A stretch of 64,000 nt of DNA. Source: Clostridia bacterium. GTDB taxonomy: Bacteria; Bacillota; Clostridia; Oscillospirales; Acutalibacteraceae. The first letter of the stretch is position 1. The number at the start of each line of letters is the position of its first letter. A program made the position numbers and the translations under genes. A model generated the notes under the pieces. It saw only the letters and a program-made list of their open reading frames with translations, was not told where the DNA came from and did not search any database. Below are positions 1 to 64,000 of the stretch, one piece after another. The DNA lies in NCBI GenBank assembly GCA_017465505.1, contig JAFTWB010000023.1, forward strand, positions 1 through 64,000. Reading direction: 5' to 3'.

Positions 1-123
1 GCACCGCCTCAATCAGCAGTGCCTTTTTCTCTTGGTAAATTTTTCAAGCATAAAATTTTACAATATCATTTTAACTTATGCAAATCGAATTGTAAATGAA
101 GAGTTTTTGAAATTTTAAAAAGC

Positions 124-684
124 TCACTCTTTTGACAACAATTCCACCCCGAAAATAAGCTTTGAAAGTCTGTCGATTCCTGCGTCTATATCCAGATAAA
201 CCGTGCGAGGGTCAATGTTGTGCTTCTCTGCGATTTCTTCCACAGTAAGCTGAACATCATCAATATACCGCTCGCATAACACCTGGTACTGTCTGATGTT
301 AGACTGCTTACGTGAGCGTTCTGCAAAAGACTTATATACCTCAAGCATACTTTCGATGTGAGTCATAATAATCTTGGTATTCACAGCAGACCTCTTGATG
401 GAATTGACAACCTGCTCTCTTCTGTGATTCCGCTCCCACATAAGATCCAGAACATCAATAACATCCTCAGACTGCTCAGCAGAATAAATGGCACTTTCTG
501 CGTGTGCCTTAAACTCTCGGTAATGGGACAGAAGCATTTTTGTATTTCGCAGTCTGTAATCCCTGGTGTCTTTCAGCTCCTTTAACCGCTCCGCCTCGTA
601 CTTACTGATTGCCGTTTCAGCTCCTACCTTTGCCGCAATGTTTGCAATTCTTTCTTCGCTAAGCTTACTTTTATCCTTGGACAT
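124..684 (-). CDS. Phage sigma-like HTH regulator
   Basis: A 186-residue protein, the most distal early gene seen in the element. The N-terminal two thirds are charged and helical. Residues about 130-180 form a sigma-70 region 4/LuxR-like helix-turn-helix, with the recognition region EEIAEKHNIDPRTVYLDID. Proteins of this layout in clostridial prophages often act as late-gene activators (ArpU/RinA-like), a role inferred here from position and fold only. A good Shine-Dalgarno (GGAGAG) lies just before the ATG. No close family is recognised. Confidence 0.7.
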   Translation of the reverse strand: MSKDKSKLSEERIANIAAKVGAETAISKYEAERLKELKDTRDYRLRNTKMLLSHYREFKAHAESAIYSAEQSEDVIDVLDLMWERNHRREQVVNSIKRSAVNTKIIMTHIESMLEVYKSFAERSRKQSNIRQYQVLCERYIDDVQLTVEEIAEKHNIDPRTVYLDIDAGIDRLSKLIFGVELLSKE

Positions 685-776
685 CTCAAAACTCTCCTTT
701 TCTTTGAGGTTAAATTTCTTTTTTGTTTATTGCAAAGCTGACCGCCGAGAAAACTCAACAGTCTGCCTTAATTTAT

Positions 777-1502
777 TTACTTACGCACTTTTCCCACATC
801 AACAGGAACCAAGGGCAGGAACACAAAAACAGCCGACGTTCCTGTTATATCGTTGTAATTGTAATCTGCGTTATGAAGATAGTAACCTTTTGGAGCTTTA
901 GGAACTGTACCTGTTTCAATCTCCTTTATCTTCCTTTTGCCCAGCTCTCTGACCTTTTCCTTTGGAGGCACAAGATTTCGGCTTCGTATCTGGTGACTCT
1001 TGCCTTTGGTTTCTTTGTGTATGTACTTGGCAAGATTTTCGAATCTACCCTCAAGATACATAGGCTCCACAAATATGCTGCCTTTATCCCAATTGCTTGT
1101 TACCACATCGTAGTCGATTTTCTTAATGCAGATGTGAGCGTGCCATTTTCCTCTCTCGCCACGTTCAACCCTGCCTCTGTATTTAAACTCAGGCAGTCCG
1201 TTCTTTTTGCAGTAATATTTCAAACGCCTGAGATAATTTCTCACATCTCGCAGACACTCATCCTCTTCGTTATCATAACGGTACTTAAGAGTAACCCACA
1301 TATCGCCGGGAACAAAATTATTCAGAATTTCTCTGCGAGTTTTTTTCTCTGCTCTGATATCATTTGCCTGCTTCTGTTTCTCTGAGGTTTCAGACTGACG
1401 GACTGACCGACCAACACCTTTGAGATTTCTTTTTCTGATTGATTTATAAACCTCAACCTCTACCATATCACCTGATGTAATAGTTCTCTCATAGTAGTGC
1501 AC
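777..1502 (-). CDS. HUH endonuclease, phage/plasmid replication protein (ORF2/G2P-like)
   Basis: A 241-residue rolling-circle-type replication initiator. The HUH motif is H121-A-H123 in GKWHAHICIK, and a candidate catalytic tyrosine is Y160 followed by K163 in AKYIHKETK. This spacing is typical of the REP ORF2/G2P family, which nicks one strand at a double-strand origin and becomes covalently attached. I chose the GTG start at 1502 because AGGAGG sits 6 nt before it; an in-frame TTG at 1526 lies upstream of that site. It lies in the leftward early operon, downstream of a ParB-like protein and a DUF6017-like domain, so element replication is the likely job. A palindrome-rich gap lies just upstream. 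Confidence 0.75.
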   Translation of the reverse strand: MHYYERTITSGDMVEVEVYKSIRKRNLKGVGRSVRQSETSEKQKQANDIRAEKKTRREILNNFVPGDMWVTLKYRYDNEEDECLRDVRNYLRRLKYYCKKNGLPEFKYRGRVERGERGKWHAHICIKKIDYDVVTSNWDKGSIFVEPMYLEGRFENLAKYIHKETKGKSHQIRSRNLVPPKEKVRELGKRKIKEIETGTVPKAPKGYYLHNADYNYNDITGTSAVFVFLPLVPVDVGKVRK

Positions 1503-1526
1503 AGTCTTAACCTCCTTTTCGCCCAA

Positions 1527-1651
1527 GTTTCGTCACAACTTTAATTGCTTTAACAGGCATTTAAAGAGCCCCTCGGACTCTCGCTTTTTCATATACTTAT
1601 ATATAAGGCTACACACTCCCGAGCATTTTCGAGAGTGTGTTTTTCATTGTT
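1527..1651. promoter_or_regulatory. Palindrome-rich gap upstream of the HUH gene (candidate origin or regulatory structure)
   Basis: The gap holds a perfect 12-bp palindrome CTTATATATAAG (1596-1607). It also holds a hairpin with 8-bp arms ACACACTC/GAGTGTGT (1611-1618 and 1633-1640) followed by TTTT on the + strand. No rightward gene ends here, so a simple terminator is an odd fit. Double-strand origins of HUH replicons are often such structures beside the rep gene; that role is inference. Confidence 0.4.
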
Positions 1652-2314
1652 TTAAGGCTTCAGAAGAAGCTCTTTCGGAATCATACTTCCCTGAGTTTCC
1701 TTTTGAGGGATTCTGCTTGCCAGCACTCTGAGCTCGTCCTCGGTGAGCTCCTTGAAGGTGTCGGGGAGTTTCCCGTTTGTCACTTCAGCCAAGAGCCGCT
1801 CGAAGCACTCTATTAACTGTGCCTGACGGTCAGGCTCCTCACAAACGTGCTTTACCGCCTCTTTATAATCGCCGCATTTGAGCACGTTGTAATAAATCTT
1901 TGTAAAAATGTACGATCCGCTCAAACTATCTATAATCTCAAGAGCCTTCGGCAACGCCTCAGCTGATCCTGCTTTAAGAAGCTCAGTGAGGCGGTTCATA
2001 TCCTTGCTGAAAATAATAGTGTTTGTTATCTGCCGCTGGTACATATACCGTGCATTTATAAGCTCACTATGAATCTTTTCTGCTCTTAGAATGTACTGCC
2101 TTTTTATCTTTGCACCCATCTCTGCCGATATCGCACCTAATCTGGCCAGCATATATAAATGGGCCATACCTAATACATAGCCGATTTCTTCGAATCTCAA
2201 GGAGAAAAGAAGCTTATCGTCCATAGACGGGCCTAAATCATAAGCCAGCCTGTCCAACTCCTGATACCGCATAGCTCTGGGACTAAGTTGAAGATTCTCT
2301 TTAATGGGTTGCAC
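1652..2314 (-). CDS. Hypothetical prophage protein
   Basis: A 220-residue, largely alpha-helical soluble protein with a GTG start at 2314, preceded by GAGGTGA. It has no signal peptide, membrane segment or catalytic motif that I recognise. It sits between small early genes and the HUH endonuclease gene, so a role in replication or its control is possible but unsupported by sequence. Confidence 0.6.
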   Translation of the reverse strand: MQPIKENLQLSPRAMRYQELDRLAYDLGPSMDDKLLFSLRFEEIGYVLGMAHLYMLARLGAISAEMGAKIKRQYILRAEKIHSELINARYMYQRQITNTIIFSKDMNRLTELLKAGSAEALPKALEIIDSLSGSYIFTKIYYNVLKCGDYKEAVKHVCEEPDRQAQLIECFERLLAEVTNGKLPDTFKELTEDELRVLASRIPQKETQGSMIPKELLLKP

Positions 2315-2334
2315 TATTATTCACCTCACTATAT

Positions 2335-2664
2335 TTATATTGACCGCTCATCCGACCTTCTTTGTAAATCACAATCATAATCAATCCAGAATTTAGCACT
2401 GTAAAGAATTTTATCTCTTGAAACCACTTCCTCAGTAGAAATGTTTTCATCAGGCATATTCTTAACAATATGTTCCGCAAGTTCGCCTGCTATTCTTCGG
2501 CGGATTTCTTCTTTCGGAGTCTTTCCGTAAATAAGGTATTCACGTGGAACTTCAACTATTGCATTTACTCTTTCGCCGTTAAATTTTTTTACAACAACCT
2601 TTTCAGCATAAACCGTTCTGTATCCGCCAAGCTTGCGAACAAGCCAATCTTTAATCTTTTTCAT
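2335..2664 (-). CDS. Hypothetical small prophage protein
   Basis: A 109-residue protein that begins MKKIKDWLVRKLGGYRTVYA, with a basic N-terminus and a mixed alpha/beta middle (residues 20-90). No known domain is recognised. It is spaced like its neighbours within the leftward early operon. Confidence 0.55.
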   Translation of the reverse strand: MKKIKDWLVRKLGGYRTVYAEKVVVKKFNGERVNAIVEVPREYLIYGKTPKEEIRRRIAGELAEHIVKNMPDENISTEEVVSRDKILYSAKFWIDYDCDLQRRSDERSI

Positions 2665-2681
2665 CTATATGTACCTCTTCA

Positions 2682-2972
2682 CTACTCGATATCAATATCC
2701 AAAGGTATACCACGTCTTATGCTCAACTTTATTTCCCCTTTTTGTAGCTCCCTGAGCCTCTCTTGACATTCCTCATCGGTTTCATAACCCATACAGAAAA
2801 TCATATTATCAGGGCCACGCCATTTCTCAACCAAGTCTACAATAAAGTACATAACAGTATGCTTCAACGCAAAACACTTCGTACAAATTATGTACCTTTC
2901 ATCTCTTGCTTTAACTGTATATGGCTTCTTTTCGTTAGGTATATACACCTTGTCCCCTACTTTAGCCTTCAC
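2682..2972 (-). CDS. Conserved-looking small prophage protein
   Basis: A 96-residue soluble protein. The opening KVGDKVYIPNEKKPYTVKARDE resembles an SH3-like small barrel seen in many clostridial phage early proteins, followed by a short helical tail. The start codon overlaps the stop of the upstream gene at 2972, which indicates translational coupling. The function is unknown. Confidence 0.6.
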   Translation of the reverse strand: MKAKVGDKVYIPNEKKPYTVKARDERYIICTKCFALKHTVMYFIVDLVEKWRGPDNMIFCMGYETDEECQERLRELQKGEIKLSIRRGIPLDIDIE

Positions 2973-3211
2973 TATTCACACCCTACTCCTTTTTTTAAAA
3001 CTATATTTTGCTGTGATTTTGGTATCATATGCGGACATTTGATACTTACTTCAATATGCGGACAATTTTTTAATTCAAAAAAGCCGCCATTATAATCATT
3101 TATCATTGTGTTAAGAATGGCTTCCGCTCCGTTTTGATACAAAGATTTATACTTGCAAACCGCCTCGCAAGCACAACAGTTACACTCTGCAATTAAGTTC
3201 ATTACTCGCAC
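2972..3211 (-). CDS. Cys-rich small prophage protein
   Basis: A 79-residue protein with Cys/His clusters (CNCCACEAVCKYK near residues 10-22, then CPHIEVSIKCPH), which suggests metal binding. A GTG start at 3211 overlaps the end of the preceding gene; an internal ATG at codon 4 is an alternative. No recognised family. Confidence 0.5.
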   Translation of the reverse strand: MRVMNLIAECNCCACEAVCKYKSLYQNGAEAILNTMINDYNGGFFELKNCPHIEVSIKCPHMIPKSQQNIVLKKGVGCE

Positions 3212-3783
3212 CCCATTTCTTTTAAGAGATTGTCACCCGTAATTGTGCTAACAATTAGAGGGTTTAACGTGTTTCGTCTTTTTAATTCGTTCCAAAACTC
3301 TTTGACGGCTTCGGATTTGGCGGTTGCAATCAACCTTGCGTGGAGTCTTATATCTCGTTCCTCGTCATACCGTTTAATACGGTTTACTTTGCTTTTCAAC
3401 CTCTCAATCTCTGCCTTAAGCTCCTCATTTTCCTTGTAGCTTTTGGTAAGAAGGTCATCAAGCAGGCCAAGAGAGCTTACTTTATCTTTGGCTTTTTCTG
3501 ATTGCCTTTGTTTTTCTCTTTCGTTTATATATTTAAACCTCTCAATCTCCGCTTGCTGTTCCTTAATCTTCTCATTGCAAGCCTTGAGCTGTTCACGCTG
3601 ACACTGAATTTTAACTCCACAGTTTTTGTTCTCGGCTTTCAGGCGATTTATAATCCTTAACGATTCTTTTGCTAAAGTAACCCTACACCATTCGTTGCCA
3701 TAAAATACACACTCATTACATTCGGCATGTAGGTTACTGCAACATTCCAAGGCCTTTTCAATCTTGCCAACGAATACGTTCAT
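3202..3783 (-). CDS. Coiled-coil prophage protein with N-terminal Cys cluster
   Basis: A 193-residue protein. Residues 14-33 carry C-x(4)-C-x(2)-C and a further Cys (CNECVFYGNEWC), and residues 45-150 form a long heptad-rich coiled coil. Two related stretches, AEIERFK and AEIERLK, suggest internal repetition. The start follows GAGGTGGAG. Similar short-zinc-cluster plus coiled-coil proteins are frequent in clostridial phage early regions, without assigned function. Confidence 0.6.
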   Translation of the reverse strand: MNVFVGKIEKALECCSNLHAECNECVFYGNEWCRVTLAKESLRIINRLKAENKNCGVKIQCQREQLKACNEKIKEQQAEIERFKYINEREKQRQSEKAKDKVSSLGLLDDLLTKSYKENEELKAEIERLKSKVNRIKRYDEERDIRLHARLIATAKSEAVKEFWNELKRRNTLNPLIVSTITGDNLLKEMGCE

Positions 3784-3853
3784 TTACTCCACCTCCCGAG
3801 TAATATTCCTGCGACAAAGATAAAAACTCCTGTATTAAATAATAATAATTCTG

Positions 3854-4159
3854 TCATTCCAGAATACTCCTGTCTATGGCCTGTCCACAATCAGGGCAAT
3901 GATCGTATTCATCGTAATCAATTTCATAAGTTTTTCCGCAATTTGGACAAGCCCAGATGTCATATACAGGTTCTCCATCGAAGTATCCGTCAGAGGAAAC
4001 TCTCGGCTCTTCCGGAGTCAGCCTTTTAATGCAGGATTTTGCTATATTCAAAGCAAATCTGTCAGCCTGAGTGAATTTCGAATTTTTGAGTATAATATCT
4101 ATTCTCTCAATCGCTTCTTCCGGCGACATTTTTCGGCAATTATCTTTTGATTTTCTCAT
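3854..4159 (-). CDS. Zinc-ribbon prophage protein
   Basis: A 101-residue protein whose C-terminus holds a zinc ribbon, CPNCGKTY then CPDCGQ (residues 74-95). The N-terminal half is helical. The start overlaps the stop of the next upstream gene by 4 bp, so the two are coupled. It could bind DNA or RNA, but the partner is unknown. Confidence 0.65.
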   Translation of the reverse strand: MRKSKDNCRKMSPEEAIERIDIILKNSKFTQADRFALNIAKSCIKRLTPEEPRVSSDGYFDGEPVYDIWACPNCGKTYEIDYDEYDHCPDCGQAIDRSILE

Positions 4160-4437
4160 TCTGTATCACTCTCCCATAAAAGTTTCTGTCCGCATTTTCG
4201 ACAATAGTCTTTGTCTATTTCGTATTCCCACCCTATAAGGAAATTACAAAAAGGGCAGTGCAATTCTTGACCATAAAAATAAGGCTGTGATATAACCTCT
4301 TTCGGTATCTGCTTTTCAAGGGCAGAAATAGCCGTTGATATAGCAATTTTTCTTGCATTATCAAAAAATTCGTCTCCACCGTGAATGTAATTTTTTTCAA
4401 TGCCTTTCAGCCACTCAATAGCTTCACTCGCTGTCAT
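4156..4437 (-). CDS. Zinc-ribbon prophage protein
   Basis: A 93-residue protein with CPFCNFLIGWEYEIDKDYCRKCGQ near its C-terminus (CxxC twice). It has the same architecture as the next gene downstream, helical N-terminus and C-terminal ribbon, so the two are probably paralogues. AGGAGG lies 7 nt before the ATG. Confidence 0.65.
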   Translation of the reverse strand: MTASEAIEWLKGIEKNYIHGGDEFFDNARKIAISTAISALEKQIPKEVISQPYFYGQELHCPFCNFLIGWEYEIDKDYCRKCGQKLLWESDTE

Positions 4438-4582
4438 TCTTGCACCTCCTTGCTATACGCTTTCTGTATCTATGGCACTGGCTTTTGTCTTTATGGTTAT
4501 CACAACAAACAGCAGGCCAGTGCCAACAGAAATCACAAGGATGTCTGAATAATTCTCCGCAACGCCGTTTGTCTTCTGTCAT
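4424..4582 (-). CDS. Small Cys/His-rich protein nested between two genes
   Basis: A 52-residue reading frame read directly from the sequence. It starts at an ATG preceded by GCAGGAGA, overlaps the last 50 bp of the upstream gene and ends 14 bp inside the next. The protein has at least six cysteines (RCGELF, HPCDFC, AVCCDNH, SQCHRY) and a basic tail. Tight overlaps at both ends match the style of this operon. A spurious overlap is the alternative. Confidence 0.45.
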
Positions 4583-4949
4583 TCTCCTGCACCTCACTTT
4601 CAAGCCAAGCTACAGCTTGTAAAAATAAATCTCTTCTGACCACGTCAATGACTGTTGCACTTGTGCGTTCCAGCTCGCTTAACACACATTTTTGTTGCGT
4701 TATAAAATCGACATAAAGCTCTGCCATTTCCTTAACACTCATACCCTTTATGCGGTCAAACTCAGTGTTTCTTACAGGCTCATAAGTTTTACAAAATATA
4801 TCGGGTTTACAAGCGTATTGTTCGCCGTTTACTCCTGTAATGATAAAATCGCCTACATTCGCTTTCATATCTCCTTCAAGAGTATGAATAACAATTTCCT
4901 TATCTGTCTGATATGCTTCTATCACAACAGGTTTCTTTCTATATTTCAT
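4533..4949 (-). CDS. Conserved phage protein of the [12 protein letters not shown] type
   Basis: A 138-residue protein beginning [20 protein letters not shown]. This opening is a very common phage protein domain of unknown function; residues 1-55 appear to form a small beta barrel. Residues 65-130 are a helical extension that may be a separate domain. It supports a phage rather than a conjugative origin for the element. Confidence 0.7.
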
Positions 4950-5275
4950 TTTCTCAGACCCCTCAACGCCTTCTCAGCTTCCTCTTCTGTGCGAAATACT
5001 TCTTTACCCCACTGGCCTCTTGCAATGTTTTTCACAACAATCATCAATGACATATCAGATGTGAAGTACATCTCTGATACAACACCCTTGTGAGGGTATT
5101 TCTCACCGCGGTGATTCCTTATCGCATATACAGTGTCACCGATTTTACAAGGGATACAGGTAACTCCGTTTCTTATAATCTCGCAGTTTTCGCAGTGCTC
5201 ATCCAGCTCATCCTGACTATGACACTCAAAAGGGTAACGGCAATATATGTCACATATTATCTCAGATATCTTCAT
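4946..5275 (-). CDS. Hypothetical prophage protein with N-terminal Cys cluster
   Basis: About 109 residues from the ATG at 5275, giving [18 protein letters not shown]. An upstream in-frame ATG at 5296 lacks a good ribosome binding site. The first 45 residues contain a C-x(3)-C-x(6)-C...C-x(2)-C series, probably a zinc site. The middle has a [10 protein letters not shown] small-barrel motif, as in the protein at 2682-2972. It overlaps both neighbours by a few bases. Confidence 0.6.
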
Positions 5276-5579
5276 TGCCCAATCCGCCGAACCCACCGGG
5301 AATTTTTATATTAACCGCAGCGGTTAAATTTTCTAAACTTTTTAAAACATCCTCAAGCTCCTTCTCCTTACCCTTTTTAAGCTCACGTGCATAACGCTCT
5401 AAAACATAAACCACAAAAGGCAATGTAGCTTCGCTTAAAGGATTTATAGCCATACTGACATTCATTGAAATCTGCTGAAGATATTCATTAACACTTTTCA
5501 TAGTTGCCAGCTTATTATTCTTTTTAGTATTTTCATAAATCTCTTCAAGCTTCTTCAGATTTTCTTTATAAAAGTCCAT
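5262..5579 (-). CDS. Hypothetical helical prophage protein
   Basis: About 105 residues from the ATG at 5579 (MDFYKENLKKLEEIYENTKK), preceded by AAGGAGAG. It is mostly helical with charged heptads, a hydrophobic patch at residues 40-60 and a Gly-rich C-terminus (PGGFGGLG). No recognised domain. Confidence 0.55.
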   Translation of the reverse strand: MDFYKENLKKLEEIYENTKKNNKLATMKSVNEYLQQISMNVSMAINPLSEATLPFVVYVLERYARELKKGKEKELEDVLKSLENLTAAVNIKIPGGFGGLGNEDI

Positions 5580-5790
5580 TAAAATACTCTCCTTCATCTG
5601 CACCACAAAGAGCAATAACAGTTTTCTTCCGTCTTATCTCCAACTGCTCCTGAGGTGTTGCGTATTTGTATTTGTTACATTTCCAACCAGCAGGGCTGTT
5701 TCTGCACTCTCCGGTCAAAAGCATATAATCACAGTTATAATTTAATCCCTTTGCAGGATGATAAAGGCAATTAGTTCTCTTGCAGCTCAT
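5566..5790 (-). CDS. Conserved Cys-rich prophage protein
   Basis: About 74 residues beginning MSCKRTNCLYHPAKGLNYNC, with six or more Cys/His in the first 45 residues. Its ATG overlaps the TGA of the upstream gene (ATGA), indicating coupling. Proteins of this style, sharing a CKRxxCxYHP-like opening, recur in clostridial phages; the function is unknown. Confidence 0.6.
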   Translation of the reverse strand: MSCKRTNCLYHPAKGLNYNCDYMLLTGECRNSPAGWKCNKYKYATPQEQLEIRRKKTVIALCGADEGEYFNGLL

Positions 5791-6131
5791 ACCCTGCCTC
5801 GCCACTGGAAGTTGCAGCTCTCGTCATCGAAGCCGCAGAACTTGCAGGCACAATCTGCCGTGCACTCCGAGCAGTCGCAGTCCTGGGCTTCACACACTTC
5901 CTCAGAAGCCCTGTTCTTACAGAAAAGGCAGATATCTTCACCCAGTCGAACCTCTTTCATATCTGCCTCAGCTTGCCTGAGGTCAGCTTCAAGCCGCTCG
6001 GCTTTCTCTTTATAATGATTTATCCCTTTATGCAAATCAAGCAACAGATTTCGCATAGTGGGGTTATTGTCCTTATTTTCCAGCTGAAGCTCAGCGGCTT
6101 TTATCTGTTCGGTAAAATCTCTTTCCGACAT
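5787..6131 (-). CDS. Coiled-coil protein with C-terminal Cys cluster
   Basis: About 114 residues from the ATG at 6131, which has a strong AGGAGG. Residues 1-65 are coiled coil (KAERLEADLRQAEADMKEV). Residues 70-112 hold at least ten cysteines (CLFC, CEAQDCDCSECTADCACKFC). A metal-binding or zinc-finger role is likely; the target is unknown. Confidence 0.6.
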   Translation of the reverse strand: MSERDFTEQIKAAELQLENKDNNPTMRNLLLDLHKGINHYKEKAERLEADLRQAEADMKEVRLGEDICLFCKNRASEEVCEAQDCDCSECTADCACKFCGFDDESCNFQWRGRV

Positions 6132-6321
6132 ATTTCTTCCTCCTGTGTTTAACCTTCGGTAATTCCTTAGGTTTAAATATGATTCTCTCATCCCTGATGG
6201 CTTTGCCACAGTTTTCGAAAAGCTTTTTGCATTTAAACACACATTCTTTTCTTCTCGGGCAAAAATTGCAACATACCTTTTCGTTGTAAAGGGTGCAGAA
6301 GTTTGTCTTACATCTATACAT
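6091..6321 (-). CDS. Small basic Cys-rich prophage protein
   Basis: About 76 residues from the ATG at 6321, with GAGGG 8 nt upstream. N-terminal cysteines (MYRCKTNFC, VCCNFCPRRKEC) are followed by a Lys/Arg-rich tail. It probably binds metal and nucleic acid. It overlaps both neighbours slightly. Confidence 0.55.
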   Translation of the reverse strand: MYRCKTNFCTLYNEKVCCNFCPRRKECVFKCKKLFENCGKAIRDERIIFKPKELPKVKHRRKKYVGKRFYRTDKSR

Positions 6322-6676
6322 CAGCCAGTCCCTCATTAACGTTCACGTCGTTGGTTATTGTTGCTTCAAACTCGAAAAACTCATTGAAAAGCATAGCTCT
6401 GAGATAAGTCTGCTTATTGCGTATGGGATAACCGATTTTATTGTACTTTTCACAAACGCTCTCCAGGTGCTGACTCTCCAGCATAGAGTATACTTCCTTA
6501 ACCTTACGAACGCTGACTTCCTGTTTGCCAAAGATAAGAACACCGCTAGCCTCAGATGTTTCCATATCGGAGATAATCTGAATAAGTTCACGATATAAGT
6601 TCCTGTGTATGTACTGCTTGTGCTTGTCCCACTCAAACCGCTCAAGGTTTTTATCAAGTTGTTCAATAAATCCCAC
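6314..6676 (-). CDS. DUF6017-like replication-protein domain
   Basis: A 120-residue protein. Residues 60-112 (HLESVCEKYNKIGYPIRNKQ then YLRAMLFNEFFEFEATI) resemble the C-terminal DUF6017-like domain of RepA-type replication initiators of clostridial plasmids and elements, here as a separate protein. It follows the ParB-like gene by 2 bp, so the two are probably co-translated. The call rests on motif memory, not a search. Confidence 0.5.
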   Translation of the reverse strand: MGFIEQLDKNLERFEWDKHKQYIHRNLYRELIQIISDMETSEASGVLIFGKQEVSVRKVKEVYSMLESQHLESVCEKYNKIGYPIRNKQTYLRAMLFNEFFEFEATITNDVNVNEGLADV

Positions 6677-6678
6677 AG

Positions 6679-7995
6679 TTACCCCTCCTTAACGTAGAGT
6701 TCGTGAGTACCGTCAAGGTACGACTGCTCCTCATCGCTTATCTGATAACCTAACTTTTCAAGAATTTCATAGTATGTAAGCATTTCTTTATCAGGAGAAT
6801 ATGTGCCGTAAAATCTGTTGCGACATAAATCAGCTTCACTCTCACCTACCGTATAAAGAGCATAAAACAAAGAAAGCGCCGTGTTTTTACCATATATCAC
6901 TTCCTCTTTGTTTTCTTCTTCTGCACCGTAAAGCTTTAAGATAGCTTCTTCTACTTCGTCAAAATAAACTGCATCGGTAAGAAGTCGTATGAGACCTTCT
7001 CCAATTTCCAGAATTTTCTTTTCAGCTACAGCTAAGGTAAAGTTTAAAACATAAGAACGTCTGAGCTCTTTCATTCTATTTTCAAGCTCTTCAAACTTCC
7101 TTTTTCTCTCTAATCGTTCCTGCTCTTTCTTTTCTCTGGCCAACTGCTCAGGGGTTTTCTGAGGTGTTTCGTCGCTCTTAAACTTAACCTCGTAAACCGC
7201 ATAATCTGAATAGCCTTTTACATAAACATATTCGCAGTCTTTGTCGGGTTTCTGAAGCTTCTCATCGTCTTCTTTAATATCGTAACCAAACGACACCCAA
7301 CGAAGTAAGCTGACGCTCATATCCTTTGTACTTTCAACCTTCTTCGCCCACTCATTAAGCTTAGACTCAATAAGCTCACAGCGTTCCTGCTTTTTCTCCT
7401 CATTCAGAGCTGTATTAAGCTCCATATTGAAGTTATTGGTGCCCACCGCCTTAAGCACCTTTTCTCTTGCCTTTTCATCCTTAAGAGCGGCAACCTTCAT
7501 ATAATCCTGCAACGTGCCGCCTCTTTCAGCACTTTTCTTAAACTCGGCAGACTCAAAAGCCGAAAGTGCTCGTCTTTTATATACAGTGCTCTTGCCTAAG
7601 CCTGTCTTCTCTGAAACCTCTTCAACCGACATTCCAAGGTCAATCATCAGCTGAATACTTTCCACCTGTTCGGGAATAGTAAGGTCCTGCCTCTGCATAT
7701 TCTCGGCAACCATAATAGCCACCTGCTCGGCAAGGCTCATATCTTCCATAACTACACAGGGTACAAACTCAAGTCCTGCCTGCTTAGCTGCTGCCAGACG
7801 TCTGTGGCCGATAAGTGCACGGTATCTTCCTGACTTATCTGGATGAGGAACGACAGTCAGGTTCTGAAGCAATCCGCTCTGCTTTATAGAATCAGCCAGC
7901 TCGCTTACATCCCCCACGTTCTTCCTTGGGTTGTTGGGATGAGGCTCAATGGCCTCAACGGGTATTCTGATAACATTTCCTTCTTTAACACTCAT
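6679..7995 (-). CDS. ParB/Spo0J-like protein
   Basis: A 438-residue protein. Residues 8-100 form the ParB N-terminal fold: PHPNNPRKN, then GRYRALIGHRRLAAAK with the GxRR CTP-binding box, then VAENMQRQDLTIPEQ. Residues about 115-160 are the KorB/ParB helix-turn-helix (SVEEVSEKTGLGKSTVYKRR). Residues 270-430 are an unusual long, charged coiled-coil extension. Phage-borne ParB-like proteins can act in partition, transcription control or nuclease activity. No parA partner is seen, so a pure partition role is uncertain. Confidence 0.85.
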   Translation of the reverse strand: MSVKEGNVIRIPVEAIEPHPNNPRKNVGDVSELADSIKQSGLLQNLTVVPHPDKSGRYRALIGHRRLAAAKQAGLEFVPCVVMEDMSLAEQVAIMVAENMQRQDLTIPEQVESIQLMIDLGMSVEEVSEKTGLGKSTVYKRRALSAFESAEFKKSAERGGTLQDYMKVAALKDEKAREKVLKAVGTNNFNMELNTALNEEKKQERCELIESKLNEWAKKVESTKDMSVSLLRWVSFGYDIKEDDEKLQKPDKDCEYVYVKGYSDYAVYEVKFKSDETPQKTPEQLAREKKEQERLERKRKFEELENRMKELRRSYVLNFTLAVAEKKILEIGEGLIRLLTDAVYFDEVEEAILKLYGAEEENKEEVIYGKNTALSLFYALYTVGESEADLCRNRFYGTYSPDKEMLTYYEILEKLGYQISDEEQSYLDGTHELYVKEG

Positions 7996-8018
7996 TTTTT
8001 AGCACTCCCCAAATAATC

Positions 8019-8294
8019 TTATTTACTGTTTCTGTATCTTTCCGCTTTATATTGCCTGCAAGCCTTGCAATAACCGTGGCCGTCGCTTTTCTTTCCGCAC
8101 CGCTTACAAAGCCCTGCCTCAGCTCGTTCTTTGCTTAAGTTTTTCTGATATTTATTAAACTTATCTGCACAAGCCCTACATCTCCACTTACCTTTTAAGG
8201 TATCCTCGTCTCTTTTTCCGCACTGAACACATTTCTTCTGAGCTCTGAGGATACGGTATCTTTCTTTTGCATACTCTGCCGATGTCTTAGCCAT
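8019..8294 (-). CDS. Double zinc-finger prophage protein
   Basis: About 91 residues from the ATG at 8294, whose A is also the last base of the upstream TAA. Four CxxC pairs are visible (CVQCGK, CRACAD, CKRCGK, CKAC), enough for two zinc knuckles separated by a basic helix. A nucleic-acid-binding role is likely. A longer start at 8345 would run deep into the upstream gene. Confidence 0.6.
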   Translation of the reverse strand: MAKTSAEYAKERYRILRAQKKCVQCGKRDEDTLKGKWRCRACADKFNKYQKNLSKERAEAGLCKRCGKKSDGHGYCKACRQYKAERYRNSK

Positions 8295-8524
8295 TATTCT
8301 CTGCTCCCCTTTTGCCATAACTTTGCAGTGCTGACTGCCACACATTCAATAAAAGGCAAAAGCCACAAAAGCATTTCTCCGCCGGGAGCAGTGCTTGCTC
8401 TGTGTGCAATTGCGAAAGCTTGAATATATGGATAAACAACGCTCATTATGAGCATTCCTATACAAAAGATAAGTATGTACTTAGCCCACCCGGGAACTCG
8501 TTTTAACATCCTTAAAATTTTCAT
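8294..8524 (-). CDS. Small membrane protein of the prophage
   Basis: A 76-residue protein with a basic N-terminus and two hydrophobic segments (residues 15-33, IFCIGMLIMSVVYPY, and 48-66, MLLWLLPFIECVAV). No known family. Small early membrane proteins in phages can act in superinfection exclusion; this is only a possibility. Confidence 0.55.
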   Translation of the reverse strand: MKILRMLKRVPGWAKYILIFCIGMLIMSVVYPYIQAFAIAHRASTAPGGEMLLWLLPFIECVAVSTAKLWQKGSRE

Positions 8525-8541
8525 TTTTATCTTTCCTTATC

Positions 8542-8763
8542 TCACATATTAGTTGCACCCCAAAGAGTAGCCTCAGGGTGAGTGTTTATATAGTCGCTCA
8601 TAGCAATTCCTATATTCTCAAGAGCCTTTTCCTTAATGTATCTCGACACATCCTTCGGCAAATGCCAAATAACTTCTCCGTTTGCCTTTACCACATACCA
8701 AAGCTTTGTTTCTCCGTCAATTGTTATGTACGCCTCGGCTGTTAACTCCTTGGCTCTTGCCAT
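8542..8763 (-). CDS. Hypothetical small prophage protein
   Basis: About 73 residues from an ATG at 8763 (MARAKELTAEAYITID). It has a beta-rich first half and a helical second half, with no recognised motif. The upstream in-frame ATG at 8772 is an alternative start. Confidence 0.5.
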   Translation of the reverse strand: MARAKELTAEAYITIDGETKLWYVVKANGEVIWHLPKDVSRYIKEKALENIGIAMSDYINTHPEATLWGATNM

Positions 8764-8804
8764 ATATACCACCTCACCAATCCATATGACTTTCTAAACT
8801 TGTA

Positions 8805-9155
8805 CTATGCTTTCTCTAGTATTTTTATCTGTGTAAGGCGGATTTTGAAGTTATTGTTCAATTCCTTCATATACATCAAAGAACTTATCTGATAAAAACT
8901 ACAATAAATACTGCCGCCTACCTTAAGACTTTTGGGGATACTGTAAATGTCGGTATCCGCAACATAAAGATTTCCTTTGACCGTCAGGTTCTCCGGGAGC
9001 TCCTTTATAGGTGTGCCTCTCAGGTCAAGGTCACCATAAACTGTCATATCCTTGGGCAGTTCCTCTACCAGGGTGCCTCTAAGGTCAATGTCAACCACAT
9101 CTCCGTGTTCTTTTAATAACTGGCCTATTAAGTACTGGCATACTGTTGTGTACAT
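8805..9155 (-). CDS. Leucine-rich-repeat-like prophage protein
   Basis: About 116 residues from the ATG at 9155, with CAGGGAG upstream. Residues 22-75 contain about three turns of a repeat (LRGTLVEELPKDMTVYGDLD, LRGTPIKELPENLTVKGNL), like short leucine-rich repeats of the 20-residue ELPxxLxVxGxLxLxxT type. LRR proteins bind other proteins; the partner is unknown. Confidence 0.6.
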   Translation of the reverse strand: MYTTVCQYLIGQLLKEHGDVVDIDLRGTLVEELPKDMTVYGDLDLRGTPIKELPENLTVKGNLYVADTDIYSIPKSLKVGGSIYCSFYQISSLMYMKELNNNFKIRLTQIKILEKA

Positions 9156-9171
9156 AGTTTTGCTCCCTGCC

Positions 9172-9381
9172 TCAAGCCACGCTCTGCCTGGCAAGTATCT
9201 TTGCAAGGTCAGATTTGTTTGTATAGGGCATTTTCCAAAGCTCCGGAAAATACTTTCTCAGGGTGTTCCTTGAAACTCCAAGAAAACCATAGATGTCCTT
9301 CTTTGTAAGGAGTTCCTTTTCAGGAAAATGCTCATTAAGAGAACAAAGCATTTCTCTTGCTCCTGTTACTTCTCTGGCCAT
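9172..9381 (-). CDS. Small HTH DNA-binding protein
   Basis: About 69 residues from the ATG at 9381, preceded by GGGAGGA. Residues 22-50 (LLTKKDIYGFLGVSRNTLRK) form a helix-turn-helix of the excisionase/MerR-like type. As the second gene of the leftward operon it could be an excisionase or early regulator. Confidence 0.65.
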   Translation of the reverse strand: MAREVTGAREMLCSLNEHFPEKELLTKKDIYGFLGVSRNTLRKYFPELWKMPYTNKSDLAKILARQSVA

Positions 9382-9401
9382 AATTAAATCCTCCCTTTTT
9401 G

Positions 9402-9599
9402 TTAATCGTTGTTTCCTTCGGCGATTATTGCCTGAATTGCACACATAACCTTTTCTTCTGCTCCGGTAGGTGTTCTATGACAATTAAGTACCATTGTTAA
9501 ATAACGATTCGTCCAATTTAACTTTTCCGCCAAATCCTTACCGGTAATATTATGCAGGTGCATTAACTTACAAGCTTCACCTGTCCATTCCGCTAACAT
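9402..9599 (-). CDS. Cro-like small HTH protein
   Basis: A 65-residue single-domain XRE-type helix-turn-helix protein (residues 17-40, NITGKDLAEKLNWTNRYLTM). It is the first gene of the leftward operon and is divergent from the XRE repressor, the classical Cro position. The shared 253-bp gap carries several palindromic operators. Confidence 0.65.
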   Translation of the reverse strand: MLAEWTGEACKLMHLHNITGKDLAEKLNWTNRYLTMVLNCHRTPTGAEEKVMCAIQAIIAEGNND

Positions 9600-9633
9600 A
9601 TTCCACCTCCGTAACTTTTTGTAAAAATATGTT

Positions 9634-9816
9634 GCAAAATCGGAACAAGTATGCTAATATAAAGCTGTAGACAAAATATAACAAGCAACTAAAGTTCCGA
9701 TTTTGCACACTTACAGAGTTTTTATACCCGCTTTTGTTCCGTTTGCGGAACTCCGTGTCTATAGTGTACTCTCTTGTTCGGAATTTGTCAATTGTTTTTT
9801 GTTCCTCTTGCGGAAC
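9634..9816. promoter_or_regulatory. Lysogeny operator region
   Basis: This divergent promoter gap holds repeats built on GTTCCG. A 13-bp inverted pair GCAAAATCGGAAC / GTTCCGATTTTGC lies at 9634-9646 and 9694-9706. A perfect palindrome GTTCCGTTTGCGGAAC lies at 9736-9751. A near-palindrome GTTCCTCTTGCGGAAC lies at 9801-9816, and a half site GTTCGGAA at 9776-9783. These are probable operators for the XRE repressor and Cro-like protein. Confidence 0.75.
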
Positions 9817-9852
9817 TTTGTCACAATTCAACAATCATTTGAGGTGAGTTTT

Positions 9853-10230
9853 GTGTTTTATGACAAATACGCTGAACTATGTTCCGAAAAAGGCGTTTCC
9901 CCTACAAAAGCAGCTGAAGATATGGGAATCGGCAGAGCAACTGTCAGCCGTTGGAAGAACTCTGGCTCTTCTCCTGTAGCACGACACATTGATTTAATGG
10001 TTGAGTATTTCGCAGTTTCTGCAGACTATCTTCTCGGCAATACCGACATCAAATCCCCCCAACCCACGTCAGAGGATGACGAGCTCCTTTTACTCCTTGA
10101 TGAGCTCCGCAACCGTCCTGATATGAAAATGCTTTTTTCCGTTTCAAAAAAATGTACCCCCGAAGAGGTTCGTCAGGCGGTAAAAATCATTGAAGCCTTA
10201 AGAAAGGACGACTCAGACTCTGAAGATTAA
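9853..10230 (+). CDS. XRE-family phage repressor
   Basis: A 125-residue protein from a GTG start with GAGGTGA 5 nt upstream; longer upstream frames would run through the operator sites. Residues 1-60 are a CI-like helix-turn-helix (SPTKAAEDMGIGRATVSRWK) ending in FAVSADYLLGNT, the usual tail of clostridial XRE repressors. The C-terminus is acidic and has no peptidase site. It faces the Cro-like gene across the operator region and heads the rightward lysogeny arm. Confidence 0.85.
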   Translation: MFYDKYAELCSEKGVSPTKAAEDMGIGRATVSRWKNSGSSPVARHIDLMVEYFAVSADYLLGNTDIKSPQPTSEDDELLLLLDELRNRPDMKMLFSVSKKCTPEEVRQAVKIIEALRKDDSDSED

Positions 10231-10249
10231 AGTCAAAAGGTAATGAAAA

Positions 10250-10474
10250 ATGGAAAATTATTATGTAAGAACTGTAAAGCTTCCCGGCTCAGTTCGGGGA
10301 GTAACAATCCCCAACGATGACGGCACCTTCAATGTCTTCATCAATAGTTCCCTCAGCCCGGAATGTTCCAACGATACATTAAATCACGAGCTGAACCATA
10401 TAAAAAAAGACCACTTCTATGAAGATACAAAATCCATAGAAGTGGTCGAAACCGAAGCTGATGATTCTATTTAA
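10250..10474 (+). CDS. Small ImmA/IrrE-like HExxH protein
   Basis: A 74-residue protein with the zinc-protease motif HELNH (residues 46-50) followed by IKKDHFYEDTKSI. Small proteins of this kind commonly follow an XRE repressor in clostridial prophages and are annotated as ImmA/IrrE-like; ImmA cleaves the phage repressor. It is much shorter than classical ImmA, so catalytic competence is uncertain. It lies 19 bp after the repressor stop. Confidence 0.65.
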   Translation: MENYYVRTVKLPGSVRGVTIPNDDGTFNVFINSSLSPECSNDTLNHELNHIKKDHFYEDTKSIEVVETEADDSI

Positions 10475-10516
10475 TTCATTTTGTGAACATATTACACGTT
10501 TTTAGGCGGTGTTAAT

Positions 10517-10669
10517 ATGCAGACCCCTGATGACCCCCAAACTATTTTCGACCTCACCCCCGATGAGCTTGACACCCTCATCCTCTCCCGTAAGCTCTCC
10601 CCCGAACAACAACAAAAACTCTCAGACCAAATCTACGAGCTTACAAAAAACAAAATGCCGGAAGGGTAG
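10517..10669 (+). CDS. 50-residue acidic protein
   Basis: A 50-residue frame read directly from the sequence, starting MQTPDDPQTIFDLTPDELDT and ending in KNKMPEG. AGGCGGTG precedes the ATG and the stop lies 6 bp before the helicase start. It contains a Pro/Asp-rich head and a helical tail (LSPEQQQKLSDQIYELTKNK). It could be a small partner of the helicase. No family is recognised. Confidence 0.6.
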   Translation: MQTPDDPQTIFDLTPDELDTLILSRKLSPEQQQKLSDQIYELTKNKMPEG

Positions 10670-10675
10670 TTTTCT

Positions 10676-13027
10676 ATGTACGAATATCAAATTATACCTG
10701 CAATGATACGCAGTGCTAAGCAGTATTATGAATATCTATGCAGGACTGATAAAGGTAATGAAAAAATTCCTCTTCTCAAAATCGTCAGAATCAATGATTT
10801 TGAATTAAAGCTTCATCTTGCAAAAAAGCTTTATACTCCAGATGATTTTTGTATAAATGTTAATAATCGAATATATCCTATGGAGGAACTTAAAGTTACC
10901 AATTATGACTATGATTTAAAAATCCTTACCATTATGCCTGAGCAATCTATCGGAAATGATATTACCGATACTGACATTGATAAAATCCACATAATATCTG
11001 ATTTGAAGTTCTTAGTTAAAAGAGTTATTGCCTGGTATGAATGGTGTGAAAAGAACAACTACCCTATCAAACTTAAAAGAGCTATTTCCTGGCACAAAAC
11101 ACCTAGTTTAATCTCACAATCACAGATTGACCAATGCCAGAAAGAAGCTGTTAAATCCACCTTAACCGCCACCCTATCTTATATCTGGGGTGCTCCCGGC
11201 ACAGGCAAAACACGGTATGTATTGGCAAATTCAGTTCTTTCTAATTTCAAAGCCCACAAACGAGTGCTTGTAGTTGCACCTACAAATAACTCTCTTGAAC
11301 AGAGCTTATATGGCATAATTGAGGTATTAGACTCTAAAGGCATTAGCCGAAATGAAATTCTCCGTCTTGGTACTCCTTCTAAAAAATTCGCTTCGGATTA
11401 CCCTGAATGTTGCGAGATAGAAGGAGTAATGAAAAATATTTACGAGCTAATGGAAACCGTAAAGTCTTTAAAAGAACAAAAGAAAAAAATCTTATTCTAT
11501 GAACGGTATCAAACTTTAGCTAATCTAATAATCCCAACTGTAAGAGAACTGTCCACTCTGATAAATTATTTTCATAATATTGAAAATCAAATAAGTACTA
11601 AACAAGATAAAATTAAACATATTGATATTTTGCTTAGCAAAGAATATCAACAGGAAACAGAGTTTTCTAAAAATATTGAAGCTTTAGAAAAGAAAGCTAA
11701 ATCTTTTTCTGCAAAACTCTTTAAAAATAAGAAACGAAATATAGAAGCAAAGCTATCAGAGTTTTATCTGCAATTAAAAAGCTGTGTCGAAACACAGCAA
11801 AAGTTTACACAATACAAAACCACTTTGCTCAATGAAATATCTGAACTCAAATTGCAGCTTGACTACAACAAAGTTAATGAAACGATTTTAGATATTAAAC
11901 AATTCAGCTCTATTTCTCAACAGTTTTCCGAAACAGTCCACAATCTTTCTGTTGACAATTGTGACGACGTCCTTGAGGTGTTACAAACTTTAGAACAGCA
12001 AGGAAAAGATAAACTGGATGAAATCGAATTAGATGATTTTGAGTCATCTTCTGATGATATTCAATATCAAATTGATAAATATATTTTAGAAATAGAAATA
12101 CTTCAAGCAAAAAGAACCGGAGAGCGGTTGAAAAACGTAAAGGTTATAGCCACAACAATAGACGGCTTTACCGCTAACATTGATTTGGTAAGTTTCGCAC
12201 AGACGGGCTCTGAATACAAAATACATCAGGTTTATCTTGATGAAGCAGGTTATTGTAGCTTAATCAAAGGCTTAACTTTATTTGCCTGTGATGTTCCTAT
12301 AACATTTTTGGGCGACCATATGCAATTACCGCCTGTGTGTGAAATGAATGATGATGAGCTTGAAAAGGATGACAACTTCCCTGTTTTCTTGTGGGCACAG
12401 TCTGCACTTGCTGTGGAGGATATTTTTAATTATTCCCTTGAAGATTCCTTTTTGCGTTATAAAGAAGCAGAAGATTTTGAATTTCAACATTTATCTAAAT
12501 CAGACCTAACTGTTACATACAGATTTGGTGCAGCTTTGAGTGAAATTTTAGATTCCTATGTATACAAAAACGGCTTTAAAAGTGCCAATTCTGTTAATGA
12601 TTTGACAATTAAAGTAGTAGACGCACCCAAATCTCTTGGCAACCAGAAACGAGAGAACCCCTCCGAAGTAAATGCAATAAAGCAGCTTTTAGACCAATAC
12701 GAAGATAAAGATTATGCGATATTGACTCCATACAGAAATCAACTTAAGCTCCTTAACCAGAATTTGCCGAAAGCTCGCAGAGAACAAAGGATAATGACAG
12801 TTCACGCTTCTCAAGGACGTGAATTTGACACAGTTATTCTCAGTGTGGTAGATACACATAATATGTATTTTACCGATACCACCAACAAATTATCAAGAGG
12901 CTTGCAAATTATCAACACGGCTGTCAGTCGTGCAAAGAAAGAGCTGATTATAGTTTGTGACACAGGGTTCTGGTCTGAACAAAACCATCAGCTAATTGCA
13001 GAAATAATCAATGTAGCAAATAAATAA
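10676..13027 (+). CDS. SF1 (Upf1/Dna2-like) helicase with coiled-coil insertion
   Basis: A 783-residue protein. Walker A GAPGTGKT is at residues 172-179, preceded by a Q-motif-like SQSQIDQCQKEA. Motif II DEAG is at 522, motif III GDHMQLPP at 546, motif V HASQGREFD near 710, and the motif VI arginine (TAVSRAKKEL) near 752. Between motifs I and II lies a long coiled-coil insertion (about 240-480) that is Lys/Glu-rich and much more AT-rich than the flanks. The N-terminal 140 residues match nothing I know. It lies between the repressor group and the integrase, a slot that often carries accessory or defence genes in prophages. No nuclease motif was seen. Confidence 0.85.
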   Translation: MYEYQIIPAMIRSAKQYYEYLCRTDKGNEKIPLLKIVRINDFELKLHLAKKLYTPDDFCINVNNRIYPMEELKVTNYDYDLKILTIMPEQSIGNDITDTDIDKIHIISDLKFLVKRVIAWYEWCEKNNYPIKLKRAISWHKTPSLISQSQIDQCQKEAVKSTLTATLSYIWGAPGTGKTRYVLANSVLSNFKAHKRVLVVAPTNNSLEQSLYGIIEVLDSKGISRNEILRLGTPSKKFASDYPECCEIEGVMKNIYELMETVKSLKEQKKKILFYERYQTLANLIIPTVRELSTLINYFHNIENQISTKQDKIKHIDILLSKEYQQETEFSKNIEALEKKAKSFSAKLFKNKKRNIEAKLSEFYLQLKSCVETQQKFTQYKTTLLNEISELKLQLDYNKVNETILDIKQFSSISQQFSETVHNLSVDNCDDVLEVLQTLEQQGKDKLDEIELDDFESSSDDIQYQIDKYILEIEILQAKRTGERLKNVKVIATTIDGFTANIDLVSFAQTGSEYKIHQVYLDEAGYCSLIKGLTLFACDVPITFLGDHMQLPPVCEMNDDELEKDDNFPVFLWAQSALAVEDIFNYSLEDSFLRYKEAEDFEFQHLSKSDLTVTYRFGAALSEILDSYVYKNGFKSANSVNDLTIKVVDAPKSLGNQKRENPSEVNAIKQLLDQYEDKDYAILTPYRNQLKLLNQNLPKARREQRIMTVHASQGREFDTVILSVVDTHNMYFTDTTNKLSRGLQIINTAVSRAKKELIIVCDTGFWSEQNHQLIAEIINVANK

Positions 13028-13100
13028 AAAAATCCGCCCTTTCGACTGGTACTCGAAAGAGCGGATATGAGTGAGTGTGATATATAATCAACGCACAACA
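13025..13100 (-). ncRNA. Candidate leftward small RNA with intrinsic terminator
   Basis: On the - strand a TATAAT (13108-13113) is followed about 35 nt later by a strong hairpin (arms 13032-13045 and 13053-13066, one mismatch) and then seven T residues. No leftward gene uses this terminator. The -35 is poor. The transcript would be about 75 nt, antisense to the helicase 3' end. The alternative is an insulator that blocks antisense transcription. Confidence 0.3.
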
Positions 13101-13121
13101 CAAACGTATTATATCACACTC
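13073..13121. repeat. Inverted repeat upstream of the integrase
   Basis: Perfect 12-bp arms GAGTGTGATATA (13073-13084) and TATATCACACTC (13110-13121) are separated by 25 bp. The right arm covers a leftward TATAAT. It may be an operator or a recombinase arm-type site. Confidence 0.55.
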
Positions 13122-13176
13122 CTCAATAAAAATAAAGAGGTATTTCACAATACCCCTTAGAAGGAGTGTATTTTTT

Positions 13177-14214
13177 ATGCCTAAGAAACGAAAAAGAATT
13201 GAAAAAAAGGTTACGATAAACGGAAAACGTATTTCTGTTTATGGATTTTCTGCTTTTGAAATAAGTCAGAAAATTGAAGCTCTTGAGGCAGAAGCCGAAC
13301 GAAAGAAGTATCCCCTTTTCTCCGAAGTTCTTGAGGATTGGAAAGAAGAGCATTTCGAAAAAATCGCAATAGGCACTCAGACCTGCTATACCCCTGCCAT
13401 TAACAGAGCAAAAGCGGAATTTAAAAACACAAGGCTTTGCGATATAACCGCAAAGGAGATTTCCGCTCTATTAAAAAGCCTTGCCGCTCTCGGTTATTCT
13501 CAGCAAACTGTTAAGGTTCAGAAAACCCTTATAAGCTTAGTGTTCTCTTATGCTCAGAGTAATGATATTGTTCAGTATAACCCTGCCGAACACGCTGAGC
13601 TTCCGTCAAAGCTTCCTAAAAAGCCACGTGACATTCCGGATGACGATGTTATCAAAAAAATTATGAAATCTTCAGACCTTACTTTTGGTGACTTCGCCAT
13701 CTTTCTGCTTCTCACAGGCTGCCGCCGAGGTGAAGCATTGGCGGTACAGTGGAAAGATATAGATTTAAAAGAAAAGACCATCACAATAAATAAGACGGTT
13801 GTTTATAACGGAAATAAACCTATCTTAGAGGATCATACTAAAACCCAGTCCGGTATGCGTACCGTTGTTATCTTATCAGCACTTATACCTGTTTTAAGAG
13901 AAAAGAGAAAAGGCACTAGCCCTGACGACTTCGTTTTTGGAAAAGGACAAATGCCCTACACACAAACCGAGTTTCGTCGCCGATGGGATAAGTATGTCAA
14001 AGAGGCAGAAATAGACGTGACTCCGCACCAGCTTCGCCACGCATACGCAACTATTTTGTTTGACGCCAAGGTTGACGAAAAAGTGGCACAAACCTTTATG
14101 GGTCATTCAAAAATAGAAATAACCCGTAACATCTATACTCACCTTCGCCAACACCGAGCCGCTCAAGCCAAGAAAGACATAAACAAATTCATTTCAAAGA
14201 ACTTTATACAATAA
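13177..14214 (+). CDS. int: Tyrosine recombinase (integrase)
   Basis: A 345-residue phage-type integrase. The N-terminal 60 residues are a basic arm-binding domain, and residues 65-150 are the SAM-like core-binding domain. The catalytic set is visible: R183 (TGCRRGEAL), H284-x-x-R287 (HQLRHAYAT), H310 (GHSKIEITR) and the nucleophile Y320 (NIYTHL). AGAAGGAG precedes the ATG. It stops 79 bp before the tRNA-derived attachment site, the usual arrangement for site-specific integration into a tRNA 3' end. Confidence 0.95.
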   Translation: MPKKRKRIEKKVTINGKRISVYGFSAFEISQKIEALEAEAERKKYPLFSEVLEDWKEEHFEKIAIGTQTCYTPAINRAKAEFKNTRLCDITAKEISALLKSLAALGYSQQTVKVQKTLISLVFSYAQSNDIVQYNPAEHAELPSKLPKKPRDIPDDDVIKKIMKSSDLTFGDFAIFLLLTGCRRGEALAVQWKDIDLKEKTITINKTVVYNGNKPILEDHTKTQSGMRTVVILSALIPVLREKRKGTSPDDFVFGKGQMPYTQTEFRRRWDKYVKEAEIDVTPHQLRHAYATILFDAKVDEKVAQTFMGHSKIEITRNIYTHLRQHRAAQAKKDINKFISKNFIQ

Positions 14215-14293
14215 ATGCTGCAAATTTTCATTTGTCGTAATTCCTGTCGTATTTTTTCTTTAACACATTGATTTATTCAGCTTTTATTGTGAA

Positions 14294-14337
14294 TGGCATT
14301 CAAGAGGTCAGCGGTTCGATCCCGCTTATCTCCACCA
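14294..14337 (+). other. Attachment site: 3' half of a tRNA-Ala(GGC) gene
   Basis: The 44 bases read as the 3' part of a tRNA. They contain the anticodon loop TGGCAT, 3' anticodon stem TCAAG, variable loop AGGTC, a perfect T arm AGCGG-TTCGATC-CCGCT, acceptor strand TATCTCC, discriminator A and CCA. No 5' half precedes it. The loop TGGCAT indicates anticodon GGC (Ala). It is therefore the duplicated core left by integration, and the complete tRNA gene should be at the other end of the element, left of the window. Confidence 0.85.
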
Positions 14338-14378
14338 AAACGGCATTTTTCTGATGAAAAGTGCCGTTTTTTCTTTTT
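14338..14378 (+). terminator. Intrinsic terminator behind the tRNA remnant
   Basis: A hairpin built on AAAACGGCA / TGCCGTTTT is followed by TTTCTTTTT. It was probably the original tRNA-Ala terminator before integration. Confidence 0.75.
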
Positions 14379-14407
14379 GTAAGTCAAAGACATTTTAAAC
14401 CAACAGA

Positions 14408-14441
14408 AGCCTATGAACCGCAAAGGATTCATAGGCTTTAT
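14408..14441. terminator. Hairpin between element and host genes
   Basis: Perfect 10-bp arms AGCCTATGAA (14408-14417) and TTCATAGGCT (14428-14437) are followed by TTATTGT. It is a weak terminator for the leftward lipoprotein gene ending at 14475. Confidence 0.5.
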
Positions 14442-14474
14442 TGTATGTATTAACTGAAAGCAACTAAAGGAAAA

Positions 14475-14867
14475 TCACTCACTTAAGGTTACGTTCAAGG
14501 CACTGTCAACTGACAGAGTGAACTCTTCAAAGTCGCTTTCTGTAGTGGGATACATATATTCAAGGGTGATTTTCACTTTGCCTTCTTTCAGCCCTACAAA
14601 AAATATATCCGCACCTTTGTCTTTCATTCCGCATTCGTTCTCCGGCGGATACTTAACGTAAGAATAATAAGTGACTATCCCCTGCGGCTCTGCTGTTAAT
14701 CTGCAGTTGCCTCCGCTGATTACTCCGCTTCTGCGATAACAATATGCTTTGGCAGTGTCGAAGGGATAATCCTGCTTTTGGGGAGTTTTGTTAATGCACC
14801 CGAAAAGTGAAGCAAACAACGAAGAAGCCATTAAAACCACCACACCGATTTTGAGTAATTTTTTCAT
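14475..14867 (-). CDS. Lipoprotein of unknown function
   Basis: About 130 residues from the ATG at 14867, giving a clean lipoprotein signal: MKKLLKIGVVVLMASSLF followed by the lipobox LFGC. A longer frame upstream overlaps the next gene and would bury this signal. The mature part has several Cys and a beta-rich C-terminus (KVKITLEYMYPTTE). It lies in a leftward group with a DUF6935 protein and another lipoprotein, so it is probably surface-anchored and works with them. Confidence 0.7.
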   Translation of the reverse strand: MKKLLKIGVVVLMASSLFASLFGCINKTPQKQDYPFDTAKAYCYRRSGVISGGNCRLTAEPQGIVTYYSYVKYPPENECGMKDKGADIFFVGLKEGKVKITLEYMYPTTESDFEEFTLSVDSALNVTLSE

Positions 14868-14905
14868 TTTTAAATATACCGAGCCTTTTGATTTATTCTT
14901 TAACA

Positions 14906-15484
14906 TTAAGCCCAAGGGTCTTGGGATTTTGGGGTGCGGATTCCAACCATTATAAACTGCTCCCACAAAAACCATCTGCCGTCGCCTTTCATTCTCAGAG
15001 AAAACTGACGGGGACTGTCAGCACCGCCGCTTTTAAGCCAGAGGGTCATATAGCCCTCATTTACTGCTGAATTGGGGTTGCTTGAAATCTCAACGGTGAA
15101 AGGCTCTGAGGGGGTGTAGTTGTTTTCGGGTGTGGCACCTTTGAAATATGAAAAAGGCACATACCACTGACCATCTCTGAATCTGTCGTCAAGAAAAGAA
15201 ATCTCGGCAGGGCTCAAGGGTCTGGGGCCTTTGAGAAAATTAAGCATTTCAATTCCTACAGCCTTGTCTGCACCATAGGCACAAAGTGCACAAAGGGATA
15301 AAGCCGCAGTTTTAAAGGGAGAGTCCAGACTTGCCTCGGGAAGTGCCTGAAGCTCCTGTACACTTTCAGGAAGTTTCTCAAAGGTGAAGGTTTCGGTTTT
15401 GCTTCCGATGGAGTTTACCGCAGAATTCACTGCACCGCTTACGGCTGAATTAGCCGCACTTTTAAGTTTATCAAAAATTCCCAT
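14906..15484 (-). CDS. DUF6935-like protein
   Basis: A 192-residue soluble protein beginning MGIFDKLKSAANSAVSGAVN, a small Ala/Ser-rich helix seen in proteins of the DUF6935 type, followed by a compact domain (FEKLPESVQELQALPEASLD ... PLSPAEISFLDDRFRDGQW). The function is unknown. The opening resembles the MGLFDKK opening of the zinc-ribbon protein in the same group, which suggests common targeting or partners. Confidence 0.65.
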   Translation of the reverse strand: MGIFDKLKSAANSAVSGAVNSAVNSIGSKTETFTFEKLPESVQELQALPEASLDSPFKTAALSLCALCAYGADKAVGIEMLNFLKGPRPLSPAEISFLDDRFRDGQWYVPFSYFKGATPENNYTPSEPFTVEISSNPNSAVNEGYMTLWLKSGGADSPRQFSLRMKGDGRWFLWEQFIMVGIRTPKSQDPWA

Positions 15485-15496
15485 AATATTTTCTCC

Positions 15497-16009
15497 TTAT
15501 TCAAAATTAGCCGAAACAGCTTTAGAGTGGTAATCTAAAGCGAGTTTTTTAAAGAAATCATAAAGCTCCTGCCGATAATCTTCACCTGTATCGGCAGATT
15601 TGTCAGAGCCGTCTGTGTAATACAAGGTTGTTTTCATAGTGGTTTTGTCCATAGCTTCAAAGGGCAGAGGCTTTTTCTTATATTTGTTAACATAGTCCTC
15701 TACGTTGTACTTTTCGATTATGGAAAGGAGATTCTGAAAATCAGCTTTTTCTGCCTCACAGCCTTCAAGAATCACCTCATAGGGCTCTTCGTCAAAACGA
15801 ACATCGGCGTCCAGAAGGATTTTGCCGCTATCCTCTCTAAGATAGAAGCTGTAATAATAGTAAAAATCACTGTGCTGTTGAGAAAGGCTAACCCCCGAGA
15901 TGACTTTTGATTCATTATTTTTTGTGGGATTTACTGCACAACCTGCCACAATGGCACCTGTAATAGCAATTGCCGCAACTGCAATTATTATGTATACCAT
16001 TCGTTTCAT
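15497..16009 (-). CDS. Lipoprotein of unknown function
   Basis: About 170 residues from the ATG at 16009. An N-terminal hydrophobic stretch MKRMVYIIIAVAAIAITGAI ends in the lipobox VAGC. The mature part is acidic and Tyr-rich, with two beta-rich segments. No known domain. It lies between the DUF6935-like and DUF4428-like genes. Confidence 0.65.
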   Translation of the reverse strand: MKRMVYIIIAVAAIAITGAIVAGCAVNPTKNNESKVISGVSLSQQHSDFYYYYSFYLREDSGKILLDADVRFDEEPYEVILEGCEAEKADFQNLLSIIEKYNVEDYVNKYKKKPLPFEAMDKTTMKTTLYYTDGSDKSADTGEDYRQELYDFFKKLALDYHSKAVSANFE

Positions 16010-16031
16010 CACAACCCAACCTGTTACAGTT

Positions 16032-17093
16032 TTACATATCTCTGAAGTCAATAGGGTCACCGCACTGAGGGCAGAACTTAGGCGGCTGAGTACCCTGTGG
16101 GGACATCCATCCGCATTTGTCGCAGCGAACAGTCTGAGGTGCCTGATTCATAGGCTGAGGTGAGCCGCAGCCCTGACAGAATTTGCCTGAGTTCTGAGTA
16201 CCGCAATTCTGGCAAACCCACATTGCACCCTGCTGAGGCTGGTTAAAGCCCTGCTGAGGCTGAGCACCCATAGGAGCCGACTGAACATAGCCTGCACCGT
16301 AAGGGCCGTTCGGAGGCTGACTAAATCCGCCCTGAGGGTTATTATACATAGGCTGATTACCGTACTGGGGCTGATTGAAACCGCCCTGCTGATAACCCAT
16401 ATTCTGAGACTGACCGTAAACGCCCATTGGCTGATTGAAATTTCCCTGTCCATAGCCGCCGTTTTGCATTGGCTGATTAAAGGAATTTGGCATCTGCTGA
16501 CCTGTGAGCACCGCCATAAGTTCACGCTGCATCATTTCAAGGTCGTTATACTGAGGAGAGTATCTGCTCTCGGGACGATGAGAATAGCTGCTAAGCTCCA
16601 GAGTGATTTCATTAAACCAAGGAGAGTCAACAAAGATTTTTACCTCAAATTCGTACTCATACTCGTATCTTGGAGGGTTGTAGCTTACATCTCTGCCTTC
16701 AGAGTCTTCATAATAAAGCTCAGTCCTATGCTCCTCAATATTGGTGTCAACGGAAGTTACCTGAGAAAAGTCGATAACATCGGGGTTGGAGTCCTCCCAG
16801 GTGGAATCAGAGGTAACGATAAACTTCTTCTGATTCATATCCACATAAACCTTTTTACTGCCGTAGCCGTATTCTTTAGTCGGTCTGAAATTTGCAACCT
16901 GAGTTTGGTTCTGCTCACGATAAGCAAGCTGAGCCTTGATTTCCTCTACTGTTGAGCTTCTTCTCTCGCTGAAAAAGGGAGAAAGCTTTCTTGCACAGTC
17001 TTTGCAAAGGTTGCCGTCCTCAAGCTTGCGGTTACCTAAAAGTCCGATTTTTTCACCGCAAACGTCGCAAAATTTCTTATCAAAAAGTCCCAT
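16032..17093 (-). CDS. DUF4428-like zinc protein with Q/G/N-rich linker and zinc ribbons
   Basis: A 353-residue protein. Residues 1-45 form an N-terminal zinc domain (CDVCGEKIG ... LCKDCARKL) like DUF4428, residues 75-175 a beta-rich domain, and residues 200-290 a low-complexity Gln/Gly/Asn/Pro-rich linker. Two C-terminal zinc ribbons follow (CQNCGTQNSGKFCQGCGS and CDKCGWMS ... CPQCGDP). Such proteins are cytoplasmic and of unknown function. The linker carries imperfect GGFNQPQ-like repeats. Confidence 0.75.
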   Translation of the reverse strand: MGLFDKKFCDVCGEKIGLLGNRKLEDGNLCKDCARKLSPFFSERRSSTVEEIKAQLAYREQNQTQVANFRPTKEYGYGSKKVYVDMNQKKFIVTSDSTWEDSNPDVIDFSQVTSVDTNIEEHRTELYYEDSEGRDVSYNPPRYEYEYEFEVKIFVDSPWFNEITLELSSYSHRPESRYSPQYNDLEMMQRELMAVLTGQQMPNSFNQPMQNGGYGQGNFNQPMGVYGQSQNMGYQQGGFNQPQYGNQPMYNNPQGGFSQPPNGPYGAGYVQSAPMGAQPQQGFNQPQQGAMWVCQNCGTQNSGKFCQGCGSPQPMNQAPQTVRCDKCGWMSPQGTQPPKFCPQCGDPIDFRDM

Positions 17094-17534
17094 AATAATT
17101 TCTCCTTTATTTATTATTTATCAGATTTTTTGAAATTACATCTATCTTTTTTTAAAAAGCCGAAGCTTTTACTTTTCTCATTTCAGGGCTTAGAAAGAGC
17201 CGCAATTTACATATTGTTACACTTGATTTATTCTCGCAAATATTATATACTTATGTAAATATTGTTTAATATTTTGTTAGGGTGGTTTCTGTTAATTGTT
17301 GGCGCAAAACAGAAACTTCACGTTAAGTGAATAGGGTACCCTTGGGACTTTAAGATACGCAAGGTCTATACCCTCCTTCGATTCTTGCAATTATATTATA
17401 CTCATTACAGTTTTTTTGTCCCCACACTAAAGCTTAATTTAGGGTAGGAAACCGGACTTTTTTTCAAATTTAGGGTAGGAAAAAGTGTGGGACGCATTGT
17501 TTTTGGCAAAATCCTCTTATGAAGGAGCTCTATT
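17094..17534. promoter_or_regulatory. 441-bp divergent regulatory gap
   Basis: For the leftward gene there is TTAAAC-N16-TATAAT (17242-17269), then a UUCG-capped hairpin AAAAGC/GCTTTT (17155-17170). On the rightward side are a hairpin TTCAC-GTTAA-GTGAA, a palindrome AGGGTACCCT, and a 16-bp direct repeat AATTTAGGGTAGGAAA at 17436-17451 and 17467-17482. The repeat spacing is 31 bp, about three DNA turns, and lies just upstream of the LuxR-type gene. No gene is seen in the gap. Confidence 0.6.
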
Positions 17535-18638
17535 ATGACTAAAAAACACATAGGCATAGCGAGCCTTATACTTACTATGCTTGTTTCACTTTCAGGTTGC
17601 AGTGAGGTGGGCAGCAAGTCTGCCAATATGTCTGCAATTTATACAACAACAACTATTCTTTCTTTTCTTTTGTTGTTGGGCTACAGCTTTTTAATCAAGA
17701 AAAAAGAGCCGTGGTTTTTGGTTTTGTTTTCTGCAGTAACGGTTGTAAATATAGGCTATCTTACCTTGTCCTTGTCAACCACCCTGGATTCTGCATTGCT
17801 CTCTAACCGCATTGCATATCTGGGCTCGGTATTTTTGCCTGTTTCTATGCTTATGAGTATACTTAAAACCTGCAGAATAAAGCTGAAAAAATGGATGGTA
17901 AGTGGTATCCTCGGCATAAGCCTTGTGGTTTTTCTTATTGCGGCAAGCCCGGGATTTCTGGATATTTATTACAAAGAGGTTTCTCTTGTAAATATCAACG
18001 GTGTTTCTGTCCTTGAAAAAGTTTACGGCCCTCTGCATTCGGTTTATCTTTATTACTTACTGCTGCATTTTGCCTCGATGATAGGTGTTATTATCTATTC
18101 CAAAGTGAGCAAGAGGATAAAATCCAGTGTTCACGCAGTTGTGCTTCTGGGCTCGGTTGTTGTGAATATCGGCGTGTGGCTGATGGAGCAGCTGGTTAAT
18201 ATAGACTTTGAAATTTTGTCCGTATCCTACATAGCCAGCGAGCTTTTCCTTTTGGGTGTAAGCCTGCTTGTGCAGGAGCATAGTATTCTCAACTCCCTGA
18301 TTATCGCCACACCCACACCCCCAAAAGCCAAGGAAAATATTGTTTCGGAGAGTATCAATACCCAGATAAAGCCAACCCAAGCTGATAATACTGAGGAAAT
18401 CGGTGAGCTTCACCAGTATCTTACTTCCAAGCTTTACACCCTTACTCCCACAGAAAAAGAGATTTTCAGGCTGTATTTAGAGGGCTCTAAAACCAAGGAT
18501 GTAATGGCGGCTCTCAACATAACGGAAAACACCGTTAAATACCACAACAAAAACATTTACTCAAAGCTTGGTGTTTCCTCAAGAAAGCAGCTTCTCGAAG
18601 CAGCAAAGTATGTCCCCTCTGAGAAAGTCAGCCTTTAA
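17535..18638 (+). CDS. Membrane-bound LuxR-type regulator with 7TM sensor
   Basis: A 367-residue protein. Residues 1-24 look like a lipoprotein signal ending in the lipobox LSGC. Residues 33-250 contain about seven membrane segments like the N-terminal 7TM region of some histidine kinases. Residues 295-360 are a LuxR/GerE helix-turn-helix (LTPTEKEIFRLYLEGSKTKD, then NITENTVKYHNKNIYSKLGV). It therefore appears to be a one-component regulator tethered to the membrane. The 16-bp direct repeats upstream suggest self-regulation. The signal sensed is unknown. Confidence 0.8.
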   Translation: MTKKHIGIASLILTMLVSLSGCSEVGSKSANMSAIYTTTTILSFLLLLGYSFLIKKKEPWFLVLFSAVTVVNIGYLTLSLSTTLDSALLSNRIAYLGSVFLPVSMLMSILKTCRIKLKKWMVSGILGISLVVFLIAASPGFLDIYYKEVSLVNINGVSVLEKVYGPLHSVYLYYLLLHFASMIGVIIYSKVSKRIKSSVHAVVLLGSVVVNIGVWLMEQLVNIDFEILSVSYIASELFLLGVSLLVQEHSILNSLIIATPTPPKAKENIVSESINTQIKPTQADNTEEIGELHQYLTSKLYTLTPTEKEIFRLYLEGSKTKDVMAALNITENTVKYHNKNIYSKLGVSSRKQLLEAAKYVPSEKVSL

Positions 18639-18667
18639 CGGCTGTGTTAAAAATCAAGTAAAAAATA

Positions 18668-18712
18668 CCACCCGAAGAAGAACGTAAAAATTCTTTTTCG
18701 GGTGGTTTTGTA
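18668..18712. terminator. Bidirectional intrinsic terminator
   Basis: Arms ACCACCCGAA (18668-18677) and TTCGGGTGGT (18697-18706), with T runs on either strand, lie between the convergent LuxR-type gene and the ABC permease gene. Confidence 0.8.
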
Positions 18713-18729
18713 TTGTGTGAAAATAAACT

Positions 18730-19719
18730 TTATCGGTCTTCTCTGAAGTAAGAGAGGCCGAGGCTTTCGGGTGGCTGGTGCTCACGCTTTTTACGCATAC
18801 TTGTAAAGACTAAAACGATAATTGTAACAATGTATGGAAGCATTTTGAAAAGCTCCTGAGTTTCTGTACCCAAGCCCTGAATGTAGTTGTTGGCGTTGCA
18901 CAGAGCTCCGAAAAGGAAAGAGCCTGCAATTGCCAGAGAAGGATTCCACAAAGCAAAGATAACAAGGGCAATTGCCATCCAGCCTCTGTCGCCAAAGGCA
19001 TTGTTTGACCATACGCCGTTTGCATAAGCAAAAACATACTGCAAGCCGCCAAGACCGGCAACAGCAGAGCCAATCATAGTGGCAAGGTATTTGTAGCTGC
19101 TGACGTTGATACCTGCGGCGTCGGCAGTTGCAGGGTTTTCACCAACAGAGCGAAGGTTAAGACCCACCCTTGTGCGTTTGAGAACGATTGTTGCCGCAAC
19201 TGCAATAATAATTGCAACGTAGGTAAGAAAATCGTGAGAGAAAAGAAGCTCTCCTACAAAACCTAAGCTGTCTGCAAAAGGAAGCTTTGTGGTGAAAAAG
19301 CTACTTGTTTTTGTAAGTGCAATGGAAGGCATTTCGCTGTCAACAAGCTTAATAAGAGAGCCGCCGAAGAAGTTGCCCAGACCGATACCGAAGGTTGTAA
19401 GAGCAAGACCTGTAACGTTCTGGTTAGCTCTTAAGGTAACGGTGAAAAAGCTGTAGATAAGACCCATAAGCACTGAACCGATAATTGAGCAGAGCAAAGG
19501 AATACACACAGCAAGGAAGGGGTTCATATTGGCAATGTCATTGCCGCAGGCGTTTTCGTAAAGAAAAGAGCCTATAACGCCGCTGATACCGCCAACGTAC
19601 ATAACACCGGGGATACCCAGATTTAAGTGGCCTGATTTTTCGGTGATAATTTCACCCACCGAACCGAACAGAAGAGGTACACCGAGAAGGATTGCTCGGC
19701 AAATGAATGCTATAATCAT
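18730..19719 (-). CDS. Nucleoside-type ABC transporter permease (NupQ/RnsD-like)
   Basis: A 329-residue integral membrane permease with 8-10 hydrophobic segments and the family landmark RSVGENPATADAAGINVSSY, the EAA-like loop that contacts the ATPase. It is the distal gene of a four-gene leftward operon encoding binding lipoprotein, ATPase and two permeases. In characterised BMP-type systems the pair of permeases imports purine and pyrimidine nucleosides. The gene starts directly at the upstream permease stop. Confidence 0.85.
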   Translation of the reverse strand: MIIAFICRAILLGVPLLFGSVGEIITEKSGHLNLGIPGVMYVGGISGVIGSFLYENACGNDIANMNPFLAVCIPLLCSIIGSVLMGLIYSFFTVTLRANQNVTGLALTTFGIGLGNFFGGSLIKLVDSEMPSIALTKTSSFFTTKLPFADSLGFVGELLFSHDFLTYVAIIIAVAATIVLKRTRVGLNLRSVGENPATADAAGINVSSYKYLATMIGSAVAGLGGLQYVFAYANGVWSNNAFGDRGWMAIALVIFALWNPSLAIAGSFLFGALCNANNYIQGLGTETQELFKMLPYIVTIIVLVFTSMRKKREHQPPESLGLSYFREDR

Positions 19720-20835
19720 TTATTTTACCTCCTTTTTGTTGTGCTTGAACTTAACCGAATAGCGGATAAAGAACTCACAACCTACTACAAAAAGAATAAC
19801 TATACCAACTGCAATGTCGGCAAAGGAAGCGTTGAGAGAGCAGGTGTCGGCAACCTTGCCTGTGCCCATTCTCAAAAACACTACAAGAGCTGACATAAGT
19901 ACCATTATAAATGGATTGAACTGTCCAAGCCAGCTTACCATAATGGCAGTAAAGCCCTGACCACCGACAGTGTTAGTGTTGATAGAGTGGTCTGTTCCTG
20001 CAACAAGAAGCATACCTGCAATACCGCAGATTGCACCTGAAAGAAGCATTGTGCGGATAATTACCTTTTTAACGTTGATACCAACGTACCTTGCAGTGTT
20101 CTGGCTTTCACCTACTACGGTAATTTCGTAGCCCTGCTTGCTGTATTTCTGATAGATAAAAAGTGCTACTGCAAGCACAGCAACAATTATAACATTGAGA
20201 AGGTAGCGGTTTCCTGCTATAACAGGAAGATTGCCTTCTGCAACAGGCTGAATTGTATTTGAGCCGCCGCCTTCGATGTAAACATAATACTTGATAATCT
20301 GGGTGGCAACGTAGTTCATCATAAGGGTGAAGAGGGTTTCGTTGGTGTTATAATTTGCCTTGAATATTGCAGGGATAACACCCCAAACAGCACCCGAAAG
20401 CATACTTGTAAGGAAAATAACAAGTAAAAGAACAGGATAAGGCAGCTTGTCGCCAAGCTCAATCATACAAATCATAGAGGCAAGGCCGCCCATAAGAGCC
20501 TGACCCTCGGCGCCGCAGTTCCAGAACTTCATTTTAAAAGCAGGGGTAACTGCCAAAGAGAGGCACAGAAGGATTGCGGTTTCCTGCAAGAATTTCCACA
20601 GCATTGTGGTAGAACCGCCCTCGAAAAGCTTGCCGAAAACGCCTTTTATCATTGTCTGATAAATCTCGCCCAAAGAACCCTTGGTGAGAAGAGTTGAAAT
20701 TACACCAACAAGCAAAACTGCTGTTACAATGGCGGCAATTCTGATAAGCCACGCCTGCCACCAAGGGAGGTCGTCACGCTTGACGATACGGAAAAGAGGC
20801 TCGTGGTGGTGCTTTGCCTTTGTTTTTTCACTCAT
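19720..20835 (-). CDS. Nucleoside-type ABC transporter permease (NupP/RnsC-like)
   Basis: A 371-residue permease with about 10 membrane segments and a longer cytoplasmic N-terminus (residues 1-25, charged and His-rich). The ATPase-contact loop VVGESQNTARYVGINVKKVI matches its partner's. Its ATG overlaps the end of the ATPase gene by 8 bp, so the two are coupled. Confidence 0.85.
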   Translation of the reverse strand: MSEKTKAKHHHEPLFRIVKRDDLPWWQAWLIRIAAIVTAVLLVGVISTLLTKGSLGEIYQTMIKGVFGKLFEGGSTTMLWKFLQETAILLCLSLAVTPAFKMKFWNCGAEGQALMGGLASMICMIELGDKLPYPVLLLVIFLTSMLSGAVWGVIPAIFKANYNTNETLFTLMMNYVATQIIKYYVYIEGGGSNTIQPVAEGNLPVIAGNRYLLNVIIVAVLAVALFIYQKYSKQGYEITVVGESQNTARYVGINVKKVIIRTMLLSGAICGIAGMLLVAGTDHSINTNTVGGQGFTAIMVSWLGQFNPFIMVLMSALVVFLRMGTGKVADTCSLNASFADIAVGIVILFVVGCEFFIRYSVKFKHNKKEVK

Positions 20836-22369
20836 TGTCCTCTCCCCCTTCCTTTGTGGATTTTGTCATAAGCAGACCGATTTCTTCTTTAGTTGCACTG
20901 CGAGCGTCCACAGTGCCTGTGATTCTTCCCGAGCCGATAACCATAATGCGGTCACTGAGCTCAAGAAGTGCGTCCAAATCCTCACCGACAAAGATAACGG
21001 CCGCACCCTTTTCCTTCTGTTCATTGAGAAGGTTAAAGATTGTGTAGGATGAGTTGATGTCAAGTCCTCTCACGGGGTAAGCAACCATTAAAACCGTAGG
21101 AGAAGAGGCAATCTCACGGCCTACAAGAACCTTCTGAACGTTACCGCCTGAAAGACGTCTGACAGGAGTGTTCACACTGGGTGTGACAACCTGAAGCCGC
21201 TCAACAATTTCGGTGGCAAGATTCTTTGGCTTTTTACGCCTTAAGAACATACCCTTGCCTCGGCGGTAGCTTCTTAACATCATATTGTCGATAATGTCCA
21301 TATTACCCACAAGGCCCATACCAAGTCTGTCCTCGGGAACAAAGGAAAGGCGAACGCCTAAGTTGCGAATCTGCATTGGGGTTTTGTCCCTTAAATTCTC
21401 ACTTTTACCTGTCTTGGGATTGTGGTAGATAATTTCGCCGCTCTGAAGCTTCTGAAGTCCTGCAATAGACTCTAAAAGTTCACGCTGACCTGAGCCTGCA
21501 ATACCTGCAACGCCCAGAATTTCGCCTGCTTTTGCGGTGAAGGTAACATCGTCCAGGAGCTTGACACCCTCACGGTTATAGCAGGTAACGCCCTTGATAA
21601 CAAGCCTGTCTGAAACATTCTTGGGGGTTGTGCGGTTGATGTTGAGCTCAACCTTATCTCCCACCATAAGCTCTGTAAGCTTATGAGGGTCAACGTCAGC
21701 AGTGTTTACAACGCCAACACTTTCGCCCTTACGCAAAACCGCAACTCTGTCGCTGATTTCCATTACCTCGTTAAGCTTGTGAGTGATGATGATAATTGAC
21801 TTACCGTGGTTTCGCATATTGCGGAGAATGTCAAAGAGCTTGCTTGTTTCCTGGGGAGTAAGCACAGCGGTAGGCTCGTCCAGAATAAGTATATCGGCAC
21901 CTCGGTACAAAACCTTGATAATCTCAACGGTTTGCTTTTCGGATACACTCATTGTGTAAATCTTTTTGTCAAGGTCAAGACTGAAGCCGTATTTTGAGCA
22001 GATTTCTTTGATTTTTTCCTTGCTTTTATTAAGGTTATACTTGCCGTCATTAACTCCCAGCACAATATTTTCGGCGGCGGTGAAAACATCAACAAGCTTG
22101 AAATGCTGATGAATCATACCGATACCGTAGCTGAAAGCGTCCTTGGGAGAAGCGATAACAGCCTCTTCTCCGTTTACGGAAATCTGACCTTCATCGGGAA
22201 AATAAATACCCGCAATCATATTCATAAGTGTGGTTTTTCCCGAGCCGTTTTCGCCAAGAATAGAAAGAATTTCACCCTGATACACAGTTAGGTTAACGTC
22301 TTTGTTGGCGATAACCTTTGCACCAAAGGTTTTGGTTATGTTCTTAAGTTCAAGAGCAATTTTAGCCAA
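20828..22369 (-). CDS. Nucleoside-type ABC transporter ATPase (NupO/RnsB-like)
   Basis: A 513-residue duplicated ABC ATPase. The N-terminal half has Walker A GENGSGKT, a degenerate signature MSVSEKQTVEI and Walker B ILILDEPTAVL. The C-terminal half has Walker A-like GIAGSGQRELL, signature LSGGNVQK, and a Walker B region (VLMVAYPVRGLDI) where Tyr-Pro replaces the usual Asp-Glu-Pro. One functional and one degenerate site is common in this family. It powers import of the substrate delivered by the BMP lipoprotein encoded upstream. Confidence 0.9.
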   Translation of the reverse strand: MAKIALELKNITKTFGAKVIANKDVNLTVYQGEILSILGENGSGKTTLMNMIAGIYFPDEGQISVNGEEAVIASPKDAFSYGIGMIHQHFKLVDVFTAAENIVLGVNDGKYNLNKSKEKIKEICSKYGFSLDLDKKIYTMSVSEKQTVEIIKVLYRGADILILDEPTAVLTPQETSKLFDILRNMRNHGKSIIIITHKLNEVMEISDRVAVLRKGESVGVVNTADVDPHKLTELMVGDKVELNINRTTPKNVSDRLVIKGVTCYNREGVKLLDDVTFTAKAGEILGVAGIAGSGQRELLESIAGLQKLQSGEIIYHNPKTGKSENLRDKTPMQIRNLGVRLSFVPEDRLGMGLVGNMDIIDNMMLRSYRRGKGMFLRRKKPKNLATEIVERLQVVTPSVNTPVRRLSGGNVQKVLVGREIASSPTVLMVAYPVRGLDINSSYTIFNLLNEQKEKGAAVIFVGEDLDALLELSDRIMVIGSGRITGTVDARSATKEEIGLLMTKSTKEGGEDNE

Positions 22370-22457
22370 ATAAAAAACCCCTTTCTTCAGTTTAACTTTT
22401 AAAGGAAAGCTTAGAGAGGGTCACACATAAGCACTCTTTTAAAGGTTAAAGAAAGCT

Positions 22458-22478
22458 GGCGGGGCAAGTTGCCCCGCC
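22458..22478 (-). terminator. GC-rich hairpin between bmp and the ATPase gene
   Basis: GGCGGGGCA / TGCCCCGCC forms a very stable stem with only a weak T run after it on the - strand. It probably gives partial termination or mRNA 3'-end protection, so that more binding protein than ATPase is made. Confidence 0.65.
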
Positions 22479-22498
22479 ATAGATTTTAAAAGTTATAA

Positions 22499-23707
22499 TC
22501 AGTATGCCTCGTCAAGAAGGTTGATACCGTCAATTCTTAAGTCAAAGTAAGGAGCAGAGCGGAACTTGGACTCGTAGAATACACCGCCGTCGATAACCTC
22601 TGTATCCTTCTCGTAAGCTGTGTCGAAATCAACGTCAGCCTTGTAGCTGGTGAGGGTTTCGCCGCCAACTGTGAAAGTAGAAGTGTCAAAAACATTAAGT
22701 GTGCCGTCAAGGAGCTTGCCCTTAACTTCCTCAAGCTTTGCTACTGTGCCTTCTGCTGCAACAGCCTCGTTAACGTCTGTAAGAAGAACAGACTCTGTTT
22801 CGATTGTGCCTGTCCAGTCAGCTTCGATTTCCTTACCGTTCTGAACGCACTCAATCATATGCTTGTAGTAAGGAGCCCAGTTGATTCTGGAAGAAACGAT
22901 AAATGTGTTGGGGCAAGCAGCAAGTGTGGAGCCGTTGTAAGAAACATTGGGAACGCCTGCTGTTTCACAAGCTGTGGGAGCACCCATAGAGTCTGCGTGC
23001 TGGCTGATAAGAACGCAACCGCCCTGAATAAGAGCCTGTGCTGCTTCTTTCTCAAGCTGCTCGTCGTACCAGGAGCCTGTGAACTTAACATCCATTGTTA
23101 CTGTGGGACAAACGCTCTTTGCACCAAGGTAGAAGGATGTGTAGCCGGACATAACCTCTGCGTAAGTAAATGCACCAACATAGCCCATCTTTGCCTTGTC
23201 AGCTGTGATTTTGCCTGCTTCAATCATCTCGTTGAGCTTCATACCTGCAGCAACACCTGCAAGGTATCTGCCCTGATAAATGGAAGCGAAAGCATTGTGG
23301 AAGTTCTTAAGGCCTGCTGTGTGAGCCTGTGTACCTGTTGCGTGACAGAACTCAACATCGGGATAAGCCTTGGCAGCGTCCATAAGGAATGCCTCGTGAC
23401 CGAAGCTGTCTGCGAAGATTACGTTACAGCCGTCAACCTCGATAAGCTCAACTGCTGCGTCGTAGCACTTGTTAGACTCAGGGATGTTTGTCTTCTGAGC
23501 GTACTCAACGTCCATCTCTTCACAAGCGAGCTTTGCAGCGTCCATAAAGTTCTTGTCGTAGGTGGAGTTTTCGTCGTGCAGGAAGATAAAGCCAACTTTA
23601 ACCTCAGCCTTATCGCCCTCTGTTGTGGTTTCGCCGCAACCTGCAAAAGCAAAGCAAGTACCCAAGCAGAGCACGAGAACCATAAGAATAGAAAGTACCT
23701 TTTTCAT
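22499..23707 (-). CDS. BMP-family nucleoside-binding lipoprotein
   Basis: A 402-residue lipoprotein. The signal MKKVLSILMVLVLCLGTCFA ends in the lipobox FAGC. The mature domain is the BMP/PnrA type-I periplasmic-binding fold (VGFIFLHDENSTYDKNFMDA, then GYVGAFTYAEVMSGYTSFYL). It captures nucleosides at the outer membrane face and hands them to the two permeases. It is the first gene of the operon, under a strong promoter with an embedded palindrome. Confidence 0.9.
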   Translation of the reverse strand: MKKVLSILMVLVLCLGTCFAFAGCGETTTEGDKAEVKVGFIFLHDENSTYDKNFMDAAKLACEEMDVEYAQKTNIPESNKCYDAAVELIEVDGCNVIFADSFGHEAFLMDAAKAYPDVEFCHATGTQAHTAGLKNFHNAFASIYQGRYLAGVAAGMKLNEMIEAGKITADKAKMGYVGAFTYAEVMSGYTSFYLGAKSVCPTVTMDVKFTGSWYDEQLEKEAAQALIQGGCVLISQHADSMGAPTACETAGVPNVSYNGSTLAACPNTFIVSSRINWAPYYKHMIECVQNGKEIEADWTGTIETESVLLTDVNEAVAAEGTVAKLEEVKGKLLDGTLNVFDTSTFTVGGETLTSYKADVDFDTAYEKDTEVIDGGVFYESKFRSAPYFDLRIDGINLLDEAY

Positions 23708-23770
23708 TTTATTTCCTCCTCGCCTTTCGGCATAATTTATTGCATATTATTGGTCTTACACAACATTTTA

Positions 23771-23799
23771 ATTATATCATTCTCAAATTTGAGAGTCAA
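23771..23799 (-). promoter_or_regulatory. Promoter with palindromic operator in the spacer (nucleoside ABC operon)
   Basis: TTGACT (23794-23799), a 17-bp spacer, and a consensus TATAAT (23771-23776). A perfect 14-bp palindrome TCTCAAATTTGAGA (23781-23794) fills most of the spacer, which strongly suggests a dimeric repressor. The repressor is not identified in the window. Confidence 0.8.
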
Positions 23800-23884
23800 T
23801 CTGCTTTGAAAAATTTGTCAAAGATATAAAATTTATGGTGGTCGGGCTATGTAAAATGACAACACTTAATTTCATAAAAGAAAA

Positions 23885-23903
23885 AAGACGGGTTTTCCGC
23901 CTT
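23885..23903 (-). terminator. Intrinsic terminator after the ProX-like gene
   Basis: On the - strand AAGGCGG-AAAAC-CCGTCTT, with one G.U pair, is followed by a long T run. It abuts the stop codon at 23904. Confidence 0.75.
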
Positions 23904-24452
23904 TTATTCTTCACCCAAAAGGGTAACTGATGTGAAGTTGTGATTAAGTGTCGGCAGGATTTTCTCAGTTAAATCGGAAACTTTTATCCTAAGGCTTGCG
24001 GTATTTACGCAGGGGTGACAGCCGAAGTACTCTTCTTTGAGGACATCCTCGTCTATTACAAGCCTGACTTTATTTTCTTTATCATTTATAAGTCCCAAAA
24101 CACTTGCCGAGCCTGGAGAAGTGCCCAGAAGCTCCTGCATTTTCTCAGCTTCGCCGAAGGAAAGCCGGGAAACTCCAAGGGCTTTTGACAGCTCCTTGGT
24201 TTTGAAAACCTTGGTTGAAGGCATCATAAGAAGGTAAAAATCTGTTTTCTGACGATTGGTGAGAAAGAGATTTTTGCAGATTAAAGCCCCCAGACTTTTG
24301 TCGATTTCCTGACAGATTTCCATAGTAAAGGCAGGCTCGTGCTCCAGTCTGAGATACTCAACTTTCAGATTATCAAGAAAAGTATAAACTTCCTTTTCTA
24401 CTTCTGGTCTTGCAGAAAAATCTTCGGGGCTTCCTTTTTTCAGTTCAAGCAT
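23904..24452 (-). CDS. Prolyl-tRNA editing protein (ProX/PrdX type)
   Basis: A 182-residue YbaK/ProX-fold deacylase, which hydrolyses mischarged aminoacyl-tRNA(Pro) in trans. Family landmarks are a conserved Lys in ALICKNLFL, the GTSPGSASVLGLIND loop and GCHPCVNTASLRI near the C-terminus. The length is normal. It lies 2 bp after hydF, at the end of the hydrogenase maturation operon, a context that does not explain its function and is probably only co-transcription. Confidence 0.85.
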   Translation of the reverse strand: MLELKKGSPEDFSARPEVEKEVYTFLDNLKVEYLRLEHEPAFTMEICQEIDKSLGALICKNLFLTNRQKTDFYLLMMPSTKVFKTKELSKALGVSRLSFGEAEKMQELLGTSPGSASVLGLINDKENKVRLVIDEDVLKEEYFGCHPCVNTASLRIKVSDLTEKILPTLNHNFTSVTLLGEE

Positions 24453-24454
24453 TT

Positions 24455-25654
24455 TCAGTCCTCCAGCATAGCGGCAAGGCTTTCGAAGGGAGAAAGACTG
24501 CGTTTTAAAATCCCGTGAATATGGGCAATCAAAACGCCGTAGTTGACAATCGGCACACCTTCTGCCTTGGCTGAATTTATACGGTAAGCCATTTCTCTGC
24601 TATTGAGCATACATCCGCCGCAATGAACAACTAACGCATAGGAGCTTAAATCTTCAGGGAAATCTCCGCCGCTGGTAAATTCAAAAGTAATATCCTTGCC
24701 TGTGTACTCTTTTATCCAGTTGGGAAGCTTCACAGTGCCGATATCGCCACACTGGCGGTGGTGGGTGCACCCCTCGCTGATAAGGACTTTGTCGCCGTCC
24801 TTGAGATTTTTAAGGGTTGAAGCACCCTGCACCAAAGCATTTAAGTCACCCTTGTATCTGGCAAAAAGAATAGAAAATGACGTAAGTGCTATGTCGGCAG
24901 GTACATCCTTTGACACCTTGCCGAAAACCTGAGAGTCAGTTACAACAAGCCTAGGGTTATCTTTGAGATTACAGATTGCAGAGGAAAGCTCTTCAGGCTG
25001 GCACACAAGAGCTGGGCAGTGTAAATCAAGAAGCTCTCTGAGAGTCTGCACCTGTGGAAGAATAAGCCTGCCTTTTGGTGCAGAAGCGTCAATGGGAGTT
25101 ACCAGAATCACGGTATCCCCTTTTTCTACCAAATCAGCAAGGATGTATTTTTCTTTGTCGGAATTATACAGTTTACCTATAAGCTCCCTGAGCTCATTTA
25201 TGTTGATTTTATCCTTTGCACTTACAAGGATTTCGTTGCTTTCCTTGGGTGAAATTTCTGCAAGGTCAAACTTGTTGTAAGCGATAACGTAAGGAATGTT
25301 ACGCTCCTTGAAAAGATTTATGAGTGTGGTATCGTCTTCCCCTATTCCCTTTGCAGAGTCCACGACCAACACAGCAATATCAACTGAAGCGAGGACTTTT
25401 CGGGTTTTTCTCACACGCATTTCTCCAAGGGTGCCTGTATCATCAAAACCCGGAGTATCAATAATAACAACAGGACCCAGAGGAAGAAGCTCCATAGCTT
25501 TCTTGACAGGGTCGGTAGTAGTGCCCAAAACATCGGAAACAATGGAGATTTCCTGATTTGTCACGGCATTTACAAGACTTGACTTGCCTGCATTTCGCAA
25601 ACCAAAAAAGCCGATATGAACACGCTCGGAGCTGGGAGTATTTGTTAAGCTCAT
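24455..25654 (-). CDS. hydF: [FeFe]-hydrogenase maturation GTPase HydF
   Basis: A 399-residue scaffold on which the 2Fe subcluster is assembled before transfer to HydA. The N-terminal GTPase has P-loop GLRNAGKSS (residues 18-26), switch GTTTDP, DTPGFDD and NKFD. The C-terminal part has the cluster ligands, Cys in EGCTHHRQCGD and HCGGCMLNSREM. AAGGATGG precedes the ATG. A 444-bp repeat-filled gap separates it from hydG, so operon continuity is uncertain. Confidence 0.92.
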   Translation of the reverse strand: MSLTNTPSSERVHIGFFGLRNAGKSSLVNAVTNQEISIVSDVLGTTTDPVKKAMELLPLGPVVIIDTPGFDDTGTLGEMRVRKTRKVLASVDIAVLVVDSAKGIGEDDTTLINLFKERNIPYVIAYNKFDLAEISPKESNEILVSAKDKININELRELIGKLYNSDKEKYILADLVEKGDTVILVTPIDASAPKGRLILPQVQTLRELLDLHCPALVCQPEELSSAICNLKDNPRLVVTDSQVFGKVSKDVPADIALTSFSILFARYKGDLNALVQGASTLKNLKDGDKVLISEGCTHHRQCGDIGTVKLPNWIKEYTGKDITFEFTSGGDFPEDLSSYALVVHCGGCMLNSREMAYRINSAKAEGVPIVNYGVLIAHIHGILKRSLSPFESLAAMLED

Positions 25655-26098
25655 AATATACCATCCTTTGTAAAAATCAGATTGCTTTAACGCCGCCGTT
25701 AATGAAAGTTTAAAGTTTTATCTTACCTTTCAAAAGGCGGAACTGCCCACCGCGGCTAGCGGTCAGGCGATATATTGACTTCGTCAATGCGATATATTTG
25801 CTCACGCAAATGCGATACACTGCAAGCAGTGCGATATGTTTGCTTTGCAAACGTTTTGGTGGCACAGCCGACCTTTGGTCGGAAAGATGTTTCGCCTTTG
25901 GCAAAATGATGTCGCTGTGCTAATGATGTTTTGCTTACGCAAAATGATGTGTTTGTGTAAACACAAACATTGTGGTGGCAGGTTGCACCTGCGATTATAG
26001 TTTTTTACCTTTGATACCGCCGTTGATGAAGGTTTAAAGTTTTATCTTACCTTTCAAAAGGCGGAACTGCCCTCGGGTGGCTAACCCGTGGCGAGCGG
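25655..26098. repeat. Hairpin array with GCGATAT linkers, flanked by a 57-bp direct repeat
   Basis: This gene-free gap between hydG and hydF holds two near-identical flanks (25691-25747 and 26016-26072). Each ends in a hairpin with loop GGCTA and different stems (CCGC/GCGG at 25750, GGGT/ACCC at 26075). Between them (25767-25992) lie about eight small hairpins. The first group is joined by GCGATAT (stems ATTGAC, ATTTGC, CACTGC, GTTTGC) and the second by ATGATG (stems TTTTGC, TGTTTGTG and others). The last is GCAGGT-TGC-ACCTGC followed by GCGATTATAG. Confidence 0.85.
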
Positions 26099-27547
26099 TC
26101 AGAAGCGGAAGTCACGACGGTTGGAGTTTTTGATGTTTTCGATGTTGTCCTTTGCAATTTCAAGAACCTTGGGATTTGTAATTCCGGAAAGCTCTTTTTC
26201 AATAAGCTTGTAGCCTATCTCCTTGGTTTCATCACTGGCATAATCCACCAGAAACTCGGTGAGAGTCATAAGTGCATTGGGGTGACAGCAGTTAACAATC
26301 TGACCTGACTTACAAAGGCTCATAAAGCGGTCTCCTGTTCTGCCTTCTCGATAACAAGCGGTACAGAAGGAAGGAATGTGGCCGTTTTCCATAAGCCAGC
26401 GTACAACTTCATCCAGAGTTCTCTGGTCAGAAACGTCAAACTGCTCAGTATCGTGGGGACGCTCCTGCTCTGTATAACCGCCAACAGATGTACGAGAAGC
26501 ACCGCTTACCTGAGAAACACCGCAGTTAAGCAGACGTGAGCGAACCTCCTGAGATTCACGGGTGGAAATAATAATACCTGTGTAGGGTACTGCAAGGCGG
26601 ATACAAGCGGTGATTTTTGCAAAGGTGTCGTCGTCAATGCCGTTGTCAAAGCTGTCGGGGTCGATGTTGTTTGCCTTTTTAAGACGAGGAACGCTGATGG
26701 TGTGAGGACCAACACCGTGAACAGCCTCAAGGTGCTCGGCGTGCATAAGAAGTCCTGCAAACTCGTACTTATAAAGCTCAAGGCCGAAAAGTACACCCAA
26801 GCCTACGTCGTCAATTCCGCCTTCCATAGCTCTGTCCATAGCCTCTGTGTGATAAGCATAGTCGTGCTTAGGGCCTGTGGGATGAAGCTGAAGGTAGCTT
26901 TCCTTGTGATAAGTTTCCTGGAAAAGAATGTATGTGCCAATGCCAGCGTCTTTGAGTTTACGATAATTTTCAACTGTGGTTGCGGCGATGTTCACGTTAA
27001 CTCTGCGGATAGCACCGTTTTTATGGTTTACACTGTAAATGGTGTTGATACACTCAAGTATGTACTCAATGGGGTTGTTTTTGGGGTCTTCGCCTGCTTC
27101 AATGGCAAGACGCTTGTGACCCATATCCTGCAATGCAATAACCTCAGCTTTTACTTCCTCCTGAGTAAGCTTGCGTCTGGCTATGTCCTTATTCTTCAAG
27201 TGATAGGGGCAGTATACACAGCCGTTTACGCAATAGTTGGAAAGATAAAGAGGTGCAAACATAACAATACGGTTGCCGTAGAATTTGAGCTTTATATCCT
27301 CGGCAATTCTGAAAATTTCTGCGACCTTCTCCTTATCTTCACAGGCAAGAAGAACAGAAGCCTCTCTGTGAGTAAGGCCTGCACAGACGTAGCCTGTGGC
27401 GGTTTTTTGAGGCTTTGCTTTCTCTAAGATAGAGTCAATAAGCTGAAAGTTATTTTTGTTTTCTTCGGCGTATCTGAGGGTATCAAGGATTTCTGAGTCG
27501 CTGATAAACTCCTCAGCCTTCATAGATTTTACATTGTAGTTGCTCAT
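26099..27547 (-). CDS. hydG: [FeFe]-hydrogenase maturase HydG
   Basis: A 482-residue radical SAM tyrosine lyase that makes the CO and CN ligands of the H-cluster. The radical SAM motif C-x(3)-C-x(2)-C is in CVNGCVYCPYH. The C-terminal auxiliary-cluster ligands are in CTACYREGRTGDRF and VNCCHPNAL. The length is typical. It follows hydE by 21 bp. Its stop codon lies at the edge of a dispersed repeat. Confidence 0.95.
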   Translation of the reverse strand: MSNYNVKSMKAEEFISDSEILDTLRYAEENKNNFQLIDSILEKAKPQKTATGYVCAGLTHREASVLLACEDKEKVAEIFRIAEDIKLKFYGNRIVMFAPLYLSNYCVNGCVYCPYHLKNKDIARRKLTQEEVKAEVIALQDMGHKRLAIEAGEDPKNNPIEYILECINTIYSVNHKNGAIRRVNVNIAATTVENYRKLKDAGIGTYILFQETYHKESYLQLHPTGPKHDYAYHTEAMDRAMEGGIDDVGLGVLFGLELYKYEFAGLLMHAEHLEAVHGVGPHTISVPRLKKANNIDPDSFDNGIDDDTFAKITACIRLAVPYTGIIISTRESQEVRSRLLNCGVSQVSGASRTSVGGYTEQERPHDTEQFDVSDQRTLDEVVRWLMENGHIPSFCTACYREGRTGDRFMSLCKSGQIVNCCHPNALMTLTEFLVDYASDETKEIGYKLIEKELSGITNPKVLEIAKDNIENIKNSNRRDFRF

Positions 27548-27568
27548 ATATATCTTCCTTTCGGTTTT

Positions 27569-28612
27569 TTATTTTTTTACATCCCCTCGGCCTACGGTGA
27601 TTTCGTAGCCGATGGCTGATAATGTTCTCTTCAAAGAGCTTAGGCCGTTGGCGGACTCTGCACCTGTGCTCAGCTTATTGTTGTAAAGCTCATATTTCGC
27701 TCGGGTATTTTCAGGCGAAAGGTTAGGCATAACAACATTTGCTCCTGCCAGAATCCCCTTTTCCCTGCCCTGACTCTCGCTGGTGCCTAAAGCTGTGGTT
27801 GCAGGAAGAAGCACAGGGGGATGGATAAGCCTTACAAGAGAAAGAAGAAAGCAGGTAAGCTTTGCACTGCCTGAAGGAAAATCTCTGAAAGGTGTGTCTT
27901 TGTGAGGAATAAAAGGGCCGATACCGCACATATCGGGCTTGAAGGATTCGATAAACTTAAGGTCTTTGGCGATATGCAGTGATGTCTGATAAGGCGAGCC
28001 CACCATAAAACCGCAGCCCACCTGAAAGCCGATTTTGCGAAGATTTGAGAGGCACTCAAGGCGGTTTTCCAAGGTAAGATTTTCAGGATGAAGCTTTGAG
28101 TAATGCTCGCTGTCGGCGGTTTCGTGACGGAGAAGATATCTGTCGGCACCGCTTTCGTAAAGCTTTTTGTAGCTTTCAAAGCTTCTTTCTCCCAGAGAAA
28201 GAGTGACGGCAACATCAGGATACTTTGCTTTAATAGAGCTTACAATATCACAGACAACCTCGTCCGTAAAGTGAGGGTCTTCACCGCCCTGCATAACAAA
28301 GGTGCGAAAGCCCAGACTGTAACCTTTCTCACAGCAGGAAAGGATATCTTCTTTTGTAAGGCGGTATCGGTCTGCAAGCCTATTGGAGCAACGGATACCG
28401 CAATAAAAGCAGTCATTTTTGCAGATATTGGAAATTTCTATAAGCCCACGGATAAAAACGGAGTTTGAGTAAATTTCTTTGCGTTTTTCTACCCCAAGGG
28501 ACTGAGCGAAAGCGATAGATTCATCATTCATATCATCAATGAGAAATTTGTATTCTTCAAGAGAAAGGCTCTGATTTTCGCTGAGCTTTTGAATAAGATT
28601 AAGACTGTTCAC
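27569..28612 (-). CDS. hydE: [FeFe]-hydrogenase maturase HydE
   Basis: A 347-residue radical SAM enzyme that acts in H-cluster assembly, on an iron-cysteine carbonyl-cyanide intermediate. The motif CKNDCFYCGIRC holds the three cluster cysteines. MQGGEDP and LRHETADSEHYSKLHP are typical of the HydE/BioB-like family. Its start overlaps the TM1266-like gene by 14 bp, so translation is coupled. Confidence 0.95.
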   Translation of the reverse strand: MNSLNLIQKLSENQSLSLEEYKFLIDDMNDESIAFAQSLGVEKRKEIYSNSVFIRGLIEISNICKNDCFYCGIRCSNRLADRYRLTKEDILSCCEKGYSLGFRTFVMQGGEDPHFTDEVVCDIVSSIKAKYPDVAVTLSLGERSFESYKKLYESGADRYLLRHETADSEHYSKLHPENLTLENRLECLSNLRKIGFQVGCGFMVGSPYQTSLHIAKDLKFIESFKPDMCGIGPFIPHKDTPFRDFPSGSAKLTCFLLSLVRLIHPPVLLPATTALGTSESQGREKGILAGANVVMPNLSPENTRAKYELYNNKLSTGAESANGLSSLKRTLSAIGYEITVGRGDVKK

Positions 28613-28871
28613 CGCTGATCACCCCCGAATAGGCGGTTTTGATACTAACACCATTGAGCTTGCCGATTTTACCTGAAAGTGAAGAAATATCATTCTGAGG
28701 TGCGTCAACGGCAACGCTGATGATGTTTATATTTTTATCTCTGTAAGGAATTCCCATTCTGCCGATTACAAATTGGCTGAAGGTATGCAAAAGGTCATTA
28801 AGCTCCTTAACAGAGTCGGGATTTTCTACGATTATACTCATTACGGCAACACGGGTTTCCATAATATTCAC
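28599..28871 (-). CDS. TM1266-family hydrogenase-system regulator
   Basis: A 90-residue ACT-like protein (MNIMETRVAVMSIIVENPDS, and ISVAVDAPQNDISSLSGKIG). TM1266-type proteins are commonly found with hydEFG and described as putative regulators of iron-only hydrogenase systems. It is the first gene of the operon, directly behind the structured leader. AAGAGGTGA precedes the ATG. Confidence 0.85.
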   Translation of the reverse strand: MNIMETRVAVMSIIVENPDSVKELNDLLHTFSQFVIGRMGIPYRDKNINIISVAVDAPQNDISSLSGKIGKLNGVSIKTAYSGVISGEQS

Positions 28872-28894
28872 CTCTTAAAAGTTAAACTATGAGA

Positions 28895-29023
28895 ACAAAA
28901 ATAAAAATCGCCATACCCGAAAAGGATATGACGGAAAACAGCATTATAAAGCCATACAAGGTATGGCGGCTTTGTTATGAGATTGCTGTTACCTTTCCGT
29001 CAGAACATTCTTCTTGTCAGGTA
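28895..29023 (-). promoter_or_regulatory. Riboswitch-like attenuator in the hydrogenase-maturation leader
   Basis: A 5' leader of about 150 nt. A long stem pairs TGACGGAAA (29002-28994) with TTTCCGTCA (28937-28929), continues as ACAGCA/TGCTGT after a 4-nt GGTA bulge (order on RNA), and encloses a hairpin GCCATAC-CTT-GTATGGC. The terminator is CGTCATATCC (28933-28924), loop, GGGTATGGCG (28918-28909) and ATTTTTATTTTT. Its 5' arm shares 5 nt with the long stem, so the two folds exclude each other. CGCCATACC (28968-28960) could also sequester the terminator 3' arm. No known riboswitch class is recognised. Confidence 0.7.
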
Positions 29024-29030
29024 CAATTAA

Positions 29031-29059
29031 ATTATAGCACGGAAACGGAAAAATAGCAA
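29031..29059 (-). promoter_or_regulatory. Promoter of the TM1266-hydE-hydG operon
   Basis: TTGCTA (29054-29059), a 17-bp spacer, and TATAAT (29031-29036). It places the start near 29024 and makes the structured leader part of the transcript. Confidence 0.75.
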
Positions 29060-29152
29060 TATAAAATATTTGACGGCGGATTAGATATTATTCCAACCCG
29101 CCGTTTTGCACAAATTATGTAATTTTAATTACAAGAACAAATAATAATAATT

Positions 29153-29186
29153 GATGGCTACGCCATAGGGGCGATTCGTGAATCGC
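29153..29186. repeat. Two adjacent short REP-like hairpins
   Basis: ATGGC-TAC-GCCAT (29154-29166) and GCGATTC-GT-GAATCGC (29171-29186). They resemble single units of the hairpin arrays elsewhere in the window. Confidence 0.55.
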
Positions 29187-29220
29187 AACTACTGCAAACC
29201 CGTTATGGATAACAACAACG

Positions 29221-29246
29221 AAAAACCCCGCCGTTAAGCGAGGTTT
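29221..29246 (-). terminator. Intrinsic terminator of the pyr operon
   Basis: On the - strand AAACCTCGC-TTAACG-GCGGGGTTT plus TT forms a strong stem with one U.G pair, 65 bp after pyrI. Confidence 0.8.
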
Positions 29247-29269
29247 CGTAGAAATTAAAGTTATCAATA

Positions 29270-29310
29270 GGCGGAATCGCCTTGCCGTGGCTAACGACCG
29301 TGGCTAACGG
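29270..29310. repeat. Third copy of the GGCTA-loop repeat
   Basis: AGGCGGAATCGCC is followed by CCGT-GGCTA-ACGG (29298-29310). It is related to the copies at 25735-25762 and 26060-26087. The stems differ but stay paired, and the loop GGCTA is constant. It directly follows the pyrI stop codon. Confidence 0.65.
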
Positions 29311-29724
29311 CTAGCCTTTTGATTCGCAGTAAATACAGCGATAAACGTTTTCTTTCTTGTCGGTGAGCTTGAAGATATGGTCAAGCTCCTGCTCAACAGA
29401 TGTGATACATCTGGGATTTTTGCAGAAGATAACGTTTTTGAGAGTTTCAGGCATAGGAATTGTAAGCTTTTCGGTAAGTGTACCGCCCTTGATTATATTT
29501 ACGGTAACGTCGGGGTCGGCATAACCGATAACTTCCAGATTAAGAGGAACTTCACCGTCGATTTTGATGATGTCCTTCTTGCCCATTTTCTTTGAGCCTG
29601 CGTTCATAATAATTGCAACGGGACACTCAAGCTTGTCAAGTCCGAGAAGCTCATAAATAGCCATACCCTTGCCGGCGGTAATATGGTCAATGACAAAGCC
29701 GTCTTTAATAGCGTCTATATTCAT
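29311..29724 (-). CDS. pyrI: Aspartate carbamoyltransferase regulatory subunit
   Basis: A 137-residue allosteric subunit of ATCase. The N-terminal nucleotide-binding domain ([18 protein letters not shown]) precedes a C-terminal zinc domain with CKNPRC and CIYC. It binds CTP/ATP and tunes PyrB. Its ATG overlaps the pyrB stop by 4 bp. It is the last gene of the pyr operon. Confidence 0.93.
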
Positions 29725-30644
29725 ATAGTGCCAGCCTCCTTGAGAAGTTTGAGGATAAGTGCCATACGGATGTACTTGCCGTAAAGAGCCTGACGGAAGT
29801 AGCAGGCACGGCTGTCGTCATCCACTGCAACGCTTATTTCGTTTACTCTGGGAAGCGGGTGCATAATGATTAAGTCCTCTTTTGCACTTAAAAGCTTCTC
29901 GGGAACGAGAATGTATCTATCGCGAAGGCGGAGATACTCCTCTTCGTTGAAGAAACGCTCACGCTGAACACGGGTCATATAGAGGATATCAAGCTCGGGC
30001 ATAACATCCTCCAAGCTCTGGGTTTCAACGTAGGAGATGTTCTTCTTGTCCAGAACATCCTTTTTAACGTAATCAGGAAGCTTTAATTCTGTAGGAGAAA
30101 CAAGATAAATAGTGTTACCTTCATAACGGCTCATTGCGTTAATTAAGGAATGAACTGTTCTGCCGAATTTAAGGTCACCGCAAAAACCGATTTTCAGGTT
30201 TTCGAATCTGCCCTTTTCCCTGTTGATTGTAAGCAAATCCGTAAGGGTCTGGGTGGGGTGATTGTGGCCGCCGTCGCCTGCGTTGATAACAGGAATACTT
30301 GCGTTCATTGAAGCAACCAAGGGTGCACCCTCTTTTGGGTGACGCATTGCGATAATATCGGCATAGCAGCTAATCATCTTGGCGGTGTCGGCTACGCTTT
30401 CGCCTTTTGCAGAGGAAGAAGAGCCTGCCTCTGAAAAGCCCAGAACATTACCGCCCAGCTCGTACATAGCGGCTTCAAAGCTAAGCCTTGTACGGGTGGA
30501 TGGCTCAAAAAAGAGAGTAGCAAGCTTTTTGCCGTGACACATTTCGCTGTACTTCTTGGGGTTTGCAATGATGTCGTTGGCAACAACTAAAAGCTCGTCG
30601 ATTTCTTCAACGGTAAAATCTAAAATATCAATAAGACTTTTCAT
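29721..30644 (-). CDS. pyrB: Aspartate carbamoyltransferase catalytic subunit
   Basis: A 307-residue enzyme that joins carbamoyl phosphate and aspartate, the committed step of pyrimidine synthesis. The carbamoyl-phosphate site [13 protein letters not shown] (residues 45-57) is intact, as are HPTQTLTDL and HPLPRVNEI. The length is normal. It pairs with the regulatory subunit encoded directly downstream, implying an E. coli-type allosteric holoenzyme. Confidence 0.95.
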
Positions 30645-30647
30645 AAC

Positions 30648-31286
30648 TTAAGCCTTAGCTGTAATCCAGCTTTCGTCAGAGGGGTTGTTTCTGAAAGCGA
30701 TAAGGCGAGCAATGTCCTCATCCTTGATATAGCCTTCCTCAGCAGCAACCTCAGCGATAACGTCGAAGTTTGTGAGGGAGATGTTCTTAACGTTTGCAGC
30801 GGCTAATCTGTCAAGACCCTTCTGCATACCGTAGGTGAAGATGGAAACAACGCCTAAAACCTCAGCGCCTGCCTCACGGAGAACCTCAACAACCTCGATA
30901 ACACTGCCGCCTGTGGAGATAAGGTCTTCTACAACTACAACCTTCTGGCCTTTCTCAAGCTTGCCTTCAATCTGGTTCTGTCTGCCGTGGTCCTTTGCAC
31001 CGCTTCTTACATAGCCCATAGGCATATCAAGAAGATGAGCAGTAATAGCAGCGTGAGCGATACCTGCTGTGGAAGTACCCATAAGCACCTCTGCCTCGGG
31101 GTAGTTCTCTTTAATAAGCTTTGCAAGACCCTCCTCAACGTCGTTTCTTACCTTGGGAGCAGTAAGAGTAAGACGGTTGTCACAATATACGGGGCTCTTG
31201 ATACCGCTTGCCCAGGTGAAGGGCTCTTCGGGACGGAAGAAAACTGCCTTAATGGAAAGTAAATCTTTAGCTATAAGCTTCTGCAT
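30648..31286 (-). CDS. pyrE: Orotate phosphoribosyltransferase
   Basis: A 212-residue enzyme that converts orotate plus PRPP to OMP. It has the PRPP-binding loop [13 protein letters not shown] (residues 111-123) and an [13 protein letters not shown] substrate segment. It lies between pyrF and pyrB, in pathway-linked order. Confidence 0.93.
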
Positions 31287-31321
31287 AATATTTATCTCCT
31301 TATCTTTGTAATCTGGTATTT

Positions 31322-32020
31322 TTAGTCACAGAACTCTGCAACGCAACGGTTATATGCGGCAACAGGGTCTTCAGCGGCTGTTACGGGACGACCAACAACA
31401 ATGTAGTCAGAGCCGATTTCCTTAGCCTGTGCAGGGGTCATAACACGCTTCTGGTCTCCCACATCGCCGTCAGCAAAACGAACACCGGGAGTAATTGTGA
31501 GGAACTTCTCACCGCAGTTTGCGTGAACCTTGCCGGCCTCAAGAGGAGAGCAAACTACGCCGTCAAGGCCTGCCTTAGCGGCATTCTTTGCGTAGTGGAT
31601 AACAACCTCGTCAATAGGCTCTTTAATAAGAAGGTCATCTTCCATAGCCTGCTGGTCAGTGGAAGTAAGCTGAGTAACTGCAATGAGAAGAGGACGAGTG
31701 CCGTCTTCTCTCATAAGACCCTCTAAAGCGGCTTCCATCATTCTTGTTGTACCACCTGCGTGAAGGTTTGTAATATCAACATCTAAGTTAGAAAGAACAT
31801 TCATAGCCTTTTTAACTGTGTTGGGGATATCGTGAAGCTTAAGGTCCAGGAAAATCTTGTGACCACGCTTTTTGATTTCTCTGACAATCTGAGGACCTTC
31901 TGCGTAGAAAAGCTCCATACCGATTTTTACGAAAGGCTTTCTCTCTGTGAATTTGTCGAGAAAGTCAAACACCTGCTGTGCACTTGAAAAGTCACAAGCA
32001 ACAATAACGTCCTTACCCAT
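31322..32020 (-). CDS. pyrF: Orotidine-5'-phosphate decarboxylase
   Basis: A 232-residue TIM-barrel enzyme that converts OMP to UMP. The catalytic KxxxDxxK-type motif is [12 protein letters not shown] (Lys-Leu-His-Asp). [14 protein letters not shown] and [10 protein letters not shown] bind phosphate. The ATG shares one base with the pyrD stop. Confidence 0.94.
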
Positions 32021-32931
32021 TATAATGCGCCTCCTATAATATCTGAAAGTTTATTTATACCGTATTTGTCCATAACTGCAGGGAGGTTGTCGATAATATC
32101 AGAGCAAGCCGCAGGGTCAATAAGGTTTGCTGCACCAACCTGAACGGCAGTTGCACCTGCTAACATCATCTCAATAACATCCTCTGCTCTGCTTACGCCG
32201 CCAAGACCCACAACGGGAATCTTGACATTTGAAGCCACCTGATAAACCATTCTCAAAGCCACAGGGAAAACCGCAGGGCCTGAGAAACCGCCCATTTTGT
32301 TTGCAATAACAGGCTTTTTGGTTCTGAGGTTGATTCTCATACCTAAAAGAGTGTTAATAAGGCTGATACCATCTGCACCGGACTCTTCGCAAGCCTTTGC
32401 GATAGAAACGATATCGGTAACATTGGGGCTTAATTTAATGATAACAGGCTTATCTGTAACCTTACGCACTGCTTTGGTAACTGCTGCCGCCATATTGGGG
32501 TCAGCACCCATTGCCATACCGCCGCCGTGAACATTGGGGCAGCTTATGTTGATTTCAAGCCAGCCAACCTGCTCACACTGAGCGATTTTTTCTGCTACAT
32601 AGGCGTATTCTTCAACAGAAAAGCCGCCGATGTTTGCCATTACTTTTTTATTAAAAACTTTTGCGAGTTTGGGAAGTTCTTCTGAAATAACCTTGTCAAC
32701 ACCGGGATTCTGAAGGCCTACGGAGTTGATAATACCTGCTGTGCACTCGGCAGCCCTTGGTGTGGGGTTACCAAAACGAGGGTCTTTTGTTGTGCCTTTG
32801 AAAGAGAAAGTACCCAGCTTGTTGATGTCGTAGATGTCGGCAAATTCGTAGCCGAATCCGAAAGTACCGCTGGCAGGGATTATGGGGTTATCAATGTCGA
32901 TACCGCAGAGATTAACCTTTAAGCGTTCCAT
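32020..32931 (-). CDS. pyrD: Dihydroorotate dehydrogenase, class 1B catalytic subunit
   Basis: A 303-residue FMN enzyme that oxidises dihydroorotate. The class-1B signature is ASGTFGFGYEFAD with the NISCPNVHGGG loop carrying the catalytic Cys. It works with PyrK, encoded directly upstream and overlapping by 13 bp, to pass electrons to NAD. This is the expected form for an anaerobe. Confidence 0.94.
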   Translation of the reverse strand: MERLKVNLCGIDIDNPIIPASGTFGFGYEFADIYDINKLGTFSFKGTTKDPRFGNPTPRAAECTAGIINSVGLQNPGVDKVISEELPKLAKVFNKKVMANIGGFSVEEYAYVAEKIAQCEQVGWLEINISCPNVHGGGMAMGADPNMAAAVTKAVRKVTDKPVIIKLSPNVTDIVSIAKACEESGADGISLINTLLGMRINLRTKKPVIANKMGGFSGPAVFPVALRMVYQVASNVKIPVVGLGGVSRAEDVIEMMLAGATAVQVGAANLIDPAACSDIIDNLPAVMDKYGINKLSDIIGGAL

Positions 32932-33656
32932 AAAATCTCCTCCTTCTTCATAACAGGGCCTTCCTTGCAGATTCGCTTATAGCCTGTGATTGTTTTGCAG
33001 GAGCAACACATACAAGCACCGAAGCCGCAGCCCATTCTTTCCTCAAAGCTTAATTCACCATCGCTTTTGCAGGTGTTATAAACTGCTTTGAGCATAGGCT
33101 CGGGGCCACAGGTGTAGTAATAGGAATAATCTACATCGTCAAAAAGGTTTGTCACAAAGCCTTTTGTGCCCAAGGTACCGTCTACTGTTGCAACTCTTAC
33201 ATCAGCCCCCAGAGCTTTGAACTCTTCCTCATAGAAAACCTCATCTTTTGTATTAAAGCCAAGGCAGACTGTTACCTTCTTGCCTGCTTCAATAAGCTTT
33301 TTGCAAAGCATATAGAGAGGAGGCACACCAACACCGCCGCCTAAAAGCAGAGCAGAATCCCCGCTTGCTTCAACGGAAAAGCCGTTGCCAAGACCAACCA
33401 AAACATCCAGCTCAGCACCTTTTGTGAGGGTTGCCATATATTCTGTACCCTCGCCTACTACTTTGTAAATAATTGTGAGGTTATCCTCTCCCTTGTCGCA
33501 GACCGAAATAGGTCTGCGAAGGTAGAAGCCGTCTAATTTGATATTGATAAACTGTCCAGGACGAGTAACTTCACTTACGTCACCGGAAAGCACCATTTTG
33601 TAAACATTTGAGGTAAGAGGAGTGTTTTCCTCTACTCTTAAAATTGTCTGATTCAT
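32919..33656 (-). CDS. pyrK: Dihydroorotate dehydrogenase electron-transfer subunit
   Basis: A 245-residue ferredoxin-reductase-type subunit. The FAD region is YLRRPISVCDK, the nucleotide site LLGGGVGVPPLY, and the C-terminal [2Fe-2S] ligands are in ERMGCGFGACMCCSCKT. It transfers electrons from PyrD to NAD. Confidence 0.93.
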   Translation of the reverse strand: MNQTILRVEENTPLTSNVYKMVLSGDVSEVTRPGQFINIKLDGFYLRRPISVCDKGEDNLTIIYKVVGEGTEYMATLTKGAELDVLVGLGNGFSVEASGDSALLLGGGVGVPPLYMLCKKLIEAGKKVTVCLGFNTKDEVFYEEEFKALGADVRVATVDGTLGTKGFVTNLFDDVDYSYYYTCGPEPMLKAVYNTCKSDGELSFEERMGCGFGACMCCSCKTITGYKRICKEGPVMKKEEILWNA

Positions 33657-33665
33657 AATCTCACC

Positions 33666-36600
33666 TTAAGCGTCGATTGTGGAGATAGCTAAAGTTGTTT
33701 CCTCAAGAACGTCAAGCAAAACATTAACTGTGTCAAGGTTTGTAAAGAGGGACACGTTGTTCTCGGTTGCGTAGTGGCGAATCATATGGCCGTCGGAAGC
33801 TGAGCCCACAGAGCCAACCTCACGGGTGTTGATGATATAAGCGATATGACCCTGACGGATAGCCTCGGGGATTTCCTCACTGCCTTCGCTGATTTTCTGG
33901 AGAACGTGAGTGCGGATACCATTTTCGATAAGGAACTTTGCAGTACCCTCGGTAGCCTGAATATTGAAGCCTAAGTTATAGAAACGGCGGATTAAGGGCA
34001 AAGCCTCATCCTTGTCGGAATCTGCAATAGTTGCAAATACCGTGCCGTAATTCTGCAAGTGCATACCGCTTGCCTGAAGTGCCTTGAAGAGTGCACGGTT
34101 AAGCTTGTCGTCATAGCCGATTGCTTCACCTGTGGACTTCATCTCGGGAGAGAGGTAAGCGTCTAAGCCTCTGATTTTATTGAAGGAGAATACGGGAACC
34201 TTAACGTACCAACGCTTCTTCTCCTCGGGATAGATATCGAAGATACCCTGCTCCTTAAGGCTCTTGCCCATAATTACCTCTGTGGCAATATCTGCAAGGG
34301 AGTAACCTGTTGCTTTAGAGAGGAAAGGAACAGTACGGGAAGAACGGGGGTTAACCTCGATGATATATACGTTGTCGTTTTCGTCAACAATGAACTGGAT
34401 GTTGTAAAGACCAACAATGCCGATACCAAGACCCAACTGCTTGGCATACTGAAGGATGATACCCTTAACCTTGTTGGAGATGGAGAATGTGGGATAAACG
34501 CTGATAGAGTCGCCTGAGTGAACACCTGTTCTTTCAACAAGCTCCATAATACCGGGAACGAAAACATCTCTGCCGTCGCAAATAGCGTCAATCTCAACCT
34601 CTTTACCCTGAATATATTTGTCAACAAGAACAGGCTTGTCCTCGTCAATTTCAACGGCTGTCTTAAGGTAGGTTCTGAGCTGCTCCTCGGTTGTAACAAT
34701 CTGCATTGCACGTCCGCCTAAAACAAAGCTGGGACGAACAAGTACAGGGAAGCCGATATTCTTTGCAGCGGCTACGCCGTCTTCGATATTTGTAACTGCC
34801 TTACCCTGAGGCTGAGGAATACCAAGGTCTGTGAGGATTTTCTCAAAGCTGTCGCGGTTTTCTGCCTTGTCGATAGCTTCGCAGTCAGTACCGATAATCT
34901 TAACACCTCTCTTCATAAGGGGTTCTGCAAGGTTAATGGCAGTCTGACCGCCCAGAGAAGCAATAACACCCTCGGGCTTTTCAAACTCGATGATGTTCAT
35001 AACATCTTCGGGAGTAAGAGGCTCAAAGTAGAGCTTGTCAGCAGTTGTGTAGTCTGTGGAAACGGTTTCGGGGTTATTGTTGATGATAATAGCCTCGTAA
35101 CCTGATTTTTTGATGGTTGTTACTGCGTGAACTGTGGAGTAGTCAAACTCAACACCCTGACCGATACGGATAGGACCTGCACCCAGAACAACAATCTTCT
35201 TCTTATCTGTAAGCTTACTTGCGTTCTCGCCTGTGTAGGAAGAGTAGAAGTAAGGGATATATGCATTTGTGTGGCAGGTGTCAACCATTCTGTAAACAGG
35301 GAACATTGCCTTTTCTTTGCGGAAGTTGTAAACGTCGATTTCATTTACATTCCAGAGCTTTGCAACAAACTTATCGCCAAAGCCCATAACCTTAGCTTCC
35401 TTAAGGGTAGCCTCGTCCATAACATTTGCCTTGAGCTTTTCTTCCATAGCGATAATCTTAACGATAGACTCAAGGAAGTAAGAGGTGATTTTTGTTACCT
35501 CGTGAAGCTTCTCAACGCTTTCGCCACGGCGTAAAAGCTCGGAAACACAGAAGATTGTGTCATCTTTGAAGAGGTCAAGGTAAGCATAAAGCTCTTCATT
35601 ACTCATATCGTCAAACTTGGGAAGCCAGAAGTGGTAAGCACCTGTTTCAAGAGAACGGATAGACTTAAGCAGACACTCCTCAAGAGTTGAGCCGATACCC
35701 ATAACCTCGCCTGTTGCCTTCATCTGAGTGCCAAGGATGTTGGAAGCATTTGCGAATTTATCAAAGGGGAAACGAGGAACTTTTGCAACTACATAGTCAA
35801 GGCTGGGCTCAAAAGCAGCAGTTGTGTTGGCAATCTGAATATCCTCAAGTGCCATACCAACAGCAATTTTTGCAGTTACTCTTGCAATGGGGTAACCGCT
35901 TGCTTTGGAAGCAAGAGCAGATGAACGAGAAACTCGGGGGTTAACCTCAATAAGGAAGTACTCGCTTGTAGTGGGATTAAGAGCAAACTGAACGTTACAA
36001 CCGCCCTCGATTTTAAGCTCTCTGATAATCTTGATAGCACTGTCGTTGAGCATTTTGAGGTCTTTGTCGTTGAGAGTAAGGATAGGAGCAACAACCAGAG
36101 AGTCACCTGTGTGAACACCAACGGGGTCGATGTTTTCCATACCGCAGATTGTGATTGCGTGATCCATAGAGTCACGCATAACCTCAAACTCGATTTCCTT
36201 GTAGCCCTTTACGCTCTTTTCAATAAGAACCTGATGAACGGGAGAAAGCTTGAAAGCGTTGATACCGATGTCAACAAGCTCCTGCTCGTTGTTTGCAAAG
36301 CCGCCGCCTGTACCGCCAAGGGTAAATGCAGGACGAAGAACTACAGGATAGCCGATTCTCTTTGCGGCTTCCTTTGCTTCTTCCAGATTATAAGTGATTT
36401 CAGAGGGAATTGTGGGCTCGCCGATACTTTCGCAAAGCTCTTTGAAGAGCTCTCTGTCCTCAGCTCTTTCAATAGACTTGCTGCTTGTACCCAAAAGCTC
36501 AACGCCGCACTCTTTTAAAACGCCTTTTTTCTCAAGCTGCATTGCAAGGTTAAGACCTGTCTGACCGCCGATACCGGGCACAATTGCGTCGGGACGCTCG

Positions 36601-36839
36601 TATCTTAAAATGCGAGCAATATACTCTAAAGTAAGGGGCTCCATATATACTTTGTCAGCAATGGATGTGTCTGTCATAATTGTAGCAGGGTTGGAGTTAA
36701 CAAGAACTACCTCGTAGCCTTCCTCTTTAAGAGCAAGGCAAGCCTGTGTGCCTGCATAGTCAAACTCAGCTGCCTGACCGATAACGATAGGACCTGAGCC
36801 GATAATCATAATCTTCTTAATGTCTGTTCTTTTAGCCAT
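33666..36839 (-). CDS. carB: Carbamoyl-phosphate synthase large subunit
   Basis: A 1057-residue enzyme with two ATP-grasp halves (residues about 1-400 and 540-930), an oligomerisation domain between them, and a C-terminal MGS-like allosteric domain. Landmarks are IGSGPIVIGQAAEFDYAGTQ, its counterpart LGAGPIRIGQGVEFDYST, and FALNPTTSEYFLIEVNPRVS. It makes carbamoyl phosphate for PyrB using ammonia from the small subunit. carA is not adjacent and not in the window, unusual for a pyr operon. Confidence 0.95.
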   Translation of the reverse strand: MAKRTDIKKIMIIGSGPIVIGQAAEFDYAGTQACLALKEEGYEVVLVNSNPATIMTDTSIADKVYMEPLTLEYIARILRYERPDAIVPGIGGQTGLNLAMQLEKKGVLKECGVELLGTSSKSIERAEDRELFKELCESIGEPTIPSEITYNLEEAKEAAKRIGYPVVLRPAFTLGGTGGGFANNEQELVDIGINAFKLSPVHQVLIEKSVKGYKEIEFEVMRDSMDHAITICGMENIDPVGVHTGDSLVVAPILTLNDKDLKMLNDSAIKIIRELKIEGGCNVQFALNPTTSEYFLIEVNPRVSRSSALASKASGYPIARVTAKIAVGMALEDIQIANTTAAFEPSLDYVVAKVPRFPFDKFANASNILGTQMKATGEVMGIGSTLEECLLKSIRSLETGAYHFWLPKFDDMSNEELYAYLDLFKDDTIFCVSELLRRGESVEKLHEVTKITSYFLESIVKIIAMEEKLKANVMDEATLKEAKVMGFGDKFVAKLWNVNEIDVYNFRKEKAMFPVYRMVDTCHTNAYIPYFYSSYTGENASKLTDKKKIVVLGAGPIRIGQGVEFDYSTVHAVTTIKKSGYEAIIINNNPETVSTDYTTADKLYFEPLTPEDVMNIIEFEKPEGVIASLGGQTAINLAEPLMKRGVKIIGTDCEAIDKAENRDSFEKILTDLGIPQPQGKAVTNIEDGVAAAKNIGFPVLVRPSFVLGGRAMQIVTTEEQLRTYLKTAVEIDEDKPVLVDKYIQGKEVEIDAICDGRDVFVPGIMELVERTGVHSGDSISVYPTFSISNKVKGIILQYAKQLGLGIGIVGLYNIQFIVDENDNVYIIEVNPRSSRTVPFLSKATGYSLADIATEVIMGKSLKEQGIFDIYPEEKKRWYVKVPVFSFNKIRGLDAYLSPEMKSTGEAIGYDDKLNRALFKALQASGMHLQNYGTVFATIADSDKDEALPLIRRFYNLGFNIQATEGTAKFLIENGIRTHVLQKISEGSEEIPEAIRQGHIAYIINTREVGSVGSASDGHMIRHYATENNVSLFTNLDTVNVLLDVLEETTLAISTIDA

Positions 36840-36856
36840 TTTCTTTTACCTCCGTA

Positions 36857-38074
36857 TTATGCTTTATAAGAAATCTTACCGTCACAGACAGTAAGCATAC
36901 ATTTGCCAAAGAGCTTTTCACCCTCAAAGGGAGTAGCAGTGCCTTTGGAAAGGAAGAAGTCCTTGTTAACAGTAATTTCTTCCTCGGTGTCCCAGATTGT
37001 AAAGTCATTTGTGAAAGGAATACCAAATCTTTCTCTGGGATTTATACACAAGAGCTCTACAAGTTTTTCAAGACTAAGTATGCCCTTTTTTACAAGTTTT
37101 GTGTAAAGAAGAGGAAAAGCAGTTTCGATTCCTGTAATTCCGAAAGGACTCAGAGCCAGTCCTCTGCCCTTTTCTTCTTCTCCGTGAGGTGCGTGGTCTG
37201 TAGCAATGCAATCAATTGTGCCGTCCAGCACACCTTCAAGCAAAGCCTCTTTATCACTCTTTGAACGCAGAGGCGGATTCATTTTGAATCTGCCGTGCTC
37301 CTGTAAATCCATATCGTCTAAGATAAGGTAGTGAGGCCCTGTTTCGCAGGTAATGTTAACACCCTGGGCTTTTGCCTTGCGGATTAAGTCAACACTTTCT
37401 TTGGCGGAAATGTGGCAGACGTGATATTTACAGCCGATTTCCTTACAGAGCTTGATGTCACGCTCTATTTGTTTGTACTCACTCTCTGAGCAGATACCTT
37501 TATGATTATTTAACTTAGCATATTCGCCGTCGTGAATGTAACCGCCAAATAAAAGGTCGTTTACTTCACAGTGGGCAACTATCATTTTATCAAGAGATTT
37601 TGCTTTTTTCATAGCTGAGGCCATCATCTCGTCACTCTGCACACCTCTGCCGTCGTCAGAAAAAGCAATGCACTTTGAAGCGAGAGCCTCCATATCAACC
37701 AGCTCTTCTCCAATCTCACCGACTGTAATAGAAGCGTAAGGATGAACCTTGATAACTGCGTCTTTGTCTATTATGTCCTGCTGAGCCTTGATGTGCTCAA
37801 GTGAGTCAGGCACAGGATTGAGGTTAGGCATTGTGCAGACGTCGGTGTAACCGCCGTGAGCCGAAGCCTTACTACCCGTTTTTATGGTTTCTTTATAAGA
37901 AAAACCCGGCTCACGAAAATGCACGTGCACATCGCAAAAACCGGGAAATATAACATAACGGGGAGAATTATAAACACTGAGAGTAGGGTTCTCATTTAAG
38001 AAAGCAGAAACAAAAGCACCGAGCTCAGGGTACTTGTCAATGCCGAATATTTTAGCTTTCAGAAGCTCTTTCAT
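36857..38074 (-). CDS. pyrC: Dihydroorotase
   Basis: A 405-residue type-I dihydroorotase. The metal-binding DVHVHFREPG motif, GGYTDVCTMPNLNPV and CIATDHAPH are all intact. I chose the ATG at 38074 because AGGAGAAG lies just upstream; the longer frame would run into the attenuator hairpin. It is the first gene of the pyr operon, 18 bp before carB. Confidence 0.93.
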   Translation of the reverse strand: MKELLKAKIFGIDKYPELGAFVSAFLNENPTLSVYNSPRYVIFPGFCDVHVHFREPGFSYKETIKTGSKASAHGGYTDVCTMPNLNPVPDSLEHIKAQQDIIDKDAVIKVHPYASITVGEIGEELVDMEALASKCIAFSDDGRGVQSDEMMASAMKKAKSLDKMIVAHCEVNDLLFGGYIHDGEYAKLNNHKGICSESEYKQIERDIKLCKEIGCKYHVCHISAKESVDLIRKAKAQGVNITCETGPHYLILDDMDLQEHGRFKMNPPLRSKSDKEALLEGVLDGTIDCIATDHAPHGEEEKGRGLALSPFGITGIETAFPLLYTKLVKKGILSLEKLVELLCINPRERFGIPFTNDFTIWDTEEEITVNKDFFLSKGTATPFEGEKLFGKCMLTVCDGKISYKA

Positions 38075-38104
38075 AACTTCTCCTTTCTGAGATTTGGCAA
38101 AAAG

Positions 38105-38208
38105 AAAAGCCTTGCCATACAAAACGGCAAGGCTGAATATACCACAAAACCGACGTACTGCTACGTCAAGAGATAAATATTCTGCAATCTTGCCGATCTC
38201 TCTGTATC
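38105..38208 (-). promoter_or_regulatory. pyr leader attenuator with PyrR-like site
   Basis: The leader carries CAGAGAGATCGGCAAG (near 38208-38189), similar to the CAGAGAG core of PyrR binding loops, then a hairpin GACGTA-GCAG-TACGTC. A terminator follows, AGCCTTGCC (38134-38126), loop, GGCAAGGCT (38116-38108) and TTTCTTTTT, 33 bp before pyrC. The upstream CGGCAAG can pair with CTTGCCG of the terminator arm, giving an antiterminator. This fits UMP-controlled attenuation. pyrR itself is not in the window. Confidence 0.75.
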
Positions 38209-38230
38209 GTCTTAAAGATTTGCTGAAAAT

Positions 38231-38259
38231 ATTCTATCACCAAGCAAGAAGTTTGTCAA
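38231..38259 (-). promoter_or_regulatory. pyr operon promoter
   Basis: Consensus TTGACA (38254-38259), 17-bp spacer, TAGAAT (38231-38236), with transcription starting near 38223. Confidence 0.8.
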
Positions 38260-38380
38260 GCAAAATACAGTTATTTTAGCCAAATAATTTGTGATTTTTT
38301 TGTTTATTTCACTAAAGGAAAAATTTCTATTTGAATGTTGCATTATGGGTTTACGGTAGGGCGATTTATAAATATTCAAA

Positions 38381-38522
38381 CTATAATCGCACACGCAGTG
38401 TGCCACCGAAACGTTTGCGTCAGCAAACATATCGCACCGACGAAGTCGGTATATCGCATTTGCCGAGGCAAATATATCACATTGCGTAAGCAATATATCA
38501 CTTCATTTGTGTCAGCAAATGA
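38381..38522 (-). repeat. Second hairpin array (inverted copy)
   Basis: Read on the - strand, hairpins with arms CATTTGC, ATTGC, ATTTGCC, ACCGAC and TTTGC are joined by GTGATAT or GCGATAT. The end is CGTTTCGGTGGCACACTGCG and then GCGATTATAG, as in the array at 25767-25992 (CGTTTTGGTGGCA and GCGATTATAG). It abuts the stop codon of the aminopeptidase gene and lies upstream of the pyr promoter. Confidence 0.85.
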
Positions 38523-39746
38523 TTAAAACGCCCAGTTACCGTTTACAAAGAGAGGTGTTTCCTTGCCTGAGTTATCTATGCCTATAACAGAAAGGTCCTC
38601 TGCACCAATCATAAAGTCAACGTGGATAATGGAATCGTTGCAGCCCTTTTCTACGCACTCTTCAAAGGTCATTTCCTCAAAGCCGGGAATACACTCGCTA
38701 TAGCCTGCACCAAGTGCAAGGTGACAAGAGGCGTTTTCATCAAAGAGAGTGTTATAGTAAAGGATACCTGAATTATTTATGGGAGAATCAAAAGGCACCA
38801 AAGCACATTCTCCAAGATAGCCTGCATTTTCATCCATAGAAAGGAGCTTGCCAAGCAAAGCTTCGTTTTTCTCGGCAGTATACTCAACTGCCTTGCCGTC
38901 TTTGAAAGTGATTGTAAAGTTTTCGATAAGCTGGGATTCATAGGAAAGCGGCATTGTAGAAACCACCTTGCCCTCGGCCTTGCCCTTCATAGGAGTGATA
39001 AACACTTCTTCAGAAGGGATATTTGCGTTAAACATAACGCCCTTGGTTGTACCGCCTGCACCGCCTACAAAACGAGCATTGGGAATGATACCTACTTTGA
39101 AATCCGTGCCGTTTGAGGACTTGTAACGAAGCTCAGAAATACCCAGAGAATTAAGGTATTCACATCTTTTGGCGATGTTTTCGTTGTGCTCTTCCCACTG
39201 AGCTATGGGGTCTGTGTCTGCTCGGCTTGCTGAAAGAATTGCCTGCCAGAGCTTTTCAACTGCAACAGATTTTCTGTCCTTGGGGAAAAGCTTTTTAGCC
39301 CACTTTTCACCGGGAACTGCGGCGATACACCACTGATATTTGTTTTCCATTCTGTCACGATAAGGCTTGAACGCCTTGCGTCTTACCTGAGAAGCCTTGG
39401 TGTATTTGTCCATATTTACGCCCTTGAGTCCGTCGGGGTCGTCGGAAAGAATAACAATTCTCGCAGGGAGAGTATCCTCCTGGTGCTGCATTTTTGCAAG
39501 CTCCCACTCCTGAACGGATGAAAGATTCTTAAGGGTCTGATGTCTTACGTTAAGCTTTGTCAAGGGCTGATGACTCCATCTTACATCAACAGAGGAAGCA
39601 CCTGCTTTGTAGCACTCATCAACAAGAAGCTCTATAAACTTAGGCTGGTCAAGCTCTGCCTCAATAATAACAGGCTGGCCTTTCTGGATATTTACACCCT
39701 TACGGGCAATTAAATGTGCATAAGCACGAAGCTTTGAAATCTGCAT
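38523..39746 (-). CDS. M29-family metallo-aminopeptidase
   Basis: A 407-residue thermophilic-aminopeptidase (AmpS/PepS) family protein from an ATG at 39746 with GGAGG 8 nt upstream. Motifs include GTDFKVGIIPNARFVGG, the GEVAL-like ECALVPFDSPIN and the metal-site region NASCHLALGAGYSE, plus HVDFMIGAEDL near the end. It is a cytoplasmic peptidase that acts on peptide N-termini. A promoter TTGAGT-N17-TAAAAT lies at 39774-39802. Confidence 0.88.
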   Translation of the reverse strand: MQISKLRAYAHLIARKGVNIQKGQPVIIEAELDQPKFIELLVDECYKAGASSVDVRWSHQPLTKLNVRHQTLKNLSSVQEWELAKMQHQEDTLPARIVILSDDPDGLKGVNMDKYTKASQVRRKAFKPYRDRMENKYQWCIAAVPGEKWAKKLFPKDRKSVAVEKLWQAILSASRADTDPIAQWEEHNENIAKRCEYLNSLGISELRYKSSNGTDFKVGIIPNARFVGGAGGTTKGVMFNANIPSEEVFITPMKGKAEGKVVSTMPLSYESQLIENFTITFKDGKAVEYTAEKNEALLGKLLSMDENAGYLGECALVPFDSPINNSGILYYNTLFDENASCHLALGAGYSECIPGFEEMTFEECVEKGCNDSIIHVDFMIGAEDLSVIGIDNSGKETPLFVNGNWAF

Positions 39747-39867
39747 AAAATAACCTCCAATCAATATATTTTAATTTTAACACAATAGCACGAAATACTC
39801 AACAAAAAGATAATTTTCAGAAATTTTTTTCTCTTCATCCCTAAAAACAATCACTTATCCCAAAAAG

Positions 39868-40003
39868 TTGAAATAAAAATAAAGGTGCAGTATAGTAGGC
39901 TCAGCGGACAAAAATAAGAACTTTTTCATAATTTCTCCAAAAAATTAAGGTATAAAAAATAGGACTAAAGAAAATCGACAAGGTTTTGAGCCTTGTCGAT
40001 TTT
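39868..40003 (+). ncRNA. Candidate small RNA (orphan promoter to terminator)
   Basis: On the + strand TTGAAA (39868-39873), a 17-bp spacer and TATAGT (39891-39896) are followed about 70 bp later by a strong terminator. No rightward gene uses them. The transcript (from about 39903) would be about 100 nt, A-rich, with an exposed ATAATTTCTCC that could pair with a ribosome binding site. The terminator also serves the leftward gene at 40010. Confidence 0.4.
39971..40003. terminator. Bidirectional intrinsic terminator
   Basis: Perfect 13-bp arms AAAATCGACAAGG / CCTTGTCGATTTT, with T runs on both strands. Confidence 0.85.
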
Positions 40004-40009
40004 TTCGTT

Positions 40010-41449
40010 TTACGGGTTGTTTGAATATGTATTTTCAGAAGTTTTATAGCTGTTGTTGCCATCGGAATAAGCTCCGTTTTTTAGGCACTTATAGTTATTT
40101 GTAAGGCTGTATTCGGTGTGGCACACAGACTGACCGAAAAAGCTTGGGGTTACTTTTGTTGTGCTTGTGTTAAAGCTTTTCATCTTTGTTGCTTCATCAC
40201 TTAACACATCGCCATTGAGCACATAGAAAGGCGTAAAGACAAGCTCGCCGTTTTCTGCTTTAACAGAAGCATTTTTGTAAAAAGCGGGAGTCTGAGCTAT
40301 GGCAGAGTCATAGTTTGTGTTGCACCTGAGGGTAAAGGTGTTATTACCCGTTGATTTTACTGAGGCAGAATCGTTGCGAAGGTACATATCCAGCTTTGTT
40401 TTTGCGTAAATATGGCCGTCGTTTAAGACAATATCAGAGTCAAAAAACTCCTCGGAGTCTTCCGAAAACTCTGTTAAAAGGTCTGTGTATTTACAGGAAT
40501 ATGTTTTGAAGTACTTATTGCACTGCTCCTCGGTTTCGTAGCCCTCTGCTCCCTGCTCGTTGAGAGAAGTGTAATACCGGGCTCGCTGAGCAAGAAAATC
40601 CTGATGCATCATAAGAAGAACAGTGATTTTGTTAAACTGACGCCCTGCGGCATTGTCCACAAAATCAGCCTGCTCACTGCTGAAAGGAAAGGCATAGTAG
40701 GCATACAAGGCGGCTTTGTCAATAAATCTGTCTCCGTAAAGCTCTTTGTTTTCCATACAGTCCAGCAAATCCTCTACTCCGTCACAGAAAAGCACGTCGA
40801 GGGTGTCTGTGGTGTACATAACATTATCGTAGTATTTGTTTCTGTCGCCATCTGCGTTGGTGTATTTAAAACTGCAATGCTTTGCACACACATCTCTGAG
40901 CGTATTGAGATAAATCTGATGAAAATCCTCAATGGTTTTGCCCTGTGGCAGACTTTTATAATCACTGGAGTAAGCCAGATAATCGGTGTATTTTTCGAAA
41001 AGATTGTTGAGGTCGTTATTTTTTATAATCACCTCAACCTGATTGTACCAGGCAGTTTCAACATTTTGAGCGGCAGATTTAATAATCTCGGCATTCTGAA
41101 GTGACTGGATGTCTGTTGTAATGTTTTTAACGTCCGTAGTTGTGCTGAGAATTTCGTTGCAGGTAGCCTGAATAGCCGAGAGTTTTTCGCCCTGGTCGCT
41201 GCTTCCCAAAAGCCACTTGTTAATAAAGGATGTGCAATCCTTAATGGTTTCGTTGCCTGTTGCCTCGCTCATTTTGCTTAAAATTGTAGCCGTGGCTGAC
41301 ATTCCTCTGGCGTAAAACTGGTTAACTCCGTACTTTGCCAAAGAATCGCCGTCAAAATACGCCGCAGAGGCTGGGGTTGCTGAAACAGCAAGCACTGAAA
41401 TCAGCAAAGAAATCAGAACTGCTGCTGAAATAATTCTTTTAATTTTCAT
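40010..41449 (-). CDS. Secreted protein of unknown function
   Basis: A 479-residue protein with a clear Sec signal peptide (MKIKRIISAAVLISLLISVL ... ASAAYF, cleavage near residue 29). The mature part is mostly helical to about residue 330, rich in Tyr and Asp/Asn, and then beta-rich. It has no dockerin, cell-wall anchor or catalytic motif that I recognise. It is followed by a strong terminator and appears monocistronic. Confidence 0.6.
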   Translation of the reverse strand: MKIKRIISAAVLISLLISVLAVSATPASAAYFDGDSLAKYGVNQFYARGMSATATILSKMSEATGNETIKDCTSFINKWLLGSSDQGEKLSAIQATCNEILSTTTDVKNITTDIQSLQNAEIIKSAAQNVETAWYNQVEVIIKNNDLNNLFEKYTDYLAYSSDYKSLPQGKTIEDFHQIYLNTLRDVCAKHCSFKYTNADGDRNKYYDNVMYTTDTLDVLFCDGVEDLLDCMENKELYGDRFIDKAALYAYYAFPFSSEQADFVDNAAGRQFNKITVLLMMHQDFLAQRARYYTSLNEQGAEGYETEEQCNKYFKTYSCKYTDLLTEFSEDSEEFFDSDIVLNDGHIYAKTKLDMYLRNDSASVKSTGNNTFTLRCNTNYDSAIAQTPAFYKNASVKAENGELVFTPFYVLNGDVLSDEATKMKSFNTSTTKVTPSFFGQSVCHTEYSLTNNYKCLKNGAYSDGNNSYKTSENTYSNNP

Positions 41450-41571
41450 ATATCTTCCTCCGATGAAATCATCTTGAGGACAAGGATATTATATAATTGT
41501 AAAATTTATAAGCCGATTATTGTAAAATATATGTAAAATATTTCTCAAATCCACTTAAAATGGGCTGAGTA

Positions 41572-41599
41572 TTGAAATTCTCCTATACAGTGCTATAAT
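41572..41599 (+). promoter_or_regulatory. Promoter of the PPP phosphatase gene
   Basis: TTGAAA (41572-41577), 16-bp spacer, TATAAT (41594-41599), about 30 bp before the start codon. Confidence 0.65.
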
Positions 41600-41627
41600 A
41601 AATAAAGTTCTATGATGAGGTATTGCT

Positions 41628-42350
41628 ATGAAATATATTATATCTGACATACACGGATGTTTTGATGAGTATAAAATGCTTCTGGAGGAGTTGGCTCTTA
41701 CCCAAAAGGATGAGGTTTTTATCCTGGGAGATTCAACAGACAGAGGAAAAGAACCTATAAAGGTACTTAAAGACATTATGAACAGGAGTAATTTTACATA
41801 TATTCTTGGAAATCACGACGTAATGATGTTGGAGTGTCTATCCTTTTTGACTAAAGAAATTACAGAGGAAAGCATTAAAGCCTTAGAGAAAAACGAAAGA
41901 CTGCATATGGCTTTCGGAGATTGGATGAATAACGGCGGCGAAATAACACTTCAAAAATTCTTGGAACTTGAACGCTTTGAACAAGAGGATATACTGTCAT
42001 TTCTTAAGGAATCTATGGCATACGAAACCATTGAGTACAATAATAAGCTTTATATTCTTGTACATTCGGGACTGGGAAATTTCTCCCCTGAAAAGGAATT
42101 GGACGAATATTCAATAGAGGATTTTATTTTCGAGAGAACTGACTACAAAAGGAACTACTTTAACAGCGACAGAATTTTCCTGGTTACCGGTCACACTCCC
42201 GTGCAGACGTTTCGTGAGGATAAATTGCCCATCGTTTATACCGAGAATAACCACATTGCTGTTGATTGCGGATGTGTCTTTGGAGGAAGGCTTGCCGCTT
42301 ACTGCATAGAAACAGGCGAAAGCACTTATGTGAATTATTTAAAATCATAA
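41628..42350 (+). CDS. PPP-family serine/threonine phosphatase-like protein
   Basis: A 240-residue metallophosphoesterase. The PPP metal motifs appear in order: SDIHG (residues 6-10), GDSTDRG (about 35) and GNHD (about 61), then VHSGLG and VTGHTPV. It is similar to bacterial PrpA/PrpB-type phosphatases. The physiological substrate is unknown. It is monocistronic, between its own promoter and terminator. Confidence 0.85.
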   Translation: MKYIISDIHGCFDEYKMLLEELALTQKDEVFILGDSTDRGKEPIKVLKDIMNRSNFTYILGNHDVMMLECLSFLTKEITEESIKALEKNERLHMAFGDWMNNGGEITLQKFLELERFEQEDILSFLKESMAYETIEYNNKLYILVHSGLGNFSPEKELDEYSIEDFIFERTDYKRNYFNSDRIFLVTGHTPVQTFREDKLPIVYTENNHIAVDCGCVFGGRLAAYCIETGESTYVNYLKS

Positions 42351-42356
42351 AACTCA

Positions 42357-42389
42357 AGACCACTTACCGCTTTGGTAGGTGGTCTTTTT
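42357..42389 (+). terminator. Intrinsic terminator after the phosphatase gene
   Basis: AGACCACTTACC / GGTAGGTGGTCT is followed by TTTTTG. Confidence 0.8.
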
Positions 42390-42521
42390 GTATGCTTAGA
42401 TATATTTGATTTTTACACAACGCTTTTCAGCTTAAGAGATTTTCAGAACTATATAATTAAACATTACAAAACCCAAGGCTGAAGTTTAGTGAAGAGTGAA
42501 AAAAGGGAAGCTGAAAAAATA

Positions 42522-42557
42522 AAAATCGACATCCTTCTATTGCAGAATGTCGATTTT
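42522..42557 (-). terminator. Terminator of tRNA-Arg
   Basis: AAAATCGACAT / ATGTCGATTTT, with a short internal mismatch, is followed by a T-rich tail on the - strand, directly after the tRNA CCA. Confidence 0.75.
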
Positions 42558-42632
42558 TGGCACCCTCTACCGGAATCGAACCGATATCTAAGTCTTAGGA
42601 GGACCTTGTTCTATCCGTTGAACTAAGAGGGC
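42558..42632 (-). tRNA. tRNA-Arg (anticodon CCU)
   Basis: A 75-nt cloverleaf read on the - strand. The acceptor is GCCCTCT / AGAGGGT with a G.U first pair. The D arm contains AGTTCAACGGATAGAACA. The anticodon stem-loop is AGGTC-CTCCTAA-GACTT with anticodon CCU, and the T arm is ATCGG-TTCGATT-CCGGT. It ends GCCA with an encoded CCA. It reads AGG codons. Confidence 0.93.
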
Positions 42633-42834
42633 ATATTCGTTTTCAATTTACTAAGTGAGCTTTGGAAAAGAATGCTCTTCCCTGCCTTAGTAAATTACCC
42701 GATATCAGCATTTAAAATTTTACTCCATAGGCAGGGTTTTGTCAAGTCGGATTAAGTAAGATAAAAAATTTGTGCAAAAGGAAAGCTCCGCATAAAGCGG
42801 AGCCGTCCTCAGAGTGTTTATATGAAGGGGGTAA

Positions 42835-45381
42835 TTATCTTTCAAAGAACTTACCAACGTTTGTGTCCTCGGGAAGTAACTTTGCAAGGAACTTCTGAAC
42901 AACTGTTGCGTCCTTAACTGAGAGGTATGTACCCTCAGCTGCAAGAGCTGCGTCAAGGTCGATTTCAACGTTCATTTTTGCAACCTTCTTCTGGATTATG
43001 GTTGCGTCCTTGATGTTGATTTTGCCGCTACCATCAGCGTCGCCAAGAATATAGCCCTCAACCTCGCCTGTTGTTGTGCCGGGAACAGTTGCAGTTGTTT
43101 CAACTTCACCGGGCTTTGTTGTTATAGGCTCAGTAACAGCAGAAGTTGAAGTTACAGGAACTGTTGTTGCAGGTTCTGTTGCTTCTGTTGTGGCAGGCTC
43201 TGTGGGAGCTGTTGAAGAAGGTTCGGTTGCCTCTGTTGTGGCAGGCTCTGTTGTAACAGTTGTAGAAGGCTCTGTTGCCTCTGTGGAAGCAGGCTCAGTA
43301 GCTTCTGTTGTTTCAGGCTCTGTTACATCAGGCTCAGTGGGCTTTGTGGGAGTTTCAACAACGTAGAAGTTGGGGTTCCAGAAGCCGATTGTCCACTTAT
43401 TCTCCTGGTTGGGGTCCTGCTTATCCATATACATACCAAGGCTTTCGGTAACACTGAGGTCAACCGTCTGGTTTGCACCGCCTGCTTCGCCGTTGTTGAT
43501 AATGTAGCAGTTGTACTCAACGGGGATGTAAGCAACAAACTGCTTCTCGCCGTAGTCGTTGGTAAGAGCATACTTCATCTGATTTCCGGGCCAGGTACCG
43601 TTGTTATCCTCTGTGCCTTCTACCCAAGCGTAGATGTAAGCACTATCCCAACCCTTTGCAGAGTAAACGATGGTGTTGTAACCCTCAACAATGGGATACT
43701 CGCCGCTGGAAACGTCGATATCACCGGGGTCTGTGGGAAGCTCGGGGAATACGGGCTCTGTATCTTCTGCGTAGTAGATACAAGCGATACCTGTGGAACC
43801 GATAGAACCTGTGAGCTTACCGTCTGTTACAACGAACTCAGACTTTGTGATTGCGTCGATATATGTACCGTTTGCAAGTGTCTTTGCTTTAATGTTGACG
43901 GTGCCTGTTGTGCCGCCAAGGTTAACAAGTGTTGCACCAAGACCATTACGCTCAATCATAGCAACCCTGTTCTGAACAGTGTTGTACTCGGAAGCGTCGC
44001 CGAAGTAGTTATCAAACTGGTTAACAGCTGCAACCTCGGGAGCAGTCCAGGATGTCTTGTTTGCGTCACCAAGAGTGATGTTTGCACAGATGGTTTCGAT
44101 AGCTGCACGGTCTGCACCTGTTCTGTCATCGGGACGAGCAAAGTAGATACCTGTAATTGTCTGACGAGCTGCTGTAAGAGCCCAGATTTTATTTCTCTGC
44201 TGAACTGTTAAGGAAGAAGTACCGCCGTCGATGTATGTATCGTGGGACTCGTTCCACTGGATAACGTTTTCTTTTGTGAAGTTAACTGTTGTGGGGTCTG
44301 TACCCTCTGCTTCGGAGCCGTAGTAAGGAATAGCGTTACCTGCTGTACCGTTCTTTACAACTGCGTCCTTAATGCCCCAGTAAGAGGAAGAGTCGGTAAC
44401 GTCCATAAGCTCTGTGTACTCATAGAAGGGACGACCGTCGCCGCACTTATTGAGGATTTCGCCGTAAGCGTAGAGCTCCTTGTCGGGATATTCGTATCTG
44501 AGCTTGAGAAGAGTATCTTCCCAGAAGTCGGAAGCAAAGTATGTGTCGTGGCTGGTTTCGATATGCTTTGCAGCGTCAAAACGGAAGCCGTCAGCACCTG
44601 CCTCAACAAGCTCTACAAAGTAATCGTAGATAGTATCCTGAACAAGCTGTAAGCTTGTGTCAAGGTCAGGAAGACCTGATGTGCAGTGCTGGGTAAGGTC
44701 TTCTTCGATATCAAAATCAGAAAAACCGTCCCAGTAGTTCTCTTTGTAGGTCATATTAACCCAGGGAGAGTGAAAAGCCTTTGCAGCAAGAAGCTCGGGC
44801 TCGAACTCGGCAGCTCTGGGGTTAACGTGAAGCATAGGGTCTGTAGATGTATTTGTATATTCGCCAACGTGGTCGTCGTCTGTACCCATATGGTTGATAA
44901 CTGCGTCAACGATAATCTTAAGGCCTAACTCGTGAGCCTTGTCACACATCTCAACAAACTCATCCTTAACGCCAAGAGCGTTGTCCTCAGACTCGTTAAG
45001 CTGGAAGCCTGCAGGCTGATAGAACATCCACCAGCCGTTGGGAGCAATGCCGTCAACAGCAGGCTCGCAAACCTTTACGCCCTTAGTGGGCATTTTGATT
45101 TCATTGGGGGGAGAAACCTGGATAGTTGTAAAGCCCTGCTCAGCAAGAGTTTCCAGATTTGCAATAATGTTTGTGTAAGACCAGTTCCAAGCCTGGATGA
45201 TCTTACCGTCGTTTACAGAATCTTCAAGGCCGTATTTGTTTTCGGGCTTGATAGCTTCAAGCATTTTCTCGTACTCGTTGTACTCATTGACCTCCGCGTT
45301 TGCAGACATAAGTCCAAGACAAGCACAGGAAGCAACCACTGCCAAAGCAAGAACGAGGCTGATAATTTTCTTAGCTTTCAT
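42835..45381 (-). CDS. Secreted GH13 alpha-amylase with CBM26-like module and C-terminal dockerin
   Basis: An 848-residue enzyme. It has a signal peptide (1-29) and a GH13 catalytic barrel (about 40-510) with nucleophile D269 (DGFRFDAAKH), acid/base E308 (YAYGEIL) and D381 (NESHDTY). Residues 555-680 are a CBM26-like starch-binding module (YNTIVYSAKGWDSAYIYAWV, then WPGNQM). A Thr/Glu/Pro linker (about 690-780, repeats of TEATEPATT type) leads to a type-I dockerin (783-843: GDADGSGKINIKDATIIQKK and a second, more degenerate half). It would hydrolyse starch while docked to a cohesin scaffold, as in amylosomes. Confidence 0.93.
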   Translation of the reverse strand: MKAKKIISLVLALAVVASCACLGLMSANAEVNEYNEYEKMLEAIKPENKYGLEDSVNDGKIIQAWNWSYTNIIANLETLAEQGFTTIQVSPPNEIKMPTKGVKVCEPAVDGIAPNGWWMFYQPAGFQLNESEDNALGVKDEFVEMCDKAHELGLKIIVDAVINHMGTDDDHVGEYTNTSTDPMLHVNPRAAEFEPELLAAKAFHSPWVNMTYKENYWDGFSDFDIEEDLTQHCTSGLPDLDTSLQLVQDTIYDYFVELVEAGADGFRFDAAKHIETSHDTYFASDFWEDTLLKLRYEYPDKELYAYGEILNKCGDGRPFYEYTELMDVTDSSSYWGIKDAVVKNGTAGNAIPYYGSEAEGTDPTTVNFTKENVIQWNESHDTYIDGGTSSLTVQQRNKIWALTAARQTITGIYFARPDDRTGADRAAIETICANITLGDANKTSWTAPEVAAVNQFDNYFGDASEYNTVQNRVAMIERNGLGATLVNLGGTTGTVNIKAKTLANGTYIDAITKSEFVVTDGKLTGSIGSTGIACIYYAEDTEPVFPELPTDPGDIDVSSGEYPIVEGYNTIVYSAKGWDSAYIYAWVEGTEDNNGTWPGNQMKYALTNDYGEKQFVAYIPVEYNCYIINNGEAGGANQTVDLSVTESLGMYMDKQDPNQENKWTIGFWNPNFYVVETPTKPTEPDVTEPETTEATEPASTEATEPSTTVTTEPATTEATEPSSTAPTEPATTEATEPATTVPVTSTSAVTEPITTKPGEVETTATVPGTTTGEVEGYILGDADGSGKINIKDATIIQKKVAKMNVEIDLDAALAAEGTYLSVKDATVVQKFLAKLLPEDTNVGKFFER

Positions 45382-45572
45382 AAAAATTCCTCCGTTAAAT
45401 AATTATCCGTACACACCAACCCATAAGGTGGATTTTTAGACAGGTTAATATTAGCATAATTGTAATAGATTTTCTACCCATTTTTTATACTTTTTCTATA
45501 CTTTGCACAAAGAATTAAAAATAAAGGATAATAAGTGACAATTGTATGGCTTTTTATTGAAAGCAATTATCC

Positions 45573-45601
45573 TTGAAAAACCGAAGCAAAGGTGATATAA
45601 T
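45573..45601 (+). promoter_or_regulatory. Promoter of the zinc-finger membrane protein gene
   Basis: TTGAAA (45573-45578), 17-bp spacer, TATAAT (45596-45601), 21 bp before the start codon. Confidence 0.65.
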
Positions 45602-45622
45602 TAAGCAATCGGAGGTTATATT

Positions 45623-46009
45623 ATGAAAAAATGTCATTATTGTGCAAAAGAAATTGATTACAGCGAAATGTACTGCTCTTCTCAGTGCGAAGAAAAAGCA
45701 AGTAACTACTATAAAGTCCGCCACAACTGGCGTATTTTGGTAAATGCCTTATACATAGCCAGCTTCGCCCTTGTTTTTCTCGGTCTTATTTTCTCCCCCA
45801 CTATGTTTTCTTTCTGGGGACTTCTGGGTGTTTCAGTCGGGTGTATAATGGGCGGTTTAATAACCATTCTTGTACCCTCTCCCACTGAGGATATGATAAA
45901 AAAGCACAAAATGGTAAAGGCCCAGAACAATTTCAGAATCTGCGGTGCAGTTATTGTTGCTGTGGGTATTGCCGCTCTTGTGCTGGCACTTATAAAGCTT
46001 TTTGCATAA
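45623..46009 (+). CDS. Membrane protein with N-terminal zinc finger
   Basis: A 128-residue protein. Residues 4-22 hold CHYCAKEIDYSEMYCSSQC, a four-Cys zinc finger, followed by three or four membrane segments (37-56, 60-82, 104-125). GGAGG precedes the ATG. A role as a small membrane sensor or adaptor is possible; no family is named. Confidence 0.7.
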   Translation: MKKCHYCAKEIDYSEMYCSSQCEEKASNYYKVRHNWRILVNALYIASFALVFLGLIFSPTMFSFWGLLGVSVGCIMGGLITILVPSPTEDMIKKHKMVKAQNNFRICGAVIVAVGIAALVLALIKLFA

Positions 46010-46017
46010 ACCTCTTA

Positions 46018-46045
46018 AGCTCTGCTTTTTGCAGGGCTTTTTATT
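46018..46045 (+). terminator. Intrinsic terminator
   Basis: AGCTCTGC-TTTTT-GCAGGGCT is followed by TTTTATTTT. Confidence 0.75.
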
Positions 46046-46104
46046 TTGCATAAAAGTAACTTTTCTGCCGATACTAATGGTGATATCAAAAAGGAGGTTA
46101 ATTT

Positions 46105-46332
46105 ATGCTTGACAGAATCGCATTGGCAATACTCATAATCGGCGGTATCAACTGGGGCAGTGTAGGGCTTTTCCAGTTTGACCTTGTAGCCTGGATTTTC
46201 GGCGGTCAGAGTGCAATTCTCAGCCGTATCGTTTACACCCTTGTTGCTCTTTCGGCTCTTTGGTGCATTACACTGCTTTTCAGAGAAAGAGAGCACTCCG
46301 ACAGCACAGATTATTCGGAAACAGCCGCTTAA
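46105..46332 (+). CDS. DUF378-family small membrane protein (YuzA-like)
   Basis: A 75-residue protein with two membrane helices and the family motif LIIGGINWGSVGLFQFDLVA, ending in a charged tail. GGAGG precedes the ATG. The function of DUF378 proteins is not established. Confidence 0.85.
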   Translation: MLDRIALAILIIGGINWGSVGLFQFDLVAWIFGGQSAILSRIVYTLVALSALWCITLLFREREHSDSTDYSETAA

Positions 46333-46339
46333 TTAGAAA

Positions 46340-46374
46340 AACAGACTCAGCCGAATTGGTTGAGTCTGTTTAAG
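46340..46374. terminator. Bidirectional terminator between DUF378 gene and ackA
   Basis: AACAGACTCAGCC / GGTTGAGTCTGTT, with T runs on both strands. Confidence 0.8.
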
Positions 46375-46385
46375 TTTAAAGATGA

Positions 46386-47588
46386 TTATTTGTTTTCTAC
46401 AAGTGCCTTTGTATCTCTTGCAATAACAAGCTCCTCGTTTGTTGCAATTACATAAGCAGGAACTGCAGAGTCGTCAACTGTAATCTTGAAGTTAGCACCA
46501 CGGGCGTTGTTTCTCTCGTCACAAACCTTAAGACCCATACACTCAAGATACTCGCAAACACTCTTACGGAGAACAGGCTGATTTTCACCCAGACCTGCTG
46601 TGAAGCAGATACCGTCGCAACCGCCCATTGCTACCCAGAAAGAGCCGATGTACTTTGCAATCTGATAGTAAAGGATTTCGTGAGCAAGAGCCGCACGCTT
46701 GTTGCCCTCTTTTTCTGCCTTTGTAACGTCACGGTCATCTGTGGAAACACCGGAGATACCTAAAAGGCCGCTCTTCTTGTTGAGGAGGTCGCTCATCTCA
46801 GAAGGAGAAAGACCCTCTTTTTCCATAATAAATGTAACAACAGAGGGGTCAAGAGCACCTGAACGAGAGCCCATCATAAAGCCGTCAAGAGGAGTAAGAC
46901 CCATTGTTGTGTCAATTACCTTGCCGTTTTTAACAGCAGTAATGGATGAACCGTTACCGATGTGGCAGGTGATGAGCTTAAGGTCCTTGATGTCTTTGCC
47001 AAGATTCTTGGCAAGCTCTGCGGATACATATCTGTGGGAAGTACCGTGGAAGCCGTAACGTCTTACCTTGTACTTCTCGTAAAATTCATAAGGAACAGGA
47101 TAGATAAATGCCTTCTCGGGCATAGTTGAGTGGAAAGCTGTATCAAAAACTACAACCTCGGGAACCTTGTCGCCGAATACCTGCTGACAACCGCGGATAG
47201 CCTGAACGTGGCCCTTATTGTGAAGAGGTGCAAGAGGAATAAGGCTCTCGATACCCTTTACAACGTCCTCGTCAACAATAACAGACTCAGAGAAAAGAGC
47301 ACCGCCCTGCACGATTCTGTGACCGATTGCAGAAACCTCGTCAAGATTTGTGATAACGCCTACTTCCTTGTCCATAAGAGCGTCCTTAACAAAGTTAAAG
47401 GCTGCTGTATGGTCGGGCATAAAGCCTTCCTTTGTCATCTCTCTGCCATCGGCAGTTTTGTGACCGATAAAAGAACCCTCGCCGCCGATACGCTCGCAGT
47501 TACCTTTACAAAGCATCTGCTCGTTGTCCATATCGAAGAGCTGATACTTAAGAGAAGAGCTGCCTGCGTTAATAACAAGAATTTTCAT
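46386..47588 (-). CDS. ackA: Acetate kinase
   Basis: A 400-residue enzyme that converts acetyl phosphate and ADP to acetate and ATP. The phosphate motif MKILVINAGSSSLKYQLFD opens the protein. VVFDTAFHSTMP, YGFHGTSH, CHIGNGSSITAV and the C-terminal GGCDGICFTAGLGEN match the ASKHA kinase fold. The ATG at 47588 has GGAGGAAG upstream; a much longer upstream frame is not protein-like. A promoter TTGAAA-N17-TATTAT lies at 47631-47659. It is divergent from tmcAL. Confidence 0.95.
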   Translation of the reverse strand: MKILVINAGSSSLKYQLFDMDNEQMLCKGNCERIGGEGSFIGHKTADGREMTKEGFMPDHTAAFNFVKDALMDKEVGVITNLDEVSAIGHRIVQGGALFSESVIVDEDVVKGIESLIPLAPLHNKGHVQAIRGCQQVFGDKVPEVVVFDTAFHSTMPEKAFIYPVPYEFYEKYKVRRYGFHGTSHRYVSAELAKNLGKDIKDLKLITCHIGNGSSITAVKNGKVIDTTMGLTPLDGFMMGSRSGALDPSVVTFIMEKEGLSPSEMSDLLNKKSGLLGISGVSTDDRDVTKAEKEGNKRAALAHEILYYQIAKYIGSFWVAMGGCDGICFTAGLGENQPVLRKSVCEYLECMGLKVCDERNNARGANFKITVDDSAVPAYVIATNEELVIARDTKALVENK

Positions 47589-47630
47589 TATTCTTCCTCC
47601 ATTGAATTGAAATACTTTTAAACATATACT

Positions 47631-47659
47631 ATAATAGTACAATAATGGAAAAGTTTCAA
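47631..47659 (-). promoter_or_regulatory. ackA promoter
   Basis: TTGAAA (47654-47659), 17-bp spacer, TATTAT (47631-47636). Confidence 0.65.
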
Positions 47660-47687
47660 GAGTTTTTTCCCTTTGGAGTGAGGAATT

Positions 47688-48845
47688 TTGAAAAAAGCAG
47701 GCGTAATTTGCGAATTTAACCCCTTTCACAACGGCCACAGGTATCTTCTTGAGCAAATAAGAGCTCAGGGCTTTGAGTGCATTATATGTGTTATGAGCGG
47801 CAGCTTTACTCAGCGAGGTGACGTTGCCCTTATGGATAAGTTCAGCCGCACCAGACTGGCACTTAAAAACGGTGCTGACCTTATTCTTGAGCTGCCTGCT
47901 CCTTTTGCGGTTGCTTCGGCTCAGAGGTTTGCAAAGGGTGGAGTTGATATTCTCAAAGCTACAGGCGTTGTGGATGAGGTAATTTTCGGCAGTGAAAGCG
48001 GTGACGCCGAAGCAATAAAAAAAGCCGCTCTGGCAACAGAAAACCCTGAGGTAAGCCGCCTTATAACAGAATATATGGACAAAGGATATTATTATCCTCA
48101 GGCTTTGGAGCAAGGGGTGAGGGATGTTTTCGGCAGTGATACCGCTGATATTTTGGCTTATCCCAACAACACTCTGGGGGTAGAATATGTAAAAGAGCTT
48201 ATTAAAGCAGATATTCCTTTTTCAACAGTTAAGCGAAAGGCGGTTGAGCACGACAGCACTAGGGTAAAAGGCGAATTTGCCAGTGCTTCTTTAATAAGAG
48301 AAATGATTTTAAAAGGCAAAGATGTATCTGACCTTTTACCAAGTGGGGATTTTTCCAATCCTGCCTCAACAGAATACGGAGAAAGAGCGATTATGTATAA
48401 ACTCAAGAGTATGAGCCTTGAAGATTTTGAAAAGCTCCCTGATGTAACAGAAGGGCTTCACAACAGGATTTTTTCTGCGGTACAAAAATGCAGTAACTTA
48501 GAGCAGCTCCTTGCAGAAATCAAAACAAAACGCTACACAATGGCAAGGCTGAGAAGGATAATCACTTCCTCTCTTCTGGGAATAACCAAGGATTTGCAGT
48601 CCTCCCCTGTTCCCTATTTAAGAGTTTTGGGAATGACGGAAAGAGGCAAAACCGCCTTGGGAGAAATCGCAAAGAAAACAGATTTACCCGTTATTACAAG
48701 TGTGGCGTCCGCTTTGAAAAGCCTTGAGAAAAAGCCAAGAGAAATTCTCCTTTGCGATATAAACGCCACGGATATAAGAACAGTTTTTGAAAAGAAAGTT
48801 TCACAAAGCGGGTTGGATTTTACAACTGCTATGATTAAGGAGTAA
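47688..48845 (+). CDS. tmcAL: tRNA(Met) cytidine acetate ligase (TmcAL/YlbM)
   Basis: A 385-residue HIGH-type nucleotidyltransferase that acetylates the wobble cytidine of elongator tRNA-Met using acetate and ATP. GVICEFNPFHNGHRYLL carries the HxGH motif, and FSRTRLALKNGADLILELP and FGSESGD follow. It starts at TTG (47688) with GGAGTGAGG upstream. It is divergent from ackA, whose product is its substrate acetate. Confidence 0.9.
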   Translation: MKKAGVICEFNPFHNGHRYLLEQIRAQGFECIICVMSGSFTQRGDVALMDKFSRTRLALKNGADLILELPAPFAVASAQRFAKGGVDILKATGVVDEVIFGSESGDAEAIKKAALATENPEVSRLITEYMDKGYYYPQALEQGVRDVFGSDTADILAYPNNTLGVEYVKELIKADIPFSTVKRKAVEHDSTRVKGEFASASLIREMILKGKDVSDLLPSGDFSNPASTEYGERAIMYKLKSMSLEDFEKLPDVTEGLHNRIFSAVQKCSNLEQLLAEIKTKRYTMARLRRIITSSLLGITKDLQSSPVPYLRVLGMTERGKTALGEIAKKTDLPVITSVASALKSLEKKPREILLCDINATDIRTVFEKKVSQSGLDFTTAMIKE

Positions 48846-48847
48846 AT

Positions 48848-49663
48848 ATGAAAACCCTGTATTTATCAGACCTTGACGGTACACTTTTAAGAAACGACGA
48901 AACAATCTCCCCCTTTACGGCCGGTGTTATAAACGAACTTTGCGAAAAGGGTGTTTCCTTTTCTTTTGCCACTGCAAGGTCCCTTGTTACCACCCGAAAG
49001 GTGACCTCTTCCATTAAAAATTCTCTGCCTGTTATAGTTTACAACGGCACTTTTATAATGGAAAATCAAAAGGGCGAAATTCTTCACTCAAGCTTTCTTG
49101 AAGAAAATACAGAGGAGCTTTTTGAGGATATCCGCAAAAACGGTGTTTATCCTGTGGTGTATTCCTTTACAGAGGGTATGGAGAAGCTGAGCTTTGTAAA
49201 GGGCAAAAGCTCTCAGGGACAGTTGATTTATCTCAAAAGCCGAGAGGGCGACAAAAGAATAAACCCTGTAAGCACCTTTGACGAGCTCCTTAAGGGAGAT
49301 AAATTTTACATCACCTGTATTGACGATAAGGAAAAGCTCCTGCCTATATATGAAAAGTACAAAGAAAAATTCAGGTGTCTTTATCAGAAGGATTACTACT
49401 CGGATTATTTCTGGCTGGAGATTATGCCGAAAAACGCAACCAAGGCAAATGCGGCACTTAAGCTTAAAGAAATGCTTAAGTGTGACAGGCTGGTGGTTTT
49501 TGGGGATGAGATAAACGACATTGAGCTTTTCAAAATCGCCGACGAAGCCGTGGCAGTGGCAAACGCCTGCGAAGAATTAAAGCCCTTTGCAACTGCTTTT
49601 ACAGATTCCAACGAAAATGACGGAGTAGCAAAATACATTATAAAAAACAGTCGCCAGAGTTAA
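48848..49663 (+). CDS. Cof-type HAD hydrolase
   Basis: A 271-residue HAD-superfamily phosphatase of the Cof/IIB type. Motif I is DLDGTLLRND (residues 7-16), motif II SFATARS, motif III lysine in KATKANAAL, and motif IV GDEINDIELF. The substrate is unknown, probably a sugar phosphate or nucleotide. It follows tmcAL by 2 bp. Confidence 0.88.
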   Translation: MKTLYLSDLDGTLLRNDETISPFTAGVINELCEKGVSFSFATARSLVTTRKVTSSIKNSLPVIVYNGTFIMENQKGEILHSSFLEENTEELFEDIRKNGVYPVVYSFTEGMEKLSFVKGKSSQGQLIYLKSREGDKRINPVSTFDELLKGDKFYITCIDDKEKLLPIYEKYKEKFRCLYQKDYYSDYFWLEIMPKNATKANAALKLKEMLKCDRLVVFGDEINDIELFKIADEAVAVANACEELKPFATAFTDSNENDGVAKYIIKNSRQS

Positions 49664-49680
49664 TCCGGCGACTGTTTCTG
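49646..49680. terminator. Intrinsic terminator after the HAD gene
   Basis: AACAGTCGCC / GGCGACTGTT is followed by TCTGTTT. It separates convergent genes. Confidence 0.75.
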
Positions 49681-49681
49681 T

Positions 49682-50713
49682 TTAGTCTGCTAATTTGATT
49701 TTAATATTTCCGCTGGTGGTTTTTGCATTGAGGACACCCTCTGCACTTGGGTCAAGGTCAGGAGTTTTCTCAATTCCGCTGTTAGACTTTGTATTGTAAA
49801 GCTTGGGAGTAAGGATTTCAGCCTTAATGCTTCCGCTTGTACTTTGTAAGTCGTAATTTTTTGCGTCAACTGCTTCAAGGTTTAGACTTCCGCTGGTTGC
49901 TTCAAGGGTCATATCCTCTGTGCAGATTACGTTTTCAAAATCCACACCACCGCTGACTGAGTCGGCTTTTACAGATGTAAGTTCCAGATTTTCGCCCTTT
50001 ATTCTGCCACTGGTAGTCTTTGCGTTTACATTCTCGCATTTTAAATTTGTAAGCACAATGCCACCGCTGGTGTTGTCAGCAATTACATCACCCTTAACTG
50101 TACCGTTTACCGAAAGCTTGCCGCTGGTAGAGCCGACATACATCAGCTCTGCTTCTGTGCCTTCACAAACCATAACACTGCCGCTTGTGGCGTTTGCCGT
50201 TAAGTCGCCCACACTGCCGCCAACCTTTATGCTTCCGCTGGTGCTCTTCAAGGTTGTTACAAGAGAATCAACCTCTTTAGCCTCAATACTGCCACTTGTG
50301 GATTTTACATTAAGCTCCTCAAGGGTATTTTCGGGTACTTCTACCACCAGGTCAGTGTCCCAATAAAAGCCGAAATAAAACAGACGGTTGTACCACTTGG
50401 TGTTGTCGTTAAATTCGATATAAAGCTTGTTATCAACCTGTCTTATGTAGTAAGAATAATCCTCACAGACAGTATAGCTTACTTTAACCTGATTATCATC
50501 TGACTTGAGGATTCTCACGTTATTTGACCTTTCATCGATGTCGATAATATCTACCTCGTCAAAGGTAGCAGACATAGCTTTAAAGTCGCTTTTGGGGCTA
50601 GGCTTGAACATTAAATCAACTCCTCCCAAAGCAAAAGATAAGCATAAACATAAAATTCCAAAACCTACCAAACTTGAGGCAACAATCAATGCTATTTTAA
50701 TTGATTTTCTCAT
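49682..50713 (-). CDS. DUF4097 beta-helix protein with membrane anchor
   Basis: A 343-residue protein from the ATG at 50713, with GGGGGA upstream. One membrane helix (residues 7-29) is followed by a beta-strand-repeat domain with about eight STSGSI/TTSGNI-type repeats, the DUF4097 signature. The repeat part is probably outside the cell. It is the third gene of a PadR-DUF1700-DUF4097 operon common in Firmicutes and presumed to act in envelope stress or signalling. Confidence 0.85.
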   Translation of the reverse strand: MRKSIKIALIVASSLVGFGILCLCLSFALGGVDLMFKPSPKSDFKAMSATFDEVDIIDIDERSNNVRILKSDDNQVKVSYTVCEDYSYYIRQVDNKLYIEFNDNTKWYNRLFYFGFYWDTDLVVEVPENTLEELNVKSTSGSIEAKEVDSLVTTLKSTSGSIKVGGSVGDLTANATSGSVMVCEGTEAELMYVGSTSGKLSVNGTVKGDVIADNTSGGIVLTNLKCENVNAKTTSGRIKGENLELTSVKADSVSGGVDFENVICTEDMTLEATSGSLNLEAVDAKNYDLQSTSGSIKAEILTPKLYNTKSNSGIEKTPDLDPSAEGVLNAKTTSGNIKIKLAD

Positions 50714-50724
50714 ATACATCCCCC

Positions 50725-51297
50725 TTATTTTCTCTTGAAAAAGAATCTGAAAATTCCTCTTGATGTTTTTGCGGTAACCTTCGCCATAGCTTTTGCAAAA
50801 AGGTTACAGACAATAAGCCACAATATGGCAAGACCTGAAAGAAAAGCACCTGCACCCATAAGCACAAAGAAATATGGTGCTGAGCCTGAAAGCAGTGCAA
50901 AAACCGAAGCCATAACACAAGCAAAGCCACAAACTGCAAGTGCCATAAACACAACATAAAATGCTACTACCAAAGCCCAGATAACTATGTAGAACGCCAG
51001 CATAATGCAGAGCAATGCCGCCACAAGGCAAATCCACAAGGGTGCACCCACAATCAGCATAATAATGTGCCAGGCTCTGAGCCTTACGCCTCTTGCGGAC
51101 TCTTTGGCAACAGGTGTATAAGCAGACAAAAGCTCGTCGATATCGCCCAAAGCGTCGATAGCCTCAGCCTCGGTCATTCCGTCCTCCATACGCTCGCTTA
51201 TCATTTCGTAATAATACTGCAAAATCTTTCTGCGTTCACTTTTTGGCAGATGATTGATTTTACTTTTAAGGATTCTTGTAAATTCATTTTTAGTCAT
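50725..51297 (-). CDS. DUF1700 (HAAS-type) membrane protein
   Basis: A 190-residue protein. Residues 1-60 are the cytoplasmic helical domain typical of DUF1700/HAAS (INHLPKSERRKILQYYYEMI, then MTEAEAIDALGDIDELL), followed by three or four membrane helices. In such operons it is thought to act with the PadR regulator. It overlaps padR by 8 bp. Confidence 0.85.
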   Translation of the reverse strand: MTKNEFTRILKSKINHLPKSERRKILQYYYEMISERMEDGMTEAEAIDALGDIDELLSAYTPVAKESARGVRLRAWHIIMLIVGAPLWICLVAALLCIMLAFYIVIWALVVAFYVVFMALAVCGFACVMASVFALLSGSAPYFFVLMGAGAFLSGLAILWLIVCNLFAKAMAKVTAKTSRGIFRFFFKRK

Positions 51298-51610
51298 TTA
51301 TTTCTACCTCCCCTATTATGAACTTATAGACGTTCAAAATCTCTTCCCACTCTTTTGCAAAATCCTTCAGACGGAGTCTGCCATTGTCGGTGATTTGGTA
51401 ATATTTTCGCAATCGCCCGTTATGAGCTATTGAGTAAACCGTCAGGTGTTTGCCTTCTTCAAGGCGGCGTAAAATGGGATACAAGGTAGATTCGGATATA
51501 GAAATATAAGGCTCAATGTCCTTGATTATCTGGTATCCGTAAGAATCACCGTGGTTTAACGCCGCAAGTACACACACCTCAAGAAGCCCTCGTTTAATCT
51601 GAACATCCAT
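51290..51610 (-). CDS. PadR-family transcriptional regulator
   Basis: A 106-residue winged-helix regulator beginning MDVQIKRGLLEVCVLAALNH with SYGYQIIKDIEP and ESTLYPILRRLEEG, the PadR signature, and a short C-terminal dimerisation helix. Its promoter overlaps a palindrome, so it probably represses its own operon. Confidence 0.92.
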   Translation of the reverse strand: MDVQIKRGLLEVCVLAALNHGDSYGYQIIKDIEPYISISESTLYPILRRLEEGKHLTVYSIAHNGRLRKYYQITDNGRLRLKDFAKEWEEILNVYKFIIGEVEIND

Positions 51611-51631
51611 AACAACACCTCCCTACGCATA

Positions 51632-51662
51632 ATACTATATCACGCATAGTATTATATGTCAA
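51632..51662 (-). promoter_or_regulatory. PadR operon promoter with overlapping palindrome
   Basis: TTGACA (51657-51662), 17-bp spacer, TATAGT (51634-51639). An inverted repeat ATACTAT-N7-ATAGTAT (51632-51652) covers the -10 and most of the spacer, a probable PadR operator. Confidence 0.8.
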
Positions 51663-51798
51663 GTGGTATATGGTAAAATTTTGTTAAAGATAATTTTTAA
51701 CTATTGCTTTACAAAAATATACCTAGTTTATGTTTATATATTTACATTTCATATAATCCGTGCTAAGATGTTCAAAAATTATAAAGAAGGTAATGAAA

Positions 51799-52035
51799 AT
51801 GAACAGAATTGATGTTAACGAAAAAAAGCTTGGTATATTGCTTTACATAGTCAGTGCCATAGTATATTGCGGCACATATTTTGGCATTTACAAGCTGATT
51901 TGCGACAATCTTCTCAACCTTTCAATAGGTTTGCTCAACATTATTGATTTGATTGTTATATTTGTGTTTGTTCTTTCGGTTGTCCCCTGTTGCTTTCTGC
52001 TGAAAAAGCTGATTGTTAAGTTTCTGGAAAAATAA
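51799..52035 (+). CDS. Small two-helix membrane protein
   Basis: A 78-residue protein from the ATG at 51799 (MNRIDVNEKKLGILLYIVSA), with AAGAAGG upstream. Two long hydrophobic segments (residues 11-33 and 43-68) are joined by a short loop. No family is recognised. It is monocistronic with its own terminator. Confidence 0.6.
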   Translation: MNRIDVNEKKLGILLYIVSAIVYCGTYFGIYKLICDNLLNLSIGLLNIIDLIVIFVFVLSVVPCCFLLKKLIVKFLEK

Positions 52036-52038
52036 GAA

Positions 52039-52088
52039 AAGCCTTACTTGGTTCACATTTAAAAATCCAAGTAAGGCTTCTTTTTTTA
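52039..52088. terminator. Bidirectional intrinsic terminator
   Basis: AAGCCTTACTTGG / CCAAGTAAGGCTT is followed by CTTTTTTT. It separates convergent genes. Confidence 0.85.
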
Positions 52089-52700
52089 TCTCTTTGAATA
52101 TATACAACCGCAAAAATTCTGGCGGTAGAGGTTATGCTCTTTCGAAAGCTCTATGGAGCGTAGGTAGCCGCCTTTTTTCTTAAAGTCGGTGCACAGGTAT
52201 GGGGTATTGAGCTCTTTCGATAAGCTCTCCCCTATTTTATTTATTGCCTCTGCGTTTTTAAGAGGGCTGAGAGTAAGAGTACTGGCAAAGTAGTCCGCTC
52301 CCTTTTCCTTTGCAAGCTTGGCGGTGTATCGCAGTCGCTGTGCGTAGCACTTTATACATCTTGCTCCTCGCTCGGGTGCGTCTTCAAGGCCTTTTGCCAA
52401 ATCAAAAAAACTCTCGGGGTTATACTCACCCTCGATTATGCTTACGGGATATTTAAAATCCATCTCTGAGATAAGGCGTTTTTCTTCGCTCAATCTGTAG
52501 GTGTACTCTTCCTCTTCTGTGATATTGGGGTTATAAAACACCACAGTAATCCTAAAATACTGACTCAGATATTCCAAGGCGTAGCTTGAACAAGGAGCAC
52601 AGCAGGCGTGAAGAAACAAGGTGGGGACTTTGCCCTCTCGCTGATTCTTCTCAATAAGTGCGTCCAGCTCACGTTGAAAGTTTCGTTTATTCTCAGACAT
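52086..52700 (-). CDS. queH: Epoxyqueuosine reductase QueH
   Basis: A 204-residue enzyme for the last step of queuosine tRNA modification. Iron-sulfur and metal ligands are visible in LHACCAPCSS, GARCIKCYAQR and the C-terminal NFCGCIYSKR. The length is normal for the family. It overlaps the end of the phosphatase gene upstream by 8 bp. Confidence 0.92.
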   Translation of the reverse strand: MSENKRNFQRELDALIEKNQREGKVPTLFLHACCAPCSSYALEYLSQYFRITVVFYNPNITEEEEYTYRLSEEKRLISEMDFKYPVSIIEGEYNPESFFDLAKGLEDAPERGARCIKCYAQRLRYTAKLAKEKGADYFASTLTLSPLKNAEAINKIGESLSKELNTPYLCTDFKKKGGYLRSIELSKEHNLYRQNFCGCIYSKR

Positions 52701-53340
52701 AATTTAAAATCTCTTCCGGGGTGGACACGATAATCTCCGCCCCTGCATTTCTTATGGTTTCTTCATTTCTGTAGCCCCAGTTTACCGCCACAAGGTCAAC
52801 TCCTGCATTCTTTGCGGTTTTCACGTCAACCTCACTGTCGCCGATATAGAGGCAATCTTCCTTTTCTACACTAAGCTCTTCCAGCAAAAGCTGAAAGCTC
52901 TGAGGATTGGGCTTACGGGCCACCCCTTCTTTCTGACCGAAATAAAGGTCAAAACAGTGATTGGGAAAGGCTTTTTTGAGGATATCATTTACATAAATAT
53001 GTGCCTTATTTGTAAGGACTGCGGTTTTTATATTTTTATCTCTGAGAGCTTTGAGAAGCTCTGCAATTCCCTTATAAGGTACAGTGTTATCATTTGAGTG
53101 AGCGTTATAATGCTCATCGAAAGCTTTGCGGACTTTGAGATAAAGTTCATCATTTCCGCCTTCTTCTCCCATACTGCGGCGGACTAAATCTTCCATACCG
53201 TTACCCACAAAGGTGTAATAATCGCTCATAGGGTGAAGAGGAAGGTTGAATTTTTCGAGAGCAAAATTCACGGCGTTTCCAAGGTCGAAGATAGAATCAA
53301 CCAACGTGCCGTCAAGGTCAAAAACAACTAATTTTTTCAT
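52693..53340 (-). CDS. HAD-family phosphatase, phosphoglycolate phosphatase-like
   Basis: A 215-residue HAD subfamily IA hydrolase. Motif I is VFDLDGTLVDS, motif II AVLTNK, and motif III/IV are RKPNPQ and YIGDSEVDVKTAKNAG. The ATG at 53340 has AAGGA upstream. Phosphoglycolate or pyrophosphate are usual substrates of the group; the exact one is unknown. Confidence 0.85.
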   Translation of the reverse strand: MKKLVVFDLDGTLVDSIFDLGNAVNFALEKFNLPLHPMSDYYTFVGNGMEDLVRRSMGEEGGNDELYLKVRKAFDEHYNAHSNDNTVPYKGIAELLKALRDKNIKTAVLTNKAHIYVNDILKKAFPNHCFDLYFGQKEGVARKPNPQSFQLLLEELSVEKEDCLYIGDSEVDVKTAKNAGVDLVAVNWGYRNEETIRNAGAEIIVSTPEEILNYV

Positions 53341-53355
53341 AGACAAATCCTTAAA

Positions 53356-53955
53356 TTAAATTCCTTTTTCCTGCTCCATAAGGACAGCTCGGCAGGGTGC
53401 GGCCTCTGCCCCTGACACCTTTATGGGAAAAGCACAGAGGGTGTACTCACCGTCACGGATACCTGTAAGGTTAAGACCCTCTAAAACTGCAATATTTGCA
53501 CGGGCAAATTCAAGGTGGGTGCGGTACTCGTCAAAACCTGTGGAAACAGAAACTCCGTCAGTACCGATAAGCTGAATGTTGCTGTCGGCAAGAACAACTG
53601 CGGCACTGTAAGAGAGATATGCTTCACCCTCACCGTGAAGCAGAAGTCGGCGTTTGCAGTAAGGCAGGAGTCGCTCCATATCCTCGCCTGTAAGTATGCC
53701 TTTTATGGTGACAACTGTGCATTTACCGTAGAAAACGGAAAGCTTCATATCTGAAATCTTTGCTCCGTCCTCGTCAAAGTGGAATGGAGAATCAACGTGA
53801 GTGCCTGTGTGCATACAGGTGCTTAAAACCGAGAGGTTATAATCATCCCCTGCCTCAGTGCTTTTTATGTATTCAAGCGTGGGCTTTGGGTCGCCTTCGT
53901 AAACCTGTGCGGTTAGAATATCTGTTGAAATATCGTATAAAAGCATAGTATCCAC
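53356..53955 (-). CDS. Cyclase/kynurenine-formamidase-like hydrolase
   Basis: A 199-residue metal-dependent hydrolase of the cyclase family (PF04199-like). It carries the signature HTGTHVDSPFHF (residues about 49-60), plus YDISTDI at the start and QLIGTDGVSVS. It is a cytoplasmic enzyme; the substrate is unknown. A promoter TTGCCC-N16-TATAAT lies at 53969-53996. It heads a three-gene group with the phosphatase and queH genes. Confidence 0.8.
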   Translation of the reverse strand: MDTMLLYDISTDILTAQVYEGDPKPTLEYIKSTEAGDDYNLSVLSTCMHTGTHVDSPFHFDEDGAKISDMKLSVFYGKCTVVTIKGILTGEDMERLLPYCKRRLLLHGEGEAYLSYSAAVVLADSNIQLIGTDGVSVSTGFDEYRTHLEFARANIAVLEGLNLTGIRDGEYTLCAFPIKVSGAEAAPCRAVLMEQEKGI

Positions 53956-54030
53956 TCCTTATAAAGATATTATACCACGAAAAGCAAAAAGGGCAACAGG
54001 AGAATTTAAGCAAAAAAAGAAGTTGACCCG

Positions 54031-54382
54031 AAGGGAGATACTTCGTAAGGAAGTAGTCTCCGTTTTTTATTGAAAGAAAAATGACACTTTCACTAACTGA
54101 AAGTGCCATAGCGGGTTACATACTTGGAGAAAGGGATACTTGCCGAAAATAAAGAATATCTCTCTCAGCAGATAAAGTGATATTGCAAACTATCGTTTGC
54201 AGTGATATTTTTGCCTTGCGGTAAAAGTGATATGAAAGCCTTGCATTTTTCGTGATATTATATTCGCCCTCAAAACTGTCTGCAGGACAATACCACTGTG
54301 CCAAGCTAGTATCACTGCGAAGCAATACAACTCGCCGAAAGGCGAATATAACTGAGGCACACTTCATAAAGAAGTGTGCCTC
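54031..54382. repeat. Hairpin-rich region with the third GTGATAT array
   Basis: This gene-free 449-bp gap holds a rightward terminator-like hairpin (GGAGA-TACTTC ... GAAGTA-G-TCTCC then TTTTTT, 54031-54066) and a hairpin CACTTTC/GAAAGTG (54083-54106). The array of GTGATAT-linked hairpins begins at 54177 (TGCAAAC-TATC-GTTTGCA, TTTTGCC-TTGC-GGTAAAA, GAAAGCC ... TTTTTC). A strong GAGGCACACTTC/GAAGTGTGCCTC hairpin (54354-54382) follows. The last may end the mRNA of the CBM-dockerin gene. Confidence 0.75.
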
Positions 54383-54404
54383 AAGGTCAGCCTCTTAAAT
54401 TTTA

Positions 54405-57089
54405 TCAGCCGTTATATGCAGAAGCGGTTGTGTTCCACTTGCCGCCTGTGGAGCTGGGAGTATAGAGAATGTCGTTGCCGTACTTAGCAGAATCAATTGT
54501 GATATTGTTGGTCTGCTTTGTGTCTTCCCAAGCACCTTCAGCAGTACCCTTGAAAAGACCCTCTGTAATATTGGAGTTAATCTCAATAGACCAGATGTCT
54601 GTACCTGCAATCTGAGTCATCTTATTCCAGCCGCCGAAGGAGCTGTCATTCCACTGATAGAATGCAACATAATCCCACTTTGTCTTGGAGTTATCAAAGT
54701 AGATTGTAAGCTTCTTAACCTGAGCTACTTCATCATTCCAAGCACCTGTGCTGCTACCGGAAGTCTGATATATTGTCTTTGTACCACGGTTACCAGCGTT
54801 CCAGCTGTTCCATACTGCACCACCGGAAGGATTGTGTCTTGTAAACTTAATGTTTGTAACTGTTTCAGGAACTTCTGCAGTCCAGGAGTAGTTGTCAGAC
54901 TGAAGTGTCATTTCGTACTCCTTGTTTGTAGCAGTGTCAACAAGGTTTACATATGCGCCAGCGTCAGCTACCCAACCTGTTTTTGCAGTGTAGAATGTGA
55001 TTTTAACAGTTTTAACAACGGGAGTTGTAGGCTCTGTTGCAGAGGCGGTTGTTGTGGGCTCTGTCTCCTTGGAAACAGTAGTTGTTTCCTTCTCGGTTAC
55101 AGTTGTGTCCTCTTCGTCGCCCTCTGTGTACTCGTAGGTTTCATAGCCCCAGTACTTCTCGCCAAGCTCTGTAAGATAGAAGCCTGTGCCGTTTTCAAAC
55201 TCGGAGCTTGCGATGTTGTCTGTGCGGTGGTTCTCTGCAGTGTTGCCGTCACAGAACTTGATGTAGTCGATATCAGCAGGAACTTCTGCACTGTAAATCT
55301 TCTGACCGTAGCTGTTTGTTCTTACTTCGGTCATTTTAACGCCGGGATAATCACCTAAAGGCTTGCCTGTTGCCTCTTCACCAGCAACACCGTAGAAGCC
55401 GTAGATGTAAGCAGCCGCCCAACCCTTATTGTTTGTGAAGTAAACTGTGATTGTATCCTTATCGGCTACTGTTGTGTCCTTAGCTGCTGTTGTATCCTTA
55501 GCAGTTGTAGTTGTTTTCTCGGTAGCTGTTGTGTCCTGAGCGTCATCCTCAAACTCGTAGGTCTTGTAACCCCAGTACTTCTCACCCTTCTCTGTAAGGT
55601 AGAAGCCTGTGCCGTCTTCAAACTCGGAGTTTTGGATATTGTCTGTGCGGTGGTTCTCTGCAGTGTTGCCGTCACAGAACTTGATGTAGTCGATATCAGC
55701 AGGAACTTCTGCACTGTAAATCTTCTGACCGTAGCTGTTTGTCTTTACTTCGGTCATCTTTGTGCCGGGATAATCACCTAAAGGCTTGCCTGTTGCCTCT
55801 TCACCAGCAACACCGTAGAAGCCGTAGATGTAAGCAGCCGCCCAGCCCTTGTTGTTTGTGAAGTAAACTGTGATTTTGCCGTCGTCAGCTACTGTTGTGT
55901 TATCCTCAACAGTTGTTGTGCCTTCCTGAGCAGAAGTTGTTGTTTCTGTTTCGGGCTTGTAGTTGTATGTAGTGTAATTGAACTGATTTGCTTTGCTGGT
56001 TTCATCACCTGCTGTGTAGCAAGCACCATCAGAAATTGCAGTTGAGGGAACATTTGTTGTGCGGCGGTTGGGTGAAGAACCTGTACCGTCAGTAAACTTG
56101 ATGTAGTTAATGGTTTCGGGTGCTTCGTAGGAATAGATATCAACGCCGTTTTCGTCTGTTTCAACAAATGTCATAGCTAAACCGGGATAAACAGCGGGCC
56201 ACTCAACGTCAGCGGTTTCACCCTCTACACCGTAGAAACCGTAGATGTAAGCGTCAGCCCAACCAGCAGGCTTAGCAAAGTAAACTGTAATCATACCGTC
56301 ATCCTCAGTTGTGGGCTGAGTTGCGGGTGCTGAAGTTGTGGGAGCTTCTGTGGGCTTAACAGTTGTGGGAGCCTCTGTGGGCTTAACAGTTGTAGGAGCC
56401 TCTGTAGGCTTAGCTTCTGTGGGTTTAACAGTTGTAGGTGCCTCTGTGGGCTTAGCTGTTGTGGGAGCCTCAGTAGGCTTAGCTGCAGTTGTAGGAGCCT
56501 CTGTGGGGTCAGTTGCCTCAGTGGGCTTGGGAGCTTCTGTGGGCTCTACTGTTGTGGGAGCTTCTGTAGGCTCAGCTGTTGTGGGAATTACAATAACAGG
56601 AACTTTAGAAGTAGCAGGCTCTGACTTGTCAACAGTTGCCACTGTAGGAACAACAACTGTGGGAGCAGCAGTTGTTACTTCTTCTGTAGCAGTTGTTTCT
56701 GCTGTGGGGAAGTAAACGAGGCAGTTAATAGGCATATCAACTGCAATCTTTGCAACCCATTTCTGAATGGCTGTTGCGTCCTTAACGTTAACCTTATCGT
56801 TGAGGTCAACATCAGCAAGAACTGTAGCGGTTTCATCAAGGGTGATAATTTTAGCTGCAGATTTCTGAATCTGTGTAGCGTCCTTAACGTTAACCTTGCC
56901 GTTTGCGTCAACGTCACCCATAAGACCGTAAGTTTCGCCGTCAACACTGCTTGCGTCGTTGCCTTCTACGCCGTTAATAACTGCACCCTCGGGAAGAGCA
57001 GCACTGGCGCTGAACATACCGATTGTGCACATAGAAAGAACCATCATAACTGCAAGAAGCATTGAGATAAGTTTTCTTGTCTTTTGCAT
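54405..57089 (-). CDS. Secreted dockerin protein with five starch-binding-like modules, no catalytic domain
   Basis: An 894-residue protein from the ATG at 57089 (GGAGG upstream). It has a signal peptide (1-31), an N-terminal type-I dockerin (about 52-125: GDVDANGKVNVKDATQIQKS and ADVDLNDKVNVKDATAIQKW) and a long Thr/Pro/Glu linker of TEAPTTVKP repeats (about 145-270). Three CBM26-like modules follow, each with a GWxxAYIYGFYG core. Modules 2 and 3 are near-identical 141-residue repeats. Two further beta modules end the protein (KITFYTAKTGWVADAGAYVN and KLTIYFDNSKTKWDYVAFYQ). It resembles non-catalytic starch-adherence proteins of amylosomes. Confidence 0.88.
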   Translation of the reverse strand: MQKTRKLISMLLAVMMVLSMCTIGMFSASAALPEGAVINGVEGNDASSVDGETYGLMGDVDANGKVNVKDATQIQKSAAKIITLDETATVLADVDLNDKVNVKDATAIQKWVAKIAVDMPINCLVYFPTAETTATEEVTTAAPTVVVPTVATVDKSEPATSKVPVIVIPTTAEPTEAPTTVEPTEAPKPTEATDPTEAPTTAAKPTEAPTTAKPTEAPTTVKPTEAKPTEAPTTVKPTEAPTTVKPTEAPTTSAPATQPTTEDDGMITVYFAKPAGWADAYIYGFYGVEGETADVEWPAVYPGLAMTFVETDENGVDIYSYEAPETINYIKFTDGTGSSPNRRTTNVPSTAISDGACYTAGDETSKANQFNYTTYNYKPETETTTSAQEGTTTVEDNTTVADDGKITVYFTNNKGWAAAYIYGFYGVAGEEATGKPLGDYPGTKMTEVKTNSYGQKIYSAEVPADIDYIKFCDGNTAENHRTDNIQNSEFEDGTGFYLTEKGEKYWGYKTYEFEDDAQDTTATEKTTTTAKDTTAAKDTTVADKDTITVYFTNNKGWAAAYIYGFYGVAGEEATGKPLGDYPGVKMTEVRTNSYGQKIYSAEVPADIDYIKFCDGNTAENHRTDNIASSEFENGTGFYLTELGEKYWGYETYEYTEGDEEDTTVTEKETTTVSKETEPTTTASATEPTTPVVKTVKITFYTAKTGWVADAGAYVNLVDTATNKEYEMTLQSDNYSWTAEVPETVTNIKFTRHNPSGGAVWNSWNAGNRGTKTIYQTSGSSTGAWNDEVAQVKKLTIYFDNSKTKWDYVAFYQWNDSSFGGWNKMTQIAGTDIWSIEINSNITEGLFKGTAEGAWEDTKQTNNITIDSAKYGNDILYTPSSTGGKWNTTASAYNG
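55130..55868 (-). repeat. 423-bp tandem duplication inside the CBM-dockerin gene
   Basis: Two near-identical blocks (about 55130-55445 and 55553-55868) are offset by 423 bp, or 141 codons, including the linkers. Most differences are in the Thr/Glu linker. It indicates recent duplication of one binding module. Confidence 0.85.
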
Positions 57090-57137
57090 AAAAAAACCTC
57101 CATAAATATTTTTTAGCATAGTTTTGCTATCATATTG

Positions 57138-57166
57138 ATTATAGCTTTTTTTTAGTTTAAAAACAA
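57138..57166 (-). promoter_or_regulatory. Promoter of the CBM-dockerin gene
   Basis: TTGTTT (57161-57166), 17-bp spacer, TATAAT (57138-57143). Confidence 0.65.
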
Positions 57167-57337
57167 TAAAAAACATTGCCAAATATCCCCTGCTTAATCT
57201 GGCATTTTGCACAATAAAATCTATATATTTTATAACAATTAGGCTTTTGTAAACGAAGAAATGAAATTTGTCGCAAATAAATTGTAACAGACCTGAGAGT
57301 TTTCAATAGTATGTAGTGTAAACACGAAAGGAGGAAA

Positions 57338-57490
57338 ATGAAAATGTGTAACGGCTTTTTTGGCAATGGTAACTGCTGCTGGATTATCATCCTTCTCATT
57401 CTCATCTGCTGCTGCGGCAATGGCAACGGCGGTTGTGGAAACGGTTGCGACAACGGCTGCGGCTCAAACAACGGTTGCGGCTGCTGCTAA
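57338..57490 (+). CDS. Small Gly/Cys/Asn-rich membrane-anchored protein
   Basis: A 50-residue protein read directly from the sequence; a second ATG lies two codons on. AGGAGG sits 4 nt upstream of the first ATG. A hydrophobic stretch CCWIIILLILICCC (residues 13-26) is followed by a Gly/Asn/Cys tail (GNGCDNGCGSNNGCGCC). It contains 13 cysteines. Similar high-cysteine mini-proteins recur in ruminococci. The role is unknown; a sporulation or surface role is possible. A perfect terminator follows. Confidence 0.75.
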   Translation: MKMCNGFFGNGNCCWIIILLILICCCGNGNGGCGNGCDNGCGSNNGCGCC

Positions 57491-57500
57491 GTAACTGAAA

Positions 57501-57535
57501 AAACCACCCGAAAGAATAACTTTCGGGTGGTTTGA
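57501..57535. terminator. Intrinsic terminator
   Basis: Perfect 14-bp arms AAACCACCCGAAAG / CTTTCGGGTGGTTT lie between the small Cys-rich gene and the convergent chromate transporter gene. Confidence 0.85.
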
Positions 57536-57538
57536 CTT

Positions 57539-58129
57539 TTATACAAGTGAAATCCCAAAGCCTTGGGCAATATAGCCGAGAGCTATGCCTGTAACTGCAG
57601 AGATTCCGATTACAAGAATTGGGCTGGTTTTCTTTCTTAAGAGGCAAAGAGTAAGCATACCTGCAAAAATCACAAAGGCAGATATAAACTCAAAGCTGAA
57701 AATGGAGTTAAAGGAAAAGCCCTTGGAGAAGAAAACCTCCATACCGATGGAAACAGTAGCGGCGGCAATAAGACCAACGGAAGCAGGACGAAGACCTGTC
57801 ATTGCACCTGCCACGATTTTGTTGGTTTTGAACTTTTCGTAGCACCTTGCAATAATAAGAATAATGATAAAAGAAGGCAGGACAAGTCCCAAAGTGGCAC
57901 AAACAGAGCCCAGAATTCCGCCTTTTTCTGCACCTACATAGGTGGCAATATTAACCGCAAAAGGCCCGGGGGTGGACTCGGAAATAGCGATGAAGTTAAT
58001 GATTTCATCAGGGGTAAAGCCCCATTTGCTCACTGCCTCCTCCTGAATGAAGGGCATCATCGCCGCACCTCCGCCGAAGGTGAAGGCTCCAAGCTTTAAG
58101 AATGTGAGAAAAAGCTCAAGATAAATCAT
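57539..58129 (-). CDS. Chromate transporter, half-size subunit
   Basis: A 196-residue half-length ChrA-family protein with about six membrane segments. Family motifs are FGGGAAMMPFIQEEAV (residues 18-33) and STPGPFAVNIATYVG. Short-chain ChrA proteins work as heterologous pairs; the partner overlaps upstream by 4 bp. The natural anion carried may not be chromate. Confidence 0.88.
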   Translation of the reverse strand: MIYLELFLTFLKLGAFTFGGGAAMMPFIQEEAVSKWGFTPDEIINFIAISESTPGPFAVNIATYVGAEKGGILGSVCATLGLVLPSFIIILIIARCYEKFKTNKIVAGAMTGLRPASVGLIAAATVSIGMEVFFSKGFSFNSIFSFEFISAFVIFAGMLTLCLLRKKTSPILVIGISAVTGIALGYIAQGFGISLV

Positions 58130-58692
58130 TTCTTCTCACCTGCCTTTTTGGAAATAAAGTATGCGGCAATTCCCAGAGCAGCGGCTGAAAGCACAATGAT
58201 AACAACGTCCAGCTTGAAAATGCAAACTGCAATAAATGCAAGAATCATCATAATATAGGCAAATATGTTTTTCTTTACCTGTTTGAAAAGGCTGACAAAG
58301 GATTTTGCAATAAGGGCAAGCACCCCTGCTCTTATACCCCACAGTGCATAGGCTACGGGTTTGAACTCAATTACCTTGTCAAGACAGAAGGAAAGAATCA
58401 GAATAATAAGAAAAGAAGGAAGCACAACGCCCAAGGTAGCACAGACAGAGCCCAAAAAGCCTGCTGTTTTGTAGCCGATAAAGGTGGCAGCGTTAATGGC
58501 AATAGGCCCGGGGGTGGACTCGGAAATAGTCACAATATCCAGAAGGTCTTCTTTGTCAATCCAGTGGTGCTTTTCGTGGGTTTCTCGCTCCATAAAAGGA
58601 ATCATTGCAAGACCACCGCCAAAGGTCAGTGCTCCGATTTTGAAAAATGTCAGGAATAAGAGCAAACAATTCTTTATTTTTTGTTTTTTCAT
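58126..58692 (-). CDS. Chromate transporter, half-size subunit
   Basis: A 188-residue partner of the preceding protein, with FGGGLAMIPFMERET and STPGPIAINAATFIGYKTAG. The two halves share motifs but differ elsewhere, consistent with an antiparallel heterodimer. Confidence 0.88.
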   Translation of the reverse strand: MKKQKIKNCLLLFLTFFKIGALTFGGGLAMIPFMERETHEKHHWIDKEDLLDIVTISESTPGPIAINAATFIGYKTAGFLGSVCATLGVVLPSFLIILILSFCLDKVIEFKPVAYALWGIRAGVLALIAKSFVSLFKQVKKNIFAYIMMILAFIAVCIFKLDVVIIVLSAAALGIAAYFISKKAGEKK

Positions 58693-58712
58693 AAGGTCAC
58701 CGTTTCGTTAAA

Positions 58713-58740
58713 AAAGGGTCTGTAAAACAGACCCTTTAGT
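58713..58740. terminator. Intrinsic terminator after the acyl-CoA synthetase gene
   Basis: AAAGGGTCTG-TAAAA-CAGACCCTTT is followed by a T run on the - strand. Confidence 0.85.
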
Positions 58741-58751
58741 TTTATTATTTA

Positions 58752-60479
58752 TCAGTCAGAAGTGAATTTTTCAAGAGCACGTTTTTCTGCCTTGTACTTT
58801 TCAAAATCCTTGTCACGGATTTCAACTCTGCGGATTTTACCTGAGAAGGTTTTGGGCAGAGCCTCGAAATACTCAACAATTCGGGGGTATTTGTACGGAG
58901 CGGTATTCTGCTTAACGTACTGCTGAAGCTCCTCTGTAAGCTCATCGCTGGGAGTAAAGCCTTCACGGAGAACAAGGTTCGCCTTTACAATCTGGCCTCT
59001 TGTTTCGTGAGGATAAGCTGTAACTGCCGCCTCTAAAACAGCAGGGTGCTCAAGAAGAACACTCTCAACCTCGAAAGGACCGATACGATAGCCCGAAGAC
59101 TTGATAACATCGTCGTTTCTGCCTACATAGTGAAAATACCCTTGCTCATCTCTGTAAGCGGTGTCGCCTGTGTGATAATACCCTGCATACCATTTTTCCT
59201 TGGTGTCTTCCTTGCTCCAGTTGTAGTTGCACAGAAGACCTCTGGGTCTGGTTGCCATAGTTGGGGCTTTAATGCAGACCTCACCGGTAATACCCTGCTT
59301 GCACTCTTCGCCGTCCAAATCACGGACAGTAATGTTAAAGCCGGGTGCAGGCAGACCCATTGAGCCGGGTACAGGCTTGTTCCAGGGGTAGAATGTACCG
59401 ATACAAACAGGAGTTTCGCTTTGTCCGAAACCTTCGTAAATTTCAAGCCCTGTAATTTCCTTCCACTTAAGGAAAACGTCAGAGGGCAAAGCCTCGCCTG
59501 CTGTACAGCAGTGCTGTATTGAAGAAAGGTCGTAAGAAGCAACATCCTCCTGAAGAATGAAGCGATACATTGTGGGAGGAACGCAGAAGGTTGTAACCTT
59601 GTATTTTTCAAGAACGTGTAAAATGTCCTTGGGAACAAAACGCTCGAAATCGTAAACTAAAATTGCAGACTCACCAAACCACTGGCCGTAAAGCTTGCCC
59701 CATACAGACTTCATCCAGCCTGTGTCGGAAATTGTGAAGTGAAGTCCGCCGTCCACTACTCTGTGCCAAAAAACGCCTGTAGCGATATGACCAAGAGGAT
59801 AAGAGAAATCGTGGACAATCATTTTGGGATAACCTGTTGTACCGGAAGAGAAGCACATCATCATAGGGTCGCTTGCCTTGGTGTTGGCTTTGCCTGTGGG
59901 ACGAGTCCACTTGTCAGAGGCTTTTTCAAGCTCTTCTTCAAAGTCAATCCAATGCTCGCCTGCATTTTTGTGCCCTGTTACCATCTTAAGGCGTACATAC
60001 TCGTATTCGCCCTCGCCCTCGTCGTAAATCTCGGTACATTTGCCGTGACCTGTGAGGATTACTGCAGAAATTCTGCCAACGTTGCAGCGGTAGATATACT
60101 CGCCTGTTTTGAGCATATCGTTTGCCTGAACAACAATAGCACCGATTTTGTGCATACCCAGTAAGGTTATCCAGAAAAGATAGCTACGTCTTAAAACAAG
60201 AAGAACTCTGTCGCCCTTTTTGATACCCAGCTTTTTAAGGCAGTTTGCCGCCTTATTTGACCAAAGCATCATATCACGGAAAGTAAAACGCTTCTCGCTT
60301 CCGTCGTCAGCTACATAAAGAAGTGCCAGCTTGTCGGGTTTTTCCTCTGCAAGCTTGTCAATAACATCATAAGCGAAGTTAAAGTCAGCCTTCCAGGTAA
60401 GCTTATAATTTTTACAGCAGTCTTCATAGGACTCAAAGGAGTCCCTGTCCCTGCCTAAATATTCTTCATAAATTGCCAT
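58752..60479 (-). CDS. AMP-forming acyl-CoA synthetase
   Basis: A 575-residue ANL-superfamily ligase that activates a carboxylic acid to its CoA ester through an acyl-adenylate. The P-loop MCFSSGTTGYPKMIV, YEGFGQSETPV, YHTGDTAYRDEQGYF and the C-terminal lysine in PKTFSGKIRR are intact. The layout resembles medium-chain (AcsM-like) ligases. As last gene of the 2-oxoacid oxidoreductase operon, it may interconvert the acyl-CoA made by that enzyme and the free acid, conserving energy. Confidence 0.9.
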   Translation of the reverse strand: MAIYEEYLGRDRDSFESYEDCCKNYKLTWKADFNFAYDVIDKLAEEKPDKLALLYVADDGSEKRFTFRDMMLWSNKAANCLKKLGIKKGDRVLLVLRRSYLFWITLLGMHKIGAIVVQANDMLKTGEYIYRCNVGRISAVILTGHGKCTEIYDEGEGEYEYVRLKMVTGHKNAGEHWIDFEEELEKASDKWTRPTGKANTKASDPMMMCFSSGTTGYPKMIVHDFSYPLGHIATGVFWHRVVDGGLHFTISDTGWMKSVWGKLYGQWFGESAILVYDFERFVPKDILHVLEKYKVTTFCVPPTMYRFILQEDVASYDLSSIQHCCTAGEALPSDVFLKWKEITGLEIYEGFGQSETPVCIGTFYPWNKPVPGSMGLPAPGFNITVRDLDGEECKQGITGEVCIKAPTMATRPRGLLCNYNWSKEDTKEKWYAGYYHTGDTAYRDEQGYFHYVGRNDDVIKSSGYRIGPFEVESVLLEHPAVLEAAVTAYPHETRGQIVKANLVLREGFTPSDELTEELQQYVKQNTAPYKYPRIVEYFEALPKTFSGKIRRVEIRDKDFEKYKAEKRALEKFTSD

Positions 60480-60494
60480 AAAAAATTCTCCGTT

Positions 60495-61046
60495 TTATTT
60501 GATAACTACTGCAAGGAACTTAAGAGGCTTGTCGCCAATTGCCTTGAAAGAGTGGGGCTTAGAGGAATCGTAGTAAACACTGTCACCCTTTGAAAGCTCA
60601 TAGGCGATGTCCTCGATGTAAAGTTTCATTGTACCTGAAAGAATGTAGTCAAACTCCTGACCCTCGTGAGAGTGCATAACGGGAACTTTGTTTGTAGGCT
60701 CAGTTGTGACAATCATAGGCTCTGCGTTTTTGTTGCGGAAGGTATAGGCAAGGTGCATATAGTTGTAGGACTGGTTACGCTTTACAACAATGCCCTGGTC
60801 CTTCTTAGTAACAACGCAGGTGGAAAGCTTGGGAGAATCACCGCTCATAATATCGACGACTTCCACGCCAAGTACATTTGCGGCGTTATAGAGGAAGCTG
60901 AAAGAATAGTCAAGCTGACCTTCTTCGTATTTACGGTACTCTTCGACGCTCATATCAAGCTTTTCAGCCATTTCTTCTGCGGTCACGCCACAGATATCTC
61001 TGAGTTCTTCAAGTCTTGTGCCGATTTCTTTTAACTGTTCGGTCAT
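60495..61046 (-). CDS. XRE-cupin transcriptional regulator
   Basis: A 183-residue protein with an N-terminal XRE helix-turn-helix (residues 18-60, VTAEEMAEKLDMSVEEYRKY) and a C-terminal cupin domain (115-180, HSHEGQEFDYILSGTMKLYI ... DSSKPHSF). The cupin probably senses a small acid or CoA metabolite and controls this operon. It lies between the oxidoreductase and the ligase genes. Confidence 0.9.
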   Translation of the reverse strand: MTEQLKEIGTRLEELRDICGVTAEEMAEKLDMSVEEYRKYEEGQLDYSFSFLYNAANVLGVEVVDIMSGDSPKLSTCVVTKKDQGIVVKRNQSYNYMHLAYTFRNKNAEPMIVTTEPTNKVPVMHSHEGQEFDYILSGTMKLYIEDIAYELSKGDSVYYDSSKPHSFKAIGDKPLKFLAVVIK

Positions 61047-61091
61047 AGCGATAATCTCCTTATACTAAAATTTGAGCTTAAGGGTATAAAA

Positions 61092-61631
61092 TTAACCCTC
61101 GTAGTTAAAGCCCAGCTCAAGGGCTTTTCTGTTGGATTCAATAAGGTGCTGCTTTGAAGCAGGAACAACCTTCTGAAGTGCTCTCTCGATGTTCTCAAAA
61201 GGAATCACGTTTGTGTGCTTGATAACAAAACCGAGAAGAATCATATTTGCAAGACCTGAGAGGCCTTCATCACTTGCAAGCTTTGTAGCAGGGATATAGT
61301 AAGCCTCAACGTCAGTACGGTTTACTTTTCTGCCGATAAGAGCAGAGTCAACGAAAATCTTGCCGCCCTTAACTGTTGCGTCCTCGTACTTGTCAAGAGA
61401 AGGAAGGTTCATAACAAGAAGTGTATCGGGATTTGCAACAATGGGAGAACCAACGGGAGTGTCGGAAAGAATAACAGAGCAGTTAGCTGTACCGCCACGC
61501 ATTTCAGGGCCGTAAGAAGGAAGCCAGCTTACCTCTCTGCCCTCTAAAAGACCTTCGTATGCAAGGAACTTTCCTGTAAAAAGGATACCCTGACCGCCGA
61601 AGCCTGCAATAAGCATATTTGTAGTAGTCAT
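61092..61631 (-). CDS. 2-oxoacid:ferredoxin oxidoreductase gamma subunit
   Basis: A 179-residue subunit opening TTNMLIAGFGGQGILFTGKF, with WLPSYGPEMRGGTANCSVIL, the family signature. It completes the four-subunit enzyme. Its start overlaps the TPP subunit stop. The substrate (2-oxoisovalerate or 2-oxoglutarate) is not decided by sequence. Confidence 0.92.
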   Translation of the reverse strand: MTTTNMLIAGFGGQGILFTGKFLAYEGLLEGREVSWLPSYGPEMRGGTANCSVILSDTPVGSPIVANPDTLLVMNLPSLDKYEDATVKGGKIFVDSALIGRKVNRTDVEAYYIPATKLASDEGLSGLANMILLGFVIKHTNVIPFENIERALQKVVPASKQHLIESNRKALELGFNYEG

Positions 61632-62386
61632 TACTTAGTTTCCTCCTCTGCGAATTTATCCTTGTATACGCCCAAGGGATAGTAAGGAATCATATTTTCC
61701 TCTAACCACTTGAGAGCATTGGGAGGAGTAAGACCCCAGTTTGTGGGACAAGTGGAAAGAACCTCAATAAGTGTGAAGCCCTTGCCCTCAGTCTGATATG
61801 TAAAAGCTTTCTTAATAGCCTTTTTAGCTGCTTTAACGTTCTTTACGTTGTTAACTGCAACACGCTCAAGATAAGTAGCACCGTCTACGTTGGAGAGAAG
61901 CTCACAAACCTTTAAGGGGAAACCAACTGTGTTTGTATCTCTGCCGTAGGGAGATGTCTGAGTAACCTGACCGGGAAGAGTTGTGGGAGCCATCTGGCCG
62001 CCTGTCATACCGTAAATTGCGTTATTAACGAAGATAATTGTGATGTTCTCGCCTCTTGCTGCAGAGTGAACTGTTTCAGCAGTACCGATAGCAGCAAGGT
62101 CACCATCACCCTGATATGTAAATACGATGTTCTCGGGGTTAGCACGTTTAACGCCTGTTGCAACAGCAGGAGCTCTGCCGTGAGCAGCCTGAACCATATC
62201 AACATCAAAATAATCGTAGGACATAACTGAGCAACCAACGGAGGCAATACCTACTGTTTTACCCTGAATACCCAGTTCATCAAGAACCTCGGCAACAAGG
62301 CGGTGAATAATACCGTGAGTACAGCCGGGGCAATAATGAAGAGTAGCGTCTGTTAATGCCTTGGGCTTCTGGAATACAACTGCCAT
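61631..62386 (-). CDS. 2-oxoacid:ferredoxin oxidoreductase TPP-binding beta subunit
   Basis: A 251-residue thiamine-pyrophosphate subunit. CPGCTHGIIHRL, the TPP motif GDGDLAAIGTAE (residues 95-106) and NNAIYGMTGGQMAPTT are intact. It catalyses decarboxylation of the 2-oxoacid. Confidence 0.93.
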   Translation of the reverse strand: MAVVFQKPKALTDATLHYCPGCTHGIIHRLVAEVLDELGIQGKTVGIASVGCSVMSYDYFDVDMVQAAHGRAPAVATGVKRANPENIVFTYQGDGDLAAIGTAETVHSAARGENITIIFVNNAIYGMTGGQMAPTTLPGQVTQTSPYGRDTNTVGFPLKVCELLSNVDGATYLERVAVNNVKNVKAAKKAIKKAFTYQTEGKGFTLIEVLSTCPTNWGLTPPNALKWLEENMIPYYPLGVYKDKFAEEETK

Positions 62387-63447
62387 TATTTATTACCTCC
62401 TACTGCTTCTTCAATCTTAGCCAGAACCTCTTCAGGTGTCATAATCATACCACCTGTGCGGTTGCAGAGGTAGCAGGGCTTTGTGCATTCTGTGTAAAGC
62501 TTAACGTCCTCAATAAGCTGACCCATAGAAAGCTCAACGCTGATGAAAGAGTTAACCTTGTCAGCGATTGCTCTGATTTCCTTCTTTGGGAAAGGCCAGA
62601 GGGTAATGGGTCTGAACATACCAACCTTGATACCCTTTGCACGAGCGGCGTCAATAGCGTTCTTTGCAATTCTTGCAGAGATACCGTAAGCAACAACGCA
62701 AACCTCTGCGTCGTCCATAAGGAACTCCTCGTACATAGCTTCGTTTTCTTCGATGTAAGCGTAACGCTCAAAACGCTCGAAGTTCTTCTGCTCAAGAAGC
62801 TCGGGCTTTAAGAAGAGGGAGTTAACGATGTTGTGCTCTCTCTCGCAATTTGTGCCTGTAACAGCCCAGGGCTTTTCGTAGGTCTTAACCTCGCCCATAT
62901 CAAGGCTTACAGGCTCCATCATCTGACCCATTGTACCGTCAGCAAGAAGCATAACTGTCATTCTGTACTTGTCAGCCATATCAAAGCCCTGGAAAGTAAG
63001 GTTAACCATTTCCTGAACTGAGTTGGGAGCAAGAACAATCATATGGTAGTCACCGTGAGAAGTACCACGGGTAGCCTGGAAGTAGTCTGCCTGAGAGGGC
63101 TGGATACCGCCAAGACCGGGGCCGCCACGCTGAACGTTAACAACAAATGCGGGAAGGTCGCAACCTGCAAGGTAAGAAAGACCCTCGCCCTTAAGTGAGA
63201 TACCGGGGCTGGAAGAAGAAGTCATAGCTCTCTTGCCTGCTGAAGCTACGCCAATAACCATATTGATAGCAGAAATTTCACTTTCTGCCTGTAAGAATGT
63301 ACCGCCAACCTTGGGCATACGCTTGCTCATATAAGCGGCGATTTCTGTCTGGGGTGTAATGGGATAACCGAGGTAGTGACGGCAGCCTGCCATAATGGCG
63401 GCCTCAGCCATAGCCTCGTTACCTTTCATCAATACTTTATCTGCCAT
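62386..63447 (-). CDS. 2-oxoacid:ferredoxin oxidoreductase alpha subunit (VorB/KorA-like)
   Basis: A 353-residue subunit with GYPITPQTEIAAYMSKRMPK at the start, AESEISAINMVIGVASAGKR and QRGGPGLGGIQPSQADYFQA, the VorB/KorA signature. It binds TPP and CoA with the beta subunit. It lies 13 bp after the ferredoxin subunit gene. Confidence 0.92.
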   Translation of the reverse strand: MADKVLMKGNEAMAEAAIMAGCRHYLGYPITPQTEIAAYMSKRMPKVGGTFLQAESEISAINMVIGVASAGKRAMTSSSSPGISLKGEGLSYLAGCDLPAFVVNVQRGGPGLGGIQPSQADYFQATRGTSHGDYHMIVLAPNSVQEMVNLTFQGFDMADKYRMTVMLLADGTMGQMMEPVSLDMGEVKTYEKPWAVTGTNCEREHNIVNSLFLKPELLEQKNFERFERYAYIEENEAMYEEFLMDDAEVCVVAYGISARIAKNAIDAARAKGIKVGMFRPITLWPFPKKEIRAIADKVNSFISVELSMGQLIEDVKLYTECTKPCYLCNRTGGMIMTPEEVLAKIEEAVGGNK

Positions 63448-63460
63448 TTATCTTTCCTCC

Positions 63461-63664
63461 TTACTTCTCAACTGTGATTACACAGTCGGGACACATTGTA
63501 GCACAGAAAGCACAACCGATACATTTATCCTGTTCTGTAACCTGTGCAGGGTGATAGCCCTTAGCGTTAAGCTCATCGGAAAGAGCAACAATGCCTTTGG
63601 GACATACGCCTACGCAAAGGGAGCAGCCTTTACATCTGTCTTTGTCAAAAGTAACCTTTGCCAT
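63461..63664 (-). CDS. 2-oxoacid:ferredoxin oxidoreductase delta (ferredoxin) subunit
   Basis: A 67-residue 2x[4Fe-4S] protein from the ATG at 63664 (GGAGGAA upstream). The two cluster motifs are CKGCSLCVGVCPKG and CIGCAFCATMCPDC. It carries electrons from the TPP site to external ferredoxin. Confidence 0.93.
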   Translation of the reverse strand: MAKVTFDKDRCKGCSLCVGVCPKGIVALSDELNAKGYHPAQVTEQDKCIGCAFCATMCPDCVITVEK

Positions 63665-63719
63665 TTTTATTCCTCCAATCAAAGTGAGGGCTTAAAGCCT
63701 TTTCTTTATTGTACTTAGA

Positions 63720-64000
63720 TTACCAGAAGTTTCGCTCTTGCAAAACTAAAGGCATAAGATTTTCGATTTTGTCTTTTAACTGTTCATAAACAGGCTCAAA
63801 AACCGTTGTAAGCTTTAGGGGTAAGCCCAAACGGCGTGAAGCCTCGTTTGCATACTCAAGAGAGTCAAGCACCGCTTGAGCAGTGGTTTCTCTTCCGAGG
63901 TTTGAGTTGTTGACAATTGCGGTGAAAGGAATACCTGCCGCCGCTTCGATTTCTTCCTTGATTTCAAGGAGAGAGTCAACATCTTTTGTAAGAGGACGGT
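63720..64000 (-). CDS. C-terminal part of a ParA/CobQ-like nucleotide-binding protein (partial)
   Basis: The last 93 residues of a leftward gene that continues beyond the window. The visible part has RPLTKDVDSLLEIKEEIEAA, FTAIVNNSNLGRETTAQAVL and LPLKLTTVFEP. The IVNNSNLG segment resembles the adenine-specificity loop of MinD/CobQ-like P-loop proteins often encoded upstream of such oxidoreductases. The P-loop itself is outside the window. It is probably the first or an early gene of the operon. Confidence 0.6.
   Translation of the reverse strand, partial: RPLTKDVDSLLEIKEEIEAAAGIPFTAIVNNSNLGRETTAQAVLDSLEYANEASRRLGLPLKLTTVFEPVYEQLKDKIENLMPLVLQERNFW

Follow-up and report, generated by a model that had tools for sequence, protein, structure and literature searches.

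What governs the [FeFe]-hydrogenase maturation genes of a Clostridia bacterium (GenBank assembly GCA_017465505.1, contig JAFTWB010000023.1), and is the leader in front of them a genuine regulatory RNA with a reader of its own? The window, by which we mean the whole 64,000-nucleotide stretch of DNA that was analysed, carries these genes on its reverse strand. An initial annotation had placed the leader before TM1266, hydE, and hydG, an order that profile matches bear out and extend by hydF:

28599..28862, reverse strand: TM1266-family gene, the first of the operon (TIGR03959, 113.4 bits; ATG start assumed)
27569..28612, reverse strand: hydE (TIGR03956, 551.3 bits)
26099..27547, reverse strand: hydG (TIGR03955, 907.7 bits)
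24455..25654, reverse strand: hydF (TIGR03918, 571.1 bits)

The first gene is a member of the TM1266 family, catalogued as 'iron-only hydrogenase system putative regulator' (TIGR03959; PF21699, 109 bits; PDB 2nzc, E 8.5e-14), and it has a sub-threshold match to NikR_C. A YbaK/EbsC-like gene (23904-24452; sub-threshold TIGR00011 match) directly follows hydF. The leader itself is made up of the following features:

29031..29059, reverse strand: promoter TTGCTA-N17-TATAAT, sigma-70-like, by consensus only (10 of 12 positions)
28990..29023, reverse strand: conserved element of 34 nt, at the predicted 5' end of the RNA and directly 3' of the promoter-like site
29023-29020 with 28990-28993, reverse strand: element helix P1, UACC/GGUA
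29019-29017 opposite 28996-28994, reverse strand: element loop at the P1 side, UGA opposite AAA
29016-29013 with 28999-28997, reverse strand: element helix P2, in the window's clade a C-G pair, an A.G mismatch, a bulged A, and a G-C pair
29012-29011 opposite 29002-29000, reverse strand: element loop at the P3 side, AA opposite UGA
29010 with 29003, reverse strand: element helix P3, the pair G29010-C29003
28984..29001, reverse strand: antiterminator 5' arm, overlapping the element 3' half
28930..28943, reverse strand: antiterminator 3' arm, of which 28933-28930 is common to the terminator 5' arm
28951..28967, reverse strand: internal hairpin GCCAUAC-CUU-GUAUGGC, kept in the five closest leaders aligned
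28897..28933, reverse strand: intrinsic terminator, a hairpin at 28933-28909 plus a T-rich tail

The promoter was found as annotated, with the reservation that such sites are about equally common in the real sequence and in shuffles (16 vs 13.8), and a transcript start is predicted near 29024. Between this promoter and the last gene of a pyrimidine operon, which encodes the aspartate carbamoyltransferase regulatory subunit, lies a 13-pair terminator-like hairpin (29104-29073). The long bulged stem, the internal hairpin, and the terminator described in the initial annotation could all be located in the leader. The stem consists of 29001-28994 paired with 28930-28937 plus 28989-28984 paired with 28938-28943, and its 3' arm does share 28933-28930 with the terminator 5' arm. 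A further pairing proposed there, between 28968-28960 and the terminator 3' arm, can form in the window but is not general, being present by eye in three of five sister leaders. That anatomy did not include the conserved element.

The fold of the window leader is more stable than that of shuffled sequences (z -2.59, or z -2.83 without the terminator), and both terminator arms are sequestered in its free minimum-energy fold (-36.0). The 3' half of the element has nucleotides in common with the antiterminator 5' arm, so antiterminator and element are mutually exclusive. The mean pair probability of the terminator goes from 0.00 in the free leader to 0.99 with the element held unpaired (i.e. occupied), which upholds the annotated claim of mutually exclusive folds.

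The annotation had also recognised no known riboswitch class, and a search of the leader against Rfam 15 (4227 models) likewise gave no family at the curated threshold. Sixteen loci of relatives gave no Rfam match at that threshold, and in a sub-threshold search of the window and 12 relatives no family recurred at the element, so a known riboswitch or other Rfam family is ruled out as its identity. No leader RNA for H-cluster maturation genes was found in open-licence full text, a scope outside which lie most subscription journals and a 2017 survey of 224 RNA candidates. Term searches of PMC6429828 and PMC11109978 gave no occurrence, and the passages of PMC3543383 concern an unrelated subject.

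The kinship of the leader emerged only once the upstream regions of TM1266 genes from relatives were read, for which homologues were gathered from 133 of 161 genus genomes and from 70 of 150 genomes of a family sample. Whole-leader DNA similarity across 100 genus genomes was strong only in two (G222 and G175, 81-82% identity), weaker matches being at chance level. What these leaders have in common is a core of the form C-UGA-P2-AAA-G...C-UGA-P2'-AAA-G, with a variable loop between the halves. Two stretches of 3-4 nt are complementary, so that P2, a covarying helix of 3-4 bp, has the same UGA/AAA internal loop on each side, in mirror order; P1 contributes a C-G pair adjoining its loop, and P3 is short. 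In an alignment of 18 leaders, gaps are confined to the apical loop, the covariation score is 0.691 vs 0.210 when shuffled, and 97% of P2 cells are paired, the rows having been picked partly for P2 pairing. A structure-fitted alignment of 66 rows (64 distinct) gives 0.566 vs 0.188 with 95% P2 pairing. The annotation had called for a covariation check of the long stem and hairpin; covariation is present in the short 5' element, but the long stem forms the antiterminator and varies from leader to leader with only its complementarity kept. Neither a match to a known class nor a lack of covariation among homologous leaders, either of which would have counted against the annotation, was found.

P2 pairing also holds in sequences chosen without using pairing. 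A structure-blind scan of 84,980 species genomes, whose pattern left P2 free and specified just the unpaired bases together with the flanking C and G, returned at least 128 matches in at least 120 stretches. We counted a match as gene-linked where a match to TM1266, HydE, HydG, HydF, or AspA starts no more than 1.2 kb downstream. Among the matches listed, P2 pairs at three or four of four positions in 23 of the 24 gene-linked ones, as against 24 of the 104 others, for which about 16 would be expected by chance (p 2e-11 for the contrast). Five of the 24 paired ones among these others (L236, L237, L261, L303, and L308) have a T run and an apparent ABC transporter gene downstream, in L303 and L308 as judged by eye, and some of the 'other' matches are therefore probably real. 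Sixteen hydrogenase-linked pattern matches, from the first 80 loci, are in records named Clostridia or clostridial taxa, some of the named taxa being ones that we take to be clostridial.

The window itself is an awkward representative of this group, P2 being degenerate in its clade. Its element scores 19.1 bits against a covariance model trained without the window (R1), and in a scan of its own genome the E-value is 2.06, equal to that of an unrelated site; against a second model (R2) it reaches 36.9 bits, with the window among the training sequences. We would nonetheless place it in the class by its conserved loops, its position before TM1266, and its conservation in five sister leaders.

R2 was used for scans of 394 genomes of the order and 391 of the class, which found matches in 33 and 44 genomes, respectively, the window's genome included. 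These counts are lower bounds, since the filters were strict and few candidates were scored, and since R2 misses some variants with a long P3 (such as L015, L017, L090, and L113). Outside the window there are 77 distinct places, 76 of which were examined (four of them in the R2 training set), and in 67 of the 76 a match to TM1266, hydE, hydG, or hydF starts within 500 nt downstream. The remaining nine include two aspA operons (L176 and L205, the latter with hydF after aspA), a GNAT gene followed by hydG (L145), and a gene for an NMT1-like binding protein (L189). Three more of the nine (L161, L170, and L208) run to the contig edge, and the last two (L180 and L204) are chance matches within open reading frames. 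A further scan match, L388, also looks like coding sequence. A scan of 159 genomes of the phylum added G1100, where the order runs from TM1266 through the element to a FecCD-like permease, and one apparent chance match.

The genes that follow the element extend beyond H-cluster maturation. Aspartate ammonia-lyase genes are preceded by it in four loci (L176, L205, L246, and L302), L246 being from Acetobacterium wieringae. Non-hydrogenase operons with the element often begin with TM1266, as in TM1266-FecCD operons (L136, Pfam-tested; L142, L148, and L155, by resemblance) and in an operon of TM1266 and an NMT1 binding protein (L159). An element with a T run or terminator stands before SsuA/NMT1-type ABC importer-like genes in L236, L237, L261, L303, L308, and L189. 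One locus (L350, in G730) has the element, TM1266, and a small membrane protein without Pfam match, and then NuoE/NuoF-type and [FeFe]-hydrogenase-like genes, the resemblance of these last genes having been judged by eye. Tandem copies of the element occur in L003, L008, L025, L062, and L064, and also in L391, L392, and L401.

One rival explanation is that of an ordinary terminator leader without any sensing element, in which the conservation would be promoter-proximal sequence kept by descent. Such a leader would fit the terminator-like hairpins found downstream in 108 of 133 leaders, as well as the weak P2 of the window. It is contradicted by the covariation, by the structure-blind scan, and by recurrence of the element before hydG and in transporter operons, and we give it practically no weight. 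That the leader is a real, conserved cis-regulatory RNA we regard as close to certain.

How the element might act is suggested by two layouts. Before TM1266, the element 3' half is complementary to the 5' arm and loop of the same leader's terminator. Across the 108 leaders with a terminator-like hairpin, the antiterminator duplex has a mean of -12.8 kcal/mol with a leader's own partner vs -9.3 when partners are permuted, the best of 60 permutations reaching -10.1. Before hydG, in 14 rows that represent 12 distinct places, the element runs up to or into a purine-rich ribosome-binding site, with the start codon within about 8-21 nt. Since the 3' half also serves as one strand of the antiterminator in the one layout and the element abuts the ribosome-binding site in the other, a bound element would mean OFF in both, and we judge it likely that occupancy of the element turns the genes off. 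In such a scheme, an occupied element would have its 3' half barred from the antiterminator, shutting the genes off through termination (or through masking of the ribosome site), and an empty element would let the antiterminator form and transcription continue into TM1266-hydE-hydG.

The attenuator proposed in the initial annotation is in this sense supported, with a terminator, an antiterminator that excludes it, and membership of the leader in a widespread class. Equilibrium switching was rejected as a general proof of the mechanism, as in most leaders the terminator forms with or without occupancy of the element: the mean terminator probability over the 108 leaders is 0.74 free vs 0.87 occupied, and the shift on occupancy exceeds 0.3 in only 17. 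Because most leaders would terminate at equilibrium either way, control would be mostly kinetic, by folding during transcription, if the model is right.

The remaining question is what occupies the element. The main rival to a protein reader is a small-molecule riboswitch, in which the two UGA/AAA loops would bind a ligand directly with the same OFF logic, the ligand being perhaps a maturation intermediate or by-product, tyrosine, cysteine or another amino acid, a SAM product, iron, or an importer's compound. TM1266 would then simply be the gene most often regulated, and might also sense that ligand itself. The compact conserved core, the tandem arrangement in several leaders, and the occurrence of both terminator and ribosome-site platforms all speak for it, as does the set of targets, which includes both biosynthesis and transport genes, a mixture that is common for riboswitches. 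Against it, the conserved positions are few and form a mirror repeat, and no ligand obviously fits all targets. Moreover, of 34 HydG-positive genomes without TM1266, only 2 showed the element near hydG, which a riboswitch alone would leave unexplained. We consider direct ligand binding by the RNA quite possible, at somewhat less than even chances.

The alternative, which the initial annotation had raised as one possibility, is that TM1266 itself reads the element. TM1266 is present in 40 of the 42 element-bearing genomes of the class vs a background of 240 of 391. Two element-bearing genomes lack it, G689 (97% complete) and G863 (93%). Where the element is not directly before TM1266 (18 genomes), TM1266 is found in 16, in 12 of these on another contig or far away; as it is common among HydG-positive genomes (in the family sample, 63 of 69 carry it), this proportion is not above background. 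R2 at E <= 0.1 found the element around TM1266 in 12 of 20 TM1266-positive class genomes vs, around hydG in HydG-positive genomes lacking TM1266, 2 of 28 in the class and 0 of 6 in the window's family (p 2e-4 and 2e-5, kinship ignored), the search in genomes lacking TM1266 having spanned only about 1.5 kb around hydG. The 20 regions were roughly every second entry of a score-sorted list, which passed over two known bearers (G854 and G825) and took in four others (G679, G747, G1018, and G989). Elements visible by eye in L395, L399, and L404 were missed by R2 and are not among the 12. The region searched in G089 (L334) is only 318 nt, so that its lack of an element carries little weight. In the strict genome scans, restricted to HydG-positive genomes, the corresponding figures of 40 of 240 vs 2 of 28 do not differ significantly (p 0.27, kinship ignored).

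The protein itself is small, at about 87 residues, and its own family match covers nearly the whole length, which leaves no room for a DNA-binding domain. It also has a weak match to the NikR C-terminal domain; the label 'ACT/NikR-C-like' that we use for it is based on that sub-threshold Pfam match, its fold being putatively akin to ACT/NikR-C domains. Two ABC ATPases, in FecCD operons from regions with element matches (L354 and L355), have a TM1266-like domain as their C-terminal part (36-38% identity; E-values 9e-18 and 8e-20), and this fusion suggests that TM1266 is a ligand-sensing domain. L354 (in G399) also encodes a NifH-like protein, and in L355 (in G645) a full HydE (557 bits) is encoded alongside a NifE/D-like protein, a clustering of nitrogenase-like, FecCD, and HydE/TM1266 genes.

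Weighing the mixed co-occurrence figures, the TM1266-led operons, the ATPase fusions, and the suggestion of ligand sensing, we somewhat favour binding of the element by the TM1266 protein over direct binding of a ligand by the RNA. Another RNA-binding protein or a small RNA would also be compatible with the sequence evidence; nothing specific in the genes covered here points there, and we think it improbable. With TM1266 as the reader, the occupant would be a small, ligand-gated, sensor-like domain, a less certain step of the model, which as a symmetric oligomer might bind the two mirror-image loops, and the outcome would be autogenous feedback on H-cluster assembly. Taken jointly, that the leader belongs to a new class of cis-regulatory RNA serving a TM1266 and H-cluster maturation regulon, that it acts as an OFF switch, and that TM1266 reads it, is a reading to which we assign a probability of roughly 0.55. 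More tentatively, and at slightly under even odds, we hypothesize that TM1266 is the founding member of a family of ligand-gated RNA-binding regulators built on a small ACT/NikR-C-like domain, whose symmetric oligomer reads a mirror-symmetric element and makes transcription and translation of its targets, the H-cluster maturation genes as well as FecCD-type and NMT1-type importers, depend on how much of an H-cluster building block is present.

Elements of this proposal have counterparts in known systems. TRAP on trp leaders and PyrR on pyr leaders are protein-read attenuators, and here too occupancy of a leader element would pick between antiterminator and terminator under control that can be autogenous; the element is a different one, however, and the candidate protein, proposed from sequence, has a different fold. 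The guanidine-II riboswitch is composed of two similar hairpins, and riboswitches of that type resemble the present class in a small repeated or symmetric core, in tandem copies, and in the use of both platform types, but, unlike metabolite riboswitches, the window element matches no Rfam model. In MetN, an ACT-type sensor domain is fused to an ABC ATPase, much as a TM1266-like domain is in the two ATPases above; the difference is that the TM1266-like domain exists as a separate protein, too, next to a leader RNA. With respect to the TM1266 family itself, what is new is the RNA target proposed here.

In the open-licence literature searched, no description was found of control at the RNA level over how cells supply the [FeFe]-hydrogenase active site. 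The presence of the element before TM1266, hydE, hydG, hydF, and aspA across many families would make a feedback signal in H-cluster assembly directly testable, and it would give the 'putative regulator' TM1266 a concrete candidate target. The element would, moreover, link H-cluster assembly to specific importers. If it senses a small molecule, it would constitute a new riboswitch class, and if TM1266 reads it, TM1266 would represent a new type of RNA-binding regulator.
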